This document shows, in pieces, positions 1 through 64,000 of a DNA stretch of 64,000 nucleotides (position 1 is the stretch's first letter; every line of letters begins with the position of its first letter). A program made the translations under genes and the position numbers. Source of the stretch: a virus. The stretch lies in the IMG/VR virus record IMGVR_UViG_3300036761_001135, positions 62,001-126,000 of that record. One strand, 5' to 3'. The notes beneath the pieces were generated by a model. It ran no database searches. It saw only the letters and a list, made by a program, of their open reading frames with translations, and had not been told where the DNA came from.

Positions 1-1132
1 CCCCAATATCACCATGGAGTCCGTGGACGATCCCACGGCGGCGCAGATGTTCTTGGCGGAGTTCCCGGACGTGGCGACGCAGATCCAGGAGGCGGCGGCG
101 CAGGATGCGTTGTCCAAGGCCAAGGACAAGGTGACCTCTGGGTTGGAGGCGGCGGTGCAGGCGGCCGAGAAGCGCGTGCGCGTCGAGATGACGGAAGCGT
201 TTGAGAAGAACCTGGCGCAGTCGCTGATCGAGGTGCGTGAGGATCTTGGCAACCAACTCCGCGAGGAGTACGCGACCGATCCGGCTGTTGGTGCGGCGAA
301 GGCTGTCTTGGCGCAGATCGCTGAGATGGTTGGATCGTATCGCCAGCATCCAGACGAGGCGGCGGTACGGGATGCGTTGCGGGCTAAGGATCTGGAGGTG
401 GCCGAGCGCACGCAAGAGCGGGACGAGGCGATTGATCTGGGCACGCGGGCAGCGGTGTTGCTGCATGTGGAGCGCAAGATCAGCGGGCACCCGATGGCAG
501 AGGCCGTGCGGGCGCTGATGCACGGCGTACAGGTCACGTCGATCATGGACGTTGACGCGAAGTTGGCGGCCATCATGGAGAACCTACCAGAGCAACCGGC
601 TGTGGATGTGATCCCGACCGGGCCATCGGAGGACGAGGTTCAGCTACGGGAAGAGAACGCGACACTGCGCGGCGAAATCAAGCTGGTGCAGGCAAAGGCG
701 GAGTCGTTGGACGAGAAGTTGAGACGTGTTGTAGAGCTGACAAAACGGGCAGACGACCGCTTGGCGGAGTCCGATGCTCGGGCCGAGAAGGCAGAGGCGC
801 TGTTGGAAGAGGCGCAAGAACGCGCCGTTCAGGCAGAGCTAGACGCCTACAAGGCCAGCAAGGTTGCAGGGATGGTGAACAGTTCGAGTGTGTTGGGTCT
901 GTTGGAGGACGTCTCCTCCAGGGCCGATGTGGACAAGGTCGTGGCGAAACACGGGGCCATGGAGATCTCGGATCCGCTCTTGCGAGAGATGCGTAGATCG
1001 CTACAACGCGGTCATGGCGACGAGCAGGAGTTGACCGAGGACCGGCAGCCGCAGGGTGGTCGAGTGCGAGGTTCCGACGACTTCGGAAATTCGTTTGACA
1101 TCATGCGGAAACTTGCTGGGTACAACAACTGA
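1..1132 (+). CDS. Prohead scaffold/core protein (5' partial)
   Basis: Likely the internal scaffold of the prohead (T4 gp22 role), which shapes the capsid and is removed during maturation. The frame is open from the window start. An ATG at 14 is possible but has no clear ribosome binding site in view, so the true start is probably upstream. From residue 14 the protein is almost entirely charged helix (Glu/Lys/Ala heptads at about 25-160 and 205-290), with a hydrophobic-poor middle linker rich in Pro. It lies 23 bp before the gp23-like capsid gene, the expected order. The assignment rests on composition and position, not on a recognised motif; an upstream protease fusion cannot be excluded. Confidence 0.6.
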   Translation, partial: PNITMESVDDPTAAQMFLAEFPDVATQIQEAAAQDALSKAKDKVTSGLEAAVQAAEKRVRVEMTEAFEKNLAQSLIEVREDLGNQLREEYATDPAVGAAKAVLAQIAEMVGSYRQHPDEAAVRDALRAKDLEVAERTQERDEAIDLGTRAAVLLHVERKISGHPMAEAVRALMHGVQVTSIMDVDAKLAAIMENLPEQPAVDVIPTGPSEDEVQLREENATLRGEIKLVQAKAESLDEKLRRVVELTKRADDRLAESDARAEKAEALLEEAQERAVQAELDAYKASKVAGMVNSSSVLGLLEDVSSRADVDKVVAKHGAMEISDPLLREMRRSLQRGHGDEQELTEDRQPQGGRVRGSDDFGNSFDIMRKLAGYNN

Positions 1133-1155
1133 CAGACACACAGGAGACAATAGAC

Positions 1156-2766
1156 ATGCAAGCTCGAAACATCGTGGAAGAAGACGGCAAGCGGACCGTG
1201 TTCGACGAGTCCTACGGCAAGGTGTGCGAGGCGCGTTGGGCGAAGATTTTGCAGCCCATGAACGAGCGCGATCCAATCAACAGCCACTACGTGCGGCGCT
1301 GCACGGCGATCATCATGGAGAACGAGATGGACCACATCAAGTCTCTCCATGAGGACACCCTCAGCACCAACGCAGGCGCGTTCACGAAGTACGTGTTCCC
1401 GGTTCTTCGCCGGGTGTTCCCGAACCTGATCGCCAACCAACTCGTCTCGGTGCAGCCGATGACCGCTCCCGTGGGCGGAATCTTCTACTACGAGAAGAAG
1501 TACGACGACCGCAAGGGCACCAAGATCCCGCAGTACGGCATCACCAACGCTCCGTACAACATGGCCTATGACGGCCAGTTGGCGGCGGGCGACAACATCA
1601 ACCAGAACTTCGCCCGCATGTACTCCTCGGAGTACGTGGACTACGACGTCATCTGCACGCAAGCGACCGCCGTGGCCTCTCTTTCGAACGTGGGAGCCAA
1701 CTGCCGCCTGCCCGAGTGGAAGCCGATGCGCGCCCCGGGCGTGGACGGACAGCGCACGTTCTACACCAAGCTCTACTACCGCGTGCTCAACCACGCGGGC
1801 ACACTGCCCATCGACATCGTGGCCACCCTCGACCCGACCGGCCTGACCAGCAACCTCGTTGACCAGTACGGGGCCACCGTGGGCACGGTTACCGTGGGAA
1901 CCGGAGCCTGGACCCTCAACGCCAAGGACGAGACCGGCGTAGCCTCGACCTTCACACCAAGCACCGTGATCTACGCGCAGTATTTCGTGAACTTCGAGCA
2001 AGCTGGCTACACCAGCGGTTCTGAGATCCCGAGCATCAGCTTGGACATCGCTCTTCACACCGTGAAGGCCGAGAGCCGCAAGCTGAAGGCTCGCTGGAGC
2101 GTCGAGGCAGTGGACGACATGCGCGCTCTGCATGGGATGGACGCCGAGACCGAACTGGTCGGAACCTTCGCCAACGAGGTCATGCTGGAGACGGACCGCG
2201 AGATCGTGGACGCCCTCGTGACCGGCGCCAAGTTCGCCGCGACCTACACCTACTCGTACTCGGCCGGTTCCCAGGGCGAGATCGAGACCATCCGCAACCT
2301 GCTGACCAAGATCAGCGCCGTGGCGGCCTCCATCCACACCGCGTCCGGTCGCGCTCCGGCCAACTTCATCGTGGTGTCTCCGAGCATCGGCGCATTGCTC
2401 GACCAGCTCTCGACCCATGGTGACTTCGCCAGCATCGAGCAGAACGTGCAGAGCCCGACCTATGGGCCGATCACGTCCGACTTCGGCATCGCTCGTATCG
2501 GCACCCTGCTCAAGCGCTTCGCGGTCTACCAAGACCCCTACATGACCGCCAACAAGGTGCTCATAGGACTCAAGGGCAACAACTTCCTGGATGCCGGGTT
2601 CGTGTACGCACCGTACATCCCACTCCAGGTCACCCCGACCTTCATGGATCCAAACGACTTCACGTTCCGAAAGGGCGTCAGAACCCGATTTGCCTCCAAG
2701 ATGCTACGCCCGGAATACTACGGCGTCATCACCTGCTCCGGCCTCCCCGCTGTGACCGTCGTCTGA
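1156..2766 (+). CDS. Major capsid protein, T4 gp23-like
   Basis: Forms the icosahedral shell. 536 aa, close to T4 gp23 (521 aa). The segment LVSVQPMTAPVG at residues 96-107, followed by FYYEKKY, is the hallmark N-terminal stretch of the gp23 family. Ribosome binding site GGAGA lies 11 bp before the ATG. In T4 the first ~65 residues are removed by the prohead protease; here LHED near residue 69 could be a comparable (L/I)xE-type site, which is inference. The gene strongly prefers C-ending codons (AAC, ACC, CTC, GAC), unlike the G-ending preference of its neighbours, as expected for the most abundant virion protein. Confidence 0.85.
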   Translation: MQARNIVEEDGKRTVFDESYGKVCEARWAKILQPMNERDPINSHYVRRCTAIIMENEMDHIKSLHEDTLSTNAGAFTKYVFPVLRRVFPNLIANQLVSVQPMTAPVGGIFYYEKKYDDRKGTKIPQYGITNAPYNMAYDGQLAAGDNINQNFARMYSSEYVDYDVICTQATAVASLSNVGANCRLPEWKPMRAPGVDGQRTFYTKLYYRVLNHAGTLPIDIVATLDPTGLTSNLVDQYGATVGTVTVGTGAWTLNAKDETGVASTFTPSTVIYAQYFVNFEQAGYTSGSEIPSISLDIALHTVKAESRKLKARWSVEAVDDMRALHGMDAETELVGTFANEVMLETDREIVDALVTGAKFAATYTYSYSAGSQGEIETIRNLLTKISAVAASIHTASGRAPANFIVVSPSIGALLDQLSTHGDFASIEQNVQSPTYGPITSDFGIARIGTLLKRFAVYQDPYMTANKVLIGLKGNNFLDAGFVYAPYIPLQVTPTFMDPNDFTFRKGVRTRFASKMLRPEYYGVITCSGLPAVTVV

Positions 2767-2847
2767 TAGAAATCCACTGACATTTCAATAGGTTATGCGC
2801 ATGGAAACACCTGGCGCAGCCTCTATTGCATTCGTGTTCGTTTACGT

Positions 2848-2877
2848 TTGACAACTATTTGTCAACTATAGTACCAT
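2848..2877 (+). promoter_or_regulatory. Promoter with overlapping dyad, possibly giving a leaderless mRNA
   Basis: TTGACA (2848-2853), 18-bp spacer, TACCAT (2872-2877). A perfect 7-bp inverted repeat, TTGACAA (2848-2854) and TTGTCAA (2859-2865) around CTAT, covers the -35 box and could be an operator. The start predicted 7 bp after the -10 falls on the A of the ATG at 2884, and no Shine-Dalgarno sequence precedes that ATG. No function has been shown; this is pattern only. Confidence 0.4.
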
Positions 2878-2883
2878 TGCAAA

Positions 2884-4548
2884 ATGGAACATACGCTTGT
2901 AAAACGGGATGGACAGTCTGGAGGCGTGCGTCTGGTGGTTCTGGATCTGGAGCAGCCCGAGGTGGTGGAGCGACTTGCCAACGGGATTATGGTGGATCCT
3001 GGATGTGTCTATGTGTTCTCGGATGAGTGGGCAGATCGGCGGGTGGCATGTGAAGCGTTCGTGCGAGCGCGAGCGGGGCGGTTTGAGCGTCGCTTGGGTG
3101 CGCGTCAGTGTGTGGTGCGCGAGGTGGAGAAGATGGAGGCGCGTGTCTTCCTGGACGCATTTCATATCCAGGGGGCGAATCATCTTGCCCTTGTCGTGTT
3201 CGGCCTATTCGTTGAGGCGGAGTTGGTCGGGGTGTTGTCGCTGGGGCGGCACCATCGACAGGGCCAGGAGCGGCGGGTCGTGTTGGATCGGTTGTGCTTC
3301 CGAGATGGGGTACAGGTGATCGGTGGGTCATCGCGGATGCTGGATCGGGCTCGTGCCTGGGCGGAGGCGCATGGCTATGACGAGATTTTAAGCTTTAGTG
3401 ATAACCGCTTGACGCCGGGCGTGGTGTACGACCGCCTTGGGTTCACGGTAGATGCCAGTTGCCGTCCCGATTATTTCTATGTGCAAGATGGGCGGCGCAT
3501 ATCGAAGCAGAGCCAGCGGAAGCGGGCTAGCGGGTGCCCGGATGGGATGACGGAGCGATCCTGGGCACAGGCGCGTGGGTTGGTGCGTTGTTACGATGCG
3601 GGGAAGGTGAGGTGGTTACTTCCGTTGCGACCGTCATCGCATCCGACACAACAGCAGGACAATTCGGAGCAGGCTGCGCGGTCCAATGCGGCGGGCATTA
3701 GTGGAAGTGACATCCACATGCGAGGGTACTTTCATTCGAAAAAGCTTGGAGGCGATGTGTATTTTGGATCGTCTTACGAGTTGCGGTGTCTGTTTGAGTT
3801 GGATGGCGATCCAGACGTGCAAACCTTCCGACGTTGTGAGGCATTTCAGACGCCAAAGGGACGGTGGCGTGCTCCAGATTTGTGGATCGAGCGACGAGAT
3901 GGTCGCAAGGAGATTTGGGAGGTTAAGCCGTCTGTCATGGTGGATATGCCACGAGCGCGCTTACAGATTGCTGATACGGCGTTGTATGCGGTGAGCATTG
4001 GCGTTTGTTTTCGCGTGTGGACGGAACGGGACAGCGCGTTGGGAGAGGATGGCCGGATCATCGGATGGGCGCGTGAGTACCTGTCGCGTCAGCAGGGGGA
4101 TACTACTTACGAGGAGCGGAACCAGCGGACGCGAAAGGCGATTCGAGAGCGCCACTATGCGAAGGAGCAGGCTGCCTCGGTGGTGGTGCATTGTGATTAC
4201 TGCCAGGCCGATCACACGGTGCTGCCGCGCACTTACGCCCGGAACGTGGCCAAGCACGATGGGGCATATGTGTGCGAGGCCATGGCGGGGCATATTGGGG
4301 GAAGCAAGCCAAAGGACCACTTGAAGGTGACGAACCCATACGCGGAGGAAGGAAAGAAGAAATGTAGTATGTGTGAGCAGATACTTTCGATGGATAAATT
4401 TCAAAAACGGAAGGCATCATGGGATGGTCTTAGTGCGGCATGCAAGCCGTGCTTGCGTGCGTATGACGCGGTTAGGTATCAGAAGAGAACGCACGCGAAC
4501 CTGGGTTCGCCTGTAGAGGAGATCGCATGCGATTTGCATGGAGCATGA
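2884..4548 (+). CDS. Free-standing homing-type endonuclease (acyltransferase-like + PD-(D/E)XK + zinc domains)
   Basis: 554 aa. Residues about 85-205 carry the acetyltransferase-like domain often fused to phage homing endonucleases (FHIQG, then VIGGSSRML, FSDNRLTPGVVYDRLGF). Residues about 285-350 look like a TnsA/Vsr-type PD-(D/E)XK nuclease: GSSYE (E near 299), APDLW (D near 331) and EVKP (E/K near 346-348). The C-terminal part has two Cys pairs: C-x2-C near 437 and a KKCSMC...ACKPC zinc motif at about 493-523. The gene interrupts the late operon right after the capsid gene. It has its own promoter-like sequence, no ribosome binding site, and its reading frame runs through palindrome copy 1 near the 3' end. 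Target site unknown. Confidence 0.65.
   Translation: MEHTLVKRDGQSGGVRLVVLDLEQPEVVERLANGIMVDPGCVYVFSDEWADRRVACEAFVRARAGRFERRLGARQCVVREVEKMEARVFLDAFHIQGANHLALVVFGLFVEAELVGVLSLGRHHRQGQERRVVLDRLCFRDGVQVIGGSSRMLDRARAWAEAHGYDEILSFSDNRLTPGVVYDRLGFTVDASCRPDYFYVQDGRRISKQSQRKRASGCPDGMTERSWAQARGLVRCYDAGKVRWLLPLRPSSHPTQQQDNSEQAARSNAAGISGSDIHMRGYFHSKKLGGDVYFGSSYELRCLFELDGDPDVQTFRRCEAFQTPKGRWRAPDLWIERRDGRKEIWEVKPSVMVDMPRARLQIADTALYAVSIGVCFRVWTERDSALGEDGRIIGWAREYLSRQQGDTTYEERNQRTRKAIRERHYAKEQAASVVVHCDYCQADHTVLPRTYARNVAKHDGAYVCEAMAGHIGGSKPKDHLKVTNPYAEEGKKKCSMCEQILSMDKFQKRKASWDGLSAACKPCLRAYDAVRYQKRTHANLGSPVEEIACDLHGA
4495..4510. repeat. Dispersed palindrome copy 1
   Basis: GCGAACCTGGGTTCGC. It lies inside the last codons of the endonuclease gene and just before the ribosome binding site (GAGGAG) of the gene at 4527. 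Read in the endonuclease frame it encodes HANLGSP. Confidence 0.85.
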
Positions 4549-4799
4549 CTGAGGACGGGGCGCATACCGCTCCTTTGGGGGAATGGGCGGATGCTGGTCG
4601 AATTGAATTTCGTGTGTCCCATGATCCGAACGGCATGAAGTGGCGGATGGATGGGCATATTCACGGGCTGTCGTCGCGGCCGATCAAGATACTGCATGCG
4701 GTTCCTGACGATGGAATGATCTCGTTGGATTCGGTGTTGGAGGCATTCAAGTCGATGTGCGAGCGAGACGTTTTGATCCACGCGGCTTCTCCCTACTGA
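4527..4799 (+). CDS. Small hypothetical protein
   Basis: 90 aa, not recognised. Start chosen on GAGGAG 6 bp upstream; it overlaps the endonuclease 3' end by 22 bp in another frame. Mixed charged and hydrophobic composition, with no membrane segment and no Cys cluster. Its placement between palindrome copy 1 and the ~80-bp repeat makes it part of the accessory island rather than of the head module. Confidence 0.55.
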   Translation: MRFAWSMTEDGAHTAPLGEWADAGRIEFRVSHDPNGMKWRMDGHIHGLSSRPIKILHAVPDDGMISLDSVLEAFKSMCERDVLIHAASPY

Positions 4800-4806
4800 C
4801 CGCCTC

Positions 4807-4891
4807 GAAAACGGAATAGTTATTGGATATTCGTCTGGCTATATTCAAAATCTCGGGGTCGAAAAAAACCGAGCGGATAGATATGCAGAAA
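4807..4891 (+). repeat. ~80-bp dispersed repeat, copy 1
   Basis: Shares a perfect 26-bp 5' block (starting gaaaacggaatag) with 29050-29075, then patchy identity without gaps over the next ~55 bp. The 5' block contains GGAATA and TATTC arms 9 bp apart, complete as GGAATA/TATTCC in copy 2. In one frame both copies stay open and read ENGIVIGYS-x-G, with QN, NR and YA conserved, but the substitutions are not mainly synonymous, so coding is doubtful. Confidence 0.75.
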
Positions 4892-5007
4892 TCCTTGGGT
4901 AGAATTCGATGTCTTTGACCGCGAGGCGTGGATGCGGTAGACTGCTTGTGACGGCCTGCTTTGGTGACCTACCGTGCGGTGAATATCCTCGGACATACCC
5001 CGCATTG

Positions 5008-5035
5008 CTCCCGCCTTCGGGCGGGAGGTCTTTGT
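5008..5035 (+). terminator. Terminator hairpin with TTCG tetraloop
   Basis: CTCCCGCC (5008-5015), TTCG loop, GGCGGGAG (5020-5027): a perfect 8-bp GC-rich stem with a stable UUCG loop, followed by a short, interrupted T-run (gtctttgt). It ends the transcription unit of the capsid/accessory island just before a new promoter. Confidence 0.7.
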
Positions 5036-5042
5036 AACACCT

Positions 5043-5071
5043 TTGACCTTCGAAGTTGAACAAGCTACTAT
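5043..5071 (+). promoter_or_regulatory. Sigma70-type promoter for the neck/tail operon
   Basis: TTGACC (5043-5048), 17-bp spacer, TACTAT (5066-5071), placed between the terminator and the strong ribosome binding site at 5089-5096. The match to the host housekeeping consensus is 5/6 and 4/6. Confidence 0.6.
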
Positions 5072-5100
5072 GTTGTAGATAGCAACCAGGAGGTGTTCTC

Positions 5101-5478
5101 ATGGCGAAGTATATGTTGCGACGGGGCATGACGCGTCTTCCAATAGATGGCATCCGGGAAATTCAGCGCGAGGACTTGCCACCGTTGAAGCAGGGAGAGA
5201 CCGTGATATTCGAGCCTGGCATGGTAGTGGAGACGGATCTCGACTTCGGGCCATGGGTAGAGGACGGCACGTTGGAGTGTGTGCGTGAGAACGGGGATCC
5301 TCCGCGCCCGACCCGTCCGGCACCAGCCGTGGTCGTCAAGCAGGAGACCGTGACTCCGATGCCTGCATTTGTGCAGGTGGAGGTGGTGAAAGAGGAAGCA
5401 GCGGGAGAGACTGCGGCGGAAGATTCTTCGAGTGATTCCACCAACGAGGAGACGCCTCGCAGGCGCCGTCGTCAATGA
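5101..5478 (+). CDS. Hypothetical protein, first gene of the neck/tail operon
   Basis: 125 aa, not recognised. Start fixed by the best ribosome binding site in the window, AGGAGGTG. An N-terminal globular half (to about residue 65) is followed by a Pro/Val/Glu-rich linker, a Ser/Glu stretch and a basic tail (PRRRRRQ). Its position between the capsid and neck genes suggests a small head or connector protein. Its stop overlaps the next start (ATGA). Confidence 0.6.
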   Translation: MAKYMLRRGMTRLPIDGIREIQREDLPPLKQGETVIFEPGMVVETDLDFGPWVEDGTLECVRENGDPPRPTRPAPAVVVKQETVTPMPAFVQVEVVKEEAAGETAAEDSSSDSTNEETPRRRRRQ

Positions 5479-6143
5479 CAATGCATCACAAGAGACGCGT
5501 GGATGGGGCGGTTCAGGCGGGAAGTCTTGGGATTGGCGAGACGGTCGAAGTGCGCACGCGCATGGGCCAGATTGTGGCGCGTGGAGACGTGTGTGCTATG
5601 ACGCCTTTTGGAGTGACGATCCGAGAGGACGGCACGAGCCACAAGTTCTACATGGCCGAGTATTTCCTATTCTTCCCGGAAGAGCCTGTGCTGCCTGAAG
5701 TCGCTGCGAATATGATCGTGGATGCGCATCCTGACGCACGAGTTCGCGCTCGTCTGGGACGTATGTTCGAGCAGGGCGCGGAGAAGCCTACAAAGGGCGC
5801 TCAACAGATTGACGATGAAGAGGGCGATGACGAAGAGGAAGATGCCGAACCGGAGGAAACTGAGACACCGGCGCAGAAATCCATAGCAAACGACACGTCG
5901 TCTGTGGACGTAGAAAAGCTGCCTCCTGACATCAAGAAAGCTGTCCAAGTCGTTCAGAAGTTGGATGCCGATCAATTGAACTATATCCTAGCGCAGACGG
6001 GGCAGTCGTTGATGAGTGCGTTGCGGAGGAATGGTGTGAGCGAATCGGATCTGCACGGGTTAGTGCAGAAGGCGCAAAACGCTGTGTACCGCATCCTGAC
6101 GGGCAAGTCCTCTCGGGAGTGGAAGAAGGCGGCGGGAGAATAG
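5475..6143 (+). CDS. Hypothetical acidic head/neck-region protein
   Basis: 222 aa. N-terminal beta-rich part (to about 75), then a strongly acidic linker near residues 115-140 (Glu/Asp runs), then a helical C-terminal third. ATGA overlap with the preceding gene implies translational coupling; no separate strong ribosome binding site is seen. Function unknown; position suggests a head-completion role. Confidence 0.6.
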   Translation: MTMHHKRRVDGAVQAGSLGIGETVEVRTRMGQIVARGDVCAMTPFGVTIREDGTSHKFYMAEYFLFFPEEPVLPEVAANMIVDAHPDARVRARLGRMFEQGAEKPTKGAQQIDDEEGDDEEEDAEPEETETPAQKSIANDTSSVDVEKLPPDIKKAVQVVQKLDADQLNYILAQTGQSLMSALRRNGVSESDLHGLVQKAQNAVYRILTGKSSREWKKAAGE

Positions 6144-6147
6144 CACC

Positions 6148-6876
6148 ATGCAAAACGTCCAGACTGATGCGGAGCTGCGAGTGTGGATCAAGCGTCGTTT
6201 GGGCGATGGCATAGTTTGCGTGGAACTCACTGACGAGCAGTTGGACGTCAACATTCAGATGTCCAAAGATTTCTGGCGCGCGTGGGTAGGCCAGGCGAAG
6301 ATGATCTACCTTCAGGCGACTGGGGTAAGCGAGTACGCCGAGTCGCTCATTGGACCAGATGTCGATAGCGTGGCAGAGGTCGTTTTCCCTGTGCATGACG
6401 ACTTGACGCGGATGTTTTCCTGGGCCGACGTCGAGGTGAATCCGTACACATGGGTTTACTCTGGATACGGTGGTTATGCGGCGCTTGTGCAGTTGATGCA
6501 GTACCGTGAGATGGGGAACCGCGTGATAAGCGCTGACCTGGACTGGGAGTGGGATCGAGCGCGTCGTGTTCTAATGCTGACCCCGCCACTGAACACGAAC
6601 TTGAACGGCCAACGGGTTGGCGTCGTTTACATTTCGACAGAAGTCGATATGACGAAGATGAGCAACTCGGAGTATTGGCTATTTCGTGAGTACGCGCTTG
6701 TGCAGTCGATGAAGACGTTGGGCATGATTCGCATGAAGTATTCGGACAAGCCGAGCGCCACCGGATCGTTTTCCATGGACGGCGACTCGTTGTACGCGAA
6801 CGCCGATGTGCGCGAGAAGGAACTGGAAGAGAAAATCCGTCAGTTGCAGTCGCCCGTCGGGTTTTGGACTGCGTAG
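6148..6876 (+). CDS. Neck protein, T4 gp13-like
   Basis: 242 aa. The N-terminal segment WIKRRLGDGIVCVELTDEQL, followed by a helix and an aromatic-rich beta region ending in VVFPV, matches the general pattern of the gp13-type neck family (LG-x-P/x-hydrophobic-E-L-T-x-E-Q). The product would sit between portal and tail terminator, closing the filled head. The gene is followed at short distance by other connector candidates, as in T4-like phages. Family assignment is by pattern only. Confidence 0.55.
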   Translation: MQNVQTDAELRVWIKRRLGDGIVCVELTDEQLDVNIQMSKDFWRAWVGQAKMIYLQATGVSEYAESLIGPDVDSVAEVVFPVHDDLTRMFSWADVEVNPYTWVYSGYGGYAALVQLMQYREMGNRVISADLDWEWDRARRVLMLTPPLNTNLNGQRVGVVYISTEVDMTKMSNSEYWLFREYALVQSMKTLGMIRMKYSDKPSATGSFSMDGDSLYANADVREKELEEKIRQLQSPVGFWTA

Positions 6877-6887
6877 AGGAGGTCCGC

Positions 6888-7829
6888 ATGATCAAGTACG
6901 TGGGACAATTGAACGATTCGTTGGCGGCCATGGCCGGTTGCATGTCGAGAGAAGAGCGGAAGATGCTTGGCATCGATCCCAGCACGAAACAGGACGATGT
7001 CTTGCGGCATGGAGCGGCCAAGTATATCGCGGAAGACGCCATTGCGGCATCGCAGCAGCTCGCACCGTTGTCTGCTTCCAGATCCGTGCCTCGCAAGGAT
7101 CTGCGGCCGTGGCAGGGCAAGGAGAGCGACGGCGAGATCATGTTCAACTTCGAGTCTGCCACGGACGCTCAAGACCTGTACGATTTCGTACTGGAGACCG
7201 GGCTACTCACGCCGGGCGAGGTGAAGCTCTACATGAGCGAGCACCAGACCAGCGTGCATTTCGCGCCGAGCGTATTGGTGCAGAAGCCCGAGATCATCCA
7301 GATGGCGTTGATTTCCTATCACGAGAAGGCCACTGAAGAGAGCATCGAGGCCATGGCAGATCTCGTGGAAGACGTGAACGCGATCATGGAGAAGAAGGCG
7401 AAGAGCGGTCGCGGAAGTGCGGAGCCCAAGACGAATCGAGTAGATTTCAATCCGTTCCATGACAAGGGTGGAAATTTCACGTCGCGTGAGGGCACCAAGA
7501 GTGGCGGGTCGTGGTCGGATGGAGCGCATGCCGGAAGTAAGAAATTGGCTGCGTCGAAGAAGGGCAAGAAGCTGCACTTCGTGGCTACCAAGTTGCCGTG
7601 CGGTCGGTCGGCTCGTGACGTGAGCAAAGACATCCGTTGTTGGGACGGTCGCACCGTGGGTGGCAAGCTTGCGTCGGTATCGAAAAAGTCATCGCGTGAC
7701 AGCAGTGATCGTTTGATGCCGGGCGTCAAGGAAGGGTTTACCCTCGCGGATCTGGACATCGTCAACGAGTGCCGGGCGATGTACGGCATCAAGACGCGTC
7801 TTTCCGAGGGATGGATGCGCGGAAGGTAG
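6888..7829 (+). CDS. Virion-associated protein with NPFHD-x2-G-x-FTS motif
   Basis: 313 aa. Start at ATG 6888 after GAGGAGG. The N-terminal helical part (to about 185) is followed by NPFHDKGGNFTS at about residues 196-207 and then a Lys/Ser/Gly-rich basic tail. The NPFHD...FTS motif recurs in many phage morphogenesis proteins, often next to MuF-like or protease domains; its role is unsettled. It lies between the two neck genes, so a connector or internal virion protein is likely. Confidence 0.55.
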   Translation: MIKYVGQLNDSLAAMAGCMSREERKMLGIDPSTKQDDVLRHGAAKYIAEDAIAASQQLAPLSASRSVPRKDLRPWQGKESDGEIMFNFESATDAQDLYDFVLETGLLTPGEVKLYMSEHQTSVHFAPSVLVQKPEIIQMALISYHEKATEESIEAMADLVEDVNAIMEKKAKSGRGSAEPKTNRVDFNPFHDKGGNFTSREGTKSGGSWSDGAHAGSKKLAASKKGKKLHFVATKLPCGRSARDVSKDIRCWDGRTVGGKLASVSKKSSRDSSDRLMPGVKEGFTLADLDIVNECRAMYGIKTRLSEGWMRGR

Positions 7830-7832
7830 GAG

Positions 7833-8396
7833 ATGACCGCTCTTTACGGTCCCGAGTGTTGTCCGACCGAGTTGGCCTACCTTCGATCCCTGGAGGCAGA
7901 GCGCATCGCGTTATCGGGGCCGACCTGCGAGTATTACTCCTTGAACCGTGGGCGAAATGTGGACCCATTGTATGGCGAGCCGAACAACGATCCGCTGTAC
8001 GGTGGGCATGATCCGCGAGGGTCTGATCAGCACCATCCGACGTCGTGGAACTTCTCGCCACAAGTGACGAAGGGGGAAGCTCCGGTGATGTTCCCGTGCG
8101 CGGTGGAGTACCAGGAGGCGGAAGGTCGCCAGCCTTCCGTGCGCGAGGAGGGCAAGGTCGTCGAGTACGACGCGACTTGCTGCATCGCTCTGGACCACTG
8201 GGAGGGGGCCTTGAAGGGGCGGACATTCGCGGGTCGCATACCCAAGGAGGGGGACGTGATCTACGTGTTCAACCTGTGGTGGGACGTCGTGAACGCGGGG
8301 TCGGCGGGGAACATCCTGGGGTCGGCGCAATTCGTGGGGTTCAAGTTGATGCTCAAGCGCCGGTCGAAGTTCGTACCGGAGCGCAAGGTAGGCTGA
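7833..8396 (+). CDS. Neck protein candidate, T4 gp14-like
   Basis: 187 aa. Two gp14-like features: CEYYSLNRGRNVDPLYGEP at about residues 32-50, and a C-terminal half with PKEGDVIYVFNLWWDVVNAG, similar in layout to the EGDLIY...W region of gp14. It follows the gp13-like gene with one gene in between. The neck collar role is inferred from that order and pattern. Confidence 0.45.
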   Translation: MTALYGPECCPTELAYLRSLEAERIALSGPTCEYYSLNRGRNVDPLYGEPNNDPLYGGHDPRGSDQHHPTSWNFSPQVTKGEAPVMFPCAVEYQEAEGRQPSVREEGKVVEYDATCCIALDHWEGALKGRTFAGRIPKEGDVIYVFNLWWDVVNAGSAGNILGSAQFVGFKLMLKRRSKFVPERKVG

Positions 8397-8418
8397 TTGC
8401 TGCATCATAGGGGTGGCC

Positions 8419-8790
8419 ATGTTGAACGAGAAGATCATAAAGCTGGAAATTGAGAACGGGTTGAGCGCTGTGTGCGCGTGGTGCGAGCATCACTGGGCTA
8501 CGTTGCGCGAGGGCGCGACGCCTGGCTGTCAGCAGAAGGATTGCGGTGGGCCTTTAAAGGGTCGGGCGTTCCCTTTCTATAAGGGGCCTAGACCTAATCT
8601 GGCATCGTACTGTTTTATCTGTGGCAATGACGCGGATTTGTCTGTTGAGTTCAGTGGACGAGGGCATGTTGGATGCTGTGCAATTCACGAGGTGCAGTTG
8701 CGAAAGATGTTGAGCCGGTCTGGTCATCCGGTGGTGGTTCGAGAGCGGATTGTGCCGGTGGTTGCCGCGCCTGTGGATTCTGAAGGATGA
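8419..8790 (+). CDS. Small zinc-ribbon-like protein
   Basis: 124 aa. Cys pairs CAWC (near 20) and CFIC (near 73), plus C/H residues at 41-46 and 92-95 (CCAIH), suggest one or two zinc sites. Start at ATG 8419 (a GTG at 8413 is in frame). Ends with ATGA overlap into the next gene. Function unknown. Confidence 0.55.
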   Translation: MLNEKIIKLEIENGLSAVCAWCEHHWATLREGATPGCQQKDCGGPLKGRAFPFYKGPRPNLASYCFICGNDADLSVEFSGRGHVGCCAIHEVQLRKMLSRSGHPVVVRERIVPVVAAPVDSEG

Positions 8791-9650
8791 AGAAGCTGCG
8801 CTTTAGCCGTCCGCCTTTATCGACGATGTCTCCGACCCCAACTTTTTACAACCTGTCTCAGACCGTCGAGACGTACAACAACGTCGTCGCCAAGCTTCCA
8901 CAGCGTGTCGAGCGCGGGAGGTTTCTCTTTCTGGCGATGATGGCTGGATTCCTACGGGAACGCATTCGGAGGAGATCTCCGAAGGTGATGATAAACGGAC
9001 AGGAACGCGAGTACGCTGAGGACTTGAGGCTGGCTGTGGTGTCTGGGGCTCCTGACGGCATGGACATCTTGGCGATCTATTTCGACAGCGAGACAGAGAC
9101 GTTGACAGAGGAGACATCTGGGAAGACGGCGTTGTACATTCTTCCGCATCGCACGTCGCCCGAGTGGGTGAGCGTGCTCACGAGATGGGGGCCATGGCCA
9201 GCAGAGATATTGCCTGTGGCGTTGGAATCCAGGCATGCGAAGGTGGTATCCAGGAAGGGGAGGCCGGACGAGATGCGCGCTTTGAAGGCGAGACTGGGTC
9301 GCCGGCGTGCTGAGATCTTGAGAGAGCTGGAAGAAGCGGGTGCGGAAAATCCTCGCATGGAGAGCACCATGCACGGTGTTGGGATGGTAGTGCGACAGGA
9401 TATTTCTCACGCGGTTTTGCGTCGTGAATTTGGGATGGATGGTGCGGAGCCAAGGGCGCATTGGCGTCCGGCTTTGCGCGAGGTTGTGGAGGCAGTGCCG
9501 GCGGCCATGGATAGATTCAATCGCTATATAATCTCGGGGAAGGAGAATGCGTTCTTGTTGCCAGACATAGGGGATCATATTACGATAAGTCAGTTGCAGG
9601 ATGGCGTGTCGTTTATGGGAGAGATCGCGCCGTTCGTGCCAAAACGCTGA
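8787..9650 (+). CDS. Tail-completion candidate
   Basis: 287 aa, not recognised with confidence. The N-terminal helix with FLFLAMMAGFLRERIRRRSP is reminiscent of minor tail/connector proteins of the HK97 gp10 type, and the gene stands where tail-completion genes usually stand. The C-terminal part is helical with charged stretches. Translationally coupled to the gene before it. Confidence 0.5.
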   Translation: MKKLRFSRPPLSTMSPTPTFYNLSQTVETYNNVVAKLPQRVERGRFLFLAMMAGFLRERIRRRSPKVMINGQEREYAEDLRLAVVSGAPDGMDILAIYFDSETETLTEETSGKTALYILPHRTSPEWVSVLTRWGPWPAEILPVALESRHAKVVSRKGRPDEMRALKARLGRRRAEILRELEEAGAENPRMESTMHGVGMVVRQDISHAVLRREFGMDGAEPRAHWRPALREVVEAVPAAMDRFNRYIISGKENAFLLPDIGDHITISQLQDGVSFMGEIAPFVPKR

Positions 9651-9663
9651 AGGAGATGCACAG

Positions 9664-9843
9664 ATGACTCATGGGATGGACAAGTTGACGGCATTGAATC
9701 ACACACTGGGCGATGTGGAGAACGAATTGCTACGGCGGCGGGTAGACCAAATGGACGTATCTCTGAGCCATGCCGTGGACGTGATCGATCAACTCGCGGC
9801 GGATGGCCATGTGGAGATCTGTCCGTGTGACGAAGAGGACTAG
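9664..9843 (+). CDS. Small acidic protein
   Basis: 59 aa. Start at ATG 9664 after AAGGAGATG. Predicted to be mostly helical, ending in CPCDEED. Palindrome copy 2 follows 9 bp after the stop. Function unknown. Confidence 0.5.
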   Translation: MTHGMDKLTALNHTLGDVENELLRRRVDQMDVSLSHAVDVIDQLAADGHVEICPCDEED

Positions 9844-9852
9844 GGATAGCAG

Positions 9853-9868
9853 GCGAACCCAGGTTCGC
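9853..9868. repeat. Dispersed palindrome copy 2
   Basis: GCGAACCCAGGTTCGC between the stop at 9843 and the GTG start at 9882. Confidence 0.85.
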
Positions 9869-9881
9869 GTGAGGTGGCTGT

Positions 9882-10568
9882 GTGACGATTATTGGCACCG
9901 TTAGTTTGCGCGATTGGGATGCTGGAATCCCGTTGACGCTGGAAGCCGAGATCGCCACCTATCCTGTGGACGGGGAAGACAGACCAATTCATGTGATACG
10001 AATTCCTGGGGTGGATTCGGAGCTGGCCCACCTGGACGGGCGCGTGCCGGTTTTGTTTCACACACCAGAGGACGCCTACCAGGACTTCTTGCTGCCCTGC
10101 ATTACCGTCAAGCGCAACGACATGACCCCCGCGTTCGACAGGCACCCCTGGTACACCTGGGTGGCGCGTGGTCCTGCCAAAGGGGCGAAGGTGGTCGTGT
10201 TGCCGGACGGTAGGCGCGGATACGACCGCTATGAGAACCAATGGAGGGCCACCCAATTCGATATCACATATGACGTGCAGGTGATGGCGCGGCGGCAGGC
10301 GGAGTCGAACCCCATGCTGCAATATGTGTTGCGCCATTTTTTGCCGCCGTCGTTCATTTTCAAGGTTGTTGACAGTATAGGGGATGTGCGGGAATATGAC
10401 GCTGTAGATGTTAGTGTTTCGGAAACGTCGGAGCTGGCCGACATTGGTGACAGGACGGTGGGATGGACCATCTCTTTCACAGTGCGCGCGGAAATCGACC
10501 TCCACGACCCTGTGGAGGCACCTGCCGTTCAATCTGTGGATGTGACTTACGCGAGATACCGTCCGTGA
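9882..10568 (+). CDS. Tail terminator / sheath-stabiliser candidate (gp15 position)
   Basis: 228 aa with a GTG start. The segment around residues 120-165 (FDITYDVQVMARRQ, then LPPSFIFKV) fits the beta-rich fold of tail-completion proteins that cap tube and sheath. It lies between the neck genes and the sheath, where T4 has gene 15. Assignment is mainly positional. Confidence 0.45.
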   Translation: MTIIGTVSLRDWDAGIPLTLEAEIATYPVDGEDRPIHVIRIPGVDSELAHLDGRVPVLFHTPEDAYQDFLLPCITVKRNDMTPAFDRHPWYTWVARGPAKGAKVVVLPDGRRGYDRYENQWRATQFDITYDVQVMARRQAESNPMLQYVLRHFLPPSFIFKVVDSIGDVREYDAVDVSVSETSELADIGDRTVGWTISFTVRAEIDLHDPVEAPAVQSVDVTYARYRP

Positions 10569-10578
10569 GGAGGCGCTA

Positions 10579-11031
10579 GTGGCGTGGTATTATTTTTCTG
10601 GTAACGTCGTGAAGTCGATTCCGGTATCGCGCACCAAATCCGTAGCTGTGCGGCCACATTCCAAGGTCGAGATTTTAGAGGTTACGCAGGAAGTGCAAGC
10701 GATGCTCAGTGCTGGCATCCTGAAGCGCACGGGCAAGCCGCTGGGTTCCGTGTCGATGGAGGATGCCCCCCCTGTGCCGCGCGTGCATTTGCGAGATGTG
10801 CTTCCCCCATCTTCTTTGGCCCAGAACTTTGCTGAGAAAGGCGTGACATCGTCCGCGACGATGCCGCCTCGCAAGCCGTTGGGGTCTCCTGAATTCACCG
10901 TGCATGAGTTGTCGGTGGAGGGGGTTATTGTTGCGCCCGAGAGCAGGGGCGAAGATGCTGCCGTGTTGCCGGTTGAAGAAGTTGTCGAGGACAATGAGCG
11001 CGCGAAGTCGAAACGGCGGCGCGGCCAGTAG
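10579..11031 (+). CDS. Conserved-position protein upstream of sheath
   Basis: 150 aa with a GTG start after GAGGAGG. The N-terminal ~55 residues look beta-rich (SIPVSRTKSVAVRPHSKVEI). A long Pro/Ser/Val-rich, probably disordered part follows, ending in a basic tail (KSKRRRGQ). Possibly a minor tail or sheath-assembly protein. Confidence 0.5.
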   Translation: MAWYYFSGNVVKSIPVSRTKSVAVRPHSKVEILEVTQEVQAMLSAGILKRTGKPLGSVSMEDAPPVPRVHLRDVLPPSSLAQNFAEKGVTSSATMPPRKPLGSPEFTVHELSVEGVIVAPESRGEDAAVLPVEEVVEDNERAKSKRRRGQ

Positions 11032-11061
11032 GCCGGGCTTGCGGACAACACGGAGCAGATC

Positions 11062-14000
11062 ATGGAATTCACCTATCCGGGCGTCTATATCAAAGAGATT
11101 CCGAGCGGTCCGGGGCCGATCACTGGCGTTACGACGTCCAACATGGGGCTCATTGGGTTTACCACCCGAGGGCCTGTCGATCAGCCTGTCCTGGTAACAA
11201 GCTTCCAGGAGTTCACAACGAAGTTTGGCACTTTCACGGAGAAGGGTCTTGCGCCGACCATGGCGTATGCCTTCTTCCAGAACAGTGGCCAGCGCATGTA
11301 CATGGTGCGCGTATGCCATGACGACGCTGCGAAGTCCCTGTGGGATTACGAGATCGATCAGACCGGCGAGATTCTTGGAATCACGGCGGTCCCGAGCGGA
11401 CTGTACGATCTCCAACTCGACCACATGCCTGTCAAGGAGACCGTCCCTGGCAGCGTGACGATCACCTTCCCGAACGCGTCGGTCCCTGGAAACACCAACG
11501 TGTTTCGGGATGACGGAGCCGGATCTTTCGTTTCGGTTGGCGCGGGATCTGGTGGCTCTGGGTCCATCGACTACGTGACCGGCGAGGTGTCGATCCAGTT
11601 GGCGGTTCCCGGTGAGTTCACCGGAGCGCCGAACTCGATCACGGCGGCTTACACGTATCGCGTCTTGCGCTTCGAGATGAAGTGGCCGGGCGTGGTCGGC
11701 GACAACTTCCGCGTGCAACTCCAGAACGGCAGCGACGACTACATGGTCTCCGCACAGGCCAGGTGGACGCGGCATACCGCAGTTGTGCAGGAAGACCTAA
11801 ACGGCGATCCGCTGAATCGATCCTGGTCCACGTTGGAGACATTCGCGGACGTGGTGCTCGACGATCCGACCAGCAAGAACTACATCGTGCTCGTCATGAA
11901 CGATGCGATCAACGGGTCGCAGTACGTTCGCGTCACGGACTACGGCAATCAGATCAATCCGCCGGAGCTGGCAGGCGATGCCATCACGGGCGAGGATCTC
12001 TCGTCGATGCAGCAGCACAGCGATGGATCTGGCACCGTGCCGGCCGCTTACGACGGTGTTTGGAAGGGCTGGAAGTACATCCTCGCCAACGAGGTATCTC
12101 CGACCACGTTGAAGGCGGAGTTCCAATTCGTCGAGGGCAATCCGTCGAGCCCTGGAGGCCCGCTGGCGCTGTCCATCGGAATTGGCGCGAGCCCGGCTTC
12201 GGCGGTTCCGATCCTCACCTGGCAGCAGGCGGCGGTGGATGCGAACAGCGTCCAAATCACCTGCACGCTGACGGGAGCGGGAGCCACCACGTTGACCGAC
12301 GACGGTGCTTCGCACATCATGTCCGGCGCGACCCAGGTCGGCACGGTGAACTACACGACCGGAGCCATCGTTCTCGACATCACGCCCATGGCGGACACCT
12401 TCGTGGCGAACAGCCCGCTGCTTCTGGATTGCGTCTATGCGCAGCCTGTGACGGTGGGAGACGACGGACAGGGCAATGCGTACATCGTCGATCCGGCGTT
12501 GCTGACCCCGCCGCTCGTTGGCGTCCCCGGGAAGTTCCAACTCAACGCCTCTGGCACGAACACCATCGACTATGACTCGGGCGAGCTGACTCTCACCTGG
12601 AAGATTTCCGGGAATCCCGGTGCTGGTCCTTGCGGCGTGGCGACCTCGCCCACGGCAGCGGCCAAGGTCGGCGCAGTTGGCCCCTACAACCTGAACACGG
12701 GCAACTCCTTCTCGGTCAAGGTGAACGGTGCTGGCGCGGTGGCGGTGGCCTTCACGGGCACGAAGGCGACTCGGGTTGGCGGTGCGGTGTTCCCGATTGT
12801 CGCCACGACGGGCGGCGAGAACTGCACCATCGTGATCGACGGAAACTCCTACGTAGTCACGGCGGGCGCGGGACTCACGCTGGCCCTGGAGATCGCCAAC
12901 CTAATCAACGGCGTGATCTCCGGCGGTAGCGCGGTGGAGACCGGCGGCGGCACGGGCGTGGATATCAAGTCCGACAGCGCGGGCACGGGATCGTCGGTGC
13001 AGATCATCGCGGGGTCTCCGAACCTGGCGACGCTCATCGGGCATACGGCGGGCACCACGGCTGGCACGGGCAACGTGGCCAACATCGACGCGGTGTTGAA
13101 CACAGAGGTGAAGGCGGCGGTGGAGCTGGCGACCACGGCGGACGTGACGGCCAACATCGACGGGTCGTTCACGATCACGTCTCCGACCACAGGCGTTCTT
13201 TCCGAGCTGGACTTCACGGTGGGCCTGACGGCGTTGGGCATCACGGTAGAGACCATCAACGGAACGGACGGCTTTGGTGGCGGCCAGACGGCGGACTACT
13301 ACACCGTTCCACAGAGCAGCATCTTGGGCCTGCTTGATGGCGGATCGGACGGCAGCGCCACGGATTCGGACGACATCGTGAGCCCGCTACTCGCGGCGGA
13401 CATGCGAGCCCTGTACAGCTTTGGCCAGGTGGATGAGTTGATGCAGCTTGTGGCTGCGGATTTCCAGACGGATACCTACGTCATCGACACCTTGCTCACC
13501 TACGCCGAGTTGATGAAGGACAAGTTCGTCATCGGGTCGGTGCCATTTGGCATGGAGTACCAGACGGCTGTGACCTGGAAGCGGTTCACCTTGAATCGCT
13601 ACTCCAGCTTTGGAGCGATCTACTACCCCCACGTCAAGATCCGCGACCCGCTCACGGGCACCAACGTAGACGTGCCACCGGGCGGCCACGTTGCGGGCGT
13701 CTATGCTCGCACCGATGCGGCGAAGAACGTGGGCAAGGCTCCGGCGGGCATCGAGGACGGGGCGCTGGCATGGGCCACGGGCCTGGAGTACACGTTGACT
13801 CCTGCGCAGGTGGGCGTGTTGAACGAGAACAAGATCAACTGCCTTGTGCAGTGGCCGCAGACGGGACGTGTGGTTTGGGGCGCGCGGTCACTGGATGCTT
13901 CCGGCGGTGAGTGGCCGTACCTCCAGATGCGGCGCTTGTTCATGTTCGTGGAGAAGAGCGTCTTCAAATCGACACACGTTCATGTCTTCAAGAACAACGG

Positions 14001-14235
14001 GCCACAACTTTGGAACGACATCAGTACGCAGTTGGTGACGTTCTTGGCTGGCCTCCAGCAGGGCGGCTACTTCGCGGGGAATACCCCGGAGGAATCGTTC
14101 TTTGTGGTGTGCAATCGCACCAACAACCCGCAGAACACGGTCGATCAGGGCATCGTGTACTGCGACGTTGGCATCGCAGCGAACAAGCCGGCGGAATTCT
14201 TGGTCTTCAGGTTCTCACAAAAAAGTTTGAAGTAA
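11062..14235 (+). CDS. Tail sheath protein
   Basis: Contractile sheath subunit. The N terminus EFTYPGVYIKEIPSGPGPI (residues 2-20) is the family hallmark. The C-terminal domain (about 765-1057) holds the conserved sheath core: YPHVKIRDPLTG, PPGGHVAGVYARTD, APAG, then LFMFVEKS and the closing CDVGIA...FRFSQ. At 1057 aa it is much longer than T4 gp18 (659 aa). The extra length lies in the middle (about 150-740), which is Gly/Ala/Thr-rich and beta-like and probably forms surface domains. It starts a sheath/tube gene run. Confidence 0.9.
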   Translation: MEFTYPGVYIKEIPSGPGPITGVTTSNMGLIGFTTRGPVDQPVLVTSFQEFTTKFGTFTEKGLAPTMAYAFFQNSGQRMYMVRVCHDDAAKSLWDYEIDQTGEILGITAVPSGLYDLQLDHMPVKETVPGSVTITFPNASVPGNTNVFRDDGAGSFVSVGAGSGGSGSIDYVTGEVSIQLAVPGEFTGAPNSITAAYTYRVLRFEMKWPGVVGDNFRVQLQNGSDDYMVSAQARWTRHTAVVQEDLNGDPLNRSWSTLETFADVVLDDPTSKNYIVLVMNDAINGSQYVRVTDYGNQINPPELAGDAITGEDLSSMQQHSDGSGTVPAAYDGVWKGWKYILANEVSPTTLKAEFQFVEGNPSSPGGPLALSIGIGASPASAVPILTWQQAAVDANSVQITCTLTGAGATTLTDDGASHIMSGATQVGTVNYTTGAIVLDITPMADTFVANSPLLLDCVYAQPVTVGDDGQGNAYIVDPALLTPPLVGVPGKFQLNASGTNTIDYDSGELTLTWKISGNPGAGPCGVATSPTAAAKVGAVGPYNLNTGNSFSVKVNGAGAVAVAFTGTKATRVGGAVFPIVATTGGENCTIVIDGNSYVVTAGAGLTLALEIANLINGVISGGSAVETGGGTGVDIKSDSAGTGSSVQIIAGSPNLATLIGHTAGTTAGTGNVANIDAVLNTEVKAAVELATTADVTANIDGSFTITSPTTGVLSELDFTVGLTALGITVETINGTDGFGGGQTADYYTVPQSSILGLLDGGSDGSATDSDDIVSPLLAADMRALYSFGQVDELMQLVAADFQTDTYVIDTLLTYAELMKDKFVIGSVPFGMEYQTAVTWKRFTLNRYSSFGAIYYPHVKIRDPLTGTNVDVPPGGHVAGVYARTDAAKNVGKAPAGIEDGALAWATGLEYTLTPAQVGVLNENKINCLVQWPQTGRVVWGARSLDASGGEWPYLQMRRLFMFVEKSVFKSTHVHVFKNNGPQLWNDISTQLVTFLAGLQQGGYFAGNTPEESFFVVCNRTNNPQNTVDQGIVYCDVGIAANKPAEFLVFRFSQKSLK

Positions 14236-14258
14236 ATCAACAGGTTAGGAGCGAAAAT

Positions 14259-14750
14259 ATGAGCGAGATTCGTCGAATCCCCCAAGTCCTGTTGCAGGCT
14301 GTGAACAATGGCGGCAGCGTCAGTGGTGTGGCCCCCGGCGGAGGGGCGATGGTGGACAGCGGCGAGACTCTGTTCAGCGGGCAGTACCGCAAGTGGACCG
14401 CCTGTGCGGTGGCTGGGTTGTTCCAACTGCCGGCCGTGTTGAATTATGGTTGGCGGTTGGAGCGCTTGGTATGGAGCCTGCCGGGCGTAGGCGGGATCAA
14501 GGTCAACCTGATCGATGATGATGCCGTGTCCTACGAACTGGCCGCGATCACGGCGGTGGCGGGCCAGTACACCCCGCAGGAGAACGGCGGGTTGCTCGTG
14601 CTTCCTGGGTGGGCGATTCAGGTGGTTGGCACGAACGCCCTGTCGGGCGCGGGCCGGCTGGTCGCGTTCGCGTCGTCGGGTTGGCGGACGGACGCATTTG
14701 AAGTCAAAGTGTTGGGCGAGGGCTTGCTCCCTCCGCCTAAGCAGCCGTAG
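14259..14750 (+). CDS. Hypothetical structural protein between sheath and tube
   Basis: 163 aa. Start at ATG 14259 with TAGGAG upstream. Beta-rich, hydrophobic, few Lys; Gly-rich near residues 18-30. It lies between the sheath and the first tail-tube gene. A decoration or minor tail role is a guess. Confidence 0.5.
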   Translation: MSEIRRIPQVLLQAVNNGGSVSGVAPGGGAMVDSGETLFSGQYRKWTACAVAGLFQLPAVLNYGWRLERLVWSLPGVGGIKVNLIDDDAVSYELAAITAVAGQYTPQENGGLLVLPGWAIQVVGTNALSGAGRLVAFASSGWRTDAFEVKVLGEGLLPPPKQP

Positions 14751-14768
14751 GGCGGCGAGGAGAATACG

Positions 14769-15308
14769 ATGCGCGCAGCAGTAGACGATCTGATGCAGGG
14801 ATTCCGATTCCACGTCCGTGGCAAGAACCGCGATGGCAAGGATCTTCTCCAGCCTGGGTTCATCCGTGGTGCGGAAGGCGGCGAGCCGTTCGAGGGCGGG
14901 GCAGAGGCAGGGTTCCAGAGCGTGACCTTGCCCGAGCTGTCGTTGGAGCCGGTGGAGTACCGTGAGGGCACCTTCACCTGGACGCAGAAGTACCCTGGCC
15001 CCCCGACCGTGAGCGACTGCACGCTGATGCGCGGCATCGCCAAGAAGGACACCGCGTTCTTCGACTGGGTTTACGGGGCAGTGACGGGCGTCGAGTACCG
15101 CATGGACGTCACGATCTGGCATTACCAGAGGGCAGAGATGGGCAGCGCATCGAAGTCGGCGACCAGTACCGACATGCGGCGGGTACTTTGCCACAACTGC
15201 GCTCCGACGCGGGCCAAGCCGGCGGCGGATTTCGATTCGATGTCTGGCGAGGTATCGCTGGCCGAGGTGGACTTCGCGTTGGAGAGCTTCGAACTGCTGA
15301 CCAAATAG
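14769..15308 (+). CDS. Tail tube protein 1 (T4 gp19 family)
   Basis: 179 aa, close to gp19 (163 aa). Pattern of the gp19 family: FRFHVRG near the start, GFQSVTLPELSLEPVEYREG, then TLMRGI, FFDWVYGAVTG, and a C-terminal FDSMSGEVSLAEVDFALESFEL. The product would stack as hexamers inside the sheath. Confidence 0.8.
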   Translation: MRAAVDDLMQGFRFHVRGKNRDGKDLLQPGFIRGAEGGEPFEGGAEAGFQSVTLPELSLEPVEYREGTFTWTQKYPGPPTVSDCTLMRGIAKKDTAFFDWVYGAVTGVEYRMDVTIWHYQRAEMGSASKSATSTDMRRVLCHNCAPTRAKPAADFDSMSGEVSLAEVDFALESFELLTK

Positions 15309-15347
15309 AACACGAGGCGGCGGGCGAGGAGGCCGCGTGATACCCCC

Positions 15348-15911
15348 ATGCCGAGTCGCCATCCATTGGAAGATCTGCTTCAGTCCTACCGCTTTTGGCT
15401 GGTAGACATGATCCCTTCCTCGACGTTTCCGTTCTACGTGATGGGAGCCCCTATCATGGGATTCCAGTCGATCACGATGCCGGAGGTGACGCTTGAGGTG
15501 GACGAGATCAAGCAGGTCAATTCCATGTACAAGCGGTACGCCTACAGCGGCGGGAGTGTGGGACAGATCACGCTAACGCGAGGTGCGCGGGCGTATGACG
15601 ACACGTTCATGATGTGGGTAGAGCGGGCGATTCGTGGGTACGACATGGTGCCGCGCAACCTGCTGCTGTTGCAGTACACGAACATCAACGTGGCGAACGC
15701 CATGGGGGTGAGTGTGGACCTGCCCGTGGCCATTGAGGCGTGGGAGGTTGCGCAGTTCCTGCCGGGCCGAGCTTGGTTGCTGTGGGACGTGATACCGATC
15801 CGCTACAAGGCGGGGTCGGACCTGGACGCGATGACGGGGGATGTGAGCATTATGGAACTCGATGTGCAAGCTCACGCGGTGAACGAGTTCGCTTTACTAA
15901 GCGTGACGTGA
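15348..15911 (+). CDS. Tail tube protein 2 (gp19-family paralog)
   Basis: 187 aa. Shares the layout of the preceding gene: YRFWLVDM, GFQSITMPEVTLEVDE, YSGG, LTRGA, MMWVERAI and the C-terminal DAMTGDVSIMELDVQAH. The nearest GAGGAGG is about 15 bp from the ATG and no closer site or alternative start is seen. It may be a second tube subunit or a tube-initiating/capping variant. Confidence 0.7.
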   Translation: MPSRHPLEDLLQSYRFWLVDMIPSSTFPFYVMGAPIMGFQSITMPEVTLEVDEIKQVNSMYKRYAYSGGSVGQITLTRGARAYDDTFMMWVERAIRGYDMVPRNLLLLQYTNINVANAMGVSVDLPVAIEAWEVAQFLPGRAWLLWDVIPIRYKAGSDLDAMTGDVSIMELDVQAHAVNEFALLSVT

Positions 15912-15921
15912 GGAGGACGTG

Positions 15922-17454
15922 ATGAGACGACTGATTAAGAGACTCAACCATCTGATGGCTTCCGCGAGAGAGATTCAATACGAGGGCAAGGGCGAGAAGG
16001 CGGCGGCGGAAGAAGCCAGGCGCATCGTCAATCTCCTTTCCGTCATGATGGAGCAGGCTGGGTACGAGATTGAGTATTCGTCGAAGGCCGACGAGTGGGT
16101 GGTGTGGGTCGATGGGAAGACCGGCGGTGCTGTGACGCTGTGGAAGAACCCCAAGGGCGACTGGCAGTTGATCAGCGGCGTGCCGGAGATGGCCAAGCTG
16201 AGCAAGAAGCCGTATTCGCACAAGATCGACTTGCTCCGCGATCCGAAGCGCAAGGAGAACCGGGAGGCGTTGCGGTCTGCGACCTTGATAGCCGGAAAGA
16301 TCATGGACAAGACGCGGGATGGGACGCTGACCACGGACTTCTCGCCCAAGTTTTCGACGGCGATACGGGCACGCAAGGACATGGTGGATCCTGGCGGGGC
16401 ATCGGCGATGGGCGAAGAGATGGCGTTTGACATGCACAAGCAGGCCAAGGCGCTGTACCTCAAGGGCTGGGACGAGCACCCGAGCCCGAATGGCAAGCGG
16501 ACGGCCTACGGGCGGACCTTCAAGTTGGGGTCAGTTGACGTGCCGCTGCGCATTATCCAGGAGGACGATGCGGGGAAGGCGTGGCGCGTAGACCGCAAGG
16601 GGCTGCCCACCTGGGAGGCGATGTTTGACGGCAAGGAGTTCAAGTCGGCGGCAGCGGCGGGGCAGGCTGTAGCCGGTTGGTGGAAGCAGGTCGAGGCGGC
16701 ATTCGAGAAGTTGACCAAGGATGGGTACAGAGCGCACGAGGCGGCCTTCAAGGCGCTGTCCAAGGTACGGGAAGAGGACGTGGCGCGGGAGGGGCGAGCG
16801 GAGCTGCCCGAGGCCGAGGAGATGCTCTACGTGGACCAGCAGGCGGGGTTGGCAGTGGGGCAGACCATCGAGCGGGACAACTTACGCATGCACCGCTTCA
16901 ATTCCAGCCTGCGCGTGACGGACGTCACCAATGCGGGGAAGCGTGGCAAGAAGTGTCCCGAGTTCGCCCTGTACAACCTGGACTACGGCCAGCGCGATCC
17001 CAAGGACGTGGCGAAGATCAACGAGGCTTTGAAGGCCATCGTGAAGGCGAAGACCTACGCGCAGGCGGTGGCCATCGCCCGTGGGGTAGCGGCGAAGGAT
17101 TCGCAGCGTGGGATGTCGTTTGCGAGTATTGAGGAGCGCGATCTTCGCGGGGTAGACGTGGAGCCCATGGCTCCGTCTGCTGGGTCCGCGATCCAAGTCG
17201 AGACGCCCACGTTCACGCTGAAGGCGTCGCGCACGGAGTTCGACGTGATGGAGAAGCCACGACCGGGCACGGACGGCCAGGACGTGACGGCGGTGATTCC
17301 GCCGGTGGGCGGCGCGAAGAAGACGGCGATTGCGCGGTTCTATGCGTGGGTGGGATCGCACCAGGCGGAGATCAAGGGCATGACGTTCCGGGAGCTGCTG
17401 CGGGCGATGGCGGCAGCGGATCTGGACTATCACGCTTTTAGCATGTTGGACTGA
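15922..17454 (+). CDS. Large protein opening the tagged cargo block
   Basis: 510 aa. Starts MRRLIKRLNHLMASARE, a variant of the shared N-terminal tag (LI at 4-5, LM-x-A near 11-15). Lys/Ala/Glu-rich with a basic N-terminal half; no enzyme motif recognised. C-terminal segment about 430-510 is a compact helical region. By tag and position it may be an internal head protein; function unknown. Start at ATG 15922 after GAGGAGG. Confidence 0.55.
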   Translation: MRRLIKRLNHLMASAREIQYEGKGEKAAAEEARRIVNLLSVMMEQAGYEIEYSSKADEWVVWVDGKTGGAVTLWKNPKGDWQLISGVPEMAKLSKKPYSHKIDLLRDPKRKENREALRSATLIAGKIMDKTRDGTLTTDFSPKFSTAIRARKDMVDPGGASAMGEEMAFDMHKQAKALYLKGWDEHPSPNGKRTAYGRTFKLGSVDVPLRIIQEDDAGKAWRVDRKGLPTWEAMFDGKEFKSAAAAGQAVAGWWKQVEAAFEKLTKDGYRAHEAAFKALSKVREEDVAREGRAELPEAEEMLYVDQQAGLAVGQTIERDNLRMHRFNSSLRVTDVTNAGKRGKKCPEFALYNLDYGQRDPKDVAKINEALKAIVKAKTYAQAVAIARGVAAKDSQRGMSFASIEERDLRGVDVEPMAPSAGSAIQVETPTFTLKASRTEFDVMEKPRPGTDGQDVTAVIPPVGGAKKTAIARFYAWVGSHQAEIKGMTFRELLRAMAAADLDYHAFSMLD

Positions 17455-17466
17455 AGGAGCACGGCC

Positions 17467-18243
17467 ATGACGACCATGAACGATCTGTTTGAGAGCATGG
17501 AGACTGCCCAGGATGAGGCGGAGTTCTTCGATGCGATCCTTGAGGCCGACGACGATCTCCTGGACGAGGTGTTCGACGAGGAAGACGTGGAGCGCCTGGA
17601 GATCTTTGCCCAGCTCATTGGTGCGGCAGAGGCCGGGGCGCTATCCGAAGACCAGGACGACATGTTGGAGGGTTTTCGGAGTTGGATGGCCAAGAAGAAG
17701 ACGCAGATTGCGGGCAAGCTGCCGCCGGGCGCGAAGATGGTGTTCGGCAAGATCGTGAAGGGCGGCAAGGTGGTGGGGGGAGCGGCCAAGAAGGCCGTGG
17801 CGGGGGCGCAGAAGGCGGTCCAGAAGGGTGTGGCGGCCAAGCGGGCGGTGCAGGGCGCGGCGTATCGGTTCACGGACGCGGGCAAGAAGGCCCATGCGGC
17901 GGCGAAGAAGGTGGCGGACACCAAGGGGCGCAAGGCGGGGGACGCGGCGTGGAAGGCTTCCAGGGAAACCTACAAGAAGCACATCAAGGGTGGCGAGAGC
18001 CATACCTATGCCACGGCGCAGGCGCAGAAGGCTGCGTCCCGATTCGGCGGGGAAAAGTCGAAGGCGAAGGCCAAGCCGACCGCTCCTGTGGAGGTCGAAA
18101 AACCCAAGCCGAAGGCTGGGAAGGGCACTCGGAAGAAGACGTCGGTTGCTCCACCCCCTGCGGCAGAGGCACCAGTGAAGAAGACGCGGAAGCGCAAGCC
18201 GAAGATGGAAGACGTGTTTGCCTATGTGCAGGCCGAAGCATAG
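17467..18243 (+). CDS. Tagged histone-like basic protein with acidic N-terminal region
   Basis: 258 aa. Tag MTTMNDLFESMETAQ. Residues 1-68 are strongly acidic; from about 75 the protein is Lys/Ala-rich with AAKKA repeats, ending in a Pro/Lys tail, like histone H1 or bacterial histone-like proteins. Possible prohead-protease sites of the (I/L/M)xE type: ILE-A (24-27) and MLE-G (66-69). The second would release the basic part from the acidic part. A packaged DNA-binding protein is the simplest reading (inference). Confidence 0.65.
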   Translation: MTTMNDLFESMETAQDEAEFFDAILEADDDLLDEVFDEEDVERLEIFAQLIGAAEAGALSEDQDDMLEGFRSWMAKKKTQIAGKLPPGAKMVFGKIVKGGKVVGGAAKKAVAGAQKAVQKGVAAKRAVQGAAYRFTDAGKKAHAAAKKVADTKGRKAGDAAWKASRETYKKHIKGGESHTYATAQAQKAASRFGGEKSKAKAKPTAPVEVEKPKPKAGKGTRKKTSVAPPPAAEAPVKKTRKRKPKMEDVFAYVQAEA

Positions 18244-18245
18244 AC

Positions 18246-18261
18246 GCGAACCTGGGTTCGC
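18246..18261. repeat. Dispersed palindrome copy 3
   Basis: GCGAACCTGGGTTCGC, 2 bp after the stop at 18243 and immediately before GGAGG of the next gene. Confidence 0.85.
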
Positions 18262-18273
18262 CTGGAGGATGAT

Positions 18274-18588
18274 ATGACGACGATGCGGACACTGATCGGG
18301 CGGTTGGAAGAGGGTTCGGATCTGACCGAGCGTGCGGAGATCTTGATCAAGGGCGATATGCAGGCGGTCAAGAAGAGCATCATAGATGCCGTCATGGACA
18401 AGATTGCCATGTCTGGCGTGTATCTCGTGGTGGAAATCAGCCACGACGGCAAGCGGTTTAAGGTGTCTGGAACGGTTAGCGGGGTGGCGGATTTTATTGC
18501 TAGATCCAAGCCTCCGGTTGAGGATGTCAAGATCGTGGAGATCTCGACGGATCGCAACTGGACGCGGAGCAAAGCCGAAGAGGTGTGA
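18274..18588 (+). CDS. Tagged small cargo candidate
   Basis: 104 aa. Tag MTTMRTLIGRLEEGSD, with LEE-G at 11-14 a possible cleavage point. The rest is a small alpha/beta domain (VYLVVEIS, FKVSGTVSG, VKIVEIS). No family recognised. It is flanked by palindrome copy 3 and, 3 bp downstream, by the next tagged gene. Confidence 0.6.
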   Translation: MTTMRTLIGRLEEGSDLTERAEILIKGDMQAVKKSIIDAVMDKIAMSGVYLVVEISHDGKRFKVSGTVSGVADFIARSKPPVEDVKIVEISTDRNWTRSKAEEV

Positions 18589-18591
18589 CCC

Positions 18592-19185
18592 ATGACGACG
18601 ATGCGACGACTATCCGGCCTGTTGACCGAGGCGACCATGAAGCGGCAGGGCCAGATCTTGCCGACCGAGCAGCGGGACTACGGGTACTTCGGGCGGATCG
18701 AGTTCCGGTTTGAAAATGCGGACGAGATCTGGGCGGAGACGTTTCGCATGATCATGTCTGAGATGCCAGACGTATCTTCGGCGGCGATTCGGAACTACCT
18801 GGACTCGAAGAGTGGGATGAACTTTGGCGATCTGGTGGCGGCGGAATTGAAGGACACGTTGCCGACCCCGGATACGGCTGCGTATGGCCGGGTGTTCAAT
18901 CCCAGGATGGCGGACGTGAAGCGCATCGTGGCGTCTGTGTTTGGAAAAACTGCCTGGGTACGGAAGCACATCGAGGCGTATGCCAAGGACCAGGACAGCA
19001 CCACCAGCGGGACGATGTCGGACATTGGCCGGTGGGTGAACGCCGCTGTCGATGCGTTTGAGCTAGCACAGGACCAGGAGAAGAAGAAGAACTGGAAACA
19101 GCGGGATGCGGCTCTGCACAGCTTGCAGAAGGCGGCGGACCAGTTGCTTACAACGTCCCGTGCTTGGATGGCGCAGCGTAGGTAA
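18592..19185 (+). CDS. Tagged cargo paralog A (RQGQILPTE family)
   Basis: 197 aa. Tag MTTMRRLSGLLTEATM, then KRQGQILPTE, a helical body, and a C-terminal KKNWKQRDAALHSLQKAAD ending SRAWMAQRR. The gene at 19234 shares the post-tag motif, the overall plan and the C-terminal ending, so the two are tandem paralogs. Function unknown. Confidence 0.6.
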   Translation: MTTMRRLSGLLTEATMKRQGQILPTEQRDYGYFGRIEFRFENADEIWAETFRMIMSEMPDVSSAAIRNYLDSKSGMNFGDLVAAELKDTLPTPDTAAYGRVFNPRMADVKRIVASVFGKTAWVRKHIEAYAKDQDSTTSGTMSDIGRWVNAAVDAFELAQDQEKKKNWKQRDAALHSLQKAADQLLTTSRAWMAQRR

Positions 19186-19202
19186 CAGGCAGCGGAGTAG
19201 AC

Positions 19203-19218
19203 ACGAACCTGGGTTCGC
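19203..19218. repeat. Dispersed palindrome copy 4
   Basis: ACGAACCTGGGTTCGC (one arm-end mismatch) between the paralogs at 18592 and 19234, just before their ribosome binding site GAAGGAG. Confidence 0.8.
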
Positions 19219-19233
19219 CTGAAGGAGATCGGC

Positions 19234-19854
19234 ATGGGAAATCTAGGACGGCTAGGCATTCGATTGATGAACGAGTCCTACGGGATCTTTTCGAATGCAA
19301 AAGTGGTGCGCCAGGGGCAGATTCTTCCGACGGAGAATACGTTTAATGGGTACTACGGCGCTCTGGACCATGTGTTGGGGGATATGAAGGCTGCGACCCG
19401 CGTTTGGAACGAGACGTTTTCGATTCTCATATCGGCATATCCAGATGTCGATTCTCAATCCATCAGGGATTTCCTTGATGGAGATGGTGGCCGTCGCTTG
19501 GGAGATGTCGTGATCGACGGATTCATTGACAACATGGGTGCCGCCTATGATTCGCTGGATGAGCATCCGGTCATCGCTCCCGAAGCTGCACGCATGAAGA
19601 GAATGCTATCGGCAGAGATCGCCAGACAGAAGTGGATTTCGAAGGAACTGGAACAATCTCCAATGAGTTCCACAAATGGTTCTTTGAAGAGCGTGGAGTC
19701 AGTGTTGGATCGGGCGAACTACGTTTGGGATGTGGTTAGGTCAGAGGAACAGAAGAAAAACTGGAAAGAGCGAGACAAGGCCATGCACGATCTTCAGAAG
19801 ACGGCAGATGTGCTGTCCACTGTTTCTCGGGCCTGGATGGCACAGAGGAGGTAG
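19234..19854 (+). CDS. Cargo paralog B (RQGQILPTE family), divergent tag
   Basis: 206 aa. Begins MGNLGRLGIRLMNESYG, a diverged version of the tag, then VRQGQILPTE and the same architecture as the gene at 18592, with KKNWKERDKAMHDLQKTAD and the terminal SRAWMAQRR. The first third is less GC-rich than paralog A. Ribosome binding site AAGGAG. Function unknown. Confidence 0.6.
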   Translation: MGNLGRLGIRLMNESYGIFSNAKVVRQGQILPTENTFNGYYGALDHVLGDMKAATRVWNETFSILISAYPDVDSQSIRDFLDGDGGRRLGDVVIDGFIDNMGAAYDSLDEHPVIAPEAARMKRMLSAEIARQKWISKELEQSPMSSTNGSLKSVESVLDRANYVWDVVRSEEQKKNWKERDKAMHDLQKTADVLSTVSRAWMAQRR

Positions 19855-19858
19855 GGCT

Positions 19859-20197
19859 ATGACGACAATGCGAGACATTTTTGAGTCAGTTAGGTACATG
19901 CGTATCTTGAATTTATTGGGTGGTATTGAGGGTTTGGAGTCGGCCATCAAGGCGTCGAATTTCCAGGAGATGGCTGGGAGTCCAGGTGTTGAATTCAGGT
20001 TTGTCGTAGCGAACAAGAGCGGACATGCCACCATCTTCTGGCAGGACATGGCACCGAAGGGGGGGTACTACGTGATTGAGCTACGGAAGTCGGTGTCGTC
20101 CAGTGAGCCCTATGATGTTGGGGATCGGATATCCGAGGGGGACTTGCGGAAAGAATTTTACAAAATGGTAGGTGTGCCAGCGCCTAAACAAGGCTAA
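19859..20197 (+). CDS. Tagged small cargo candidate
   Basis: 112 aa. Tag MTTMRDIFESVRYMRIL. The body has a short helix pair, then beta strands (VEFRFVVANKSGHATIFW, YYVIELRKSV). Start 4 bp after the previous stop, with GAGG before it. No family recognised. Confidence 0.55.
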   Translation: MTTMRDIFESVRYMRILNLLGGIEGLESAIKASNFQEMAGSPGVEFRFVVANKSGHATIFWQDMAPKGGYYVIELRKSVSSSEPYDVGDRISEGDLRKEFYKMVGVPAPKQG

Positions 20198-20218
20198 CCG
20201 ATGAGCGGAGGCAGTGTC

Positions 20219-20524
20219 ATGACGAAAATGAGATCATTGATTGGAGAATTGTCAGAGGTTGTTTCGCCAATGAGGAAATCAGCTTTTACAAAAATGATCA
20301 ACAAAGGAGACAGGGGTGACGTTGTCATCTTGGATTTTGATTCCATACGAAGGCTGGAAACTAACTGCAACAAACTTGCAGATCAAATCAGTGAATTGAA
20401 AGACATTGTTCATGACGGAGTAGATTCTAATGATGCAGCGCAGATGCGAAAATACAAGATGTTGTTTAAGGATATGAAGGATGTGAAGGTTGAGATGGAT
20501 GTATTATGGAGTGCGTTGCTTTGA
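20219..20524 (+). CDS. Tagged small cargo candidate, AT-richer body
   Basis: 101 aa. Tag MTKMRSLIGELSEVVSP. ATG 20219 is preferred over 20201 because GGAGG lies 7 bp upstream and the tag then starts at residue 1. The body is helical and coiled-coil-like (CNKLADQISELKDIVHDG). The gene is visibly AT-richer than its neighbours, suggesting recent acquisition. Confidence 0.55.
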   Translation: MTKMRSLIGELSEVVSPMRKSAFTKMINKGDRGDVVILDFDSIRRLETNCNKLADQISELKDIVHDGVDSNDAAQMRKYKMLFKDMKDVKVEMDVLWSALL

Positions 20525-20543
20525 TCTATTCTGAGGTGATATT

Positions 20544-20711
20544 ATGACGACGATGTGGGACATATTCGAGGCGATATCGAAGAAGATCGGTCCCGACAAG
20601 TTTGAGTTCAAGGGCAAGAAGGGTCACTGGCGCACGGTGCGTGGGAGCCAGGTCTTCTTTCCAGATGACGGGTCTGAGCCCATGGGCCTTCCGAAGGCCA
20701 TGCGGAGGTAG
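20544..20711 (+). CDS. Short tagged protein
   Basis: 55 aa. ATG 20544 after GAGGTGAT. Begins MTTMWDIFEAISKKIGPDK (IFE-A at 7-10 a possible cleavage site), then a 35-residue basic body with FKGKKGHWRTVRGSQVFFP. Only the tag links it to the block; it may encode little more than a tag plus a peptide. Confidence 0.55.
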   Translation: MTTMWDIFEAISKKIGPDKFEFKGKKGHWRTVRGSQVFFPDDGSEPMGLPKAMRR

Positions 20712-20719
20712 GGTCACTG

Positions 20720-21157
20720 ATGGATGAACGGGCACAGGTTGCGGCGGGTCTCTTGGATCGCGTGCGGGCGATGCTGCGGGAGCGTCGCCTGACGGCTAAG
20801 GAGGCCCCACAGCCGCGCCCGAGCCAGGGGGCTGCTCGTGCTACGGCTCGCTTATGGGCGCCGCTTCTGGGGACGAACAAGCGCCCTGTGGGGGAGGTGC
20901 GCGTGGTGGTCATCGTGCCGAACGATCCGGCGGAGGCGGCGGACGTGCATGTGCGGTGGTCGCGGGCGGGCTTTGGGTTCTGGTACGTGAAGACGGCGGA
21001 CGTGGGGGTGGTGGGGGAGGCCGAGGACGCGGACCTCGCAGCGGTGGAGATGATCCTGACGGCGGTGGGCTGGACGGCGTCGGGATCGGTCCCGTTGCGG
21101 TCGATGAATATGATGTTCCCCAAGGTGCGCCGGAGCGTGAGCGACGTAGCGCGATAA
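20720..21157 (+). CDS. Hypothetical protein within the cargo block
   Basis: 145 aa, GC-rich. The N terminus (MDERAQVAAGLLDRVRAML) is an amphipathic helix but lacks the MTTMR signature. A beta-rich body follows (VRVVVIVPNDP, GFGFWYVKTADVGVV). No family recognised and no strong ribosome binding site beyond GAGG. Confidence 0.5.
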   Translation: MDERAQVAAGLLDRVRAMLRERRLTAKEAPQPRPSQGAARATARLWAPLLGTNKRPVGEVRVVVIVPNDPAEAADVHVRWSRAGFGFWYVKTADVGVVGEAEDADLAAVEMILTAVGWTASGSVPLRSMNMMFPKVRRSVSDVAR

Positions 21158-21167
21158 GGAGTGAGCC

Positions 21168-21623
21168 ATGGCAACGATGCGAACATTGGTGAAGGACATG
21201 AGGGCGCTGGTCGAGGGCGGCGTGGTAGAGGAACGTGGCCACATGGGCCTGTCCGAGGGACGGATCGACGAGGCCAGCATCTACTCCAAGGGTTCGTGGA
21301 TGATGTACGAGCAGCAGGCGCAGGAGATGTTTCTGAAGGCTGCGATTCCAGGAATCGAGAAGCTTGCGGGTAGCAAGGGAGACGTCAAGGTGGAGGTGTC
21401 TGGTTCCACCGTGATGTTAACCTACGATGGTGAAGACGCCAGCGATTTCTCACTGGAGTTCACGGCCTACATGAGAATCAACGAGCGAACTGTCGATATA
21501 GGCGCGACGGTCGTGAGCGCACAGGTAAAGGGCCAGAAGTTGCCCATGAAGACGATCCAGAAGGGCGACGTCACGCCACAGGATGTGGTTAATATGTTTG
21601 CGGACGTGTTCGGAAGACATTGA
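21168..21623 (+). CDS. Tagged cargo candidate
   Basis: 151 aa. Tag MATMRTLVKDMRALVEGG, with LVE-G at 14-17 a possible cleavage site. Body alpha/beta (VKVEVSGSTVMLTY, FSLEFTAYM). No enzymatic motif seen. Confidence 0.6.
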   Translation: MATMRTLVKDMRALVEGGVVEERGHMGLSEGRIDEASIYSKGSWMMYEQQAQEMFLKAAIPGIEKLAGSKGDVKVEVSGSTVMLTYDGEDASDFSLEFTAYMRINERTVDIGATVVSAQVKGQKLPMKTIQKGDVTPQDVVNMFADVFGRH

Positions 21624-21665
21624 TATATTGTTAAATTCGGCGATTGAACTGTGAAAGAGTGAATC

Positions 21666-22250
21666 ATGGCAACGATGCGAACCTTATTCGAGGCGGTCGA
21701 GGAGCGGGAGTGGATCTTGGATCGTCCCTGGACGGTGGGGGCGTCGGCGTATCAGGCAGCCTTGAACGTCCATGAGCCGTGGGTCGCCGAGATCAGTCCG
21801 ATGCAGTACGCGCACATGAGCAAGAGTGCCAAGGCGCAGTACGACAAGAAGCGGGCGGGGGAGTGGGAGGCGTCGGCGGCGGCGAAGGACAAGTGGCGGC
21901 AGGCGGTGTTGCAGGCGTTTGCCGAGGGGAAGTTCCAGCGCAAGGACGCGGACGTACATCCTGACGCCGACATGGCGATCTTCCTGGCGCAGCAGGCGGC
22001 GGAGAAGGCGGTTGCGGCGGCGCAGGCCAAGGAGCGCGGACGGGAGAACGCCATTACGCGGGCCGACCAGGTGAAGGTGGGCGACACGGTCTGGGTGGTG
22101 CTCTCGGGCAGCTACCAGACGGTGACCAAGGTCTCGCAGAAGTCCGTGGTGTTGACGGGCAAGTTCGGGCCGATGAAGGTCACGATGTCGGAGAAGTCGC
22201 CGCAGTTGAACTGGAAGAGCTACAATGACCTGCACGGCAAGCAGGGATAG
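21666..22250 (+). CDS. Tagged cargo candidate with C-terminal SH3/KOW-like segment
   Basis: 194 aa. Tag MATMRTLFEAVEEREWIL, with LFE-A at 7-10. An Ala/Lys/Glu helical middle is followed by a C-terminal beta segment (VKVGDTVWVVLSGSYQTV, VVLTGKFGPMKVTM) with the rhythm of an SH3-like or KOW domain. Role unknown. Confidence 0.6.
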   Translation: MATMRTLFEAVEEREWILDRPWTVGASAYQAALNVHEPWVAEISPMQYAHMSKSAKAQYDKKRAGEWEASAAAKDKWRQAVLQAFAEGKFQRKDADVHPDADMAIFLAQQAAEKAVAAAQAKERGRENAITRADQVKVGDTVWVVLSGSYQTVTKVSQKSVVLTGKFGPMKVTMSEKSPQLNWKSYNDLHGKQG

Positions 22251-22259
22251 GATAGGAAC

Positions 22260-22670
22260 ATGACGATGAGAACCTTGATCGAGCAGATCGAGCGGGAGAT
22301 GGAAGAGGCGGGCGACCTGCCGGAACATCTTCAAAGCGAAGGTTTCGTCGGATGGGGCAACCTAGAGCAAGGGTTGCCAGTCATAGATCCCAGCCGTTTC
22401 AATACACTAGACAAGACCTATAAATTGCTAGACAAAACGATAAAACCACTTGAGAAACTACATCGAGAAATTGTAAAGGCTAAAGATGAGCTGAAAGATT
22501 ACAATCCAAAGGCATATCGTCATGGCGAAAGTGATACGTTGATGTATAATGCAATGTCGCATTTGTCATATCTTGGAGATGCGACAATGAAACATATAAG
22601 TCTAGTCTATGATGTCTTGATGATCTTGCATAAGGCTGGAGAGGCTGCGATGCCACAACCGAGGGATTGA
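22260..22670 (+). CDS. Tagged cargo candidate with AT-rich body
   Basis: 136 aa. Tag MTMRTLIEQIEREMEEAGDL (MEE-A at 15-18). The first ~100 bp are GC-rich like the other tags; the body from about 22380 is clearly AT-rich. Body helical (LDKTYKLLDKTIKPLEKL). The composition break inside one gene suggests a conserved tag joined to an imported body. Confidence 0.6.
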   Translation: MTMRTLIEQIEREMEEAGDLPEHLQSEGFVGWGNLEQGLPVIDPSRFNTLDKTYKLLDKTIKPLEKLHREIVKAKDELKDYNPKAYRHGESDTLMYNAMSHLSYLGDATMKHISLVYDVLMILHKAGEAAMPQPRD

Positions 22671-22688
22671 GAAATACAGGAGAGAGCC

Positions 22689-22955
22689 ATGACGATGCGC
22701 GCCTTGATCGAGCAGTTGGAGCAGATGGCCATGTTGGAAGATGTGGCAAAGCTAGTACGCATGACATCGACGATTAGGATTGCTGTCGTCAAGGAAGGCC
22801 AGATTGTTGGCTGGTATCGAAGTATAAAAGTGGCGTCAAGACATGGCAAAGAGTTGTACTCAGTTTTGATTGATTCTCTGATTCCAGGGAAAGATCCTGA
22901 CAAGATTTCATCCTATGTAATCGCCAAGGATGTACCGGCTTGGGACCAAGATTGA
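22689..22955 (+). CDS. Tagged small cargo candidate
   Basis: 88 aa. Tag MTMRALIEQLEQMAMLED after AGGAGAG. A short beta-rich body follows (IRIAVVKEGQIVGWY, LYSVLIDSL), less GC-rich than the tag. Function unknown. Confidence 0.6.
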   Translation: MTMRALIEQLEQMAMLEDVAKLVRMTSTIRIAVVKEGQIVGWYRSIKVASRHGKELYSVLIDSLIPGKDPDKISSYVIAKDVPAWDQD

Positions 22956-22966
22956 GAGGTTAGGTG

Positions 22967-23383
22967 ATGACGATGCGCACCCTGATCGAGCGGTTTGAAG
23001 GGATCATGGAGGCCCGCAGTGCGAATGTCGCCATCAGGCAGATAGCGGAGTTGTCCATGGAAATTCGTGCGATCCCGCGTGTTCGATCCAACGAGATTGC
23101 GCTTGAGGACAGGAACACGGCGGAGGACGTCTATCGCAATGCCCGGCGGATCGCCGACCGAGTCTTTTCCGGTCTCCTGGACGTTGGGAACGACGAGCTT
23201 GCCCACGAAATTGAGGACATAGCTACCGACATGGATGCCGCTTACAAGGCGTTCGAGTCGGCGTGGATGAGGGTGCGAAAGGCTGGCACCACGGCATCGG
23301 ATCCATCTGCTGTGGTGGAGAGTTATGAGCGTCTACGGGGGCAGGTGGATCGTTTGAAGAAAGCCATTGGAGGGATCGGATGA
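22967..23383 (+). CDS. Tagged helical cargo candidate
   Basis: 138 aa. Tag MTMRTLIERFEGIMEARSAN, with IME-A at 13-16: the clearest (I/L)xE-A match. Body all-helical, charged. ATGA overlap with the next gene. Function unknown. Confidence 0.6.
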   Translation: MTMRTLIERFEGIMEARSANVAIRQIAELSMEIRAIPRVRSNEIALEDRNTAEDVYRNARRIADRVFSGLLDVGNDELAHEIEDIATDMDAAYKAFESAWMRVRKAGTTASDPSAVVESYERLRGQVDRLKKAIGGIG

Positions 23384-23988
23384 GGCACTTGATCGAGCGA
23401 ATGGAACGGATCATGGAGGCCCGTGGCACGGAGGTGCTCGTGAAGGAGCTGCCGGACGTGCTGCGCAAGGCGTTGAAGGACGTTGGCTACCGGAGCCGGG
23501 ACATCGCCGTGGTGCCGCAGGCGCTGGTCAGCCTGAACCCCTACGCGGGGGACGGGGAGCGGGGCTTCGCGGTATTGGTGAACTTGTCCACGGGCGCGAC
23601 CAAGACGGTGCAGGGCGACTGGGGCGGGTACAGCCCGGTTGGGAAGCCCTCCATCGACCAGGATCGGGGCGAGCATCCGCTGCCAAGGGACGGCGTGGCC
23701 ATCGTGGGGTCGAGTGGCGGGCGGGGCACCTACGCGACGATTTACGTGCATCCAGACAGCGTGGTGCCGTTGCTGCCGGGGGACGTGGAGATGACGGACC
23801 GCGAGGCGGGCATCCTGCGGAGCATGGCGATGACGTCGAGCTATCGCAAGGAGCTGTTCGCGGACATGAAGGTGCAGACGAGCGAGGTAGACGCGCTGAT
23901 CGAGCGTGGCTGGATTGCACGGAACAAGGCCGGGGCGTTGAGTCTGACAACGGCGGGCAAGAACGCGGCGGCGTCTGCTCACAAGTGA
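23380..23988 (+). CDS. Tagged protein with C-terminal winged-helix-like domain
   Basis: 202 aa. Tag MRHLIERMERIMEARGTE (IME-A at 11-14). The middle is beta-rich (GFAVLVNLSTGATKTVQ). Residues about 143-200 (ILRSMAMTSSY, VDALIERGWIARNKAG, LSLTTAGKNAA) have the spacing of a winged-helix DNA-binding domain. A tagged putative DNA-binding protein fits a packaged effector or nucleoid role, but this is inference. Confidence 0.6.
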   Translation: MRHLIERMERIMEARGTEVLVKELPDVLRKALKDVGYRSRDIAVVPQALVSLNPYAGDGERGFAVLVNLSTGATKTVQGDWGGYSPVGKPSIDQDRGEHPLPRDGVAIVGSSGGRGTYATIYVHPDSVVPLLPGDVEMTDREAGILRSMAMTSSYRKELFADMKVQTSEVDALIERGWIARNKAGALSLTTAGKNAAASAHK

Positions 23989-24000
23989 AAGAGGTAAGAG

Positions 24001-24336
24001 ATGGCACGGAGCATGAAGAGTCTAATCGAGGGAATGCAGAAGATAATGGAGGCCCAGCTTCCCGGAGGGGATCATGGCCGACCAAGAAGAATTGTGAAGA
24101 TGGCAGCGGAACAGATGCAAAGCAGTGAAGGAAAAGATTGGTTACTGCGCGACGAAAGAGGAACATGGGAGAAAGAAGCTACTCGACTTATAGATCAAGT
24201 GAAGGAAAAGGCAGAACAGCACGGGTTGAGTGATTCCGATGTTGATGAGCAGATTGCAACATATTTGTCTATAATGGTTTTGCAGACTCTTATTAATGAT
24301 GCAAAGAAGGGATCAAGGAAAAGAGCAAAGAAGTGA
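24001..24336 (+). CDS. Tagged cargo candidate with AT-rich body
   Basis: 111 aa. Tag MARSMKSLIEGMQKIMEAQL (IME-A at 15-18). After about 80 bp the composition turns AT-rich. Body helical and Lys-rich, ending KKGSRKRAKK. Same tag/body composition break as at 22260. Confidence 0.6.
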   Translation: MARSMKSLIEGMQKIMEAQLPGGDHGRPRRIVKMAAEQMQSSEGKDWLLRDERGTWEKEATRLIDQVKEKAEQHGLSDSDVDEQIATYLSIMVLQTLINDAKKGSRKRAKK

Positions 24337-24398
24337 ACTTTGGAATATGTCATGAAATTGGACAAGAACGCGGCTTCGGCTGCGCACGGACGGTGAGG

Positions 24399-25757
24399 AT
24401 GGACAGCATGGGTTCACTGATCTTGTTGGTGGAGCATCGCATGCTCACGGAAGAGACAATGGCCGTGACCCCGGCGTTGATTGCCAAGCTGCGTAAAGAC
24501 TTCCTCGTGCTCATGGGCAATGTGTCCAGGGTGGACACGGCAGAGAAGCTGACGACCTTCAGGTTGGGCGTGAAGACATTCAGCGATCTGCTAGAGCGCA
24601 TCATGATCACGGCCAACGAGTATCTGGTAGATGTGGCGCAGTTAGCAGAGTTGAAGTTTGACAATGCGTTGGCGTCGGATGCCCGTTACTTGGCGGACCA
24701 CATGAGCGATGCGTGGAAGCTGCACGAAGAGCTGATCGTGCCTGGACCGAGTTTGGAGTCCCTTGTTCGTGATGCTGCTGGGAATAGCTATCATCTTGGC
24801 ATGGTGAATGAGCGATACCTATCTCGCTTTACGAGTAAGGCGAAGAAGTGGGACAGCGCAGTACGGCGGGTGGCGCCCAAGGCATGGAAGTGGCTTGAGA
24901 GCGCGGCTACGACTGTTGCTAAGGGCGCGGCATATGGTGGACGAGGGGCGCTAAAGATTGATCGCGGCATTGGGACATTGCGTGAAATGGCTGGGTTCAA
25001 GGTGCGGTTGGACGGGTTCGTGGGGAGTGATTTCGAGGTAGAGGGAGTGCAGAAGTTCGAGCGTGGGTTGCAGTTATTCCGCCAGTTGGCGAGCGCTCGA
25101 TTTCCTGCGCTGCTGCGGAACACCACGCCGTTTGTGTTGGTTTTCTCTGGCGATCCTTCCGGTGGAAAAAATGCAGCGGGTTGGACTGCGCAAGCCATTT
25201 TCGTTTCCTCCGCTGGAATGCATAAGGACGCTAAGGGGATCGCACATTTGATGGCCCACGAGCTAGGGCACGGGATCTATCAAAACTACCTGAGTGGTGA
25301 GGCGCAGAACGCTTGGTTCTCGTTCATTAGAGGAAACACGGATCCGATAGATTTGCGGCAAGTTCTCAAGGACATTGGCGATGACGGGTGGATTCATGAG
25401 CCGAACGTCTACAAGTCCGACCCGATTCGGTGGTTGCAGGTTCGCGGGCTAGGTCAGGATAAGCGTTATCGGTTTGAGCGCGGCGAGGACATCCGTCGTT
25501 GGATCGAGGGTGGTGGCGACCCGGTGGTCCAGGTGACACGTCATCAGGTCACGGCCTATGCGAATACGAATCCCGAGGAGGCGTTTTGTGAGGCGCTGGG
25601 GATGCTTGTGGCCTATGGTCCGAAGACGGTGCTCCCAGAGGTGCGCCAGATGCTGGGCCTTTTACTGCCGCAGCTCAAGACCGAGAGCGTTGAGTTGGGC
25701 GCGTTATTGGTGCGGCTAGAATCGGTGGGCAACGCGGCAGTCGCTCACGGACAATGA
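24399..25757 (+). CDS. Tagged zinc metallopeptidase (HExxH)
   Basis: About 452 aa. Start at ATG 24399 chosen because MDSMGSLILLVEHRMLTEE then aligns with the block tag; ATG 24408 has better ribosome binding site spacing, and 24333 is also in frame. HELGH at residues 287-291 gives the zinc ligands and catalytic Glu. NPEEAFCEALG at about 391-401 probably supplies the third (Glu) ligand as in gluzincins. A hydrophobic/basic helical segment (AATTVAKGAAYGG) lies near 170. If packaged, it could act on host proteins or on virion parts; substrate unknown. Confidence 0.65.
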   Translation: MDSMGSLILLVEHRMLTEETMAVTPALIAKLRKDFLVLMGNVSRVDTAEKLTTFRLGVKTFSDLLERIMITANEYLVDVAQLAELKFDNALASDARYLADHMSDAWKLHEELIVPGPSLESLVRDAAGNSYHLGMVNERYLSRFTSKAKKWDSAVRRVAPKAWKWLESAATTVAKGAAYGGRGALKIDRGIGTLREMAGFKVRLDGFVGSDFEVEGVQKFERGLQLFRQLASARFPALLRNTTPFVLVFSGDPSGGKNAAGWTAQAIFVSSAGMHKDAKGIAHLMAHELGHGIYQNYLSGEAQNAWFSFIRGNTDPIDLRQVLKDIGDDGWIHEPNVYKSDPIRWLQVRGLGQDKRYRFERGEDIRRWIEGGGDPVVQVTRHQVTAYANTNPEEAFCEALGMLVAYGPKTVLPEVRQMLGLLLPQLKTESVELGALLVRLESVGNAAVAHGQ

Positions 25758-25805
25758 TCATGGATGGCGAAGCGGCGAATATTCAGCCGTAGAAAGGTGG
25801 ACTCG

Positions 25806-26213
25806 ATGGGACGGAACATGCGGAATCTGATCGATGATATGCAGTCGCTTTTGGAGCGGAGCGGCGTGAGTGCGTCTGTGCAGGTTGGCGAGCGGTACAT
25901 GACCTACACGAAGGAAGGCGACCGCCTTGTCTTCACGACATGGTCGTGGGTTTCCCCGTATTACGGGAAGGTTCCTGCGAAGGATGCGATCTATATCCAT
26001 ACAGAGGGTCGCACGCCAGACGATCTGGACACGCTGATTGATCGGCAGAAGAGTGTTTACGGTTCCAAGCCTGGGCTGAAGAGTTACGAGGGAAAAGAGG
26101 AAGAGTACCCGTACACGACGGGGCGCTACACGGGACCGGACATAGAAGACATCAAGCGCTTGAAGGGCACGACCGTGCGTTTGAGCGACGGGAAGCCCGA
26201 GCCAATCGCATAG
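25806..26213 (+). CDS. Tagged cargo candidate
   Basis: 135 aa. Tag MGRNMRNLIDDMQSLLERSG. ATG 25806 chosen on AAGGTGG 5 bp upstream and on the tag. Body beta-rich, many Tyr (SPYYGKVPAKDAIYIHTEG), charged C-terminal third. No family recognised. Confidence 0.55.
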   Translation: MGRNMRNLIDDMQSLLERSGVSASVQVGERYMTYTKEGDRLVFTTWSWVSPYYGKVPAKDAIYIHTEGRTPDDLDTLIDRQKSVYGSKPGLKSYEGKEEEYPYTTGRYTGPDIEDIKRLKGTTVRLSDGKPEPIA

Positions 26214-26244
26214 GATGAACGACGGTAGGAAGACAGGAGGCCCC

Positions 26245-26913
26245 ATGCAGCCCTCGAACAGCTTGATCGTGAATGGTGAGAAGGTGTCGCTGCCCAAAGC
26301 GGTGTTGGACCTGGGCGTGCGGGGCACCAACTACATCGACGATGAGGAGCCCTGCTTGCGCAACAAGCCGCGCACGGCGAAGGTTTCGCATCTTGTGCTT
26401 CACGAGACGGCTGGGAACAGCGCGACGGGGTGCAAGGACACGTTGCGTGAGAAGAAGCTCGGCGTGCATCTGATCTTGGGCAAGGATGGCCTGCTGTCGT
26501 GTCACGCGGACTTGGCGTTGGACATCTGTTTTCACGGAAACCAGCTCAATTCCACCTCTGTTGGGATCGAGGTTGTGAACGCCTATCGGCCGGAATTCGC
26601 AAGGAAGCCGTGCGGTCCTGTGTTGCCGGCGAATTGGTGGACGTGGGTGCCGCCTGGTCATGCGCGGACCTACCAGGCACCGCTTGGAATCCAGGTGGCG
26701 TGCATTCAAGCGCTGGTTCCTTGGCTGTGCGAATTGATGAAGATCCCATATGTGTTTCCGACGAAGAACTTTAACGCGAAGACACCCAAGATCTCGGGCT
26801 GGAAGGCTCCTCCATTGGGGTGGTACGCGAAGCCAGGACCGGGCGTTGTGGCGCATTCTGATTACAGTTCGCATAGTGACGGCCGTTACCTACTAGAGCA
26901 GTTGATCGTATGA
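26245..26913 (+). CDS. N-acetylmuramoyl-L-alanine amidase (Amidase_2-type endolysin)
   Basis: 222 aa. Cleaves the amide between MurNAc and L-Ala in peptidoglycan. Amidase_2 signature: HLVLHETAG (H53), GVHLILGKDG (H75 region), FHGNQLNSTSVGIEVVN (H97), and VVAHSDYSSHSDGRY (H204, H210), with H53 and one of the C-terminal His as zinc ligands. Start at ATG 26245 after AGGAGG. No tag, no signal peptide. It may be the lysis endolysin or a virion-borne hydrolase; the only holin-like gene in view is far away at 57820. Confidence 0.8.
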   Translation: MQPSNSLIVNGEKVSLPKAVLDLGVRGTNYIDDEEPCLRNKPRTAKVSHLVLHETAGNSATGCKDTLREKKLGVHLILGKDGLLSCHADLALDICFHGNQLNSTSVGIEVVNAYRPEFARKPCGPVLPANWWTWVPPGHARTYQAPLGIQVACIQALVPWLCELMKIPYVFPTKNFNAKTPKISGWKAPPLGWYAKPGPGVVAHSDYSSHSDGRYLLEQLIV

Positions 26914-26924
26914 AAGGGTCGCAC

Positions 26925-27269
26925 ATGGAAACCATGCTGAAGCTGTTCGAGGCGAGGGCCAATGCTGGCGAGCCAGTGGTTGCGGATTTTCGGAAGGCAT
27001 GGGGCGAGATGGAGGAGTGGGCGAGCCAGTTGGGGCGGGCATTGAACCGGGAGATCGGCGGGAAGGCGCGCTTCTTGGGAGGTGTTGGCGTGTCGAGAAC
27101 CGCGCTTGATACGGTGGAGATCTATGTGAATCTGGATACTCCTGGGGAGCGCGAGAAGGATGAGACGTTGCGGCAGGCCATGACCTGGCTGAAGCAGCAC
27201 ACGAAGAGCACCTGGGAGTTGAAGGAGCGCTATGGGAAGCCATCGTTGGTGGCCACATACGATCTCTGA
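26925..27269 (+). CDS. Tagged cargo candidate
   Basis: 114 aa. Begins METMLKLFEARANAGEP, with LFE-A at 7-10; this is the block tag most like the T4 capsid-targeting pattern (hydrophobic-x-E-A near residue 10). Body alpha/beta with a central VEIYVNLDTPGE. Start 26925 with AAGGG upstream. Confidence 0.55.
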   Translation: METMLKLFEARANAGEPVVADFRKAWGEMEEWASQLGRALNREIGGKARFLGGVGVSRTALDTVEIYVNLDTPGEREKDETLRQAMTWLKQHTKSTWELKERYGKPSLVATYDL

Positions 27270-27284
27270 AGGGATGCGTTGAGA

Positions 27285-27620
27285 ATGAATTCAAGCGACC
27301 GATTGCGTGCCTTGCTCGACGATTTGCCTCCGGCTCCCCGAAGGGTGGTGCTGTCCGAGGCTGACGAGCGGATAATGCGGTCGTTGCGGACGCAGGGCGA
27401 GCGTGCGGTACGCGGTCGGCTTGTGACGCGCTATCGGTTTGAGGCGGTGGAGAGGCCGCGTGGGATTTCGTTGGTTATGCGGATCGAGGGGCGGCATGCG
27501 ATGTCTGTGGCGCAGCAGCTTGCCAAGCGGTTTGGCATGGCGGAAGATATTGGGAATGCCGAGGTGACCCGCACCGAGCGGGGGGCCGTGTTGGAGCTGC
27601 GGCCACGGGAGACGCGATGA
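27285..27620 (+). CDS. Arg-rich protein in the cargo block
   Basis: 111 aa. Begins MNSSDRLRALLDDLPPAP, only loosely tag-like. Rich in Arg and Glu, with alternating strands (LVTRYRFEAV, GISLVMRIEG). Overlaps the next small gene by ATGA. Function unknown. Confidence 0.5.
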   Translation: MNSSDRLRALLDDLPPAPRRVVLSEADERIMRSLRTQGERAVRGRLVTRYRFEAVERPRGISLVMRIEGRHAMSVAQQLAKRFGMAEDIGNAEVTRTERGAVLELRPRETR

Positions 27621-27772
27621 TTGTCGAGGTAAAGAAGATCCAGAGCACGAGGAAGGGTCGAAAATCTTCGGTTGATTTGCGGCGGTCTCGCACGTCGGGT
27701 ATTGTGCCGTTGCCGATATCCATGAGCACCAATGCGCCGTTGCCGGCGGTCCCAGCCACAGGCGGGCCATAG
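27617..27772 (+). CDS. Short basic protein
   Basis: 51 aa. ATG at 27617 overlaps the previous stop (ATGA). Basic N-terminal half (VKKIQSTRKGRKSSVDLRRS), Pro/Ala-rich C-terminal half. Probably real because of the coupling and tight packing, but no family is recognised. Confidence 0.4.
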   Translation: MIVEVKKIQSTRKGRKSSVDLRRSRTSGIVPLPISMSTNAPLPAVPATGGP

Positions 27773-27781
27773 GAGAATCTG

Positions 27782-28117
27782 ATGAACGCGAAAATTTCCA
27801 AGATGAACACCATGCGGAAGATCATGCGCGAGGTTGAGCTGTCGAACGGCGGCGAACCGATGGGCGAGTCCGTGAACGCGGGGCTGATAGACCGCATGGC
27901 GAAGGCCATGTTGAACAGCCCGAAGCTGGACTCGCTGACGGGGCGCATCTTCGACACGGACCAGTTGGAGATGTTCCATGGGTTGATGTTGGAGCCCTTG
28001 CGGGCTCTGATTGCGAAGGCCCTGGACGTCGCCGGCGTGGAGGTTTCCGGTGGCGTGTTGGCCAAGGCAGGCAGGGAAATGAAGAGCGCAGCACGGGGCG
28101 ACATCGGCGTTGAGTAG
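27782..28117 (+). CDS. Cargo candidate with internal tag-like helix
   Basis: 111 aa. Start after AGGAG; begins MNAKISKMNTMRKIMREVEL, so the tag-like MNTMRKIM starts at residue 8. The body is helical and amphipathic. Function unknown. Confidence 0.55.
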   Translation: MNAKISKMNTMRKIMREVELSNGGEPMGESVNAGLIDRMAKAMLNSPKLDSLTGRIFDTDQLEMFHGLMLEPLRALIAKALDVAGVEVSGGVLAKAGREMKSAARGDIGVE

Positions 28118-28133
28118 ACGCCTGGAGGAAACC

Positions 28134-28463
28134 ATGACGTTACGCAGGTTGGTTCATGACATGCGGCGTGCTCTGGACGAGGGAGCGCCGGAGTTTCGAT
28201 CCGGGCGCGCTGAAGTGGAGCGCTTGATCGACGCCATGCTGTCTGGGTCGCAGGTGTCGCCAAAGGCACAGGCGGTCATCGGCAAGGACGGCGACGTGAA
28301 CGCGCTTGTGGCAGAGCTGCGCCTAGCGCTGTACCCCATCGTCGTACACACCCTGCAAAAGCTCGGCGGTAAGGTGAGCGGGTCGAGCAACGTGAAGGCT
28401 GCCTTGCGCGGCCTGGCCCGGGAGGAGCGCGAGCACCCCCCGAGGCCCGCCGTGGAGCTGTAG
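28134..28463 (+). CDS. Last tagged gene of the block
   Basis: 109 aa. Tag MTLRRLVHDMRRALDEGAPE (LDE-G at 14-17). ATG 28134 with GGAGG. Helical body. The stop lies only 4 bp from the stop of the opposite-strand gene at 28468; no terminator hairpin is visible between the convergent genes. Confidence 0.55.
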   Translation: MTLRRLVHDMRRALDEGAPEFRSGRAEVERLIDAMLSGSQVSPKAQAVIGKDGDVNALVAELRLALYPIVVHTLQKLGGKVSGSSNVKAALRGLAREEREHPPRPAVEL

Positions 28464-28467
28464 GCGA

Positions 28468-28929
28468 CTAGGCGGTCTGGAGGGCAGCGTCGGCGGCGGC
28501 GGCGGTGACTTCGACCACTTCCCCTTTGAACTTGGCAGCGCCCGAGACTTTCGTCTTGGGCAGGCTGTTCTTGACATCCGCGAAGATGGCAGAGATGCGA
28601 CCTTGAGGGTCGTATTCTTCGACGAGCGCCTGGCGATTGGTCTTGTTGACCTTGGCGTCGCCGTTGACGGACTGCTTGGCGAGGTCGGAGATGATCTCGC
28701 AGGCGCGCTCGCGGGTGCATCCGCTCATCTTGAGCGCGATGATGAGGAACTCTTCGGAGAGAAGGCTCGAAGTGGAGGTCTTCTCGGTGTCAGGGGCGAT
28801 CTCCAGTGAGCCGACGATGTGGACGGTGACGTCCACGAGATGTTCGCCCGGGGTGAGGGCGGAGCGGGCGTCTTTGGCGTCCTTGTCTTTGACGGCCTTA
28901 CTGATGGCGATGATACTGGCGTTGTCCAT
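28468..28929 (-). CDS. Opposite-strand hypothetical protein
   Basis: 153 aa. Start at 28929 after AAGGAGG. Alpha/beta N-terminal half (HLVDVTVHIVGSLEIAP), helical centre with SGCTRERACEIISDLAK, Ala/Val-rich C terminus. Preceded by a good promoter (29011-28983). Being on the strand opposite to all late genes, it may be expressed at another time. Function unknown. Confidence 0.65.
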   Translation of the reverse strand: MDNASIIAISKAVKDKDAKDARSALTPGEHLVDVTVHIVGSLEIAPDTEKTSTSSLLSEEFLIIALKMSGCTRERACEIISDLAKQSVNGDAKVNKTNRQALVEEYDPQGRISAIFADVKNSLPKTKVSGAAKFKGEVVEVTAAAADAALQTA

Positions 28930-28982
28930 ATGAGCCTCCTTGTGCGACCGAGCATCCGCGCCCGGCATCTTGCCTGTCTCTC

Positions 28983-29011
28983 AATCTAACCGCTCACATT
29001 TGGTTTGTCAA
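28983..29011 (-). promoter_or_regulatory. Sigma70-type promoter for the gene at 28468-28929
   Basis: On the minus strand: TTGACA (29011-29006), 17-bp spacer, TAGATT (28988-28983). A GCAAACGCAGTTG sequence just upstream of the -35 recurs with small changes upstream of the other minus-strand promoter (30169), so the two may share control. Confidence 0.65.
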
Positions 29012-29049
29012 CAACTGCGTTTGCGCTTTTTTGGAGAAAAGACTTCCAT

Positions 29050-29134
29050 GAAAACGGAATAGTTATTGGATATTCCTTGGGCGATATGCAAAATCCCGAG
29101 GTCGTCCAGAACAGACCGGATAAATATGCGGGAA
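29050..29134 (+). repeat. ~80-bp dispersed repeat, copy 2
   Basis: Second copy of the element at 4807-4891, in the same orientation relative to the window. The first 26 bp are identical, with full GGAATA/TATTCC arms. It lies between two opposite-strand genes and ends 7 bp before palindrome copy 5. Confidence 0.75.
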
Positions 29135-29140
29135 AAGGGG

Positions 29141-29156
29141 ACGAACCCAGGTTCGT
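29141..29156. repeat. Dispersed palindrome copy 5 (compensatory arms)
   Basis: ACGAACCCAGGTTCGT. Both outer bases differ from the consensus (G to A and C to T) yet still pair, so symmetry has been kept. It sits at the 3' end of the opposite-strand gene at 29158. Confidence 0.85.
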
Positions 29157-29157
29157 G

Positions 29158-29451
29158 TCAGGCGTCGTCTTCCTCGTCACCGGATTCCTTTCGCGTTAGC
29201 AGGATCGCCGGCCCGGCGATGTAGTCGCCTTCTCGCAGGTAGGGGGCGACGTAGGCGGTGGCCAGCAGGTTGGGTGGCAATCCGTGCAGCTTGCCTTCCT
29301 CGTTGATGCAGAGGATGAGTCCCTCTTGATCCAGCGTGACGAATTCGATGTAGCCGCCCACCAATGATTGCATCTCGTCCAGGTCGAACGAGGCACCTTT
29401 GTTGGGGGTGATCCATGTGGCTTCGCCGGTCACGGGGATGAGTCGTGCCAT
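29158..29451 (-). CDS. DUF3846-like protein
   Basis: 97 aa. Contains LVGGYIEFVTLDQEGLILCI followed by NEEGKLHGLPPN and YIAGPAILL: the core pattern of the DUF3846 family, small phage/plasmid proteins of unknown role. Start at 29451 after GGGAGGA. Third gene of the four-gene opposite-strand group. Confidence 0.65.
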   Translation of the reverse strand: MARLIPVTGEATWITPNKGASFDLDEMQSLVGGYIEFVTLDQEGLILCINEEGKLHGLPPNLLATAYVAPYLREGDYIAGPAILLTRKESGDEEDDA

Positions 29452-29503
29452 CTATTTCCTCCCGAGTTGGCGGGCGATCTCTTGGAGCGCCCGGGTTTGG
29501 CTA

Positions 29504-29872
29504 TCAGTCCCATGACAGATCCGTTTGCAGCGCGATGCACGCGCTGACGATCCGCAGGAGGCAGTGGATGCGCTCGCGCTCACGATCTTCTGTGGTCCCA
29601 CAGTCGATGACCGTGCAGCTCTTGTTGTCTGGTCTTTGGACCAGGGATTCCGGTTGGCTGAAGACATCGCGCTTGTTGAGGGCGCGAATCAGGCGCTGGG
29701 CCACGGCCGGCAGGTCGGCCAGTGGGCAGTCGCCACAGCAGTCGTTGGGGAGACCGGCAACGTCCAGCATCCTGGTCGCGTTGACGTTGGCGAAGTTAGC
29801 CCAGTATTCTGGCTCTGGGCCGTACTGACCCTTGACGGTCGGGCACTTTTTGGGTTTGAACGTGACGCTCAT
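29504..29872 (-). CDS. Cys-rich hypothetical protein
   Basis: 122 aa. Start at 29872 after GAGGAGG, overlapping the previous stop (ATGA). Cys residues at 10, 45, 46, 49, 86, 91, 104 and 112, including NDCCGDCP, suggest metal binding or disulfides. Segment YWANFANVNATRMLDVAGL precedes it. Function unknown. Confidence 0.6.
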   Translation of the reverse strand: MSVTFKPKKCPTVKGQYGPEPEYWANFANVNATRMLDVAGLPNDCCGDCPLADLPAVAQRLIRALNKRDVFSQPESLVQRPDNKSCTVIDCGTTEDRERERIHCLLRIVSACIALQTDLSWD

Positions 29873-30099
29873 GCGGCCTCCTCTGTGGCCGGCAGGAACC
29901 GGCATCCTGGGACTGTGGCCACGATGTCGGCCAGCGTGCCATACCGGATGACCATTGGCTGGTCTTTCCGGTCGTATTCGCCATCGTCGCGGGGGGCGAG
30001 GCACATGTCGTACAGGATCATGCCTTCGGGAATGGCCCAGGCGATGTCGGACTCGTCGCGGTCGTAGATGCTGGCGATGATGGTTTTCTCTACGAGCAT
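29869..30099 (-). CDS. Small hypothetical protein, first of the opposite-strand operon
   Basis: 76 aa. Start at 30099 chosen on GGGAGG 6 bp upstream; an in-frame ATG at 30132 exists with a weaker site. Acidic, alpha/beta. Coupled to the next gene by ATGA and preceded by a promoter at 30169-30142. Confidence 0.6.
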   Translation of the reverse strand: MLVEKTIIASIYDRDESDIAWAIPEGMILYDMCLAPRDDGEYDRKDQPMVIRYGTLADIVATVPGCRFLPATEEAA

Positions 30100-30141
30100 G
30101 AGAACCTCCCGGCGGCCATCGTTGACCGCCATCTGCCCTAG

Positions 30142-30169
30142 AATTTAAGGCTGCAATAGCGTTTGTCAA
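30142..30169 (-). promoter_or_regulatory. Sigma70-type promoter of the opposite-strand operon
   Basis: On the minus strand: TTGACA (30169-30164), 16-bp spacer, TAAATT (30147-30142). Upstream GCAAACGCGGTTG resembles the region before the promoter at 29011. It diverges from the regulated start region of the gene at 30264. Confidence 0.6.
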
Positions 30170-30214
30170 CCGCGTTTGCAAGCTGAGTATGCTCGGCGTT
30201 GCAGATTGACAGGA

Positions 30215-30269
30215 TGAGCACATGATGAGTAAGGTTTGAGCATGATATGAGCAAGGGGTGCGCATGCGT
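30215..30269 (+). promoter_or_regulatory. Five phased 11-bp operator repeats
   Basis: TGAGCA at 30215, TGAGTA at 30226, TGAGCA at 30237 and 30248, and TGCGCA at 30259: exactly 11 bp apart, one per DNA turn. They run from just after a TTGACA (30206-30211) through the ribosome binding site and into the start codon of a ribbon-helix-helix gene. Such proteins bind tandem direct repeats, so autorepression is likely (inference). Confidence 0.7.
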
Positions 30270-30458
30270 CTGAACGTCGAGTGCCAGGATGATGTGTTGG
30301 AAGAGTTTCGCAAGCGGGCAGACGGCCTTGGGCGATCCGTGTCGGACGTGATCCGCGAGTTGATTGTTGGGTGGGTTCGTTCGGAGCGTCGTGCTGAAGC
30401 AGATCGGCTGTCACTGGATGCACAGCTAAAACAAAGATGGAGGAATGGAGATGACTGA
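30264..30458 (+). CDS. Ribbon-helix-helix (Arc/CopG-type) regulator
   Basis: 64 aa. RLNVECQDD forms the DNA-binding strand; VLEEFRKRADGLG and SVSDVIRELIVGWV form the two helices with the conserved G-x-S-V-S-D turn. ATG 30264 has AAGGGG 5 bp upstream; GTG 30258 is less likely. It overlaps the next gene by 8 bp, so it could control the tail assembly/tape-measure operon, the divergent minus-strand operon and itself. Its presumed operators cover its own start. Confidence 0.75.
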   Translation: MRLNVECQDDVLEEFRKRADGLGRSVSDVIRELIVGWVRSERRAEADRLSLDAQLKQRWRNGDD

Positions 30459-31257
30459 GGAGACAACGACTCTGGCGAAGACGAAGGGGCATCTCATGGA
30501 TGTGTCAGCGGGCATGCTCGCTGTGGAGTTGCCGTGTGGATATCTGGATTCTTCTGGCATAGTGCATCGTGACCTCGTTGTGGGGGAGATGACTGGTTAC
30601 GAGGAGGACTTGTTGGCGGGGAAGGGGCCTATCCTGCCACGTCTGAACCAGATCATCATGAATTGCACGCGTCGCATTGGTGGATTTGAGGACCGATCTC
30701 AGATTGGTGCGGCTGTAAATGGTCTGACCGCGAGTGATCGCATGGTGGCGTTCCTGGCTATCCGGCGGGTGTCGCTCGGGGATTTCTACGACGTGAAGGT
30801 GCAGTGTCCGAACCCAGACTGTCGAGAAGAGGTTCGATATGCTCTGAATCTTGCGGACGTGGAGATTCATGCCATGGAAGATCCTACGCAGCGGGTGTTC
30901 GAGCACACGTTGAAGTCGGGAAGGGTGGTGAGTTGGCACATCATGTCGAGCACGGACGAAGAGTGGCTGACCACCAAGACGAAGAAGTCCAAGGATGACG
31001 TGTTGACGTTGGGCATCATGGCTCGCGTGGACGAAATCAATGGTGTGCCGATCAACCGGGAGAAGGACATTGTTGGGGCCATGGCGTTGCTCAAGGCGTT
31101 ACCCACGCGAGATAGAAACGACATACGTTCTCTGTTTGAGAAACATGAAGGACACGTCGATACGAATGTAGATTTTTCATGTCCTTCATGTGAGCATGAG
31201 TGGAAAGCGGAATTGAATCTGGGGCAGCCCAGTTTTTTCTTCCCATCGGCCTCGTAG
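30451..31257 (+). CDS. Tail assembly chaperone / baseplate-assembly protein, T4 gp26-type (zero frame)
   Basis: 268 aa. Start at ATG 30451 with GGAGG 7 bp upstream. Four Cys in two pairs (CPNPDC near 118-123 and CPSC near 244-247) suggest a zinc site. The overall plan (helical domain, Cys pairs, short C terminus) and its place directly upstream of the tape measure gene fit the T4 gp26/Mu gp41-type chaperones that coat the tape measure during tail assembly. Seven codons before the stop lies a -1 slippery site. Confidence 0.6.
   Translation: MTEETTTLAKTKGHLMDVSAGMLAVELPCGYLDSSGIVHRDLVVGEMTGYEEDLLAGKGPILPRLNQIIMNCTRRIGGFEDRSQIGAAVNGLTASDRMVAFLAIRRVSLGDFYDVKVQCPNPDCREEVRYALNLADVEIHAMEDPTQRVFEHTLKSGRVVSWHIMSSTDEEWLTTKTKKSKDDVLTLGIMARVDEINGVPINREKDIVGAMALLKALPTRDRNDIRSLFEKHEGHVDTNVDFSCPSCEHEWKAELNLGQPSFFFPSAS
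31233..31239 (+). promoter_or_regulatory. -1 ribosomal frameshift site
   Basis: T TTT TTC in the zero frame (AGT TTT TTC TTC): a canonical X-XXY-YYZ slippery heptamer. Slipping back one base joins 263 zero-frame codons to 70 codons of the next frame (333 aa in total). Confidence 0.7.
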
Positions 31258-31451
31258 AGCACTTGGAGGCGGAGGTCTTCTTCCTAATGGAGCTACAGGG
31301 CGGCACGTATGACAGTGTGATGGCGATGCCCTTCAGCCGACGCAAGCGGTTTGTGGAGCAGAAGCAGAACCTGGAGACGAGCCGTCGGTCCAACGAGGAG
31401 CAGGCAGCGTCCAAAGCGCGTATGCGGGCTCGCACGCGAGGCAGACGGTAG
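31239..31451 (+). CDS. Frameshift extension of the tail assembly chaperone
   Basis: 70 codons read only after a -1 shift at 31233-31239. Sequence LPIGLVEHLEAEVFF, then LMELQGGTYDSVMAMPFSRR and a Lys/Arg-rich tail. A G/GT-type chaperone pair is typical immediately before the tape measure gene. Independent initiation at ATG 31288 is possible but has only a distant GGAGG, so frameshifting is favoured. Confidence 0.6.
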   Translation, partial: LPIGLVEHLEAEVFFLMELQGGTYDSVMAMPFSRRKRFVEQKQNLETSRRSNEEQAASKARMRARTRGRR

Positions 31452-31454
31452 GAC

Positions 31455-31470
31455 GCGAACCCGGGTTCGC
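31455..31470. repeat. Dispersed palindrome copy 6
   Basis: GCGAACCCGGGTTCGC within a perfect 20-bp palindrome (31453-31472), between the chaperone and tape measure genes, directly before GGAGG. Confidence 0.9.
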
Positions 31471-31481
31471 GTGGAGGCATC

Positions 31482-34400
31482 ATGAATCTGCTGGGGATAT
31501 CCTGGGGCATGGGTGCGAGGGACGTCGGCATGAAGGCCGCTGTGGACTCGGCGCAAAAGGGTATTGACAGCCTAAATGAGGGTCTTGAGAAGCAGTCCAA
31601 GATCGCGTCCAAGTCTAAGATTCCGGGATTCCTTGAGGGTTTGAAGCACTTCAACCTGGGGTCCATTGCGCAGTCGGTGCGGGAGATGGCCGGGGACACC
31701 GGAAACCTCACAAACTCATTGGAGGCCATGGGGGTAGCCAACGCGAAGACGGCCAAGCCGTTTGTTGCTGCCATGAACCTGAGCGCGGACGCGGCCCGCA
31801 AGATGGTTGGTCGGATTTCGGGCATGGCAATTGGCATGAACGTTGGTGCGGAGAGCGTGGCCAAGGTGTTCACGGAGTTCAACCGCATGACGCCAGCGGC
31901 CAAGGCGACGTCCAAGGCTCTGGGAATGACAGAGAAGGACTTCGTGAAGTTCAGCGAGACGACCGGGGTCTCGGCGGCGGACCTGAACTCGTCGATCACG
32001 GACCTGACCGGGTCGTGGAACATGGCGCCCGAGAGCGTGGCCAAGTTCCTGAACTCGATGACGGAGCTGGGCAAGAAGACGGGCGTGGGCATGACGCCCA
32101 TCGCCGGGCTGAAGGACAACCTGCAATCCTTGGACGACATCTTCGAGAAGATGCCGCCGGGGCTCCAGCGCACGGGGGCGGAGATCACGGGCCTGGTGGA
32201 GAGTTCCGTGCGGCTGGCGGGCGCCTTTGCGGCGCAGGGGGCCAGCGCAGAGGACGCCACCAAGATGGGCGCGGAGACGGCGAAGATGTTCGCCGAGCAG
32301 TCCACCGAGGTCGAGCGGATGATGAAGACCGGCATGGGCAAGGGCGACATCGCGGAGGCGTCGCCCCTGATCAAGTACCTGACCGGGCTGGGGATCGGCT
32401 TTGAGGAGGCGCGCGGCATCGTGGACGTCGGGTCGCGGGACACCGTGCAGGGCGTCCAGCGGATGCAGGCGGCGTTCACCAAGTACAACGTGAGCGGGGC
32501 GCAGCAGCAGGCCATGCTGTCCGGGCTGAGCGAGGCGATGGGCGAGGGGGTCAAGGGCCTGGGCTACCTGGCGGCGGGTGGGGACAGTGCGGCGGCGTCC
32601 CTCAAGGCCATGTCGGACATCACGGTGACGGGCAAGGACACGCTGAAGAAGTACGGGGACCAGGCGTTCAGTAGTGGGCGCACCTTGCAGGACTCCCTGG
32701 ACCTCATGAAGAGTTCGTTCGAGACGCGGCTGCGCAGCATCGCGCGCAAGGACGTGTCCAGCTTCGTGGGCGACCTGGGCCGGGCGTACAAGCAGGTCGG
32801 GGACGAGACCATCGCGCTGGCGGGAGACAAGAACTGGGGTCCGATTGTGAAGCGCCTGTCGGCGATGCAGCAGTTGGGCGCCAAGGGGCTGTTCATCAAG
32901 ATGGACGGCGGGTCGAACAAGGCTATGGCGCGGTCGTCAGCCATGATTGATGCGGTGGGAGGAGCCTTCGACTCGGTGTCAAAGTCCATGGGTCCGGTGG
33001 TCAGCATCTTCTCTGAGCTGGTGATCGTGGCCGGGCCGCTGCTCAAGGTGTTTGGGAAAATCTTGGCGAGCCCGCTAGGCAAGTTGGGTCTGTGGGGCGG
33101 CGCGATTGCCGGGCTGGCTCTGGGGTTCGACTGGTTATCGAAGTCCGGGGTGAAGCTGTCGGACGTGATGGCCAAGGTGGTGAAGTGGGTGGGCGGCGCG
33201 GCGGGCAACCTGGCGGACTGGCTGGGAAACATGGACTGGGAGGCTATTGGGAAGAAGTTGGGCGACTTCGCGGTGGAGGCGGTGACGTTCATCCCGAAGG
33301 CCATTGCGACATGGGCGAGCGGGGCGGAGTCCAACTCGGCTCTGGCCAATGCGGCCTCGACGCTCATGCAGAACATGGGGAGCGCTCTGTGGGCGGCGGC
33401 TAAGGGTCTGTTCGTGGCGACACGGGAGATTGGTAAGAAGGTCGTTGGGGCAGCATCAGAGTGGTGGAATTCGTGGACGTGGGACGATGTAGCTCCGGCA
33501 TTTGATCGTATGGAGAATAGAATTACAAAATGGTGGCTAGGTCTAAAGAAGAATCCAGAATTTGCGCAGTTTGAACTAGACACGAAGATGTGGTTCACGG
33601 AGACGTGGTGGGCGGCACAAGATGGGATACGCACTCTATTCTCCAAGGTGGGGGATGGAATTAACTCGGCAATTGCTATCCTGAACACGGCTGACTTTGG
33701 CGTGAATTTGGGGAACAAGGTGCGGTCTTTCTTCCAGGAGGGATTGGTTGGCATCGCCACATATGTGCATGAGTCGATGCGTCAGTTCGCTCATGATGCT
33801 CTTAACAGCATGTTGACGGTGGACAGCACGGCGTGGATAGGAAAGTGGTCAACGCTGGTGGCGGAGTTTGTGATCAAGTTTCAAGCGATGATGACGGGCA
33901 TCAAGGATTCGGTCAGCGGATTCATCGCAGGACTGTTCGATCCGAAGGAGACCGCCAAGAACATGGCGAGTTACTTCTTCGAGTTGCTTAAGGCCGTCAT
34001 AGATGGACTACGCGGGATCGTCTACAAGGTGGGCGAGTACACGCAGAAAATCGGCGGATTCGTCAGCGACATCGTGTATCAGGTGGCCAATCCAGATGAA
34101 CACGCCAAGAAGATGGCGCAATTGCGAGCTGAGGATCTCTTAGACCAGAAAAAGAACCTGGACGAGCGCGTTCGCATGCAAAAAGATGCATACGACAAGC
34201 AGTTGCAGATCAACAAAGGCCGGGCAGGCAAGGTGACAGGTCTGGCAGAAGTCAATCTGGCAGGAATTGGAGAGGCAGCAGAGGGAAAGAGTCCAAAACA
34301 GGTCGCCAAGGAACAGGCGTGGCGTTCTACGCAGTGGCAGAAGACGGCAGGGGAAGTTTCGGCGGCTGCGATGGAGTACGGAAAGGCGCAGGCGGCACTG

Positions 34401-35357
34401 ACGGCGGTGCAGGCGGACAAGAATCTCCTTGGGAGTGAGACGGACCTGGATGCTCAGAAGAGGATGCTCATAGCCGAGCAGGCACTAGCAGCTACGCGTG
34501 GAACTGGGATCGAGGCGGCTAAAAAGGCAGGCGTTGGTGGTGAAGGATTAACGGGAATTGGCAAGGCAATGGACGTCCTTGTGAAGCAACAGGCGGACAC
34601 TGCCAGGTACGAGGCGTTGGCGGCTGAGCAGGCGCAGAAGATGCAAGAGGCGCAGGCCAATGTGCAGGCGTTTACGCAGGCGAACGCGGCGACGATCACG
34701 GACGCGCTTGGGCAGGCGGCGATGGGGGCTAGTGACGCGGGCATCGCGGTGGTGGACGACTTCGCGCGTGGCATCAACAACCCCGATGCAAACAAGCTTT
34801 TGAAGGACTCGGTCTTTGGAGCATCGGACATGGTGAGCAAGTCGATGACGACGCACTCTCCGATCCTTGAGGGACCGTTGATGGGTGTTGGCGGAGGTGG
34901 AGAGTCGGATCCTGCATGGATTGCGGGCCGCACGCTCATGGAGTCCATGGCGCTCGGTATCGAGAGCGGTACGACGGTGGTGTCGGAGGCCGTGGCGCGG
35001 GCTTTGGACGAGTCTGTGTTTGCCACTTTCGACGCCTACAAGATCAAGATGGCGGAGTTAGCCAAGAAGAAGAGCCTCTTAAACGATGTGGCGGACATGA
35101 TGATGCGCGACTTCGGGAGAGAGGGCAGCATCGTCAACACGATCACGGTGGATGACAAGACCGAAGACGTGCGGTCTAACATGAAGGCCATGTTGAACGT
35201 CCCGGGCCTGGCCGGCGTGACGATGGCGATTATGAATGAGGGCGCGAAGCAGCGGGCGATTTTGGACAAGATCCGTGGGTTCACGCAGGTCATCGCGGAG
35301 AGCGAGTTGATCAAAAATGGCGGTTCACCAACGGCGAAGCCAGTAGTGCTTGGATAA
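31482..35357 (+). CDS. Tape measure protein
   Basis: 1291 aa, the longest helical protein of the tail module. It sets tail length and is ejected ahead of DNA. Mostly Ala/Lys/Glu helices, with a hydrophobic stretch at about 506-560 (VVSIFSELVIVAGPLLKVF, then GGAIAGLALGF) that could insert in membranes. The C-terminal ~150 residues include SKSMTTHSPILEGPLMGVGG. The DNA from about 33480 to 34600 is less GC-rich than the flanks, hinting at a replaced internal segment. Position after the frameshifted chaperone supports the call. Confidence 0.85.
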   Translation: MNLLGISWGMGARDVGMKAAVDSAQKGIDSLNEGLEKQSKIASKSKIPGFLEGLKHFNLGSIAQSVREMAGDTGNLTNSLEAMGVANAKTAKPFVAAMNLSADAARKMVGRISGMAIGMNVGAESVAKVFTEFNRMTPAAKATSKALGMTEKDFVKFSETTGVSAADLNSSITDLTGSWNMAPESVAKFLNSMTELGKKTGVGMTPIAGLKDNLQSLDDIFEKMPPGLQRTGAEITGLVESSVRLAGAFAAQGASAEDATKMGAETAKMFAEQSTEVERMMKTGMGKGDIAEASPLIKYLTGLGIGFEEARGIVDVGSRDTVQGVQRMQAAFTKYNVSGAQQQAMLSGLSEAMGEGVKGLGYLAAGGDSAAASLKAMSDITVTGKDTLKKYGDQAFSSGRTLQDSLDLMKSSFETRLRSIARKDVSSFVGDLGRAYKQVGDETIALAGDKNWGPIVKRLSAMQQLGAKGLFIKMDGGSNKAMARSSAMIDAVGGAFDSVSKSMGPVVSIFSELVIVAGPLLKVFGKILASPLGKLGLWGGAIAGLALGFDWLSKSGVKLSDVMAKVVKWVGGAAGNLADWLGNMDWEAIGKKLGDFAVEAVTFIPKAIATWASGAESNSALANAASTLMQNMGSALWAAAKGLFVATREIGKKVVGAASEWWNSWTWDDVAPAFDRMENRITKWWLGLKKNPEFAQFELDTKMWFTETWWAAQDGIRTLFSKVGDGINSAIAILNTADFGVNLGNKVRSFFQEGLVGIATYVHESMRQFAHDALNSMLTVDSTAWIGKWSTLVAEFVIKFQAMMTGIKDSVSGFIAGLFDPKETAKNMASYFFELLKAVIDGLRGIVYKVGEYTQKIGGFVSDIVYQVANPDEHAKKMAQLRAEDLLDQKKNLDERVRMQKDAYDKQLQINKGRAGKVTGLAEVNLAGIGEAAEGKSPKQVAKEQAWRSTQWQKTAGEVSAAAMEYGKAQAALTAVQADKNLLGSETDLDAQKRMLIAEQALAATRGTGIEAAKKAGVGGEGLTGIGKAMDVLVKQQADTARYEALAAEQAQKMQEAQANVQAFTQANAATITDALGQAAMGASDAGIAVVDDFARGINNPDANKLLKDSVFGASDMVSKSMTTHSPILEGPLMGVGGGGESDPAWIAGRTLMESMALGIESGTTVVSEAVARALDESVFATFDAYKIKMAELAKKKSLLNDVADMMMRDFGREGSIVNTITVDDKTEDVRSNMKAMLNVPGLAGVTMAIMNEGAKQRAILDKIRGFTQVIAESELIKNGGSPTAKPVVLG

Positions 35358-35369
35358 CAGGAGGCCGAG

Positions 35370-35735
35370 ATGCCTGCACCGACCCCGACCATACCCAAAC
35401 GGGTGCTGAACGCGACCATGGGATCGCCCATGAGGTTCATGGACGAGGAGGTCATCTGGGATCTAGAGATGTCGTCTTCGGTGCGGTTTAGAAGGCCGTT
35501 TGAGATGCCGAGTTGGGAGGGCGTGACGGACAACGAGGTGGAGTACGTCATTGAAGATCCGTGGATGCGGATCGACATCTTAGCCAAGAGTTTTTACGGA
35601 AACGAGGAGATGGGGTGGATCATTTCAGCGCGCAACAATTTGGACCTTCCAGATGTTGAGTTGTACCCAGGCCGGCGCTTGAAGATTCCTATGCGGGCTT
35701 GGGTAGAGCGCGTGTTGTTGCGGCAGGGGAGATAG
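35370..35735 (+). CDS. LysM-domain baseplate protein
   Basis: 121 aa. C-terminal DILAKSFYGNEEMGWIISAR...LYPGRRLKIP is a LysM-type motif as found in gp53-like/gpX-like baseplate proteins that bind near the tube or peptidoglycan. It directly follows the tape measure gene and has AGGAGG. Confidence 0.7.
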   Translation: MPAPTPTIPKRVLNATMGSPMRFMDEEVIWDLEMSSSVRFRRPFEMPSWEGVTDNEVEYVIEDPWMRIDILAKSFYGNEEMGWIISARNNLDLPDVELYPGRRLKIPMRAWVERVLLRQGR

Positions 35736-35737
35736 GG

Positions 35738-37117
35738 ATGTTTACCGACCCAGTAGCGCAGATCGTTATCACGAACCCGACGAGCGGGAAGGTTTGGTAT
35801 TTCAACGCGCCAGATTACCCGTTTGTGACCGGGGTGAGCTTGGCGTTTGAGTTCGCGCGCAAGGCTGCTTTGCAGGTCACATTTGACGCGCCTTACGACG
35901 TGGCGGTTGATAAGCTGTTGGGCCTGGATTCGCCGTTCACCATGGGGAACAACGTGCGGGCTCGGATTGGATATGCGAAGCATCCGACATGGTGGACGGA
36001 GTGGTTCGAGGGGTTTTTGGCGGCGGGTGGGGACGGTCTGACCTTGGATGCAAACGGCATGACGGGAACGATCACGGTGCAGGTGATTTCGGAGGGTTCT
36101 GGATACACGGTGTCTGGCGAGGCTCTGAAGGTGACCAACCCGAACGATATGTTTGTGCAGTGCGCGAAGGCGTTGGGTGTGGAGTTCAAACCGTCGCCTG
36201 GGTCGGCCACGTTGATGAATGGTTTAAATTCTGATTTGGAAAAGGGAAAGCCAACAGATGCCGAGGCGGGTTGGAAGCCGGAGGCGTTTGCTGGGATGAC
36301 GGTGTGGGAGGCGGCAGATGCCCTTGCCAAGATGGCGAATTTGAGGATGTGGATAGGCCCGAATCCGGCAAGTCCTGGTGGGGGAATACACATCATGTAT
36401 CTTGGCACTGAAGAGGAGCTATCGACGGGCGTTCTGAGCCATCTCAAGGAAGCTGGGACGGCCGGAGGAGTTGGCGTGCGGCCGACGTTTAGGTTGCGTG
36501 GGGTGGTGGATTTAAACACGTCTACGTTCCCGTGTTTGTCGTGGGCACCAGAGGGATCTGGGTTTGCGTCGTGGCTTCCGACGAACATGGTCCAGACGGG
36601 CAAGGGCGTTGAGAAGGTATTTGTAAATACAAAAACGGGCTTGATCGAGTCTGTGAATGCGAAGGCGGTAGATCGCAAGGTGGCTACGGTAGGCGCGGTG
36701 GCCACGCCTGGGCCAGAGGACATCAAGACGACGGACGCCACGGGGAAGAGTTTGACTGGAGATGAGAAGAAGGCGGACGGCAAGGAGGCGGTCATTACGA
36801 GTTCGCCGGTGCCTGGGGGAGAGGCGGGCAAGGCGCGGGCGCAGTTGGCGGCGGAGAAAGAGCGTGATGCGGGGAGCCCTTCGCAGGTGGGGGTGATCAC
36901 GTCCTTGGGATTGCCGTGGGTGGTGCCGTCTGAGCTGTGTTTCTTGCGTGGGTGCGGGATGATCTACGACGGGCCGTACCTTGTGGACAAGGCGACGCAC
37001 AAGTGGGGGCCTGGCACCTATGAGATGACATTGACGTGCCGCCGACAGGGTGACGGCACGGCGATGAAGGCTGGAGAGAAGGTCCAGACGCCCGTGGGCA
37101 CGATGCCGGAGAAGTAA
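35738..37117 (+). CDS. Baseplate hub protein, gpD/gp27-like
   Basis: 459 aa. Start at ATG 35738, 3 bp after the previous stop, with GGGGAG. Beta-rich N-terminal domain (WYFNAPDYPFVTGVSLAFEFARKA), a linker rich in Lys/Asp/Gly near 330-375, and a C-terminal hub-like ending (MIYDGPYLVDKATHKWGPG, then YEMTLTCRRQG) typical of late-control-D hub proteins. It stands between the LysM protein and the spike, as expected. Confidence 0.7.
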   Translation: MFTDPVAQIVITNPTSGKVWYFNAPDYPFVTGVSLAFEFARKAALQVTFDAPYDVAVDKLLGLDSPFTMGNNVRARIGYAKHPTWWTEWFEGFLAAGGDGLTLDANGMTGTITVQVISEGSGYTVSGEALKVTNPNDMFVQCAKALGVEFKPSPGSATLMNGLNSDLEKGKPTDAEAGWKPEAFAGMTVWEAADALAKMANLRMWIGPNPASPGGGIHIMYLGTEEELSTGVLSHLKEAGTAGGVGVRPTFRLRGVVDLNTSTFPCLSWAPEGSGFASWLPTNMVQTGKGVEKVFVNTKTGLIESVNAKAVDRKVATVGAVATPGPEDIKTTDATGKSLTGDEKKADGKEAVITSSPVPGGEAGKARAQLAAEKERDAGSPSQVGVITSLGLPWVVPSELCFLRGCGMIYDGPYLVDKATHKWGPGTYEMTLTCRRQGDGTAMKAGEKVQTPVGTMPEK

Positions 37118-37120
37118 GTT

Positions 37121-38086
37121 ATGTTTGGCAACAGGAGCGATTCACTACGCCTGGCAACTGACCCGATTGGGTGGCTGCGGGACACCCTTGCGCGGATCGG
37201 CCTAGAGGGCTTTGCGCGACGATTCTACGGCCTTTACCCAGGTGTGGTGGTGAGCAACGCGGACCCAGACAATCGAGGCAGGATTCAAGCGCTGTGCCCT
37301 GCTGTTGGACTCAATACGGCGGACCAGTTGGGGCCGAGCTGGTGGGCGTTGCCGTGCATGCCTGGTTTGTCCGTGGACCCAGACACCAAGCAGGCGAGCG
37401 GGATCTTCCATCCGCCGGACGCGAATGCCCAGGTGTGGTTGATGTTTCAGCATGGAGATCCAGAGTTCCCGGTCTACATGGGCGGGTACATGGCGGCGGA
37501 CAAGGCGAGCGATACGTTCGACGCGGAGACCGCATTGAGGAAGGGATTTCGCACGCGCACGGGGCACTACCTGCGCATGTCGGACGACCCGGAGGATCTG
37601 CACCTCATCATTGGCAAGGGTGATGGAGCGGGCGGGCCGAGCCCCGCGTTCCTGACGGTGGACAAGGACGGTTCGACACTGCTCACCAACGAGATGGGCA
37701 GCATGCTGTTCATGAACGCCACGACCCCGGAGACAAGCTTGATGACGGCCAACGACAAGGGCGAGGTCACGGCGATGCTGATGCTGGGGGACGACAAGAT
37801 CACGCTGGCCACGAAGAGCGGAGGAGCCATCGGAATCGACGGCAAGAATATCACCATGACGGGGGACAACGTGGTGGCGGATGCGAGCAAGCAGTTTGTA
37901 GCGAACGCTGGGACGGTCATGTTGGGAAAGGGGGCCTCGGAGCCGGCGGTACGCGGGATGAAGTTGATGACGTGGGCTCTGGCGCACCAACATGTGTGTG
38001 CGGCTCCAGGAGCGCCAACAACTCCAGGGCCGCTGCCTCCGCCTATGCTGTATAAAGAGCTGAGCGAAGTCGTGTTTATTCGATAG
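37121..38086 (+). CDS. Baseplate central spike, gp5/gpV OB-fold type
   Basis: 321 aa. N-terminal OB-fold signature YGLYPGVVVSNADPDNRGRI, then WWALPCMPG, VWLMFQHGDPEFPVYMGGY. The C-terminal half has regular short strands (DKDGSTLLTNEMGS, KITLATKSGGAIGIDGKNIT), consistent with a triple beta-helix spike. No lysozyme domain is inserted, unlike T4 gp5. Confidence 0.75.
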   Translation: MFGNRSDSLRLATDPIGWLRDTLARIGLEGFARRFYGLYPGVVVSNADPDNRGRIQALCPAVGLNTADQLGPSWWALPCMPGLSVDPDTKQASGIFHPPDANAQVWLMFQHGDPEFPVYMGGYMAADKASDTFDAETALRKGFRTRTGHYLRMSDDPEDLHLIIGKGDGAGGPSPAFLTVDKDGSTLLTNEMGSMLFMNATTPETSLMTANDKGEVTAMLMLGDDKITLATKSGGAIGIDGKNITMTGDNVVADASKQFVANAGTVMLGKGASEPAVRGMKLMTWALAHQHVCAAPGAPTTPGPLPPPMLYKELSEVVFIR

Positions 38087-38104
38087 AGGTGAGGATGAGG
38101 CCAA

Positions 38105-38464
38105 ATGTCCAAGTGCAAGATCCCAACTCCGCCGACCTTGGCGCTGGCCATTCCGATCCCAGGCATCCCGTTTGCGATGCCTGCGATCCCGACTTTGCCC
38201 GCGATACCGGCGATGCCTGCGATCCCTGGATTGACTATGCCGACGTTGCCGACGTTGGCACTGGCGATCCCGATCCCGAGCCCGCCGTTTGCATTGCCTG
38301 CGATTCCGACGTTGCCAAGCATGCCGAGTTTGCCATCGATCCCGAATCCGCCGAGCATGCCGACGTTGGCGCTGGCCATTCCGATCCCTGGATTGCCGTT
38401 TGCACTGCCCGCGCTGCCGAGCTTGCCAGCGATGCCCGGACTTCCAAGTTGTCCGCTAGACTGA
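38105..38464 (+). CDS. Proline-rich triple-repeat protein next to the spike
   Basis: 119 aa, about one third Pro. Three tandem units each begin with TLALAIPIP and continue FA(M/L)PA-(I/L)-P with MPSLP/IPAMP spacers; there are single Cys residues near both ends (MSKCK and SCPLD). The position after the spike gene recalls small tip/adaptor proteins. The reading frame is confirmed by its start and by the neighbouring stop; another open frame over the same bases is a by-product of the repeats. Confidence 0.6.
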   Translation: MSKCKIPTPPTLALAIPIPGIPFAMPAIPTLPAIPAMPAIPGLTMPTLPTLALAIPIPSPPFALPAIPTLPSMPSLPSIPNPPSMPTLALAIPIPGLPFALPALPSLPAMPGLPSCPLD

Positions 38465-38467
38465 CAC

Positions 38468-38483
38468 GCGAACCTGGGTTCGC
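38468..38483. repeat. Dispersed palindrome copy 7
   Basis: GCGAACCTGGGTTCGC, 4 bp after the stop at 38464. Confidence 0.85.
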
Positions 38484-38507
38484 CTCAAACTGTGATAGGA
38501 TGCGTTC

Positions 38508-38939
38508 ATGCCGAATGTGAACCAACTCCCGCCTCTGTTGGACGCTGACATCATGAGGACGTTGGCGTTTCCATTTCAGATGGGTTTGTCTGGATTTCCA
38601 GCCATGAGCGGATCGGAGCGGGCGATTTACCAGTCGATACTTTCGTTGATGATGACTGGTACAAACGAGAGGTTGATGCATGTGGATTTGGGAGTGAATT
38701 TGCACAGGTTGGTATTCGACAACATGACGCCGTTATTGCAGGCGCGCATTGCGACCGAGGTGACGCGTGCCATTGAGACCTGGGAGCCGCGTGCCGAGGT
38801 GATGGGTGTAGATTCTCGCATGGGCGACAAGTCGGACGGTGTGACGACGGCGATCATTGTGGACGTGCTGTACCGCGTGGCGGGGCAGCCTCAGAGCCAG
38901 CAGGTGCAGATCCCGCTGGTCGGGAGCCCAAATGGCTAA
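38508..38939 (+). CDS. Baseplate wedge protein, gp25-like
   Basis: 143 aa. The gpW/gp25 pattern: PFQMGLSGFPA, then ERAIYQSILSLMMTGTNERL and DLGVNLHRLVFDNM, then TRAIETWEPR and a terminal strand VDVLYRVAGQ. Slightly overlaps the next gene. Confidence 0.75.
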   Translation: MPNVNQLPPLLDADIMRTLAFPFQMGLSGFPAMSGSERAIYQSILSLMMTGTNERLMHVDLGVNLHRLVFDNMTPLLQARIATEVTRAIETWEPRAEVMGVDSRMGDKSDGVTTAIIVDVLYRVAGQPQSQQVQIPLVGSPNG

Positions 38940-41136
38940 CGATACCCATGCTCCATTGGTGGCGGATCGCGCCCCGCTGAACTCTGTGAAGTGGGCGGCC
39001 CGGGACTATCCGAGCATCTTCGACGACCTGTTGCGGCGGCTCAAGCTGTTGTATCAGGAAACATACAACGACTACGCGACGACGACGCAGGGCATCATGC
39101 TGATCGAGATGATGGCCTACGCCACGGCGCAGATTCAGTGGTACATGGACCGCATCGCGTCCGATTGCTTCCTGGACACGGCGCGCACGCATACGGCGGT
39201 TGGGCGCATTGTGCGGCAGTTGGGGTACAAGCTGCGGCCGGCGAGTGCGGCTTCGACGACGTTGACCTTGACCTTCCCTGACGGCACGCCTGGACCGTTT
39301 GTGATGCCGGCTCGCTGGCGTTTTCAGGGGCCAAATGGGCTTGTGTACGAGTCCTATGCTCCGCTCACGGAAACGGCAGCGTTGCCACCTGGAACCACGC
39401 GCACGATCATGGTGCGGCAGGGGGATTCTCGGATTCTGACGTTCACGGGAAACGGCCAGGCGAACCAGGTTTATAATCTCTCGGGAATCCCGGAATCTCG
39501 CTATCTCGCAGACCTGAGCGTTGAGTGTTGGGTGGACGGATTGGAGTGGGAAGAGCGGTCGTTTCTAACCTACGTTGCAGACGAGCAGTTCGAGGTGGAA
39601 TATCTGACCGAGCCCCCGAAGGTGCGGTTTGGAGATGGGATTGCAGGGGCGATTCCGCCATTGGGTGCCGAGGTAAAGTTTCGGTTTGTGATTATCGACG
39701 GGGTGAAGGGAAACAATCCGAAGTCGGGGAGCATTCGATCCAGCATCGACACGTTGGTGGTAGGCGGCACGCTGGTCACGATGACGGTGTCGAATCCGGT
39801 ATCTCCGAGCGGCGGTGCGGACCCCGAGACGGTGGAGCACGCCAAGAATCTGGCACCGTTGTCCTTCGCGGCGCGCGGTGTGGCGATTACCGAGAACGAC
39901 TACAACGCGCTGTCCAACAGCTTTGTGGACGCGCTCTATGGGTCGGTGGCCAAGGCGTATGCCTTCAACCCGCGCGGCACGTATTCAGACATCACGTTTG
40001 ACACGCTGGTAGTGGAGATTGTCGGTGCGCTCATCGTGTATGTGGATGCAGTCTCGTTATTGGAGACGAGCATTGCGGACGACGTGGCAGCCATCACGCC
40101 ATTGCTGGAGTCCATCAACGCCGACCTGGTAGATTTAGAGGAGTTGCGCGTCGATCAGGAGGGGTTTGCTGGGTCGGCGAAGTCGATCATTGGTGGGGCG
40201 CAGGCGAACTGCACGACGGCCGAGTCCACGCTGGTCGGAATCAAGACCACGGCGGAAGACCAGAAGGCGGCGTTACAAGATCTGGTCGATTATGTGCTGA
40301 CGAATGTGACTGCCGGGGCGACGCGGGACTATATCGAGGCGGATCTGAACGCGGCGATAGCGCAGGCGACGACGATTGTACAGAAGTCCACGCAGGCCAC
40401 AGGGGATGTCCAGACGGCCCAGAACGCCATGGGCAACGCTATTTCGAACGCGATCAATCCGCTGTTGGAGACGATTACGGATTTGTCTCCAACCTCGCCT
40501 GACACGTCGTTACCTCAGATCATCGCAGCGATGACGGCGGACACAGCGGGCATTGACGCGCTCTTGCCTGGGATGACAGCGGACGCGACGGCCATGGTAG
40601 GTGCTTCGCAGGCGTTGAAGACGGACATCGACGCTCATTTGGCGAGCATGCAGGTACGGATTGGAGAGTTGTTCTCGGACGACTGTTTGAGCAACTACGT
40701 ACAGGTGCCGATTCTGGCGCAGGACGCGGATGGAAACTACATCGCTCCTTCGGCCGGGATCATGGCGAGTCTCCAGACGTACTTGGACGGGGTAAAAGAG
40801 GTCACGCAGCAGGTTGAGGTCATCGACGGGTCTCCAATTCTGGTGCCGGCGCAGATTGCGATCCAGGCGCTAGTCGGTTCTGCCTACATTTACGACGAGG
40901 AGATCGCTAAGGTGAGATCTGCGGTGATTGAGTTACTCAAGGCGAGGGATTTCAACACGCCGTTGTACCTATCTCAGCTTTACGATACGGCGAAGAAGGC
41001 GAGCATTGGATTCTCGCATGTGAACATTCAGATCGCGGGTCCGGTGGAGTTCTTGGACGCGGGCGGCAACTTGGTTCCGCCTGAAAACCGGATCATCACG
41101 TTGGGTAGCCTCACCATTACGCAGCTCTACTCGTAG
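38932..41136 (+). CDS. Baseplate wedge protein, gp6/gpJ-like
   Basis: 734 aa. Start at ATG 38932 (GGGAG), overlapping the gp25-like stop. N-terminal RDYPSIFDDLLRRLKLLYQE and IMLIEMMAYATAQIQWYMDR are typical of gp6/baseplate J proteins, as is ARGVAITENDYNALSNSFVD near 315. A long helical insertion (about 375-580) precedes the conserved C-terminal domain (VEVIDGSPILVPAQIAIQAL). With gp25 it forms the wedge that triggers sheath contraction. Confidence 0.8.
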   Translation: MANDTHAPLVADRAPLNSVKWAARDYPSIFDDLLRRLKLLYQETYNDYATTTQGIMLIEMMAYATAQIQWYMDRIASDCFLDTARTHTAVGRIVRQLGYKLRPASAASTTLTLTFPDGTPGPFVMPARWRFQGPNGLVYESYAPLTETAALPPGTTRTIMVRQGDSRILTFTGNGQANQVYNLSGIPESRYLADLSVECWVDGLEWEERSFLTYVADEQFEVEYLTEPPKVRFGDGIAGAIPPLGAEVKFRFVIIDGVKGNNPKSGSIRSSIDTLVVGGTLVTMTVSNPVSPSGGADPETVEHAKNLAPLSFAARGVAITENDYNALSNSFVDALYGSVAKAYAFNPRGTYSDITFDTLVVEIVGALIVYVDAVSLLETSIADDVAAITPLLESINADLVDLEELRVDQEGFAGSAKSIIGGAQANCTTAESTLVGIKTTAEDQKAALQDLVDYVLTNVTAGATRDYIEADLNAAIAQATTIVQKSTQATGDVQTAQNAMGNAISNAINPLLETITDLSPTSPDTSLPQIIAAMTADTAGIDALLPGMTADATAMVGASQALKTDIDAHLASMQVRIGELFSDDCLSNYVQVPILAQDADGNYIAPSAGIMASLQTYLDGVKEVTQQVEVIDGSPILVPAQIAIQALVGSAYIYDEEIAKVRSAVIELLKARDFNTPLYLSQLYDTAKKASIGFSHVNIQIAGPVEFLDAGGNLVPPENRIITLGSLTITQLYS

Positions 41137-41147
41137 GAGGGCAGTTG

Positions 41148-42899
41148 ATGACGACTTCGCATACCCCGCGCTTCTCGCTGCCCATCCCGACCTGGAACGC
41201 CGATTGGCAAAAGTGGCAGCAGGTATTTGAGACCTTTGCCACTGGCGTGGACTCCACCCTATTCTCGTTGTTGGAGCACACGACGCTCCTTCCTCGCGTG
41301 CTTCCGACCGTGTCGATTACGGGGGACGTGTTCTCGCAATCCGGTCCGGCTCAGTTTGTTTCGCGCACGTTGCAGGTGGCGATAGAGGTTGGTCCAAACT
41401 CGTTGACGTTGATCCCGGGATCGCTCGTGTGCGCGCATTTGCTATCTGGTGCTGTGGGTCCGCAGGCCATCGAGTGGGAGTTGCGGATCACGAGCACTGA
41501 GGCAGATGCGGACCTTGTCGTGTTCGGCGTGGTTGGAGATGATTACGCGATCACTTGGTACAACGGGGCGCGGTTGGAGCCGGGCACGCCGATGGCGTTG
41601 TTTGCGTTTGCGGGTGGAGGCGGTGGTGGTGGGCTCGATCCGGCTCCGTTCGACTGGGTGTTCGTGCCCACGCTGCTGTCGGTCGCTCAGAACGGTCAGT
41701 ATTTCTTTTGCATTGGGACTCCGTCTGGTAACGGGGACATCACGCTCCCGGCGAGTCCGACGGCTGGGATGCAGTTCACGATCATGGCCAGTGGGGGTGG
41801 CATCAAGATCAGCGGTAGTCCGACGCGACCGATCATTGGTCCGGGACCGTTTGCTAGTGGCGTCCTGGACCTGGCGATGTCGAACGAGAGCGCGGTCACG
41901 TTGACCTGCAAGGACATGGCCCCGCTTGCGCCTGGGGTCATGTCGTGGGTCATGACGGCTGGCGTCGGGCAGGTCGCCGACGATGCGGATCCGACCAGCA
42001 CGTTCAACTTCAACTTCAACGCGCCGTCGAGCTTCCCCACCGATGCAGCCGGAACGCTACTCGGTATCACGGCGGACGGGATCGTGCAGTTAGGGACAGA
42101 TCTGTACGGAACGAAGCGCGCTGGATCGCAGCAGCATGGGGGCGGAACGCCGGTAGACATTGGGCCGTCGGAGATTTGGAAACTGATCGAGAGCGGACGC
42201 AGCGACACCACCGGGACGGCTCCGGTGGTCTGCACGCTGGATGGGTTCGCGTGGTTGAACGACGACGGCTGGGAGTGCGAGTTCCTGGTCGGGGTGGACG
42301 CGGCACAGGACACGGTGCCCATGACGGTGAAGACCCCGCCGCTCACGACGGACATCTGCATCCAGGGGTCGCGCTACGTGAACAGCATCACCTGCGCGGA
42401 CGTGGGCGGGTACGTGCGACTGCGGTGGGCTCCGTGGGGGATCGGGCGCGGGCACTTCATCGTGACGGGCGGGCGCGGAACGTGGACGGATGAGTTCGGT
42501 GGCGTGCATAGCCTATCTGGAAGCGTTGAGGCGGAGTCCTACACCTGGGACAAGGTGGTCGCCGGGGGCACCGATGAGGTCGGGTCGGTGGTGACTCCGC
42601 TTGTCTCCGGGATCGGGTACAGCCTGAAGGTGGAGTGCATCGCGGGCACAGCGCCCTCGGGAGCGGATCTGGAATTGGCTGATGCGGCCTTCAGTGGGAG
42701 CCACGAGGTTATGTACCAGATCGGTCTGACCGGGGGCGGCATCCCGCGCTATGATCCCAGCCTGAATCCTACATGGATTGATCGCAATCCATTCGGTTTC
42801 GAGGGGTTGACCGGCGCGTGGCACTGGAGGCTGACGAATCTAGGCGGGACGACGGTGACATTTCGCGTGACGGTGCGCTGTCACGGGACGAGGAGTTGA
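41148..42899 (+). CDS. Fibre/baseplate-attached protein A1
   Basis: 583 aa. Start at ATG 41148 after AGGAGGG. The N-terminal ~175 residues (LPIPTWNADWQKWQQVFETF, then VFSQSGPAQFVSRTLQ, WYNGARLEPGTPMALF) are shared with the gene at 45188, while the rest differs: a Gly-rich hinge (GGGGGGG) then beta-rich domains. This fits a virion-anchoring domain followed by exchangeable receptor-binding parts. Confidence 0.6.
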   Translation: MTTSHTPRFSLPIPTWNADWQKWQQVFETFATGVDSTLFSLLEHTTLLPRVLPTVSITGDVFSQSGPAQFVSRTLQVAIEVGPNSLTLIPGSLVCAHLLSGAVGPQAIEWELRITSTEADADLVVFGVVGDDYAITWYNGARLEPGTPMALFAFAGGGGGGGLDPAPFDWVFVPTLLSVAQNGQYFFCIGTPSGNGDITLPASPTAGMQFTIMASGGGIKISGSPTRPIIGPGPFASGVLDLAMSNESAVTLTCKDMAPLAPGVMSWVMTAGVGQVADDADPTSTFNFNFNAPSSFPTDAAGTLLGITADGIVQLGTDLYGTKRAGSQQHGGGTPVDIGPSEIWKLIESGRSDTTGTAPVVCTLDGFAWLNDDGWECEFLVGVDAAQDTVPMTVKTPPLTTDICIQGSRYVNSITCADVGGYVRLRWAPWGIGRGHFIVTGGRGTWTDEFGGVHSLSGSVEAESYTWDKVVAGGTDEVGSVVTPLVSGIGYSLKVECIAGTAPSGADLELADAAFSGSHEVMYQIGLTGGGIPRYDPSLNPTWIDRNPFGFEGLTGAWHWRLTNLGGTTVTFRVTVRCHGTRS

Positions 42900-42900
42900 C

Positions 42901-43938
42901 ATGGCCGCACCGACAAGAACGAAAACGTGGGTGAAGCATTCGCATTACGTGGTAACGGCTGATGCTCCGACGCCACAGGCTGGGCAAACGGTAGACCGTA
43001 GCGCGGCACGGTACATCATGCACCTCATCAAGACGCAGTGGATCGCCATGGGGGGCACGGTGGCGCGCAGTTGCGGGTACTACGATGCCGGAGGTGGTGC
43101 GGCATGGCATTACGGGGCAGCGGACCATTGGCCAGATGCGGCATCGGTGCGGTGGAAAGAGGGCGACGGAAAGTTCGGTTGGGTCGTGTTGAAGAACACG
43201 AACATGCACAGCGGAGGTAACGGCTTCCAGGTACTTTTGGCTCTGACCAGAGATCGCACGCTTACATACTACATGACGATGGCGGTCTCGTTGGAGGCGG
43301 GCTTCACGGATGGGACCGAGACGACGCGCCCGACAGCGACGGATGAGGTGATCGTTTACAACGATGAGGCGTGGTATTCGACTGCCGGGGCGGGATACTC
43401 GCAGTGTCCGATGTCGCTGAATATCTGGTACGCTAACGATGGAACCAGTTTCCGTGTATTTGGTTGTGGAGTGGCGGCAGAAGAGACTTATAGAACTTTA
43501 AATCCGTGGATGTTCGAGAAGTTGGTAGACGCGCCGACCTGGCTAGATAAGCCGGTTGCTTTTGGGGCCATGTGGTGGCGGAGAACCAGCATGGTGGGTG
43601 ATCCGCCCGCATCATTTAGGCGCATGTTTTTCTGCTGCGACGACTTGGTAGCGATTCAGGCGATGATGTCTGTCGAGGGCATTTATGGCCTTGGACCGCT
43701 GACACAGCATGCAGCCTGTCAGGTATCTGACATGGGTGGATCGTGGCCGGTGTTTCCGGTGTCTGTGATAAGTATATATCCGTCTGTTCCCGGGTACATA
43801 GGGAAACTGGTTGACTTCTGGGCCGTACCGGATGCGTTGGCCAGCGGGGACTACATGCCAGGGGATGGGTCGATGGCGATGGCGGTGGTGCAGGACGTGT
43901 TGCAGGGAAATGACGGGACAGCCGTCATGATATCGTAG
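42901..43938 (+). CDS. Fibre-region protein B1
   Basis: 345 aa. Beta-rich, Trp/Tyr-rich, no recognised enzyme motif. Shares the segment F-T-D/V-G...RPTATDEV, the spacing around it and the late SWPVF/EWPVF block with the next gene, so the two are tandem paralogs. Probably a receptor-binding or baseplate-periphery protein. Confidence 0.55.
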   Translation: MAAPTRTKTWVKHSHYVVTADAPTPQAGQTVDRSAARYIMHLIKTQWIAMGGTVARSCGYYDAGGGAAWHYGAADHWPDAASVRWKEGDGKFGWVVLKNTNMHSGGNGFQVLLALTRDRTLTYYMTMAVSLEAGFTDGTETTRPTATDEVIVYNDEAWYSTAGAGYSQCPMSLNIWYANDGTSFRVFGCGVAAEETYRTLNPWMFEKLVDAPTWLDKPVAFGAMWWRRTSMVGDPPASFRRMFFCCDDLVAIQAMMSVEGIYGLGPLTQHAACQVSDMGGSWPVFPVSVISIYPSVPGYIGKLVDFWAVPDALASGDYMPGDGSMAMAVVQDVLQGNDGTAVMIS

Positions 43939-43947
43939 GAGGTTCGC

Positions 43948-44928
43948 ATGAGTGGACTCAGTCGGATCAGGGCGTATGCGAACAAGCGCATGATAGTGTA
44001 TGGGACACTAACTACAACTTATTATGACAATATGTTTTGGATGATCAAGGAGGCCATGCAGTACGGCACGAACGGGGTCAAAGTGGGGGGCATAGCGGCG
44101 TGGACGGTTGTGGGTAGTAGCAATAGCGTGAATTTCAATATGGCTGGCACGGATTTGTTAGTCGCACCGGCAAACATCGTGCAGGCTACTGGAAATCACT
44201 CGTGGATCGTGTTGCAGCAGCCGTTGCAGGGGGCCGCACCGGGCTATCTTCAGGTCTGCTTTGATTGGAATAGTGCGTCAGGCGGGTCTATGTCGATGGC
44301 CTTTTCTGTATCCGCAGGATTTACAGTTGGAGCGATTAATGCTCGACCGACCGCGACAGATGAGGTCGTTATGTTCACGGCTGGGGCGGTTTTTGGAGGC
44401 ACGACGAGTACGGGTAGTTGCGGTGTGAACTGCCTAAAGAGTACGGATGGAAAGTCTACGCGCATTGTTGTCACGCGGGACGGGGCATTAGAGACGCGGG
44501 GGTTTTGGATGTTCGATGAGCTGATCGATATCGAGAGTTACTGGATCTCGAAGAGTATCGTTTGTGCTACGAGCTTGACTCACGCAATGTTGAGTGGTGG
44601 GGCGAACATTTTCAACTATCAGGGTGGAAGCCATTCAGGTCGACTGACATGGGCGGGGATGACAAGTTACGTGTTGTCGGAGCAGTTTGCGGTTCCGACG
44701 ATGCATCGCCCTAGTTATGGTGGAGAGTGGCCGGTGTTCAAGGTAGGCTTCTGTAACACGGTGGGCACCAACAAAGGGTGGCTAGGGTCGGTAGCGGATA
44801 TGTGGGCGGCTCCATACACGATGCCAACAGGCCAGTATTTGGGGTCGTCTCTCGGGGGAGAATTTCAGTACGTCAACATTGGAGGCTTGGTGTTCCCCTG
44901 GACCGGGGAGCCCCTGGCGTTGCCATAA
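43948..44928 (+). CDS. Fibre-region protein B2 (paralog of B1)
   Basis: 326 aa. Shares with B1 the segment AGFTVGAINARPTATDEVVM, a MFDELID/MFEKLVD-type block and GGEWPVFKV near the C terminus. Start after AGGAGG. The stop overlaps the next start (TAATG). Confidence 0.55.
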   Translation: MSGLSRIRAYANKRMIVYGTLTTTYYDNMFWMIKEAMQYGTNGVKVGGIAAWTVVGSSNSVNFNMAGTDLLVAPANIVQATGNHSWIVLQQPLQGAAPGYLQVCFDWNSASGGSMSMAFSVSAGFTVGAINARPTATDEVVMFTAGAVFGGTTSTGSCGVNCLKSTDGKSTRIVVTRDGALETRGFWMFDELIDIESYWISKSIVCATSLTHAMLSGGANIFNYQGGSHSGRLTWAGMTSYVLSEQFAVPTMHRPSYGGEWPVFKVGFCNTVGTNKGWLGSVADMWAAPYTMPTGQYLGSSLGGEFQYVNIGGLVFPWTGEPLALP

Positions 44929-45101
44929 TGGCGAACCTGACTGGGACATTGGGTTCTGGCGAGATCGATATGCCGAGTAGCGAACTCGATGGCATAGATG
45001 GCGACGGGGAGATCGATCTCGTCAGTTGGGGTGGCAGTCCGCCTGAGTCTCCGTGTGAGCCCGTGCGGTCTATTCCGCGTCTCGTCCGCACGGATCCGTA
45101 G
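44928..45101 (+). CDS. Small acidic protein
   Basis: 57 aa. Starts within the previous stop (TAATG), so probably translated by reinitiation. Acidic centre (SELDGIDGDGEIDLVSW), Pro/Arg C terminus. Function unknown. The following 86 bp hold no gene but include CCGGTATTCTATCCGG, a short dyad, before the next ribosome binding site. Confidence 0.4.
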   Translation: MANLTGTLGSGEIDMPSSELDGIDGDGEIDLVSWGGSPPESPCEPVRSIPRLVRTDP

Positions 45102-45187
45102 GCGCGTGGGAAGTGGAGGTCGTGATATCGTCCAGATGGTGCAACCGGCGTCTCGATCCGGTATTCTATCCGGGTTAGGAGAACAGC

Positions 45188-46744
45188 ATGGCGCAGGCGA
45201 GTAATACAGGACATTTTCAGTGGCCGATTCCGAATTGGAACGCCGACTGGCAGAAGTGGCAGCAGATGTTCGGGACGTTTGCCCACGGGGTGGACGCCTG
45301 CGTCTTTGGCATCCTAGAGCACATCACAGTGCTCGCCAAGACGCTCCCGAGCGCGGTGATCATCGACCCGGGGACGCATGTGTTTTCGCAGAACGCGGCG
45401 GCGGTCTTCGTCTCGCGGACGCTTCAGACACAGATCTACGTGGGGCCGACCCCGTTGACGTTGATTCCGGGGGCGCTGGTGTGCGCGTCTCTTCAGCCGG
45501 GAGCGGTTGGTCCACAGGTTGTGGATTGGGAGTTGCGGGATGGAAGCACTCCGGTCGATCCGGCATTGGTCGTGTTTGGAGTGGTGGCGGACGACTATGC
45601 GATCCGCTGGTACAACGGGGCGCGGTTGCCGCTGGGCACGGCTATGGTGTTGTTCGAATTTCCAGGCGGGAGTGGGCCGGGCGGTGGATTAGATCCAGCG
45701 CCGTTCCTGACGCTTTCGGCGAACACGGTGCTGACCGAATCTCAAAACGGGCAGTATTTCGAGACGAATAATGTTGGGGGCACGGTAACAGTGACGCTGC
45801 CGACCGACCCGACGGACGGCATGCAGTACACGGTGGTTGCTGGGAAGGGCACTACGACCGTCGTGGAGGCAGGTGGGACGAACGGCATACTCTGGCCGCA
45901 GTCCACGGTGAGCGTGCCCCTGGTGCCTGATTTGCGGGCGGCTCCGACGACGTTGGCACCTGTTCGATTGACGATCACGGCGAAGGATCTCACGGCGTTT
46001 GGGATCTCGGAGATCGCGTGGATAGCGACGTCGGCGACGGGGTTGTGGACAGACGCGGTGAGTGGCAAGGCGTTTGACTTCAATTTCCCGGTGACGGTGA
46101 GTAGCGGGTTGCTCATCGACGATCCTTTGGTTGGGACCAAGTCGGTGGCGGGTGCGCCTGCGTTGGTAAGTGACGCAGCGGCGGTGACACCGTTCCGGCT
46201 GAAGTGCGAGTCGGACACCCATTTGCGCAGCGTGGACATGACGGTGACGCGAACCCAGGTTCGTGCCTTACTGGAGAGCTACCACGGGTCGGCCTCGGTG
46301 GTCCCGGTTGCGTTTACGGTGAACACCACGGTGTTTGCAGCGGTGGCAGACGACGGGTGGGTGGCCACGTTCAAGGTCGGAGCGAACACGTCGGGTGCAG
46401 CGGTTCCAATCGTTGTGCAGAACGAGGGCGTGGTGACCGAGATTTCCATTGGAGACGCGCCATTTGTCCACAGCATTACCTGCTCGCAGCTTGGGGCGAG
46501 TATCATCCTGCGGCACACGGGAAATCCGCTGGGGTCGCGTGGCCGGTTCCAAGTCATAGCGGGGTCTGGCACATGGACGGACAATCTTGGTGGCGTGCAT
46601 GTTTTCGATAGTTTGGGCGCGCTGGACGGGGCTGCGAATCCCAATGGGATCGTGACCGGGGTTCTTGGGCAGTCGTACTATCAGACAGGGGTGGGCGTAT
46701 TTTGGATCAATATAGACGGCAGCACGGAATGGATCGTACAGTAG
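45188..46744 (+). CDS. Fibre/baseplate-attached protein A2 (paralog of A1)
   Basis: 518 aa. The N-terminal ~175 residues parallel A1 (WPIPNWNADWQKWQQMFGTF, VFSQNAAAVFVSRTLQ, WYNGARLPLG); C-terminal domains differ. Palindrome copy 8 lies inside the gene at about residue 355 (reads RTQVRA), one of only three copies within coding sequence. Start after TAGGAGA. Confidence 0.6.
   Translation: MAQASNTGHFQWPIPNWNADWQKWQQMFGTFAHGVDACVFGILEHITVLAKTLPSAVIIDPGTHVFSQNAAAVFVSRTLQTQIYVGPTPLTLIPGALVCASLQPGAVGPQVVDWELRDGSTPVDPALVVFGVVADDYAIRWYNGARLPLGTAMVLFEFPGGSGPGGGLDPAPFLTLSANTVLTESQNGQYFETNNVGGTVTVTLPTDPTDGMQYTVVAGKGTTTVVEAGGTNGILWPQSTVSVPLVPDLRAAPTTLAPVRLTITAKDLTAFGISEIAWIATSATGLWTDAVSGKAFDFNFPVTVSSGLLIDDPLVGTKSVAGAPALVSDAAAVTPFRLKCESDTHLRSVDMTVTRTQVRALLESYHGSASVVPVAFTVNTTVFAAVADDGWVATFKVGANTSGAAVPIVVQNEGVVTEISIGDAPFVHSITCSQLGASIILRHTGNPLGSRGRFQVIAGSGTWTDNLGGVHVFDSLGALDGAANPNGIVTGVLGQSYYQTGVGVFWINIDGSTEWIVQ
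46249..46264. repeat. Dispersed palindrome copy 8 (intragenic)
   Basis: GCGAACCCAGGTTCGT inside the A2 fibre gene. The outer pair is G-T, which is still a G-U pair in RNA. Confidence 0.8.
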
Positions 46745-46797
46745 CGTAAAGTTACACGGTTCTCGGCAATATCGCCGGGTCACAAAGGAGTTCACCA

Positions 46798-47949
46798 ATG
46801 GCAGGGTTCACCAGTCCGTATCGCTACCACAACTTCATCGGCAATCACGCAAACAAAGCAGCGGCCAAGACGTTCTTCGAGACCACCCTGGGCTGGGGCA
46901 CGATGGGCGCGAGCGTCGGCCTTGGCGTCTCCTACTGGGACGACACAGCCGTGTTGATCAAGGTCTGGAACGGCTCGGATTTTGTAGCCCTAACTGCCGC
47001 GACTCCGGCACTGAGCGCAGTGCTCGCGGTTGGCGCGGACGCGAACTCTGTCGTCATCACGAACCTCGGAGCGCCGAACAATGCAGGCGATGCGGCGACC
47101 AAGGGATACGTGGACAGCGTGGCCACGGGCCTCATGTGGAAGCCCCCGGTCCTCGTGATCAACATGGTGAGCAACGCTGACCAAAGCGGAGCCGACCCGA
47201 CCGGCATGGTCAAGGGCGACTGCTACGTCGTGAACAACTGGCTCACCACGGATTGGGACGATGGCGACATCGTGGAGTACAGCGGCACGGCGTGGGTACG
47301 TATCCAAGCCGCGACGACTGGCGAGCCTGCCGATGGCACACGCGTTATCGTGAAGGCGACTGGCGCGGCGGGATCGTTCGTGGGCCAGGCCAACAAGGTC
47401 TCCACCTACAACGCCACGACAGACGCCTGGGCACATGCGGCTCCGGCAGACGGTTGGGCGGCGCTGGTCATCGGTAACGGCGGCATCTGGAGCGACACCG
47501 GCTGGACCTACACCGGATCGGCGTGGGTACAGTTCACTGGCGCTGGCCAGATCAACGCTGGTTCCGGTCTCACCAAGGACGGAAACACTCTGAACGTCGG
47601 TAAGGGCGACGGCATCGCGGTCGGTAACGACACCGTGGGCATCGACCTGACCTCCAGCAACCCCGGCTTAGAGCTGACTGGCACCAGCCCGAACAAGACC
47701 CTGCAAGTCATGGCGGACGGAGCCCACGGTATCGTGCGCGGCGCGTCCGGCGTCGAGATCGAGCTGGCGGCCACGGCGGCCAAGGGCGGTCTGGTCGTCG
47801 ACTCCGATGGCGTGCGCTCGATGCAGTTCAACGCTGGCAACCCCAACAGCGTCGTGACCGGCGTGCTGGGCGAGTTCTGCCTGGATACCACGAGCAAGGT
47901 GCTCTACGTCTGCACGACGGCGGGCAGCGCCAACTGGAACGTGGTCTGA
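46798..47949 (+). CDS. Abundant fibre-type structural protein
   Basis: 383 aa. N-terminal SPYRYHNFIGNHANKAAAKT...WNGSDFVAL resembles the N terminus of the fibre at 49381 (PYGQNHYMGE...HDGSAWVGL). It then has repeated short beta modules and ends ...LYVCTTAGSANWNVV. Unlike its neighbours it uses mostly C-ending codons, like the capsid gene, and it is followed by the strongest terminator in the window, so it is probably made in large amounts. Ribosome binding site AAAGGAG. Confidence 0.65.
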   Translation: MAGFTSPYRYHNFIGNHANKAAAKTFFETTLGWGTMGASVGLGVSYWDDTAVLIKVWNGSDFVALTAATPALSAVLAVGADANSVVITNLGAPNNAGDAATKGYVDSVATGLMWKPPVLVINMVSNADQSGADPTGMVKGDCYVVNNWLTTDWDDGDIVEYSGTAWVRIQAATTGEPADGTRVIVKATGAAGSFVGQANKVSTYNATTDAWAHAAPADGWAALVIGNGGIWSDTGWTYTGSAWVQFTGAGQINAGSGLTKDGNTLNVGKGDGIAVGNDTVGIDLTSSNPGLELTGTSPNKTLQVMADGAHGIVRGASGVEIELAATAAKGGLVVDSDGVRSMQFNAGNPNSVVTGVLGEFCLDTTSKVLYVCTTAGSANWNVV

Positions 47950-47965
47950 CGATCTCGGGATCTGT

Positions 47966-48026
47966 GGGGTCGGGTAGACGGTCTCTTGTGCTTTTCTCCT
48001 CTGGCTACCCGGCCCCGCCTTTTTTT
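47966..48026 (+). terminator. Strong intrinsic terminator
   Basis: GGGGTCGGGTAG (47966-47977) pairs with CTACCCGGCCCC (48005-48016) over 12 bp (one G-U pair), followed by gcc and seven T (48020-48026). Confidence 0.85.
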
Positions 48027-48049
48027 GAGTTGCGCGATGAGGTGCCTGC

Positions 48050-48200
48050 TTGACATCCTCCGCCCGTTAAAGAAGGCGGATTCCTGAAGGAAGAATGCTA
48101 GGCATTGTTTACAACAGGTTGGTTCACAGTTCGACGACCGCTGCGTGTCTTGGCGAGTGCCTTGCTACGTCTTCTGCGGTCTCCCTGTGCGTTTATTCTG
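48050..48200 (-). ncRNA. Probable omega RNA (reRNA) of the tnpB element
   Basis: In this family the guide RNA overlaps the tnpB 3' end and finishes with the right-end hairpin, and the guide is copied from the flank. The scaffold end at 48050 predicts a guide starting GCAGGCACCTCATCGCGC (48049 downward). The 5' boundary given is approximate. Confidence 0.45.
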
Positions 48201-49276
48201 TCAGTCTGTCCGACCGCCAGTATATTCAGCGCGGCGTTGTGGTCCCGGTCGTGGACGACGCCGCATATCGGGCACGCCCATTCACGAATCGACAACGGCA
48301 GCGCACTAACAACGTGGCCACAATCGTGACACCGTTTGCTGGATGGGAAGAAGCGGTCAATCTTGACCATCTCCTTGCCGTACCAGGCGCACTTGTACTC
48401 AAGCAGGCCCACGAATTTGCTCATCGAGGCATCGCTGAGCGCCTGGGCCAGGCAGTGGTTGCGGACCATGCCACGCACGTTCAGGTCTTCGACGCAAATC
48501 ACGTCGAAGCGGCGCACAAGGTTGGTAGTGACCTTCTGCATGTGGTCGATGCGGGTATCCGCAATGCGGGAGTGGATGCGGGCAACTTTGAGACGTTGAC
48601 GCTCGCGGCGGTGACTGCCTTTCTGTTTGCGGGCCAGGGATTTTTGCGCCTTGGCCAGTTTGCGGAGCTTTTGTTTGAGCAGGCGAGGGTTAACGATGTG
48701 CTCGCCGTTCGAGAGCGTGGCGAGTCGGTTGATGCCCATGTCTATCCCGATGACATCGCCAGTTTTGGGCAGCGGTTGGATGGTCTCGTCGAGCACCAGG
48801 GTCACGAAGTACCGGCCATCCATGTGCTTGGCTATCGTCACAGTGGTGGGGGTACTGGTGAATGGGCGCGACCAGCGAACATCCAAGCGGCCAAGCTTAG
48901 CGATGGTCAGGTGGAGATGGGTAGCGTTCCAGTCAAAGGCACTAGCGGTGTATTCCGCAGATTGATGACCACGTTTTTTCTTAAAGGACGGGTACGACGT
49001 GCGCTTCTCGAAGAAGTTCACGAAAGCGGTTTGCAGGTGTCGCAATGTTTGCTGCGTGGGCACGGACGAGATTTCGTAGAGCCACGCGGTCTCGGGTTGC
49101 TTCTTGAGTTTGGTCAGTGCATTCGACGATGCCTCATATGTCATCCGAGAACCGTTGTGGTAGGCGTCGGTGCGGGCGCGAAGAGCCCAGTTATAGACGA
49201 AGCGACAAGCGCCAAAGGTGCGTGCGAGGATGCGTTGTTGGTCCTCCGTTGGGTACACGCGAAATTGATAACGCAT
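48098..49276 (-). CDS. tnpB: TnpB RNA-guided nuclease
   Basis: 392 aa from ATG 49276 (MRYQFRVYPTEDQQ, the usual TnpB start); ATG 49294 is also possible. RuvC-type catalytic residues are all present: GIDMGI (D179), VEDLNV (E263) and HDRDHNAALNI (D345). The zinc ribbon Cys are C316, C319, C335 and C338. Full length and intact, so probably an active omega-RNA-guided DNA nuclease. The opposite-strand frame over the same bases is a shadow. Confidence 0.9.
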   Translation of the reverse strand: MRYQFRVYPTEDQQRILARTFGACRFVYNWALRARTDAYHNGSRMTYEASSNALTKLKKQPETAWLYEISSVPTQQTLRHLQTAFVNFFEKRTSYPSFKKKRGHQSAEYTASAFDWNATHLHLTIAKLGRLDVRWSRPFTSTPTTVTIAKHMDGRYFVTLVLDETIQPLPKTGDVIGIDMGINRLATLSNGEHIVNPRLLKQKLRKLAKAQKSLARKQKGSHRRERQRLKVARIHSRIADTRIDHMQKVTTNLVRRFDVICVEDLNVRGMVRNHCLAQALSDASMSKFVGLLEYKCAWYGKEMVKIDRFFPSSKRCHDCGHVVSALPLSIREWACPICGVVHDRDHNAALNILAVGQTDRINAQGDRRRRSKALAKTRSGRRTVNQPVVNNA

Positions 49277-49380
49277 CTTCACAGAAAACGGCATAATCCT
49301 GTAAATGCAGTCTGTCAACGAGGAAAGGAATGGCGCTTTTGCTGTCGTCTGAACGTGACGGTCTGAGCGCCTAAAATAAG

Positions 49381-52152
49381 ATGAGTTTGACGATGCCTTA
49401 CGGGCAGAACCACTACATGGGCGAGTGCGCCACCGAGTCGGCGGCGCTGGTGTGGATTCGTGACAATAAGTGGGACAGCGCGGGGAACGGCACTGGCAAT
49501 CCGAAGGCTGGCATGGCGTTCTTCGATACGGGGGCGACCAAGCTCAAGGTGCATGACGGCAGCGCGTGGGTTGGACTAGGTAGCGCGAGTGCGGCAGGAT
49601 CGACGGGCTACGTCCAGTTCAATACTGGCGGGGTATTTGATGCCGAGGCCGCTCTCTTTTGGGATAAGTCGAATGACCGACTGGGCGTAGGGTGTTCGAA
49701 TCCATCATATGGGATTGAGGCTTCCAAGGATGGAGCACAGTCCGTCTGTATTTCAAGTTTTGGCACTGGCGTTTCGCCAAGCGTCATCATGCAACGCGGT
49801 CGCGGGTCGCGGGCGAGTTATTCAGCCATCAGCAGTGGAGACCTATTGGGGTCGGTTCGATTTGCAGGTTTTTACGACACTTCATCGGTCAGTTATGCCT
49901 CTGGGCAGATCCAGGTGGTGGCGACGGAGAATTGGAGCGGTAGTGCGTTTGGTGCGGAGATGCAGTTCCATACAGCTCCAAACGGTTCTGCTGGCATTAC
50001 GCAGCGCATGGTGATCACACAGGACGGCAGGTTTGGCTTTGGAGTAGCAGCGCCAGCGACGTTTATGCACTTACAGGCCGAGGCGAGCACGACGATCACG
50101 GCAGCGACCTATAGCAGCAGTGCGAGTGCGGCGCTGAACTTATTTCGAGCGCGGAACACGGTGGCTGTTCCACAGAATGTTCAGTTGGGCGACTATCTGG
50201 GGACTATCGCTTTTCGCGGGTACGTTGGAGGTGGGGCTACAGCGGGTCAGATTCAAGCAGTAGCGACGGAGAACTGGTCGGCCAGCTCGGGGACTGCGTT
50301 GACGTTTTGGACCTACCCGAACACCACGGGAGCGCTGACCGAGCGCGTGCGGATCGATCAGTCTGGGTACGTTGGCGTTGGAACGACGGCACCGACTTGG
50401 CAGGTCCATGCGTCTAGGGCAGGGGATGCGACGATAGGATCGACAGCGTATGGCACGGGCTATCGAGGCTATCTCCTCATGGCACATGCCAATGGGACGG
50501 AGGGAACGCCGACTACGCTTGGAAGTTATGACTATATCGGCCAGATCAGCTTTCTAGGGCACACGGGGACAGCGTTTCGTGGGGGAACGGCGATTCGTTC
50601 TATGACGTCGGAGGCGTGGACTGAGTCAAACCGTGGTTGCCAGATTGAGATTTTTACAACGGCGAGTACAACGAGCACGGTTCGTCAGATTGCGACGTTT
50701 GGGCAAGACGGATCTCTGACCATGGGAGTGGTTGGTACGTTGGGTGGCAAGATCGTGATGTCCGGTTTGACATCGGGAACATGTACGATTCAGGTGGCGG
50801 CGGCGGCGGGCACGGTCACGTTTCAGTTGCCGTCGACCAATGGCACGAACGGGTATTTTCTCAGGACGGACGGGGCAGGCGTGACGAGTTGGGCTGTCGC
50901 AACAGCGATTCCAGCGGGCAGCACAACACAAGTCCAATACAATAATGCTGGAGCATTTGGCGCAGATAGTGGTTTCACTTTTGATAGCACGAATAAAATA
51001 ATCGATCTTGCTGGAAGTGCGGTGAATTCAGGGTTACGTGTCACGGTGGCAGGCACTTCAGCTTTCCCATTTTTAACGTTCAGACGCTACAGGAATACCA
51101 TTGCATCGCCACAGGCGGTTCAAAGTGGAGATGTGATTGGACAGATTGCTTTTGTTGGCTATGGAACCACAGGAAATTATACGGGTTCAAATTTTGTTGG
51201 GTATGCAGATGCTACATGGACGGATTCGTCATCTCCGGCTTACATACTTTTCAGGACTACTCCTGCTGCATCTACGATTCCTGTCGAGCGACTGCGCATC
51301 ACGAGTACAGGACAGATCGCGACGGGAGCAGAGTCCGCACCAGATGTCGATCCAGGTGGACTCTGCATCCACCATGGAGCCAACGATGGGTATCCGTTGA
51401 CGTTCAAGAACAGCGACGTCAACCATCCGTTCACGGCGATCTGCGAAGCGGACACGTATCTCCGTACCAACAAGACGGACTCCGCCGCAGGCGGCGCGAA
51501 TTTCATCGGATTTGGCACAGGATCGGTCGGCATTGGCCTCTTGCTGGGAGGGGCCAACTCGAACCCCGTGAGTGGCACGTCCGATGGATGCGTGGCCATC
51601 GTGGCATACAAGAGCAACGGGACGACGGGGTTTGCGGCGTTGGCCGCGACAGAGAATTTGGCGGCCTTCCGCAGCTATCAGACGACGCAGGTGATCATCA
51701 AGGGGTCGGGCGACATTCACACCGTGGCCGGGTTGAAGATCGGGGCCTATGGCCAGACGGCGGCGGCGGGGGCCATCGAATGGAACGGCACCAACTTCCG
51801 AGGGTACACGGGGAGCGTGTGGAAGAACTTGGACGCGAGTGGCGGGACCACGGTGGACGCGGGCACGGCCCAGGGCCAGGTCTTGTTCTGGAACAACGCG
51901 GGCAGCGCGTGGACCTACGCGGAGACTTCGGAGTGGATCTGGGATGACACCAACAAGCGGGTGGGCATCAATGAGGCAGCGCCCAGCTCGCGCCTGGACG
52001 TGGGCGGGGACGTGGAGATCGCCAGCAACGGCTGGCACTACTACGGCGACCCGAGCACGGACGGGTCATGGCGCACGGGGCGGGTGAGTGCGGATCTGGT
52101 GGTGCAGAAGCGGGAGAGCGGCACCTGGAATACGAAGCACACGTTCTCGTGA
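49381..52152 (+). CDS. Long tail fibre protein
   Basis: 923 aa. The N-terminal anchoring segment (PYGQNHYMGECATESAALVW, KVHDGSAWVGL) is followed by many fibre repeats of the type ERVRIDQSGYVGVGTTAPTW and a TNGTNGYFLRTDGAGVTSW module also seen in the gene at 52189. No Shine-Dalgarno sequence precedes ATG 49381; the tnpB element lies directly upstream and may have displaced it. The DNA around 50940-51300 is AT-richer than the rest, suggesting recombination within the fibre. Confidence 0.7.
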   Translation: MSLTMPYGQNHYMGECATESAALVWIRDNKWDSAGNGTGNPKAGMAFFDTGATKLKVHDGSAWVGLGSASAAGSTGYVQFNTGGVFDAEAALFWDKSNDRLGVGCSNPSYGIEASKDGAQSVCISSFGTGVSPSVIMQRGRGSRASYSAISSGDLLGSVRFAGFYDTSSVSYASGQIQVVATENWSGSAFGAEMQFHTAPNGSAGITQRMVITQDGRFGFGVAAPATFMHLQAEASTTITAATYSSSASAALNLFRARNTVAVPQNVQLGDYLGTIAFRGYVGGGATAGQIQAVATENWSASSGTALTFWTYPNTTGALTERVRIDQSGYVGVGTTAPTWQVHASRAGDATIGSTAYGTGYRGYLLMAHANGTEGTPTTLGSYDYIGQISFLGHTGTAFRGGTAIRSMTSEAWTESNRGCQIEIFTTASTTSTVRQIATFGQDGSLTMGVVGTLGGKIVMSGLTSGTCTIQVAAAAGTVTFQLPSTNGTNGYFLRTDGAGVTSWAVATAIPAGSTTQVQYNNAGAFGADSGFTFDSTNKIIDLAGSAVNSGLRVTVAGTSAFPFLTFRRYRNTIASPQAVQSGDVIGQIAFVGYGTTGNYTGSNFVGYADATWTDSSSPAYILFRTTPAASTIPVERLRITSTGQIATGAESAPDVDPGGLCIHHGANDGYPLTFKNSDVNHPFTAICEADTYLRTNKTDSAAGGANFIGFGTGSVGIGLLLGGANSNPVSGTSDGCVAIVAYKSNGTTGFAALAATENLAAFRSYQTTQVIIKGSGDIHTVAGLKIGAYGQTAAAGAIEWNGTNFRGYTGSVWKNLDASGGTTVDAGTAQGQVLFWNNAGSAWTYAETSEWIWDDTNKRVGINEAAPSSRLDVGGDVEIASNGWHYYGDPSTDGSWRTGRVSADLVVQKRESGTWNTKHTFS

Positions 52153-52156
52153 GGAC

Positions 52157-52172
52157 GCGAACCCAGGTTCGC
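52157..52172. repeat. Dispersed palindrome copy 9
   Basis: GCGAACCCAGGTTCGC, 4 bp after the stop at 52152 and before GAGGAG of the next fibre gene. Confidence 0.85.
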
Positions 52173-52188
52173 CTGGTGAGGAGTACCG

Positions 52189-55100
52189 ATGGGCATTCAG
52201 TACGATAGCGCGAACAATCAGGTGGTCTTCAGCGGGGATGCCTACGTCAAGCGGGAGGCGGCGGGCGCGATCCGGTTGGGCAACGCCAGCACGGGCCTGG
52301 TGGCATCCGACCACGCGCTGTTCGCGGCGATCAGCACGCCGACAACGCCCGGATCGGGGCTGGGCCGCCTGTTTGCGAATGGGGCCGGGGCGAGTGACAT
52401 CTACTGGCTGAACAGCGGTGGGGTGGCGGTCTCGCTCACGCAGTCGCAGACGTTCTCGACGCTACAAGGCGAGCCAACGGGCTTGCCGAATCGCACGGAC
52501 TCGACGCTGTCGTTCAACAACACCACGCGGGAGTTCACGATTGCTCCAGCGGTGACGAGTTTCGACGTCTATTCGAAGGGCACCAAGTACACCAAGAGTA
52601 GCGCCCAGACGGTGACGCTGACGGACGTGACAGGGCTGCACTATGTCTACTTCGACGCGAGCGGCGTGCTCCAGAAGGCGACCTCGACGTGGGATCTCGG
52701 CGCGGGGATCTCGCCCGTGGCGACGGTGTACTGGAACACCGATCTGGACCAGGGGCGTATCGGCGAGGAGCGGCACGGCCTGGTCATGGACTGGGCCACC
52801 CATGACTACATGCACGAGACGCTGGGGTCTCGCTATGTGAACGGGCTCGGCGGTAGTTTCACGAACACCACGTTCACGATCACGGACGGCGTGTATCGAG
52901 ACGAGGACATCCGTCATGTGCCCGGTCAGCAGACGCAGTGTCGGGTGTTTCGGCGCGATGGGAGTGGGAACTGGACCTGGGGTAGCAAGGGCACGCTGTA
53001 CTACGTGGTTCAGAACACGCACCTGACCTACGACAACGGCGGCACGCTGACCGAGACGAACAGCAACGACTACGTGGCGGTTTGGTTCTTCGTGACGAAC
53101 GATCCCGAGACGCCGATCTACGTGATCATGGGGCAGCGCAAGGACGGCAACATCGCCGATGCGCGCAACAACAACACCTACGACCAGTTGAGCCTGACCA
53201 ATCTCCCAGCCAAGGAGTTCAAGGTGCTGTATCGCGTCATACTGCGGGACGACGCGAGTCCCTACGAGGAGGCGCAGGATCTGCGCAGCCTGGCGGTGGT
53301 GTCCTCGGGGACGTATGTGGCGACAGACCACAACAGCCTCACGAATCGCACCGTGCTGGGGTCGCATCCGGCGAGCGCGATCACGGTGGATGTGGGAGCG
53401 TTCACGGGCTTCTTGACGGGGACCACCAGCGGGCAGACCGCGTTTGCGACGTTGGACACGCACACGCATGCGCCGCCCACGGGCGATACCAAGGTAATCT
53501 ACAACGACGGCGGGGCGTGGGCCGCAGCGAACGTCTACTACACCAAGGCCAATGGGTATCTCGGTGTGGGCCAGGCCACGCCGGGCGAGCGCCTGCACCT
53601 CAAGGACGGGTCGGATAACGGCGCGGTAGTGCTCGGGGCGCACCAGAACGCGACGGCCATCGCAGGCACCGTGGAGTGGACGGGGACGGCGCTGCGCTGG
53701 TACGACGGGTCGACTTGGAAGAGTGCGGGCATCGAGCTGACCGATCCGTTGCTGTACAAGGGGGCCATCGACTGCTCGACGAATCCCAACTATCCGGCAG
53801 CGGACGCGGGGTTCACCTACCGCATCAGCGTGGCGGGCAAGATCGGCGGGGCCAGCGGGCCGAACGTCGAGGCGGGCGACATGCTGGTCTGCCATGTGGA
53901 TGGGTCCGCAGCGGGCACCCACGCTGTTGTGGGGGCCAACTGGGACATCCTCCAGATCAATTTGGACGGGTCGGTGATCGGCCCGACGAGCGCGACGGAT
54001 TCGGCAGTAGCGCTGTTCGATTCGACGACGGGGAAGTTGATCAAGAACTCGTTGGTCACGATTGACGGGAGCGGGTCGGTCAACATTCCCAGCGGGCAGA
54101 GCTACAAGATCAATGGGACCGCGTTGACGGCGGCGAACGTGGGGGCGGAACCGACGTTGCCGTTGAGTACGCGAGGGGATCTGCTCTACCGCAACGCGAG
54201 CAACGTGACGGCGCGGTTAGCTGTGGGGACGAACGAGCAGGTGATCACGACGAACGGGACCGACGCCTCTTGGGGGGCGGTGCCAGGGCGGCACGATGCC
54301 GTGACGTTGGCGACGTCAGCAACGACGGGTGGGCTTGGCCTGTCTACGCAGGAGATCAGCTTCCAGGCGGCGTCAGGGTCCACGAACGGGTATCTGACGA
54401 GCACCAACTGGACCACGTTCAACAGTAAGGTGAGCGGGGCGGCGGGTAGCAACACTGAAATTCAGTACAACAGTAGCGGCGCGTTCGCGGCGAGTTCCAA
54501 TCTGGTGTGGGACAACGGGAATGTGCGGCTAGGCATCGGTGGGGCGCCGCAGGCGACGTTGGACGTGCAGGCGGCCTCGGCGTGGATTCGGGCCATGGGA
54601 TCGACGAACCCGTACATTTCAGCCCAGGACACGACCAACAGTTGCGTGGCGAAGATCCAGGCGTTGGATACAGCCGTTTCCGTGGGCGCACAGAGCGACC
54701 ATGAGGTGCGCTTCATCGTGAACAACGCGGCGAAGATGTACCTCACGACGACGGGCCGGTTAGGGATCAACGTCGCCGCGCCCTCGTACATCCTGCACAC
54801 GTCGGTCGATGGGCGTGGCGACGTCCAGTTCGACGCGCACAGCGCCTCGGACGATGGGACGTTCTTGTGGTTGCGGCGGAGCGGCGGCACGCAGGCGAGT
54901 CCGGCAGCGGTGCCATCGGGGCATCGGCTGGGGAACATCGCCTTCGCAGGGTACTATGATGCGTCCAATTCGAGCTGGGGTGCCGTGATCCAGTCCATGG
55001 CCTACGGGCTGTGGTCGGCTACGAATCGCGGAGCCTGCCTGCAATTCTACACGACGACGACGGGCACGACCGCGCTGACCGAGCGCATGCGGATCATCGA

Positions 55101-56913
55101 CAGCGGGTACGTGGGGATCGGAGCCACCGCGCCTGACGCGAAGTTGCAGGTTGGAACTTGGATCGAGAACAACACCGTTGGCAATACGCCGACCGTTTTG
55201 TTTTGGGGAAATTCTCCTATGTCCGCGACCTCGGAGACGGTGTTGCGCTTGCAGCGTCCTGTGGCGTCTGGCGTGACCTATGGAGGCGGTGCGGATTTCA
55301 ATATTTACAGGTACACCACTGGAACGACAGCTCCATACACGCAGATGGATATCGCGCTGAAGGATGCCGTCTCGTACACGCAGACGGCCACGGTCAACGT
55401 GATCTCCATGCGAGATACCGGGGCAGTAGGCATCGGCAACATTACGCCAGACACGTTGCTCACTTTGGGCACGGCGGGCACGAAGGCGGGCGTGATCAAG
55501 ATCGCGGGCGGGACCAGTGGGGCGTGTACGGTGCGTGTCGCAGCGGCGGCGGGAAGCGGCACGATCTTCGAGTTACCCGCGACCAATGGCACCAACGGAT
55601 ATTTCCTCAAGACGGACGGAACGGGCGTGACCAGTTGGGCGGCGGCGGGGAGCGGGGGAACGCCAGGTGGTAGTGACACCTATGTGCAGTTCAACAACTC
55701 CAGTGCCTTTGGCGGTGACTCGAATTTCATCTGGGATAACACCAATAAGCGTGTGGGCGTGGGCGTGGCAACCACGCTGAATTATGAAATCCAGATCACG
55801 AAGGATTCGGCTGCGGCATCTTTTGCGGCATACGCTTTTGGTTCGACAGCGACTTATGTTCCAGAGATAAGGATGTTTCGGGCGCGTGGATCGTATGCGA
55901 GTCCGAGTGCTGTCTCTACCGGAGATGTACTTGGTCATTGGGGAGCATCAGGTTATGGAACTTCGTATTATATTCATACAGGGTCAATAGAGTTCATTGC
56001 TCGTGGTACGTATTCGTCTTCGTCTGGTTCTACCACTTTGCGTTTTATGAAGTCGCTAAGTGGTGCTGCTAGTGAATCATCTTATTTGCTCCACAACGTG
56101 GATAATCAGGCATTGTATACTTTAGAGGCGTATACATCTTATGACAGTTTCACTTTGAGCATGTCTTCGACTGAGTTTTTGCGTCCCACAGTAGTAGCAC
56201 AACGTACATGGGGTGGTACTACTAGTGCGGCGCGGGATGCAGCACTGATTGCGGTACATGGGTCGTCTTCGACAGCGAATGAGGGTGGATGGTTTTGGGC
56301 GATGCGATCTAGCGGGTTGACCTCGCGCAGTATCGTCACCAATGGCGATTCAGTGGGTGGTATCCAGGGGATCGCCTATTCGGGCAATTCGACGTATCCA
56401 TGGGTTCGCGTGGGTTCAATTGCGTTTGAGATGGACGGAACGTTGAGCACGACTGCGATGCCAAGTCGGATTACGTTCTGGACGGTGGCGTCGGGTGGAA
56501 TTGTGTTGTCGGAGCGCATTCGAATAGACAACGCGGGTAAGTTATATTCATATCAGATGTATAGTGGGTACACGATTGGTGGAACCAACAAGGCGGTGTA
56601 CGTCGATTCGACAGGGATGGTTGGCGTCCTTTCATCTTCTCTTCGGACCAAACAGGACGTCGTGGACATGGAGGACGTTGAGTGGATAGACCGGCTGCAT
56701 CCGGTGAATTTCTGCTATCGGTCGACGCCTGGGGTGAAGCAGTATGGCCTGATCGCGGAAGAGGTCGAGGGCGTGAACCGGGACATCGTCGGGTACGACT
56801 GGGAGGGGCTACCGGATAGCGTGAATTACGACAGGCTCGTTCCGGTGCTGCTCAAGGCAGTCAAGGATCTTCGGGGCGAGGTGCAACGATTACGGGCAGA
56901 ACTGTTGCCATAG
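52189..56913 (+). CDS. Giant tail fibre with C-terminal S74 intramolecular chaperone
   Basis: 1574 aa. Middle region with repeated fibre modules (RMRIIDSGYVGIGATAPDAK, TNGTNGYFLKTDGTGVTSW, FIWDNTNKRVGVG). The final ~95 residues are a Peptidase_S74/endosialidase-type chaperone: SSSLRTKQDVVDM (Ser-Lys dyad), LHPVNFCYR, YGLIAEEVEGVN, YDRLVPVLLKAVKDL and a terminal coiled coil. The domain helps the trimer fold and then cuts itself off. The DNA at about 55780-56200 is AT-rich relative to the rest of the gene. Confidence 0.8.
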   Translation: MGIQYDSANNQVVFSGDAYVKREAAGAIRLGNASTGLVASDHALFAAISTPTTPGSGLGRLFANGAGASDIYWLNSGGVAVSLTQSQTFSTLQGEPTGLPNRTDSTLSFNNTTREFTIAPAVTSFDVYSKGTKYTKSSAQTVTLTDVTGLHYVYFDASGVLQKATSTWDLGAGISPVATVYWNTDLDQGRIGEERHGLVMDWATHDYMHETLGSRYVNGLGGSFTNTTFTITDGVYRDEDIRHVPGQQTQCRVFRRDGSGNWTWGSKGTLYYVVQNTHLTYDNGGTLTETNSNDYVAVWFFVTNDPETPIYVIMGQRKDGNIADARNNNTYDQLSLTNLPAKEFKVLYRVILRDDASPYEEAQDLRSLAVVSSGTYVATDHNSLTNRTVLGSHPASAITVDVGAFTGFLTGTTSGQTAFATLDTHTHAPPTGDTKVIYNDGGAWAAANVYYTKANGYLGVGQATPGERLHLKDGSDNGAVVLGAHQNATAIAGTVEWTGTALRWYDGSTWKSAGIELTDPLLYKGAIDCSTNPNYPAADAGFTYRISVAGKIGGASGPNVEAGDMLVCHVDGSAAGTHAVVGANWDILQINLDGSVIGPTSATDSAVALFDSTTGKLIKNSLVTIDGSGSVNIPSGQSYKINGTALTAANVGAEPTLPLSTRGDLLYRNASNVTARLAVGTNEQVITTNGTDASWGAVPGRHDAVTLATSATTGGLGLSTQEISFQAASGSTNGYLTSTNWTTFNSKVSGAAGSNTEIQYNSSGAFAASSNLVWDNGNVRLGIGGAPQATLDVQAASAWIRAMGSTNPYISAQDTTNSCVAKIQALDTAVSVGAQSDHEVRFIVNNAAKMYLTTTGRLGINVAAPSYILHTSVDGRGDVQFDAHSASDDGTFLWLRRSGGTQASPAAVPSGHRLGNIAFAGYYDASNSSWGAVIQSMAYGLWSATNRGACLQFYTTTTGTTALTERMRIIDSGYVGIGATAPDAKLQVGTWIENNTVGNTPTVLFWGNSPMSATSETVLRLQRPVASGVTYGGGADFNIYRYTTGTTAPYTQMDIALKDAVSYTQTATVNVISMRDTGAVGIGNITPDTLLTLGTAGTKAGVIKIAGGTSGACTVRVAAAAGSGTIFELPATNGTNGYFLKTDGTGVTSWAAAGSGGTPGGSDTYVQFNNSSAFGGDSNFIWDNTNKRVGVGVATTLNYEIQITKDSAAASFAAYAFGSTATYVPEIRMFRARGSYASPSAVSTGDVLGHWGASGYGTSYYIHTGSIEFIARGTYSSSSGSTTLRFMKSLSGAASESSYLLHNVDNQALYTLEAYTSYDSFTLSMSSTEFLRPTVVAQRTWGGTTSAARDAALIAVHGSSSTANEGGWFWAMRSSGLTSRSIVTNGDSVGGIQGIAYSGNSTYPWVRVGSIAFEMDGTLSTTAMPSRITFWTVASGGIVLSERIRIDNAGKLYSYQMYSGYTIGGTNKAVYVDSTGMVGVLSSSLRTKQDVVDMEDVEWIDRLHPVNFCYRSTPGVKQYGLIAEEVEGVNRDIVGYDWEGLPDSVNYDRLVPVLLKAVKDLRGEVQRLRAELLP

Positions 56914-56937
56914 CAGGAGAGACACTGGTCTATTGAA

Positions 56938-56978
56938 AACGTGGCGCAATAGAATGGCTGCGTGATAACGTGGCGCAA
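56938..56978 (+). repeat. Pair of 12-bp direct repeats
   Basis: AACGTGGCGCAA at 56938-56949 and 56967-56978, 29 bp apart, in the 82-bp gap before the gene at 56996. TAGAAT (56950-56955) follows the first copy and could be part of a promoter, but no suitable -35 box is seen. Confidence 0.5.
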
Positions 56979-56995
56979 GATGTCGGAGGTGTGTG

Positions 56996-57250
56996 ATGAG
57001 TTGGAGCGCAAGCGAGAAGAAGTGGGCCGAGGAGATGCTGCGTGGTTTTTACAGCGGCATGTCGAGTCAACCGGTGACGGCGCAGGACATCGACACGTTG
57101 GTGTTTGGGGCCGTCGAGGTGGATCGCAAGGCTGTGGCGACGGCCTACGCGCAGACCGTCATCAAGCCGCGCCTAGAGAACAGCCTGACGGCGTTGGACG
57201 ATCAGGCGGCGGTGGTAGAGGTAGAGATTGCGGAGATCCCGTCCTCTTGA
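56996..57250 (+). CDS. Small hypothetical protein
   Basis: 84 aa. ATG 56996 with GGAGGT (a GTG precedes it). Helical N-terminal half (SEKKWAEEMLRGFYSGM), acidic C terminus. First of three small genes between the fibre genes; unknown. Confidence 0.55.
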   Translation: MSWSASEKKWAEEMLRGFYSGMSSQPVTAQDIDTLVFGAVEVDRKAVATAYAQTVIKPRLENSLTALDDQAAVVEVEIAEIPSS

Positions 57251-57299
57251 AATGGGGGGTCGGACGTTGGTGCAAGATGCACGTTGAAAGGGTGAGTTG

Positions 57300-57794
57300 A
57301 TGAAGTTGAAGAACGAGTTGTGTTTCGAGGGTGACGCGGTGATGGCAAAGGTCGAGAAGGTGAAGAACGTGCCAGTGGCCTGGGCCATGGCTCGAAACAG
57401 GGAGAAGTTGGAGAAGCCGTTGGCGGACGTGCGCAAGATGCTAGAGAGCACGGCGGCGATGAAGGCGTTGAATGAGGCGATCCAGAAGGCGGCGGAGGCG
57501 CACGCGGAGAAGAACGCGGACGGCAAGCCGAAGACCGAGATCGCGGATGATCGTGTGATGATGCGGTTGGCGGACACGGCGGGGTACACGGCGGCGGTGG
57601 AGGCCCTGCGGGCGTCTGAGGAGCACGCACAGGCCCTCGTGGACGAGAAGGAACTGAAGGAAAAAGAAACGGCCCTGCTGGCCGAGACTATCGACTGGGA
57701 GCCGTACAAGCTCAAGGTGGAGCGTTTGAAGGACGGCGACATGGACGGCGCGCAGATGCGCGTGCTGTTCAAGATGGGCATTTTGGAGGAGTAG
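57300..57794 (+). CDS. Coiled-coil protein, DUF1617-like
   Basis: 164 aa. Begins MKLKNEL, then a long charged helix (MARNREKLEKPLADVRKML) and a C-terminal IDWEPYKLKVERL. The beginning and plan resemble DUF1617, small phage tail-module proteins near the lysis genes, but similarity is only general. Confidence 0.5.
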   Translation: MKLKNELCFEGDAVMAKVEKVKNVPVAWAMARNREKLEKPLADVRKMLESTAAMKALNEAIQKAAEAHAEKNADGKPKTEIADDRVMMRLADTAGYTAAVEALRASEEHAQALVDEKELKEKETALLAETIDWEPYKLKVERLKDGDMDGAQMRVLFKMGILEE

Positions 57795-57819
57795 CGCAAA
57801 CCACAAAGGAGGCGACGCC

Positions 57820-58143
57820 ATGGATCTAGTGAGCATCCTGATTACGCCACAGGTGTTGGCCATTGCGGCGGCGACGGTAGCGTTGATCTATTTCCTTGGC
57901 CAGATTCCGTTTCGGCGTAGCAAGTTAGTCAATGCTCGTTGGTGGCGTCGTCTCCTTCCACTTTTGCCGTTGGCCATGGGCGTTGGGATGGCGTTTTTGC
58001 CGGGGGTGTTACCGGCGGACGTGGCGCTGTCCAAGGGCTGGGGAACCAACGTCCTTGTGGGGCTATGGTCGGGCCTGGTAGCATCGCAGGGGCGCGCTGT
58101 ATTCAAGCGTCTTGTTGTGGATAAGCTCGAACCCAAGGAGTAG
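57820..58143 (+). CDS. Holin-like membrane protein
   Basis: 107 aa. Three hydrophobic segments: about 8-26 (ITPQVLAIAAATVALIYFL), 45-65 (LPLLPLAMGVGMAFLPGVLP) and 76-92 (NVLVGLWSGLVASQG), with a basic loop (RRSKLVNARWWRR) between the first two and a charged tail. Size and topology fit a three-segment holin, which would release an endolysin such as the amidase at 26245. Another membrane role is possible. Confidence 0.55.
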   Translation: MDLVSILITPQVLAIAAATVALIYFLGQIPFRRSKLVNARWWRRLLPLLPLAMGVGMAFLPGVLPADVALSKGWGTNVLVGLWSGLVASQGRAVFKRLVVDKLEPKE

Positions 58144-58185
58144 TCCTGGGGTCGATTACCCTGTACGCGGAAGGAATAGGGACAC

Positions 58186-60249
58186 ATGACGACCCTCAAG
58201 GAAATCTCCATTCCAGAGAATCAACTGAAGCTGCGGTGGCGCGAGCCCTATGTGACGGACGGCACCAACAAGGCGTTGGCGGTGTTGGATCCGGGGGCGT
58301 ACAGGGGCGGGTACGCACGGGAGACGGACCCGATCAGCACGTCGTTCCGCATTACGGCGGAGGGCGAGCAGGACAATTCTTTCTTGTGGGTGGACAAGGC
58401 CACGGGGACGGCGTTGTCGATACTGTACGGCACGGACGTGCTGGTCGATATGGCACCGCAGTTCTCCGGGCCTGGAGGCACGTTGCCGAGCGCGCAGACT
58501 TGGTACGTCTGGTTGGATTGTTCTTACAGCGTGGGTGTGGCGACCACGGGCAAGTTCTACGTGACGACTACGGCTCCGACCAGCGCGAATGCGGTGAAGA
58601 TCGCTCGCATCAACATGCCGAGCGGGGTGATGAGCATTTTGACCAGCTACATCGACTGGTCCACCTCGTACCGCACGGTGGCGCATGTGGATCGGCCGCT
58701 ATTGATCGCGAAGGCCGTGACGAAGTCGGTCTCCACCAACAAGTTCCAACTCTCGGGCAAGGTGTACCTGCCTGCTGGCACGGCCAACTGGGCGACGCGG
58801 GATTTCTATATCAATCTGCTGGGCGGATTGGGTCTGACCCGTTGGGCCTATGCAGGGGACGACGGGGCGCTGATCTGGGTTAAGAACGTGTGGGCGGACA
58901 GCGGCCTATCGGTGGCGGTTGGATCCGATTCCGAGGGGTTTATTGAAGATCCTTGGATCGAGCTGGACGTCTCGCAGACGACGGATCCAACTCCTCCGAT
59001 GTGTTATGTGCGGTACTGGACGCGAGGGACGATGCGCGACCTCGTGTTGGACGATCAGATCAAGTCGGACTGGTTGCCGCACGATCATGCGCTTTTGGTA
59101 TCGACGCGGGCGAAGGCTGGGTATCCGACTTCTCTCACGGCGGGGTCTGCACAGTCGCAGATCGAGGCGTTGCTGACGGCGGTTAATGAGCGGATTAGCG
59201 CGAAAGCACCAGAGTCGGCACCTGCCAGTCCGGTGTTGCTGTGGCGGTCGCACAACATCGCCAGCGACGCTCTGGTGACGGGCACGACGATCAGCATCTA
59301 CTGGGGCACCAACCTGGGCTTTGCGGTCATCGTGGGCGGGTACATCTCAGGGGGCAACGCGGTGCGGGCGCTGGTCAGCCCGGGGGACACGATGGTCCTG
59401 CTGCGCCTGCATGGGAACCTGGGGGCGGGGCCGGAGCTGCTGTCGAGTCCGGCGGCGGCGGGGGCCACGAGAGCTTGGAACATCGTGACCGACTGGACGG
59501 CGGGGCTGTACACGACAGATTTCTTCGGGGCTCCGCTGTTCAAGATGCCTGCGTTGATTGCGGAGATCCTCTTTGTGACCATGGGGATTACCCTGGACAG
59601 CTCGACGCTGTTGCTCACCAATCATGAGAGCTACATCTCTGGAAATCAGCCGGGCGTTGGTGGTCTGGACACCTACTGCAAGTTGTTCGAGTCTGCTGGG
59701 CTCGTGGTCAAGATGCGTTTGTACTACGGAAGTGGATATTTTTATATCACGTACAACGCGGAGTGGGTGCAGTCATCGGGAGGGTGGTATGAAGACGATG
59801 ATGGCGTAAATGCGATGGCGGTAGGCGTTAGCCTATACGATGGTGGTCCAGCACTGAAGGTCAGGACGAAGCGCAAGGTAAACTTTGGAGCTGGGTGGAC
59901 GGATTGGGATTCTGATTTGATGTATGGTGGAGATGTAGATGGATATTGTCGTGTGGCTCCAGTTGTGTCTGGAAATTACAAGGACATATGCAAGTGGTGT
60001 TTGTCGATTGCACCTGTTGCTGGAGCTGATGGAGTTTCTGCGCTCACGGCAGTTACTTATCATGCTGCGATCCCGACAATTCCAAACCTTTCCTCTGTAG
60101 ACGTCATAGATTCATATGGAACATGGGGATTAACACCGACGATTCTTCCAGATAGCATAGATGAGTATGGTCTTATGATTTATGGAACTGGAACGAGGCG
60201 TGCTGATGTAACGATTTGGTCGCATGGAAACGTGCGTATATTCGAATGA
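58186..60249 (+). CDS. Tail fibre / receptor-binding protein
   Basis: 687 aa. Beta-rich, Gly/Thr/Ser-rich, with FRITAEGEQDNSFLWVDKAT and WYVWLDCSYSVGVATTGKFY near the N terminus, as in many phage tail-fibre N-terminal regions. From about 59700 to the end the DNA becomes much more AT-rich, so the C-terminal ~180 residues, presumably the tip, look recombined from another source. Confidence 0.6.
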   Translation: MTTLKEISIPENQLKLRWREPYVTDGTNKALAVLDPGAYRGGYARETDPISTSFRITAEGEQDNSFLWVDKATGTALSILYGTDVLVDMAPQFSGPGGTLPSAQTWYVWLDCSYSVGVATTGKFYVTTTAPTSANAVKIARINMPSGVMSILTSYIDWSTSYRTVAHVDRPLLIAKAVTKSVSTNKFQLSGKVYLPAGTANWATRDFYINLLGGLGLTRWAYAGDDGALIWVKNVWADSGLSVAVGSDSEGFIEDPWIELDVSQTTDPTPPMCYVRYWTRGTMRDLVLDDQIKSDWLPHDHALLVSTRAKAGYPTSLTAGSAQSQIEALLTAVNERISAKAPESAPASPVLLWRSHNIASDALVTGTTISIYWGTNLGFAVIVGGYISGGNAVRALVSPGDTMVLLRLHGNLGAGPELLSSPAAAGATRAWNIVTDWTAGLYTTDFFGAPLFKMPALIAEILFVTMGITLDSSTLLLTNHESYISGNQPGVGGLDTYCKLFESAGLVVKMRLYYGSGYFYITYNAEWVQSSGGWYEDDDGVNAMAVGVSLYDGGPALKVRTKRKVNFGAGWTDWDSDLMYGGDVDGYCRVAPVVSGNYKDICKWCLSIAPVAGADGVSALTAVTYHAAIPTIPNLSSVDVIDSYGTWGLTPTILPDSIDEYGLMIYGTGTRRADVTIWSHGNVRIFE

Positions 60250-60259
60250 GAGGTGATCC

Positions 60260-60625
60260 ATGTTCATGAGCAGATTAACTGCAAATAGTATTACTGCGAA
60301 GTGCATGGCGTGTGAAACGTGGAGCGATTATGCACTATCGGATCTGAAGGCGGCAAATCGGTCGGTGTCGTTTCCAACCTGTCCGTCGTGTCAGAAGTCT
60401 ACGATGCAGGTGAATGTCATCCCTGGTCCGATCACAAAATCCGGCGATCCGGCGCTATCTCAGTCGTGGATCAAGGCGTTGCACCGACAGCTCATCGTTG
60501 CGGGTCATACGGCAGATATCTACAGCGCGGAGAAGGTGGCCTTAAACGCCCATGAGGGTGCTGTCGAATGGCCGACTGGCGATGCTGTGGTGGATTTCGT
60601 CGTGACGCCAGTGAGCGAGCCATAG
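60260..60625 (+). CDS. Small zinc-ribbon protein
   Basis: 121 aa. CMAC (near 14-17) and CPSC (near 42-45) form a four-Cys zinc ribbon; the rest is a small mixed domain. Lies between a fibre gene and palindrome copy 10. Role unknown. Confidence 0.55.
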   Translation: MFMSRLTANSITAKCMACETWSDYALSDLKAANRSVSFPTCPSCQKSTMQVNVIPGPITKSGDPALSQSWIKALHRQLIVAGHTADIYSAEKVALNAHEGAVEWPTGDAVVDFVVTPVSEP

Positions 60626-60627
60626 AG

Positions 60628-60643
60628 GCGAACCCGGGTTCGC
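60628..60643. repeat. Dispersed palindrome copy 10
   Basis: GCGAACCCGGGTTCGC, 2 bp after the stop at 60625. Confidence 0.85.
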
Positions 60644-60656
60644 GTGCAGGTGCAGA

Positions 60657-63077
60657 ATGACGGACGATCCAGGAAGCGGATTCTTTGGCAAGGGATATTG
60701 GGGGCGGCGTGTGCTGTGGGAGAACGTCCCTGTGCAGCATCGCAACCTCGACGTAGACGGATACCTTCAGCGGCTTTTGCAGGCGTATGGGGACACATTG
60801 GAGTCGTTCATCGCGCAGATCGCGGCGCTCCCGTTTCAGCGAGATCCATTTGATGCCAGGGCGGAAGAAAACCAAGAAGAGTGGTTTTACGTCACGGCCG
60901 CAGAGCGCTACACGGACCCGGTGCGAGGGGCGGTGACGCGTTTGATTGGAGAGCGAGATCCGTCGGAGAGTCCGGGCGCGGAGAATCCTTCCATGCCGGG
61001 ACCGTCGGAGCGATATCCGTGGGATCCATACGAGCCGATACAGCGGATTGCCAGATGGTGGAAGTCCATCATTCCGACTGTGGACGAGGCGACTGGGACA
61101 GAGGATCCGACCGAGTACGCGGTGGCGATGGTGCGGGCTCGCAACTTCGACGCTGGAGATCTGTACGACGTAGATCGGTCCATTGGGAACGAGGTATGGG
61201 TGGAGGGTGGCGACCTGACGTTGCCGATGTCCTTGCCCGCTGGCTGGCTCGTGTATGGCCCAACGATGCCGGGTGTGCCTGTGGGGTTAGGGGACGGAAC
61301 TGGGACGCCATCTGTGGCCATCCCTGGGCTTCACACGCGGTTTGAGCATGGGGACGGCACGGTGGCTGGCGCGTGTGTAGTGCTGGACGTGCCGACTCCG
61401 ACTGTTTTGAGGCTGTACGACAAGCCTGATGCGCCTGCGACGCTTGAGACCGGGGTGTTGTACCGCGAGGATCCGTTGGTTCCTGGATCGCTGGATCTTG
61501 TGAATCCGCTTGGTACGGTGGACTACTTCGGCGGCACGGTGGCCATTGATTTGTCGTCTCTTGTTTTGGCGTCGCACATACAGGGTGTCATTCGGGCGTT
61601 CTGGCAGGCGCGAGGGGTTTACTTGAGGTTTCTTCCTCCTCGCGTGTTGGACGTGCTTGCCAAGGACTACGGCTTTGAGAACGACCGGAACGATCCCGAG
61701 GACAGGCAGCGGGTGGCGATTGCGCATTTGCACCAATATTACGGTGTGAAAGGCGCGCAAGAAGCGTATCGAATTCGTGGAGAAATCAGCCTGTTCAAGG
61801 TCGAGGTGCAATCCTTGTGGCGCGTCTGCGATGCCGACTTGATCCTGGCGCTGCCAGAGGAGCACAGGTTTGAGTATGGCGGTCTGTTTTATTCGGATTT
61901 GACCCCGGTCATGCTGACCTTTGACGACATCGTGGCGGACGAGGAATACTACGATCCTGACGCGGCGGATTGGGTGACACTGCTGGACCGCGCGTTGCTG
62001 TATCAGTCCGATTCTTTCACGAGTGGCATGTCGCCGGCGTTGGCCTATGCAGTGGACGTGACGCAGGGGTATGAAGGGCCTGTGTCGTCTACGAATCCGG
62101 CTTTACGTGGCGCGGCCACGGTGGATAGCAGTACGCCATTGACGGCGGCCGAGGCGTTGGCGATGGGATTGCCAGGTGGCCATCGCGTGGTTGTTAGGAT
62201 GTTGCGCTGCCAGGCGGACGCCTTCAACTTTCGCAAGACGGCCTTCGGGCTGACGGAATATGACGCGTCGGAGTCTGAGCCACCGCTGTTGTCGGACCCA
62301 GTTTTTTGGATCGACCGAGAGGAGATTCCGTGGACGTTTGACGTGGCGGGATCGACACCGGAAGAGGACATCGGCCTTTGGACGATCATCATCGGCGTTG
62401 GGCTGGACGGGTCTGGGGATCCGCTTCCTGGTCCCGTGGTAGGCGGTGACGTGGCGGTGCGCTACGCGCCTGGAATGTCGATTAGTTGTTGTTGGTGCCC
62501 GAGCTATCGAGTGCGCGTGAGAATCGAGCCGTGGGAGGCACCAGACGGGACGTTCCCGGCCTACGCGCATTACGAGACGGACGCGGCGATGCAGGCGGCG
62601 GTAGATCGTCTCAAGGGAAAGATTCTCGACCAGCTTTTGCCGATCCATGTGCGCGTGGCCGAGTGGGTTGTCACCACTGAGTGGTCGGTGTTCATGGGTG
62701 GAATTCATGGCGGTGTGACGAGAACGTGGGACATCGTTGGCGAGTTTGCTGGGATGTCTGCTCGTGACGTGGTGCGTGTGACGTTGGAGCAGCGTGGGGA
62801 TTTGTTGGCGGTTGGAAAGACGCAGGAGATCTGGGCGCATATGTTACCGGCTGACGTGGCGTTGGTTCCTGCCGTGAATACTGGTTCTGTGCAGAGTGGG
62901 TACGCCGATCCAGACACTTGGTATCCGGTGGCAGGCTGGGAAGATGTGGATGTCACGGATTCGGTGGCTAGCTCGCCTGCGGATCATGATTTGCGGTTGA
63001 AGGCGAGCGCGGATGGGAGCGTAACCTACGGTGACGTTCGGTGGACATTCCGAGTGACACATAGCACGCTGGGTTAG
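60657..63077 (+). CDS. Large baseplate/tail protein
   Basis: 806 aa. N terminus GFFGKGYWGRRVLWENVPVQ, helices around VDGYLQRLLQAYGDTLESF, and near 305-380 a block (RAFWQARGVYLRFLPPRVLD, LAKDYGFENDRNDPEDRQR, AHLHQYYGVKGAQEAYRIRG) reminiscent of gpI-type/wedge proteins. C-terminal domains are beta-rich. Probably connects wedges to fibres; the family is not certain. Confidence 0.55.
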   Translation: MTDDPGSGFFGKGYWGRRVLWENVPVQHRNLDVDGYLQRLLQAYGDTLESFIAQIAALPFQRDPFDARAEENQEEWFYVTAAERYTDPVRGAVTRLIGERDPSESPGAENPSMPGPSERYPWDPYEPIQRIARWWKSIIPTVDEATGTEDPTEYAVAMVRARNFDAGDLYDVDRSIGNEVWVEGGDLTLPMSLPAGWLVYGPTMPGVPVGLGDGTGTPSVAIPGLHTRFEHGDGTVAGACVVLDVPTPTVLRLYDKPDAPATLETGVLYREDPLVPGSLDLVNPLGTVDYFGGTVAIDLSSLVLASHIQGVIRAFWQARGVYLRFLPPRVLDVLAKDYGFENDRNDPEDRQRVAIAHLHQYYGVKGAQEAYRIRGEISLFKVEVQSLWRVCDADLILALPEEHRFEYGGLFYSDLTPVMLTFDDIVADEEYYDPDAADWVTLLDRALLYQSDSFTSGMSPALAYAVDVTQGYEGPVSSTNPALRGAATVDSSTPLTAAEALAMGLPGGHRVVVRMLRCQADAFNFRKTAFGLTEYDASESEPPLLSDPVFWIDREEIPWTFDVAGSTPEEDIGLWTIIIGVGLDGSGDPLPGPVVGGDVAVRYAPGMSISCCWCPSYRVRVRIEPWEAPDGTFPAYAHYETDAAMQAAVDRLKGKILDQLLPIHVRVAEWVVTTEWSVFMGGIHGGVTRTWDIVGEFAGMSARDVVRVTLEQRGDLLAVGKTQEIWAHMLPADVALVPAVNTGSVQSGYADPDTWYPVAGWEDVDVTDSVASSPADHDLRLKASADGSVTYGDVRWTFRVTHSTLG

Positions 63078-63092
63078 ATAGAGGAGGTTGGC

Positions 63093-63923
63093 ATGGCGTT
63101 CGGGTTCATCGGCAAGCTCACTGAAGCAATCATGAACGGGCCGGAGGGCGCGGACAGCGCGAGCATGTCGATCTTGGGGATCGATTCGACTGACCCAAAG
63201 GGCAGCACGGTGATTTTGCCGGAGCGGACGTTTCAGTTCTGGCCGGAGAGCATCCAAGACAGCATCGAGATCGGGTGGCAGTTCAAGGACATTCCGGGCG
63301 GCTCGCATGCTCTGGCGCAATGGGGAAGTAACAACGGTCGCACGATCAGCTTTGAGGTACGGTTGCACCGTTTCATGAAGCCGGTGGACGACCGCACCAT
63401 CTTTGAGAAGATTATGGACCCGATTGGGCTGACGACGCCTGGCCAGCAGTATCTGAAGGACATGCGTCCGCACAACGTGGATATCGAATCTGAAATCCGC
63501 TACCTGAGAGCGTTCTGCTACCCGAGCTACGCTGTGGACAATGTGTCCGGTAGCACGGTTTCGTATTCACCTCCGGTGGCTATGCTGTGCGTGCCTGGAG
63601 TTGGTCTGAACGAGTTGGGAAGCCACACCATCATGGCCGTGATGACGGGCTGTGATGTTACCTACAATCTGTTGTTTCCAAATGGGAAGCCGCGCAACGC
63701 TACGGTAGCGCTCACGTTCAAGCAGATCGTCCAGAAGGCTGATGTTGGCGTGATGTGGAGGGGGATTGGCAAGGACGCGGCCATCAATGGGTACAAGCAC
63801 CGCATTCCAGACATCGGCTACAATGTAAATGCCTACACGGCGGGCAATGCCAAGAGTGCCAAGGAGCCCTGGACGGGCGCTGGAGGCGTGCTCAACAAGA
63901 TTGACACGAAGGGGACGACCTGA
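63093..63923 (+). CDS. Baseplate/tail-tube-associated protein
   Basis: 276 aa. FQFWPESIQDSIEIGWQFKD, then SHALAQWGSNNGRTISFEVR and C-terminal NGKPRNATVALTFKQIVQKA: the sequence rhythm of tube-initiator or LysM-adjacent tail proteins (gp48/gp54-like role). Overlaps the next start (TGATG). Confidence 0.5.
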   Translation: MAFGFIGKLTEAIMNGPEGADSASMSILGIDSTDPKGSTVILPERTFQFWPESIQDSIEIGWQFKDIPGGSHALAQWGSNNGRTISFEVRLHRFMKPVDDRTIFEKIMDPIGLTTPGQQYLKDMRPHNVDIESEIRYLRAFCYPSYAVDNVSGSTVSYSPPVAMLCVPGVGLNELGSHTIMAVMTGCDVTYNLLFPNGKPRNATVALTFKQIVQKADVGVMWRGIGKDAAINGYKHRIPDIGYNVNAYTAGNAKSAKEPWTGAGGVLNKIDTKGTT

Positions 63924-64000
63924 TGGGCATCAAGGCACAGCCGACGCAGTCTACCCACGCGAACTCGGGTTCGTCTATGCCTCCAATATCGCCGGACGCG
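63923..64000 (+). CDS. Unknown protein (3' truncated by window)
   Basis: The first 26 codons are visible (MGIKAQPTQSTHANSGSSMP...). Palindrome copy 11 lies inside the N-terminal codons, in the same frame (HAN-x-GS) as copy 1 in the endonuclease gene. Confidence 0.5.
   Translation, partial: MGIKAQPTQSTHANSGSSMPPISPDA
63959..63974. repeat. Dispersed palindrome copy 11 (degenerate, intragenic)
   Basis: GCGAACTCGGGTTCGT, two changes from the consensus, within the start of the truncated gene. Confidence 0.65.

What the first reader, a model, noticed from the sequence alone, without database searches (positions are those of the whole stretch)
30206..30458. Self-covering operator: five 11-bp repeats leading into a ribbon-helix-helix gene
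TGAGCA-type hexamers at 30215, 30226, 30237, 30248 and 30259 are spaced exactly 11 bp and run over the promoter, ribosome binding site and start codon of an Arc/CopG-type gene. Ribbon-helix-helix dimers bind such phased direct repeats. The array also faces the divergent minus-strand promoter at 30169-30142, so one protein may switch between the two operons.
Basis: partly seen in the sequence, partly recalled or inferred. Interest (0 to 1): 0.72.

Follow-up and report, generated by a model that had tools for sequence, protein, structure and literature searches.

The report
Self-regulating operator of phage baseplate operon
Five copies of a short DNA word, spaced about one helical turn (11 bp) apart, sit on the promoter and start codon of a small phage DNA-binding-protein gene that leads the baseplate (tail) operon, and the same word recurs at this promoter in most of its distant phage relatives, so the protein very probably controls its own operon.

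Summary
The array is real: TGAGCA, TGAGTA, TGAGCA, TGAGCA, TGCGCA at 30215-30264, exactly 11 bp apart. It is unique in the 168,688-bp phage record and far beyond chance. It overlaps the -10, RBS and start codon of a 64-aa ribbon-helix-helix (RHH) gene (ATG at 30264).

Comparison strengthens the claim. The gene lies directly upstream of a T4-type baseplate gene in distant phages (RHH identity down to ~26%). In 9 of 10 lineages TGAGTA/TACTCA is the top shared hexamer before the RHH gene: 12 copies against 0.17 expected. In 12 records searched, the 11-bp tandem pair occurs only at this promoter. Copy number and orientation vary, but paired sites lie 11 or 22 bp apart. One relative has a different hexamer in the same register, one has no recognisable site, three have single sites.

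Best explanation: cooperative RHH dimers bind the array and repress (autoregulate) the promoter of the baseplate operon that the gene leads. Binding and repression are inferred, not shown. The 'switch between two operons' idea is not supported: the array does not touch the divergent promoter, and their spacing drifts freely.

New member of a known kind (RHH autoregulator), with an unusual conserved position and a clear evolutionary record.

The parts
30215..30269 (+). Array of five 11-bp units (TGAGCACATGA, TGAGTAAGGTT, TGAGCATGATA, TGAGCAAGGGG, TGCGCATGCGT), the proposed RHH operator
30206..30235 (+). Candidate promoter of the RHH/baseplate operon: TTGACA 30206-30211, N18, TAAGGT 30230-30235. 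The TA of repeat 2 (TGAGTA) is the TA of the weak -10. The same N18 layout is in L004 (TACGAT) and L005 (TACGCT)
   Evidence: not returned by the consensus scan because the -10 is weak
30253..30258 (+). Shine-Dalgarno-like AAGGGG inside repeat 4
   Evidence: read directly
30264..30458 (+). Ribbon-helix-helix gene, 64 aa (RHH_1; Arc-like); conserved DNA-facing strand R2-L3-N4-V5-E6
30445..31257 (+). T4-type baseplate gene (T4_baseplate, phrog_150), overlapping the end of the RHH gene and so probably co-transcribed
31482..35357 (+). Large ORF of 1291 aa, candidate tape-measure protein, next in the same direction (after an 83-aa ORF at 31200-31451)
   Evidence: position and synteny; no convincing family match
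35370..41136 (+). Further same-strand tail/baseplate genes: wedge subunit 35370-35735, tail protein 35738-37117, Phage_base_V protein 37121-38086, wedge subunit 38932-41136
30185..30197 (.). Extra TGAGTA/TGCTCG inverted pair between the two promoters, 30-31 bp before repeat 1 and so out of the 11-bp phase; possible accessory site
   Evidence: present only in the near-identical L002/L003
30142..30170 (-). Divergent promoter GTTGACA-N16-TAAATT of the minus-strand small-gene island; GTTTGTCAAC box conserved in most relatives; not covered by the array
29869..30099 (-). First gene of the divergent island (76 aa from MLVEKT..., start judged from the L005 homologue and an SD), no family match

Best explanation
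The array is the operator of the RHH protein encoded directly after it. RHH dimers insert a two-stranded ribbon (R2, N4, E6 in each chain) into the major groove at TGAGYA hexamers. Neighbouring dimers lie about one helical turn (11 bp) apart on one face of the DNA and bind cooperatively. Occupancy blocks the -10, start site, RBS and start codon of the RHH promoter, so the protein represses its own gene and the baseplate operon that the gene leads (negative autoregulation). Shown: the array, its uniqueness, the gene family, the synteny, and conservation of the hexamer and the 11-bp phase at this promoter in most relatives. Inferred: binding, cooperativity, the sign of regulation (repression), and the extent of the operon controlled.
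For: RHH family and fold. Array unique and non-random. The only RHH_1 match in the record lies next to the only array. TGAGTA is the top de novo hexamer, in 9 of 10 lineages upstream of the gene (maximum for any hexamer in 500 simulations 7, for TGAGTA 3). 12 copies in the 65-nt upstream stretches against 0.17 expected from the same loci. In-phase pairs of sites with at most 1 mismatch: 22 at period 11 and 0-1 at every other period from 7 to 16, null maximum 5. TGAGYA-N5-TGAGYA occurs in 11 related records only at RHH promoters (with for L024). L022 carries the inverted form at 11 bp, L046 the inverted form at 22 bp, and L068 three TGTGTM sites at -27, -16 and -5, the same register as the window. 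RHH and baseplate genes overlap.
Against: No binding or expression data. L067 has no recognisable site, and L021, L025 and L027 have only one exact site. The two loci added after the motif was defined (L067, L068) both lack TGAGYA, so the hexamer failed its small held-out test. Window, L004 and L005 are related and dominate the phase statistic; without them the excess is 3 pairs against 0.4 (P = 0.01). Part of the conservation of units 4-5 could be RBS and start-codon constraint. Activation rather than repression cannot be excluded from sequence.
Confidence: 0.8

Rival explanations
1. The RHH protein binds the array and activates rather than represses: bound dimers recruit host RNA polymerase to a weak promoter (poor -10) to start the baseplate operon late in infection.
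For: The -10 is weak in window, L004 and L005 (TAAGGT, TACGAT, TACGCT); L021, L022 and L024 also lack a good -35. Dual-acting viral RHH regulators exist (AvtR: PMC5569661).
Against: The sites overlie the -10, start site and RBS, a position typical of repression. L025 and L027 have good -35 and -10 boxes with the site just downstream.
Confidence: 0.1
2. The RHH protein is a two-way switch: the array represses the rightward promoter while controlling the divergent minus-strand promoter.
For: The divergent promoter box GTTTGTCAAC is conserved in most relatives. An extra TGAGTA/TGCTCG pair lies at 30185-30197, about 16 bp from the minus -35.
Against: The array lies about 46 bp from the minus -35 here. 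The spacing varies widely among relatives while the sites stay at the RHH start. The extra pair is out of phase and seen only in near-identical phages.
Confidence: 0.1
3. The array is a ParR/parC-like centromere for DNA segregation: ParR, also RHH, binds 11-bp direct repeats in plasmid R1.
For: RHH protein and 11-bp iterons; R1 ParR needs at least two 11-bp repeats (PMC9426499). ParG is the top fold match, though weak.
Against: No partner motor gene next to it; the gene leads a baseplate operon. Most relatives outside the window clade have 1-2 sites. The StbA/ParM search found nothing, but its controls were silent too, so it is uninformative.
Confidence: 0.03
4. The repeats are a by-product of promoter, RBS and start-codon sequence (TGAGTA as a general phage -10, repeats by slippage) with no RHH binding.
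For: TGAGTA overlaps the -10 in several lineages and repeat 5 overlaps the start codon.
Against: TTGAGTANNNT is not used elsewhere in the window as a promoter-like motif. TGAGTA is rare in the loci outside these upstreams. Orientation flips while 11- or 22-bp spacing is kept.
Confidence: 0.05

Closest known systems
P22 Arc repressor and CopG (small autoregulatory RHH repressors)
   Same: Size, fold (Arc and CopG among the best fold matches), Arc-like PHROG, alternating DNA-facing strand residues including an Asn, and dimers placed on adjacent half-sites over a promoter (the last two from general knowledge of Arc/CopG).
   Different: Five tandem direct hexamers instead of one two-half-site operator; a different recognition word; located at the head of a baseplate operon.
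ParR/parC of plasmid R1
   Same: RHH protein; 11-bp direct repeats (PMC9426499).
   Different: No adjacent segregation motor; sites few in most relatives; tail-gene context.
RelB/relO and omega/heptad operators
   Same: RHH proteins reading repeated 6- or 7-bp words at their own promoter, with spacing critical for cooperativity in RelB (PMC2812701; omega in PMC4803016).
   Different: RelB uses hexads packed in 12-bp half-sites and omega uses 7-bp steps; here the step is 11 bp. No toxin partner gene is adjacent.
Archaeal virus RHH regulators F55 and AvtR
   Same: Virus-encoded RHH regulators; F55 reads tandem repeats and AvtR spreads along DNA between two promoters (PMC5569661).
   Different: Archaeal viruses; unrelated words and gene context.

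Membership tests
Ribbon-helix-helix (Arc/CopG) proteins | N-terminal strand, two helices, RHH profile match | tested here: met
   RHH_1 31.9 bits over a cut-off of 20.5; model mean pLDDT 88 with helices 9-21 and 26-62 (no strand assigned in the monomer model; in RHH proteins the ribbon forms in the dimer); fold matches are mostly RHH proteins but weak (no match with E <= 0.001)
Ribbon-helix-helix (Arc/CopG) proteins | Alternating DNA-facing and buried residues in the strand, G-x-S loop | tested here: met
   R2, N4, G23, S25, S27 invariant in 12 sequences
RHH autoregulators | Repeated operator sites over the gene's own promoter | tested here: met
RHH autoregulators | Protein binds the sites and represses transcription | not testable with these tools
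   needs footprinting and reporter assays
ParMRC partition systems | ParM/StbA motor gene next to the RHH gene and iterons | tested here: not met
   neighbours are baseplate and small island genes; the genome-wide StbA search was uninformative
RHH antitoxins | Adjacent toxin gene | tested here: not met
   the next gene is T4_baseplate

The most novel reading that the evidence does not exclude
A conserved autoregulatory RHH/operator module sets the expression level or timing of the baseplate operon in a wide group of uncultivated large phages. Its operator evolves freely in copy number, orientation and even hexamer (TGAGYA to TGTGTM) while locked to an 11-bp register.
Probability: 0.3. Interest if true: 0.6.

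Novelty: new member of a known kind. Interest (0 to 1): 0.45.

Why it matters
As far as I know, dedicated local regulators at the head of structural tail operons are not a standard feature of phage regulation, and the two literature searches aimed at this context found no described example (open-access papers only). If confirmed, it gives a small, testable model of how a repressor and its operator co-evolve: phase is kept while word, number and orientation change. It also offers a handle on how large phages may limit baseplate protein levels.

Tried and rejected
Relatives in cultivated phages: none for the RHH protein or the 1291-aa protein, and only distant baseplate matches, where BRock has no gene annotated between its tail and baseplate proteins. 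GTDB genomes: no RHH relatives and one weak baseplate match. A second operator in the same genome: TGAGTACGATTTGCTCA at G000:27049 lies inside a coding frame with no -35 seen, and about 0.16 such matches are expected by chance in the record (my estimate), so it is probably chance. ParM search uninformative. The minus-promoter motif GGTTARATTGAGAGACA, taken from L004/L005, was searched in the window; it marks only the other minus promoter at 29012. L029, L034 and L039 carry more distant RHH genes; their promoter regions could not be aligned with confidence. L029 was kept in the hexamer count (it is the one of ten without TGAGTA within 80 nt), L034 and L039 were left out of the motif tests.

Full report
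The observation. TGAGCA (30215), TGAGTA (30226), TGAGCA (30237), TGAGCA (30248) and TGCGCA (30259) are exactly 11 bp apart. The longest run of TGNGYA at period 11 in 200 simulated 64-kb sequences was 3, seen once; here it is 5. In the whole 168,688-bp virus record the triple pattern, and the double pattern with one mismatch, occur nowhere else.

The gene. The ORF at 30264-30458 encodes 64 aa and matches RHH_1 above the curated cut-off and an Arc-like PHROG. It is the only RHH_1 match in the record. The AlphaFold model matches ParG, Arc, PutA and CopG best, with modest scores (best E 0.12), as expected for a short monomer of an obligate dimer fold. The N-terminal strand residues R2 and N4 and the G-x-S loop are invariant in 12 relatives; position 6 is E, D or Q. 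Downstream, overlapping by 14 nt, is a T4-type baseplate gene, then an 83-aa ORF, a 1291-aa candidate tape measure and further baseplate proteins in the same direction. Upstream is a minus-strand island of small genes, so rightward transcription of the baseplate genes most simply starts at the RHH promoter (inference).

Relatives. Searches with the RHH and baseplate proteins gave related loci in viral contigs. The order RHH then baseplate gene is kept in phages whose RHH proteins are only 26-38% identical to this one. L004 has an extra RRXRR/HNH gene inserted between the two.

The operator in relatives. Reading 200 nt before each RHH gene shows the same word in most. In a de novo count over 10 lineages, TGAGTA/TACTCA was the commonest hexamer, in 9 of 10; in 500 simulations no hexamer exceeded 7 and TGAGTA never exceeded 3. 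In 65-nt upstream stretches of 11 lineages there are 12 copies against 0.17 expected from the same loci. Sites with at most one mismatch lie at -49, -38, -27, -16, -5 in the window; at -38, -27, -16, -5 in L005; and at -38, -16, -5 in L004 once a 15-nt shift of the start codon is allowed for, with no out-of-phase sites in any of the three. L024 has two direct copies 11 bp apart, L022 two inverted copies 11 bp apart, and L046 two inverted copies 22 bp apart. Summed over lineages there are 22 in-phase pairs at period 11 and at most 1 at any other period from 7 to 16; without the window clade the excess is smaller (3 against 0.4, P = 0.01).

Limits. The two loci found after the motif was defined are exceptions: L067 has no TGAGYA, and L068 has TGTGTC, TGTGTA and GACACA at -27, -16 and -5, a different word in the same register. 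The L068 reading was made after looking and is suggestive only. L021, L025 and L027 have single exact sites. The phased array is therefore common but not universal.

Across genomes, TGAGYA-N5-TGAGYA occurs in 11 related records only in G001, G002 and G007, in each case at the RHH promoter, with no hits of the reversed control pattern. The inverted form occurs at the L022 operator and once in a coding region of the window's own record, which I take as chance.

Promoters. In window, L004 and L005 the rightward promoter reads TTGACA-N18-TAAGGT, TACGAT and TACGCT, with the TA of TGAGTA forming the start of the -10. In L022 and L024 the -10-like TAGAAT/TAGGAA likewise begins with the TA of TGAGTA; in L021 the corresponding word is degraded (AAGTAGGAT). 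In L025 and L027 the inverted site directly follows a good -10. The minus-strand promoter box GTTTGTCAAC is conserved in most relatives, but its distance from the RHH start varies from about 70 to 169 nt. The array does not overlap it, so the two-operon switch is not supported.

Mechanism. RHH dimers commonly read short repeated words at their own promoters, and spacing is critical to cooperativity (RelB, PMC2812701; R1 ParR with 11-bp repeats, PMC9426499; viral RHH regulators that oligomerise along DNA, PMC5569661; RHH autorepression of an operon in plasmid RA3, PMC4175270). By analogy, the 11-bp array should hold several dimers on one face of the helix and block the promoter, RBS and start codon of the RHH/baseplate operon. 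Repression rather than activation is inferred from position.

Verdict. The array is real, conserved in kind, and most likely the autoregulatory operator of the adjacent RHH gene. It is a new member of a known kind; the notable points are its position at the head of a baseplate operon and the evolutionary record of phase conservation.

Noticed in passing
L004:6230-7465: An RRXRR/HNH-endonuclease-like gene (PF14239, phrog_32617) lies between the RHH and baseplate genes; it is absent from L005 and the window.
   Followed up: partly
L021, L022, L024, L046, L068, just before the RHH start codon: A -10-like box ends only about 6-9 nt before the ATG and no Shine-Dalgarno is seen, so the RHH mRNA is probably leaderless in these lineages.
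   Followed up: partly
window 29012-28983 (minus strand): A second exact GTTGACAAAC with N17 and TAGATT, a promoter-like match before the minus-strand gene at 28468-28968, shares a -10 context (GGTTARATTGAGAGACA) with the divergent promoter of L004.
   Followed up: partly
L067, before 2781: The RHH reading frame stays open upstream and could add about 18 residues (MHSDGMCDENVLISDGDG) from an ATG close behind a TAGAAT box.
   Followed up: no
L005, about 70-95 nt before the RHH start: A perfect hairpin GAGCACCG-CTC-GGTGCTC lies between the divergent promoters; possible terminator or extra site.
   Followed up: no
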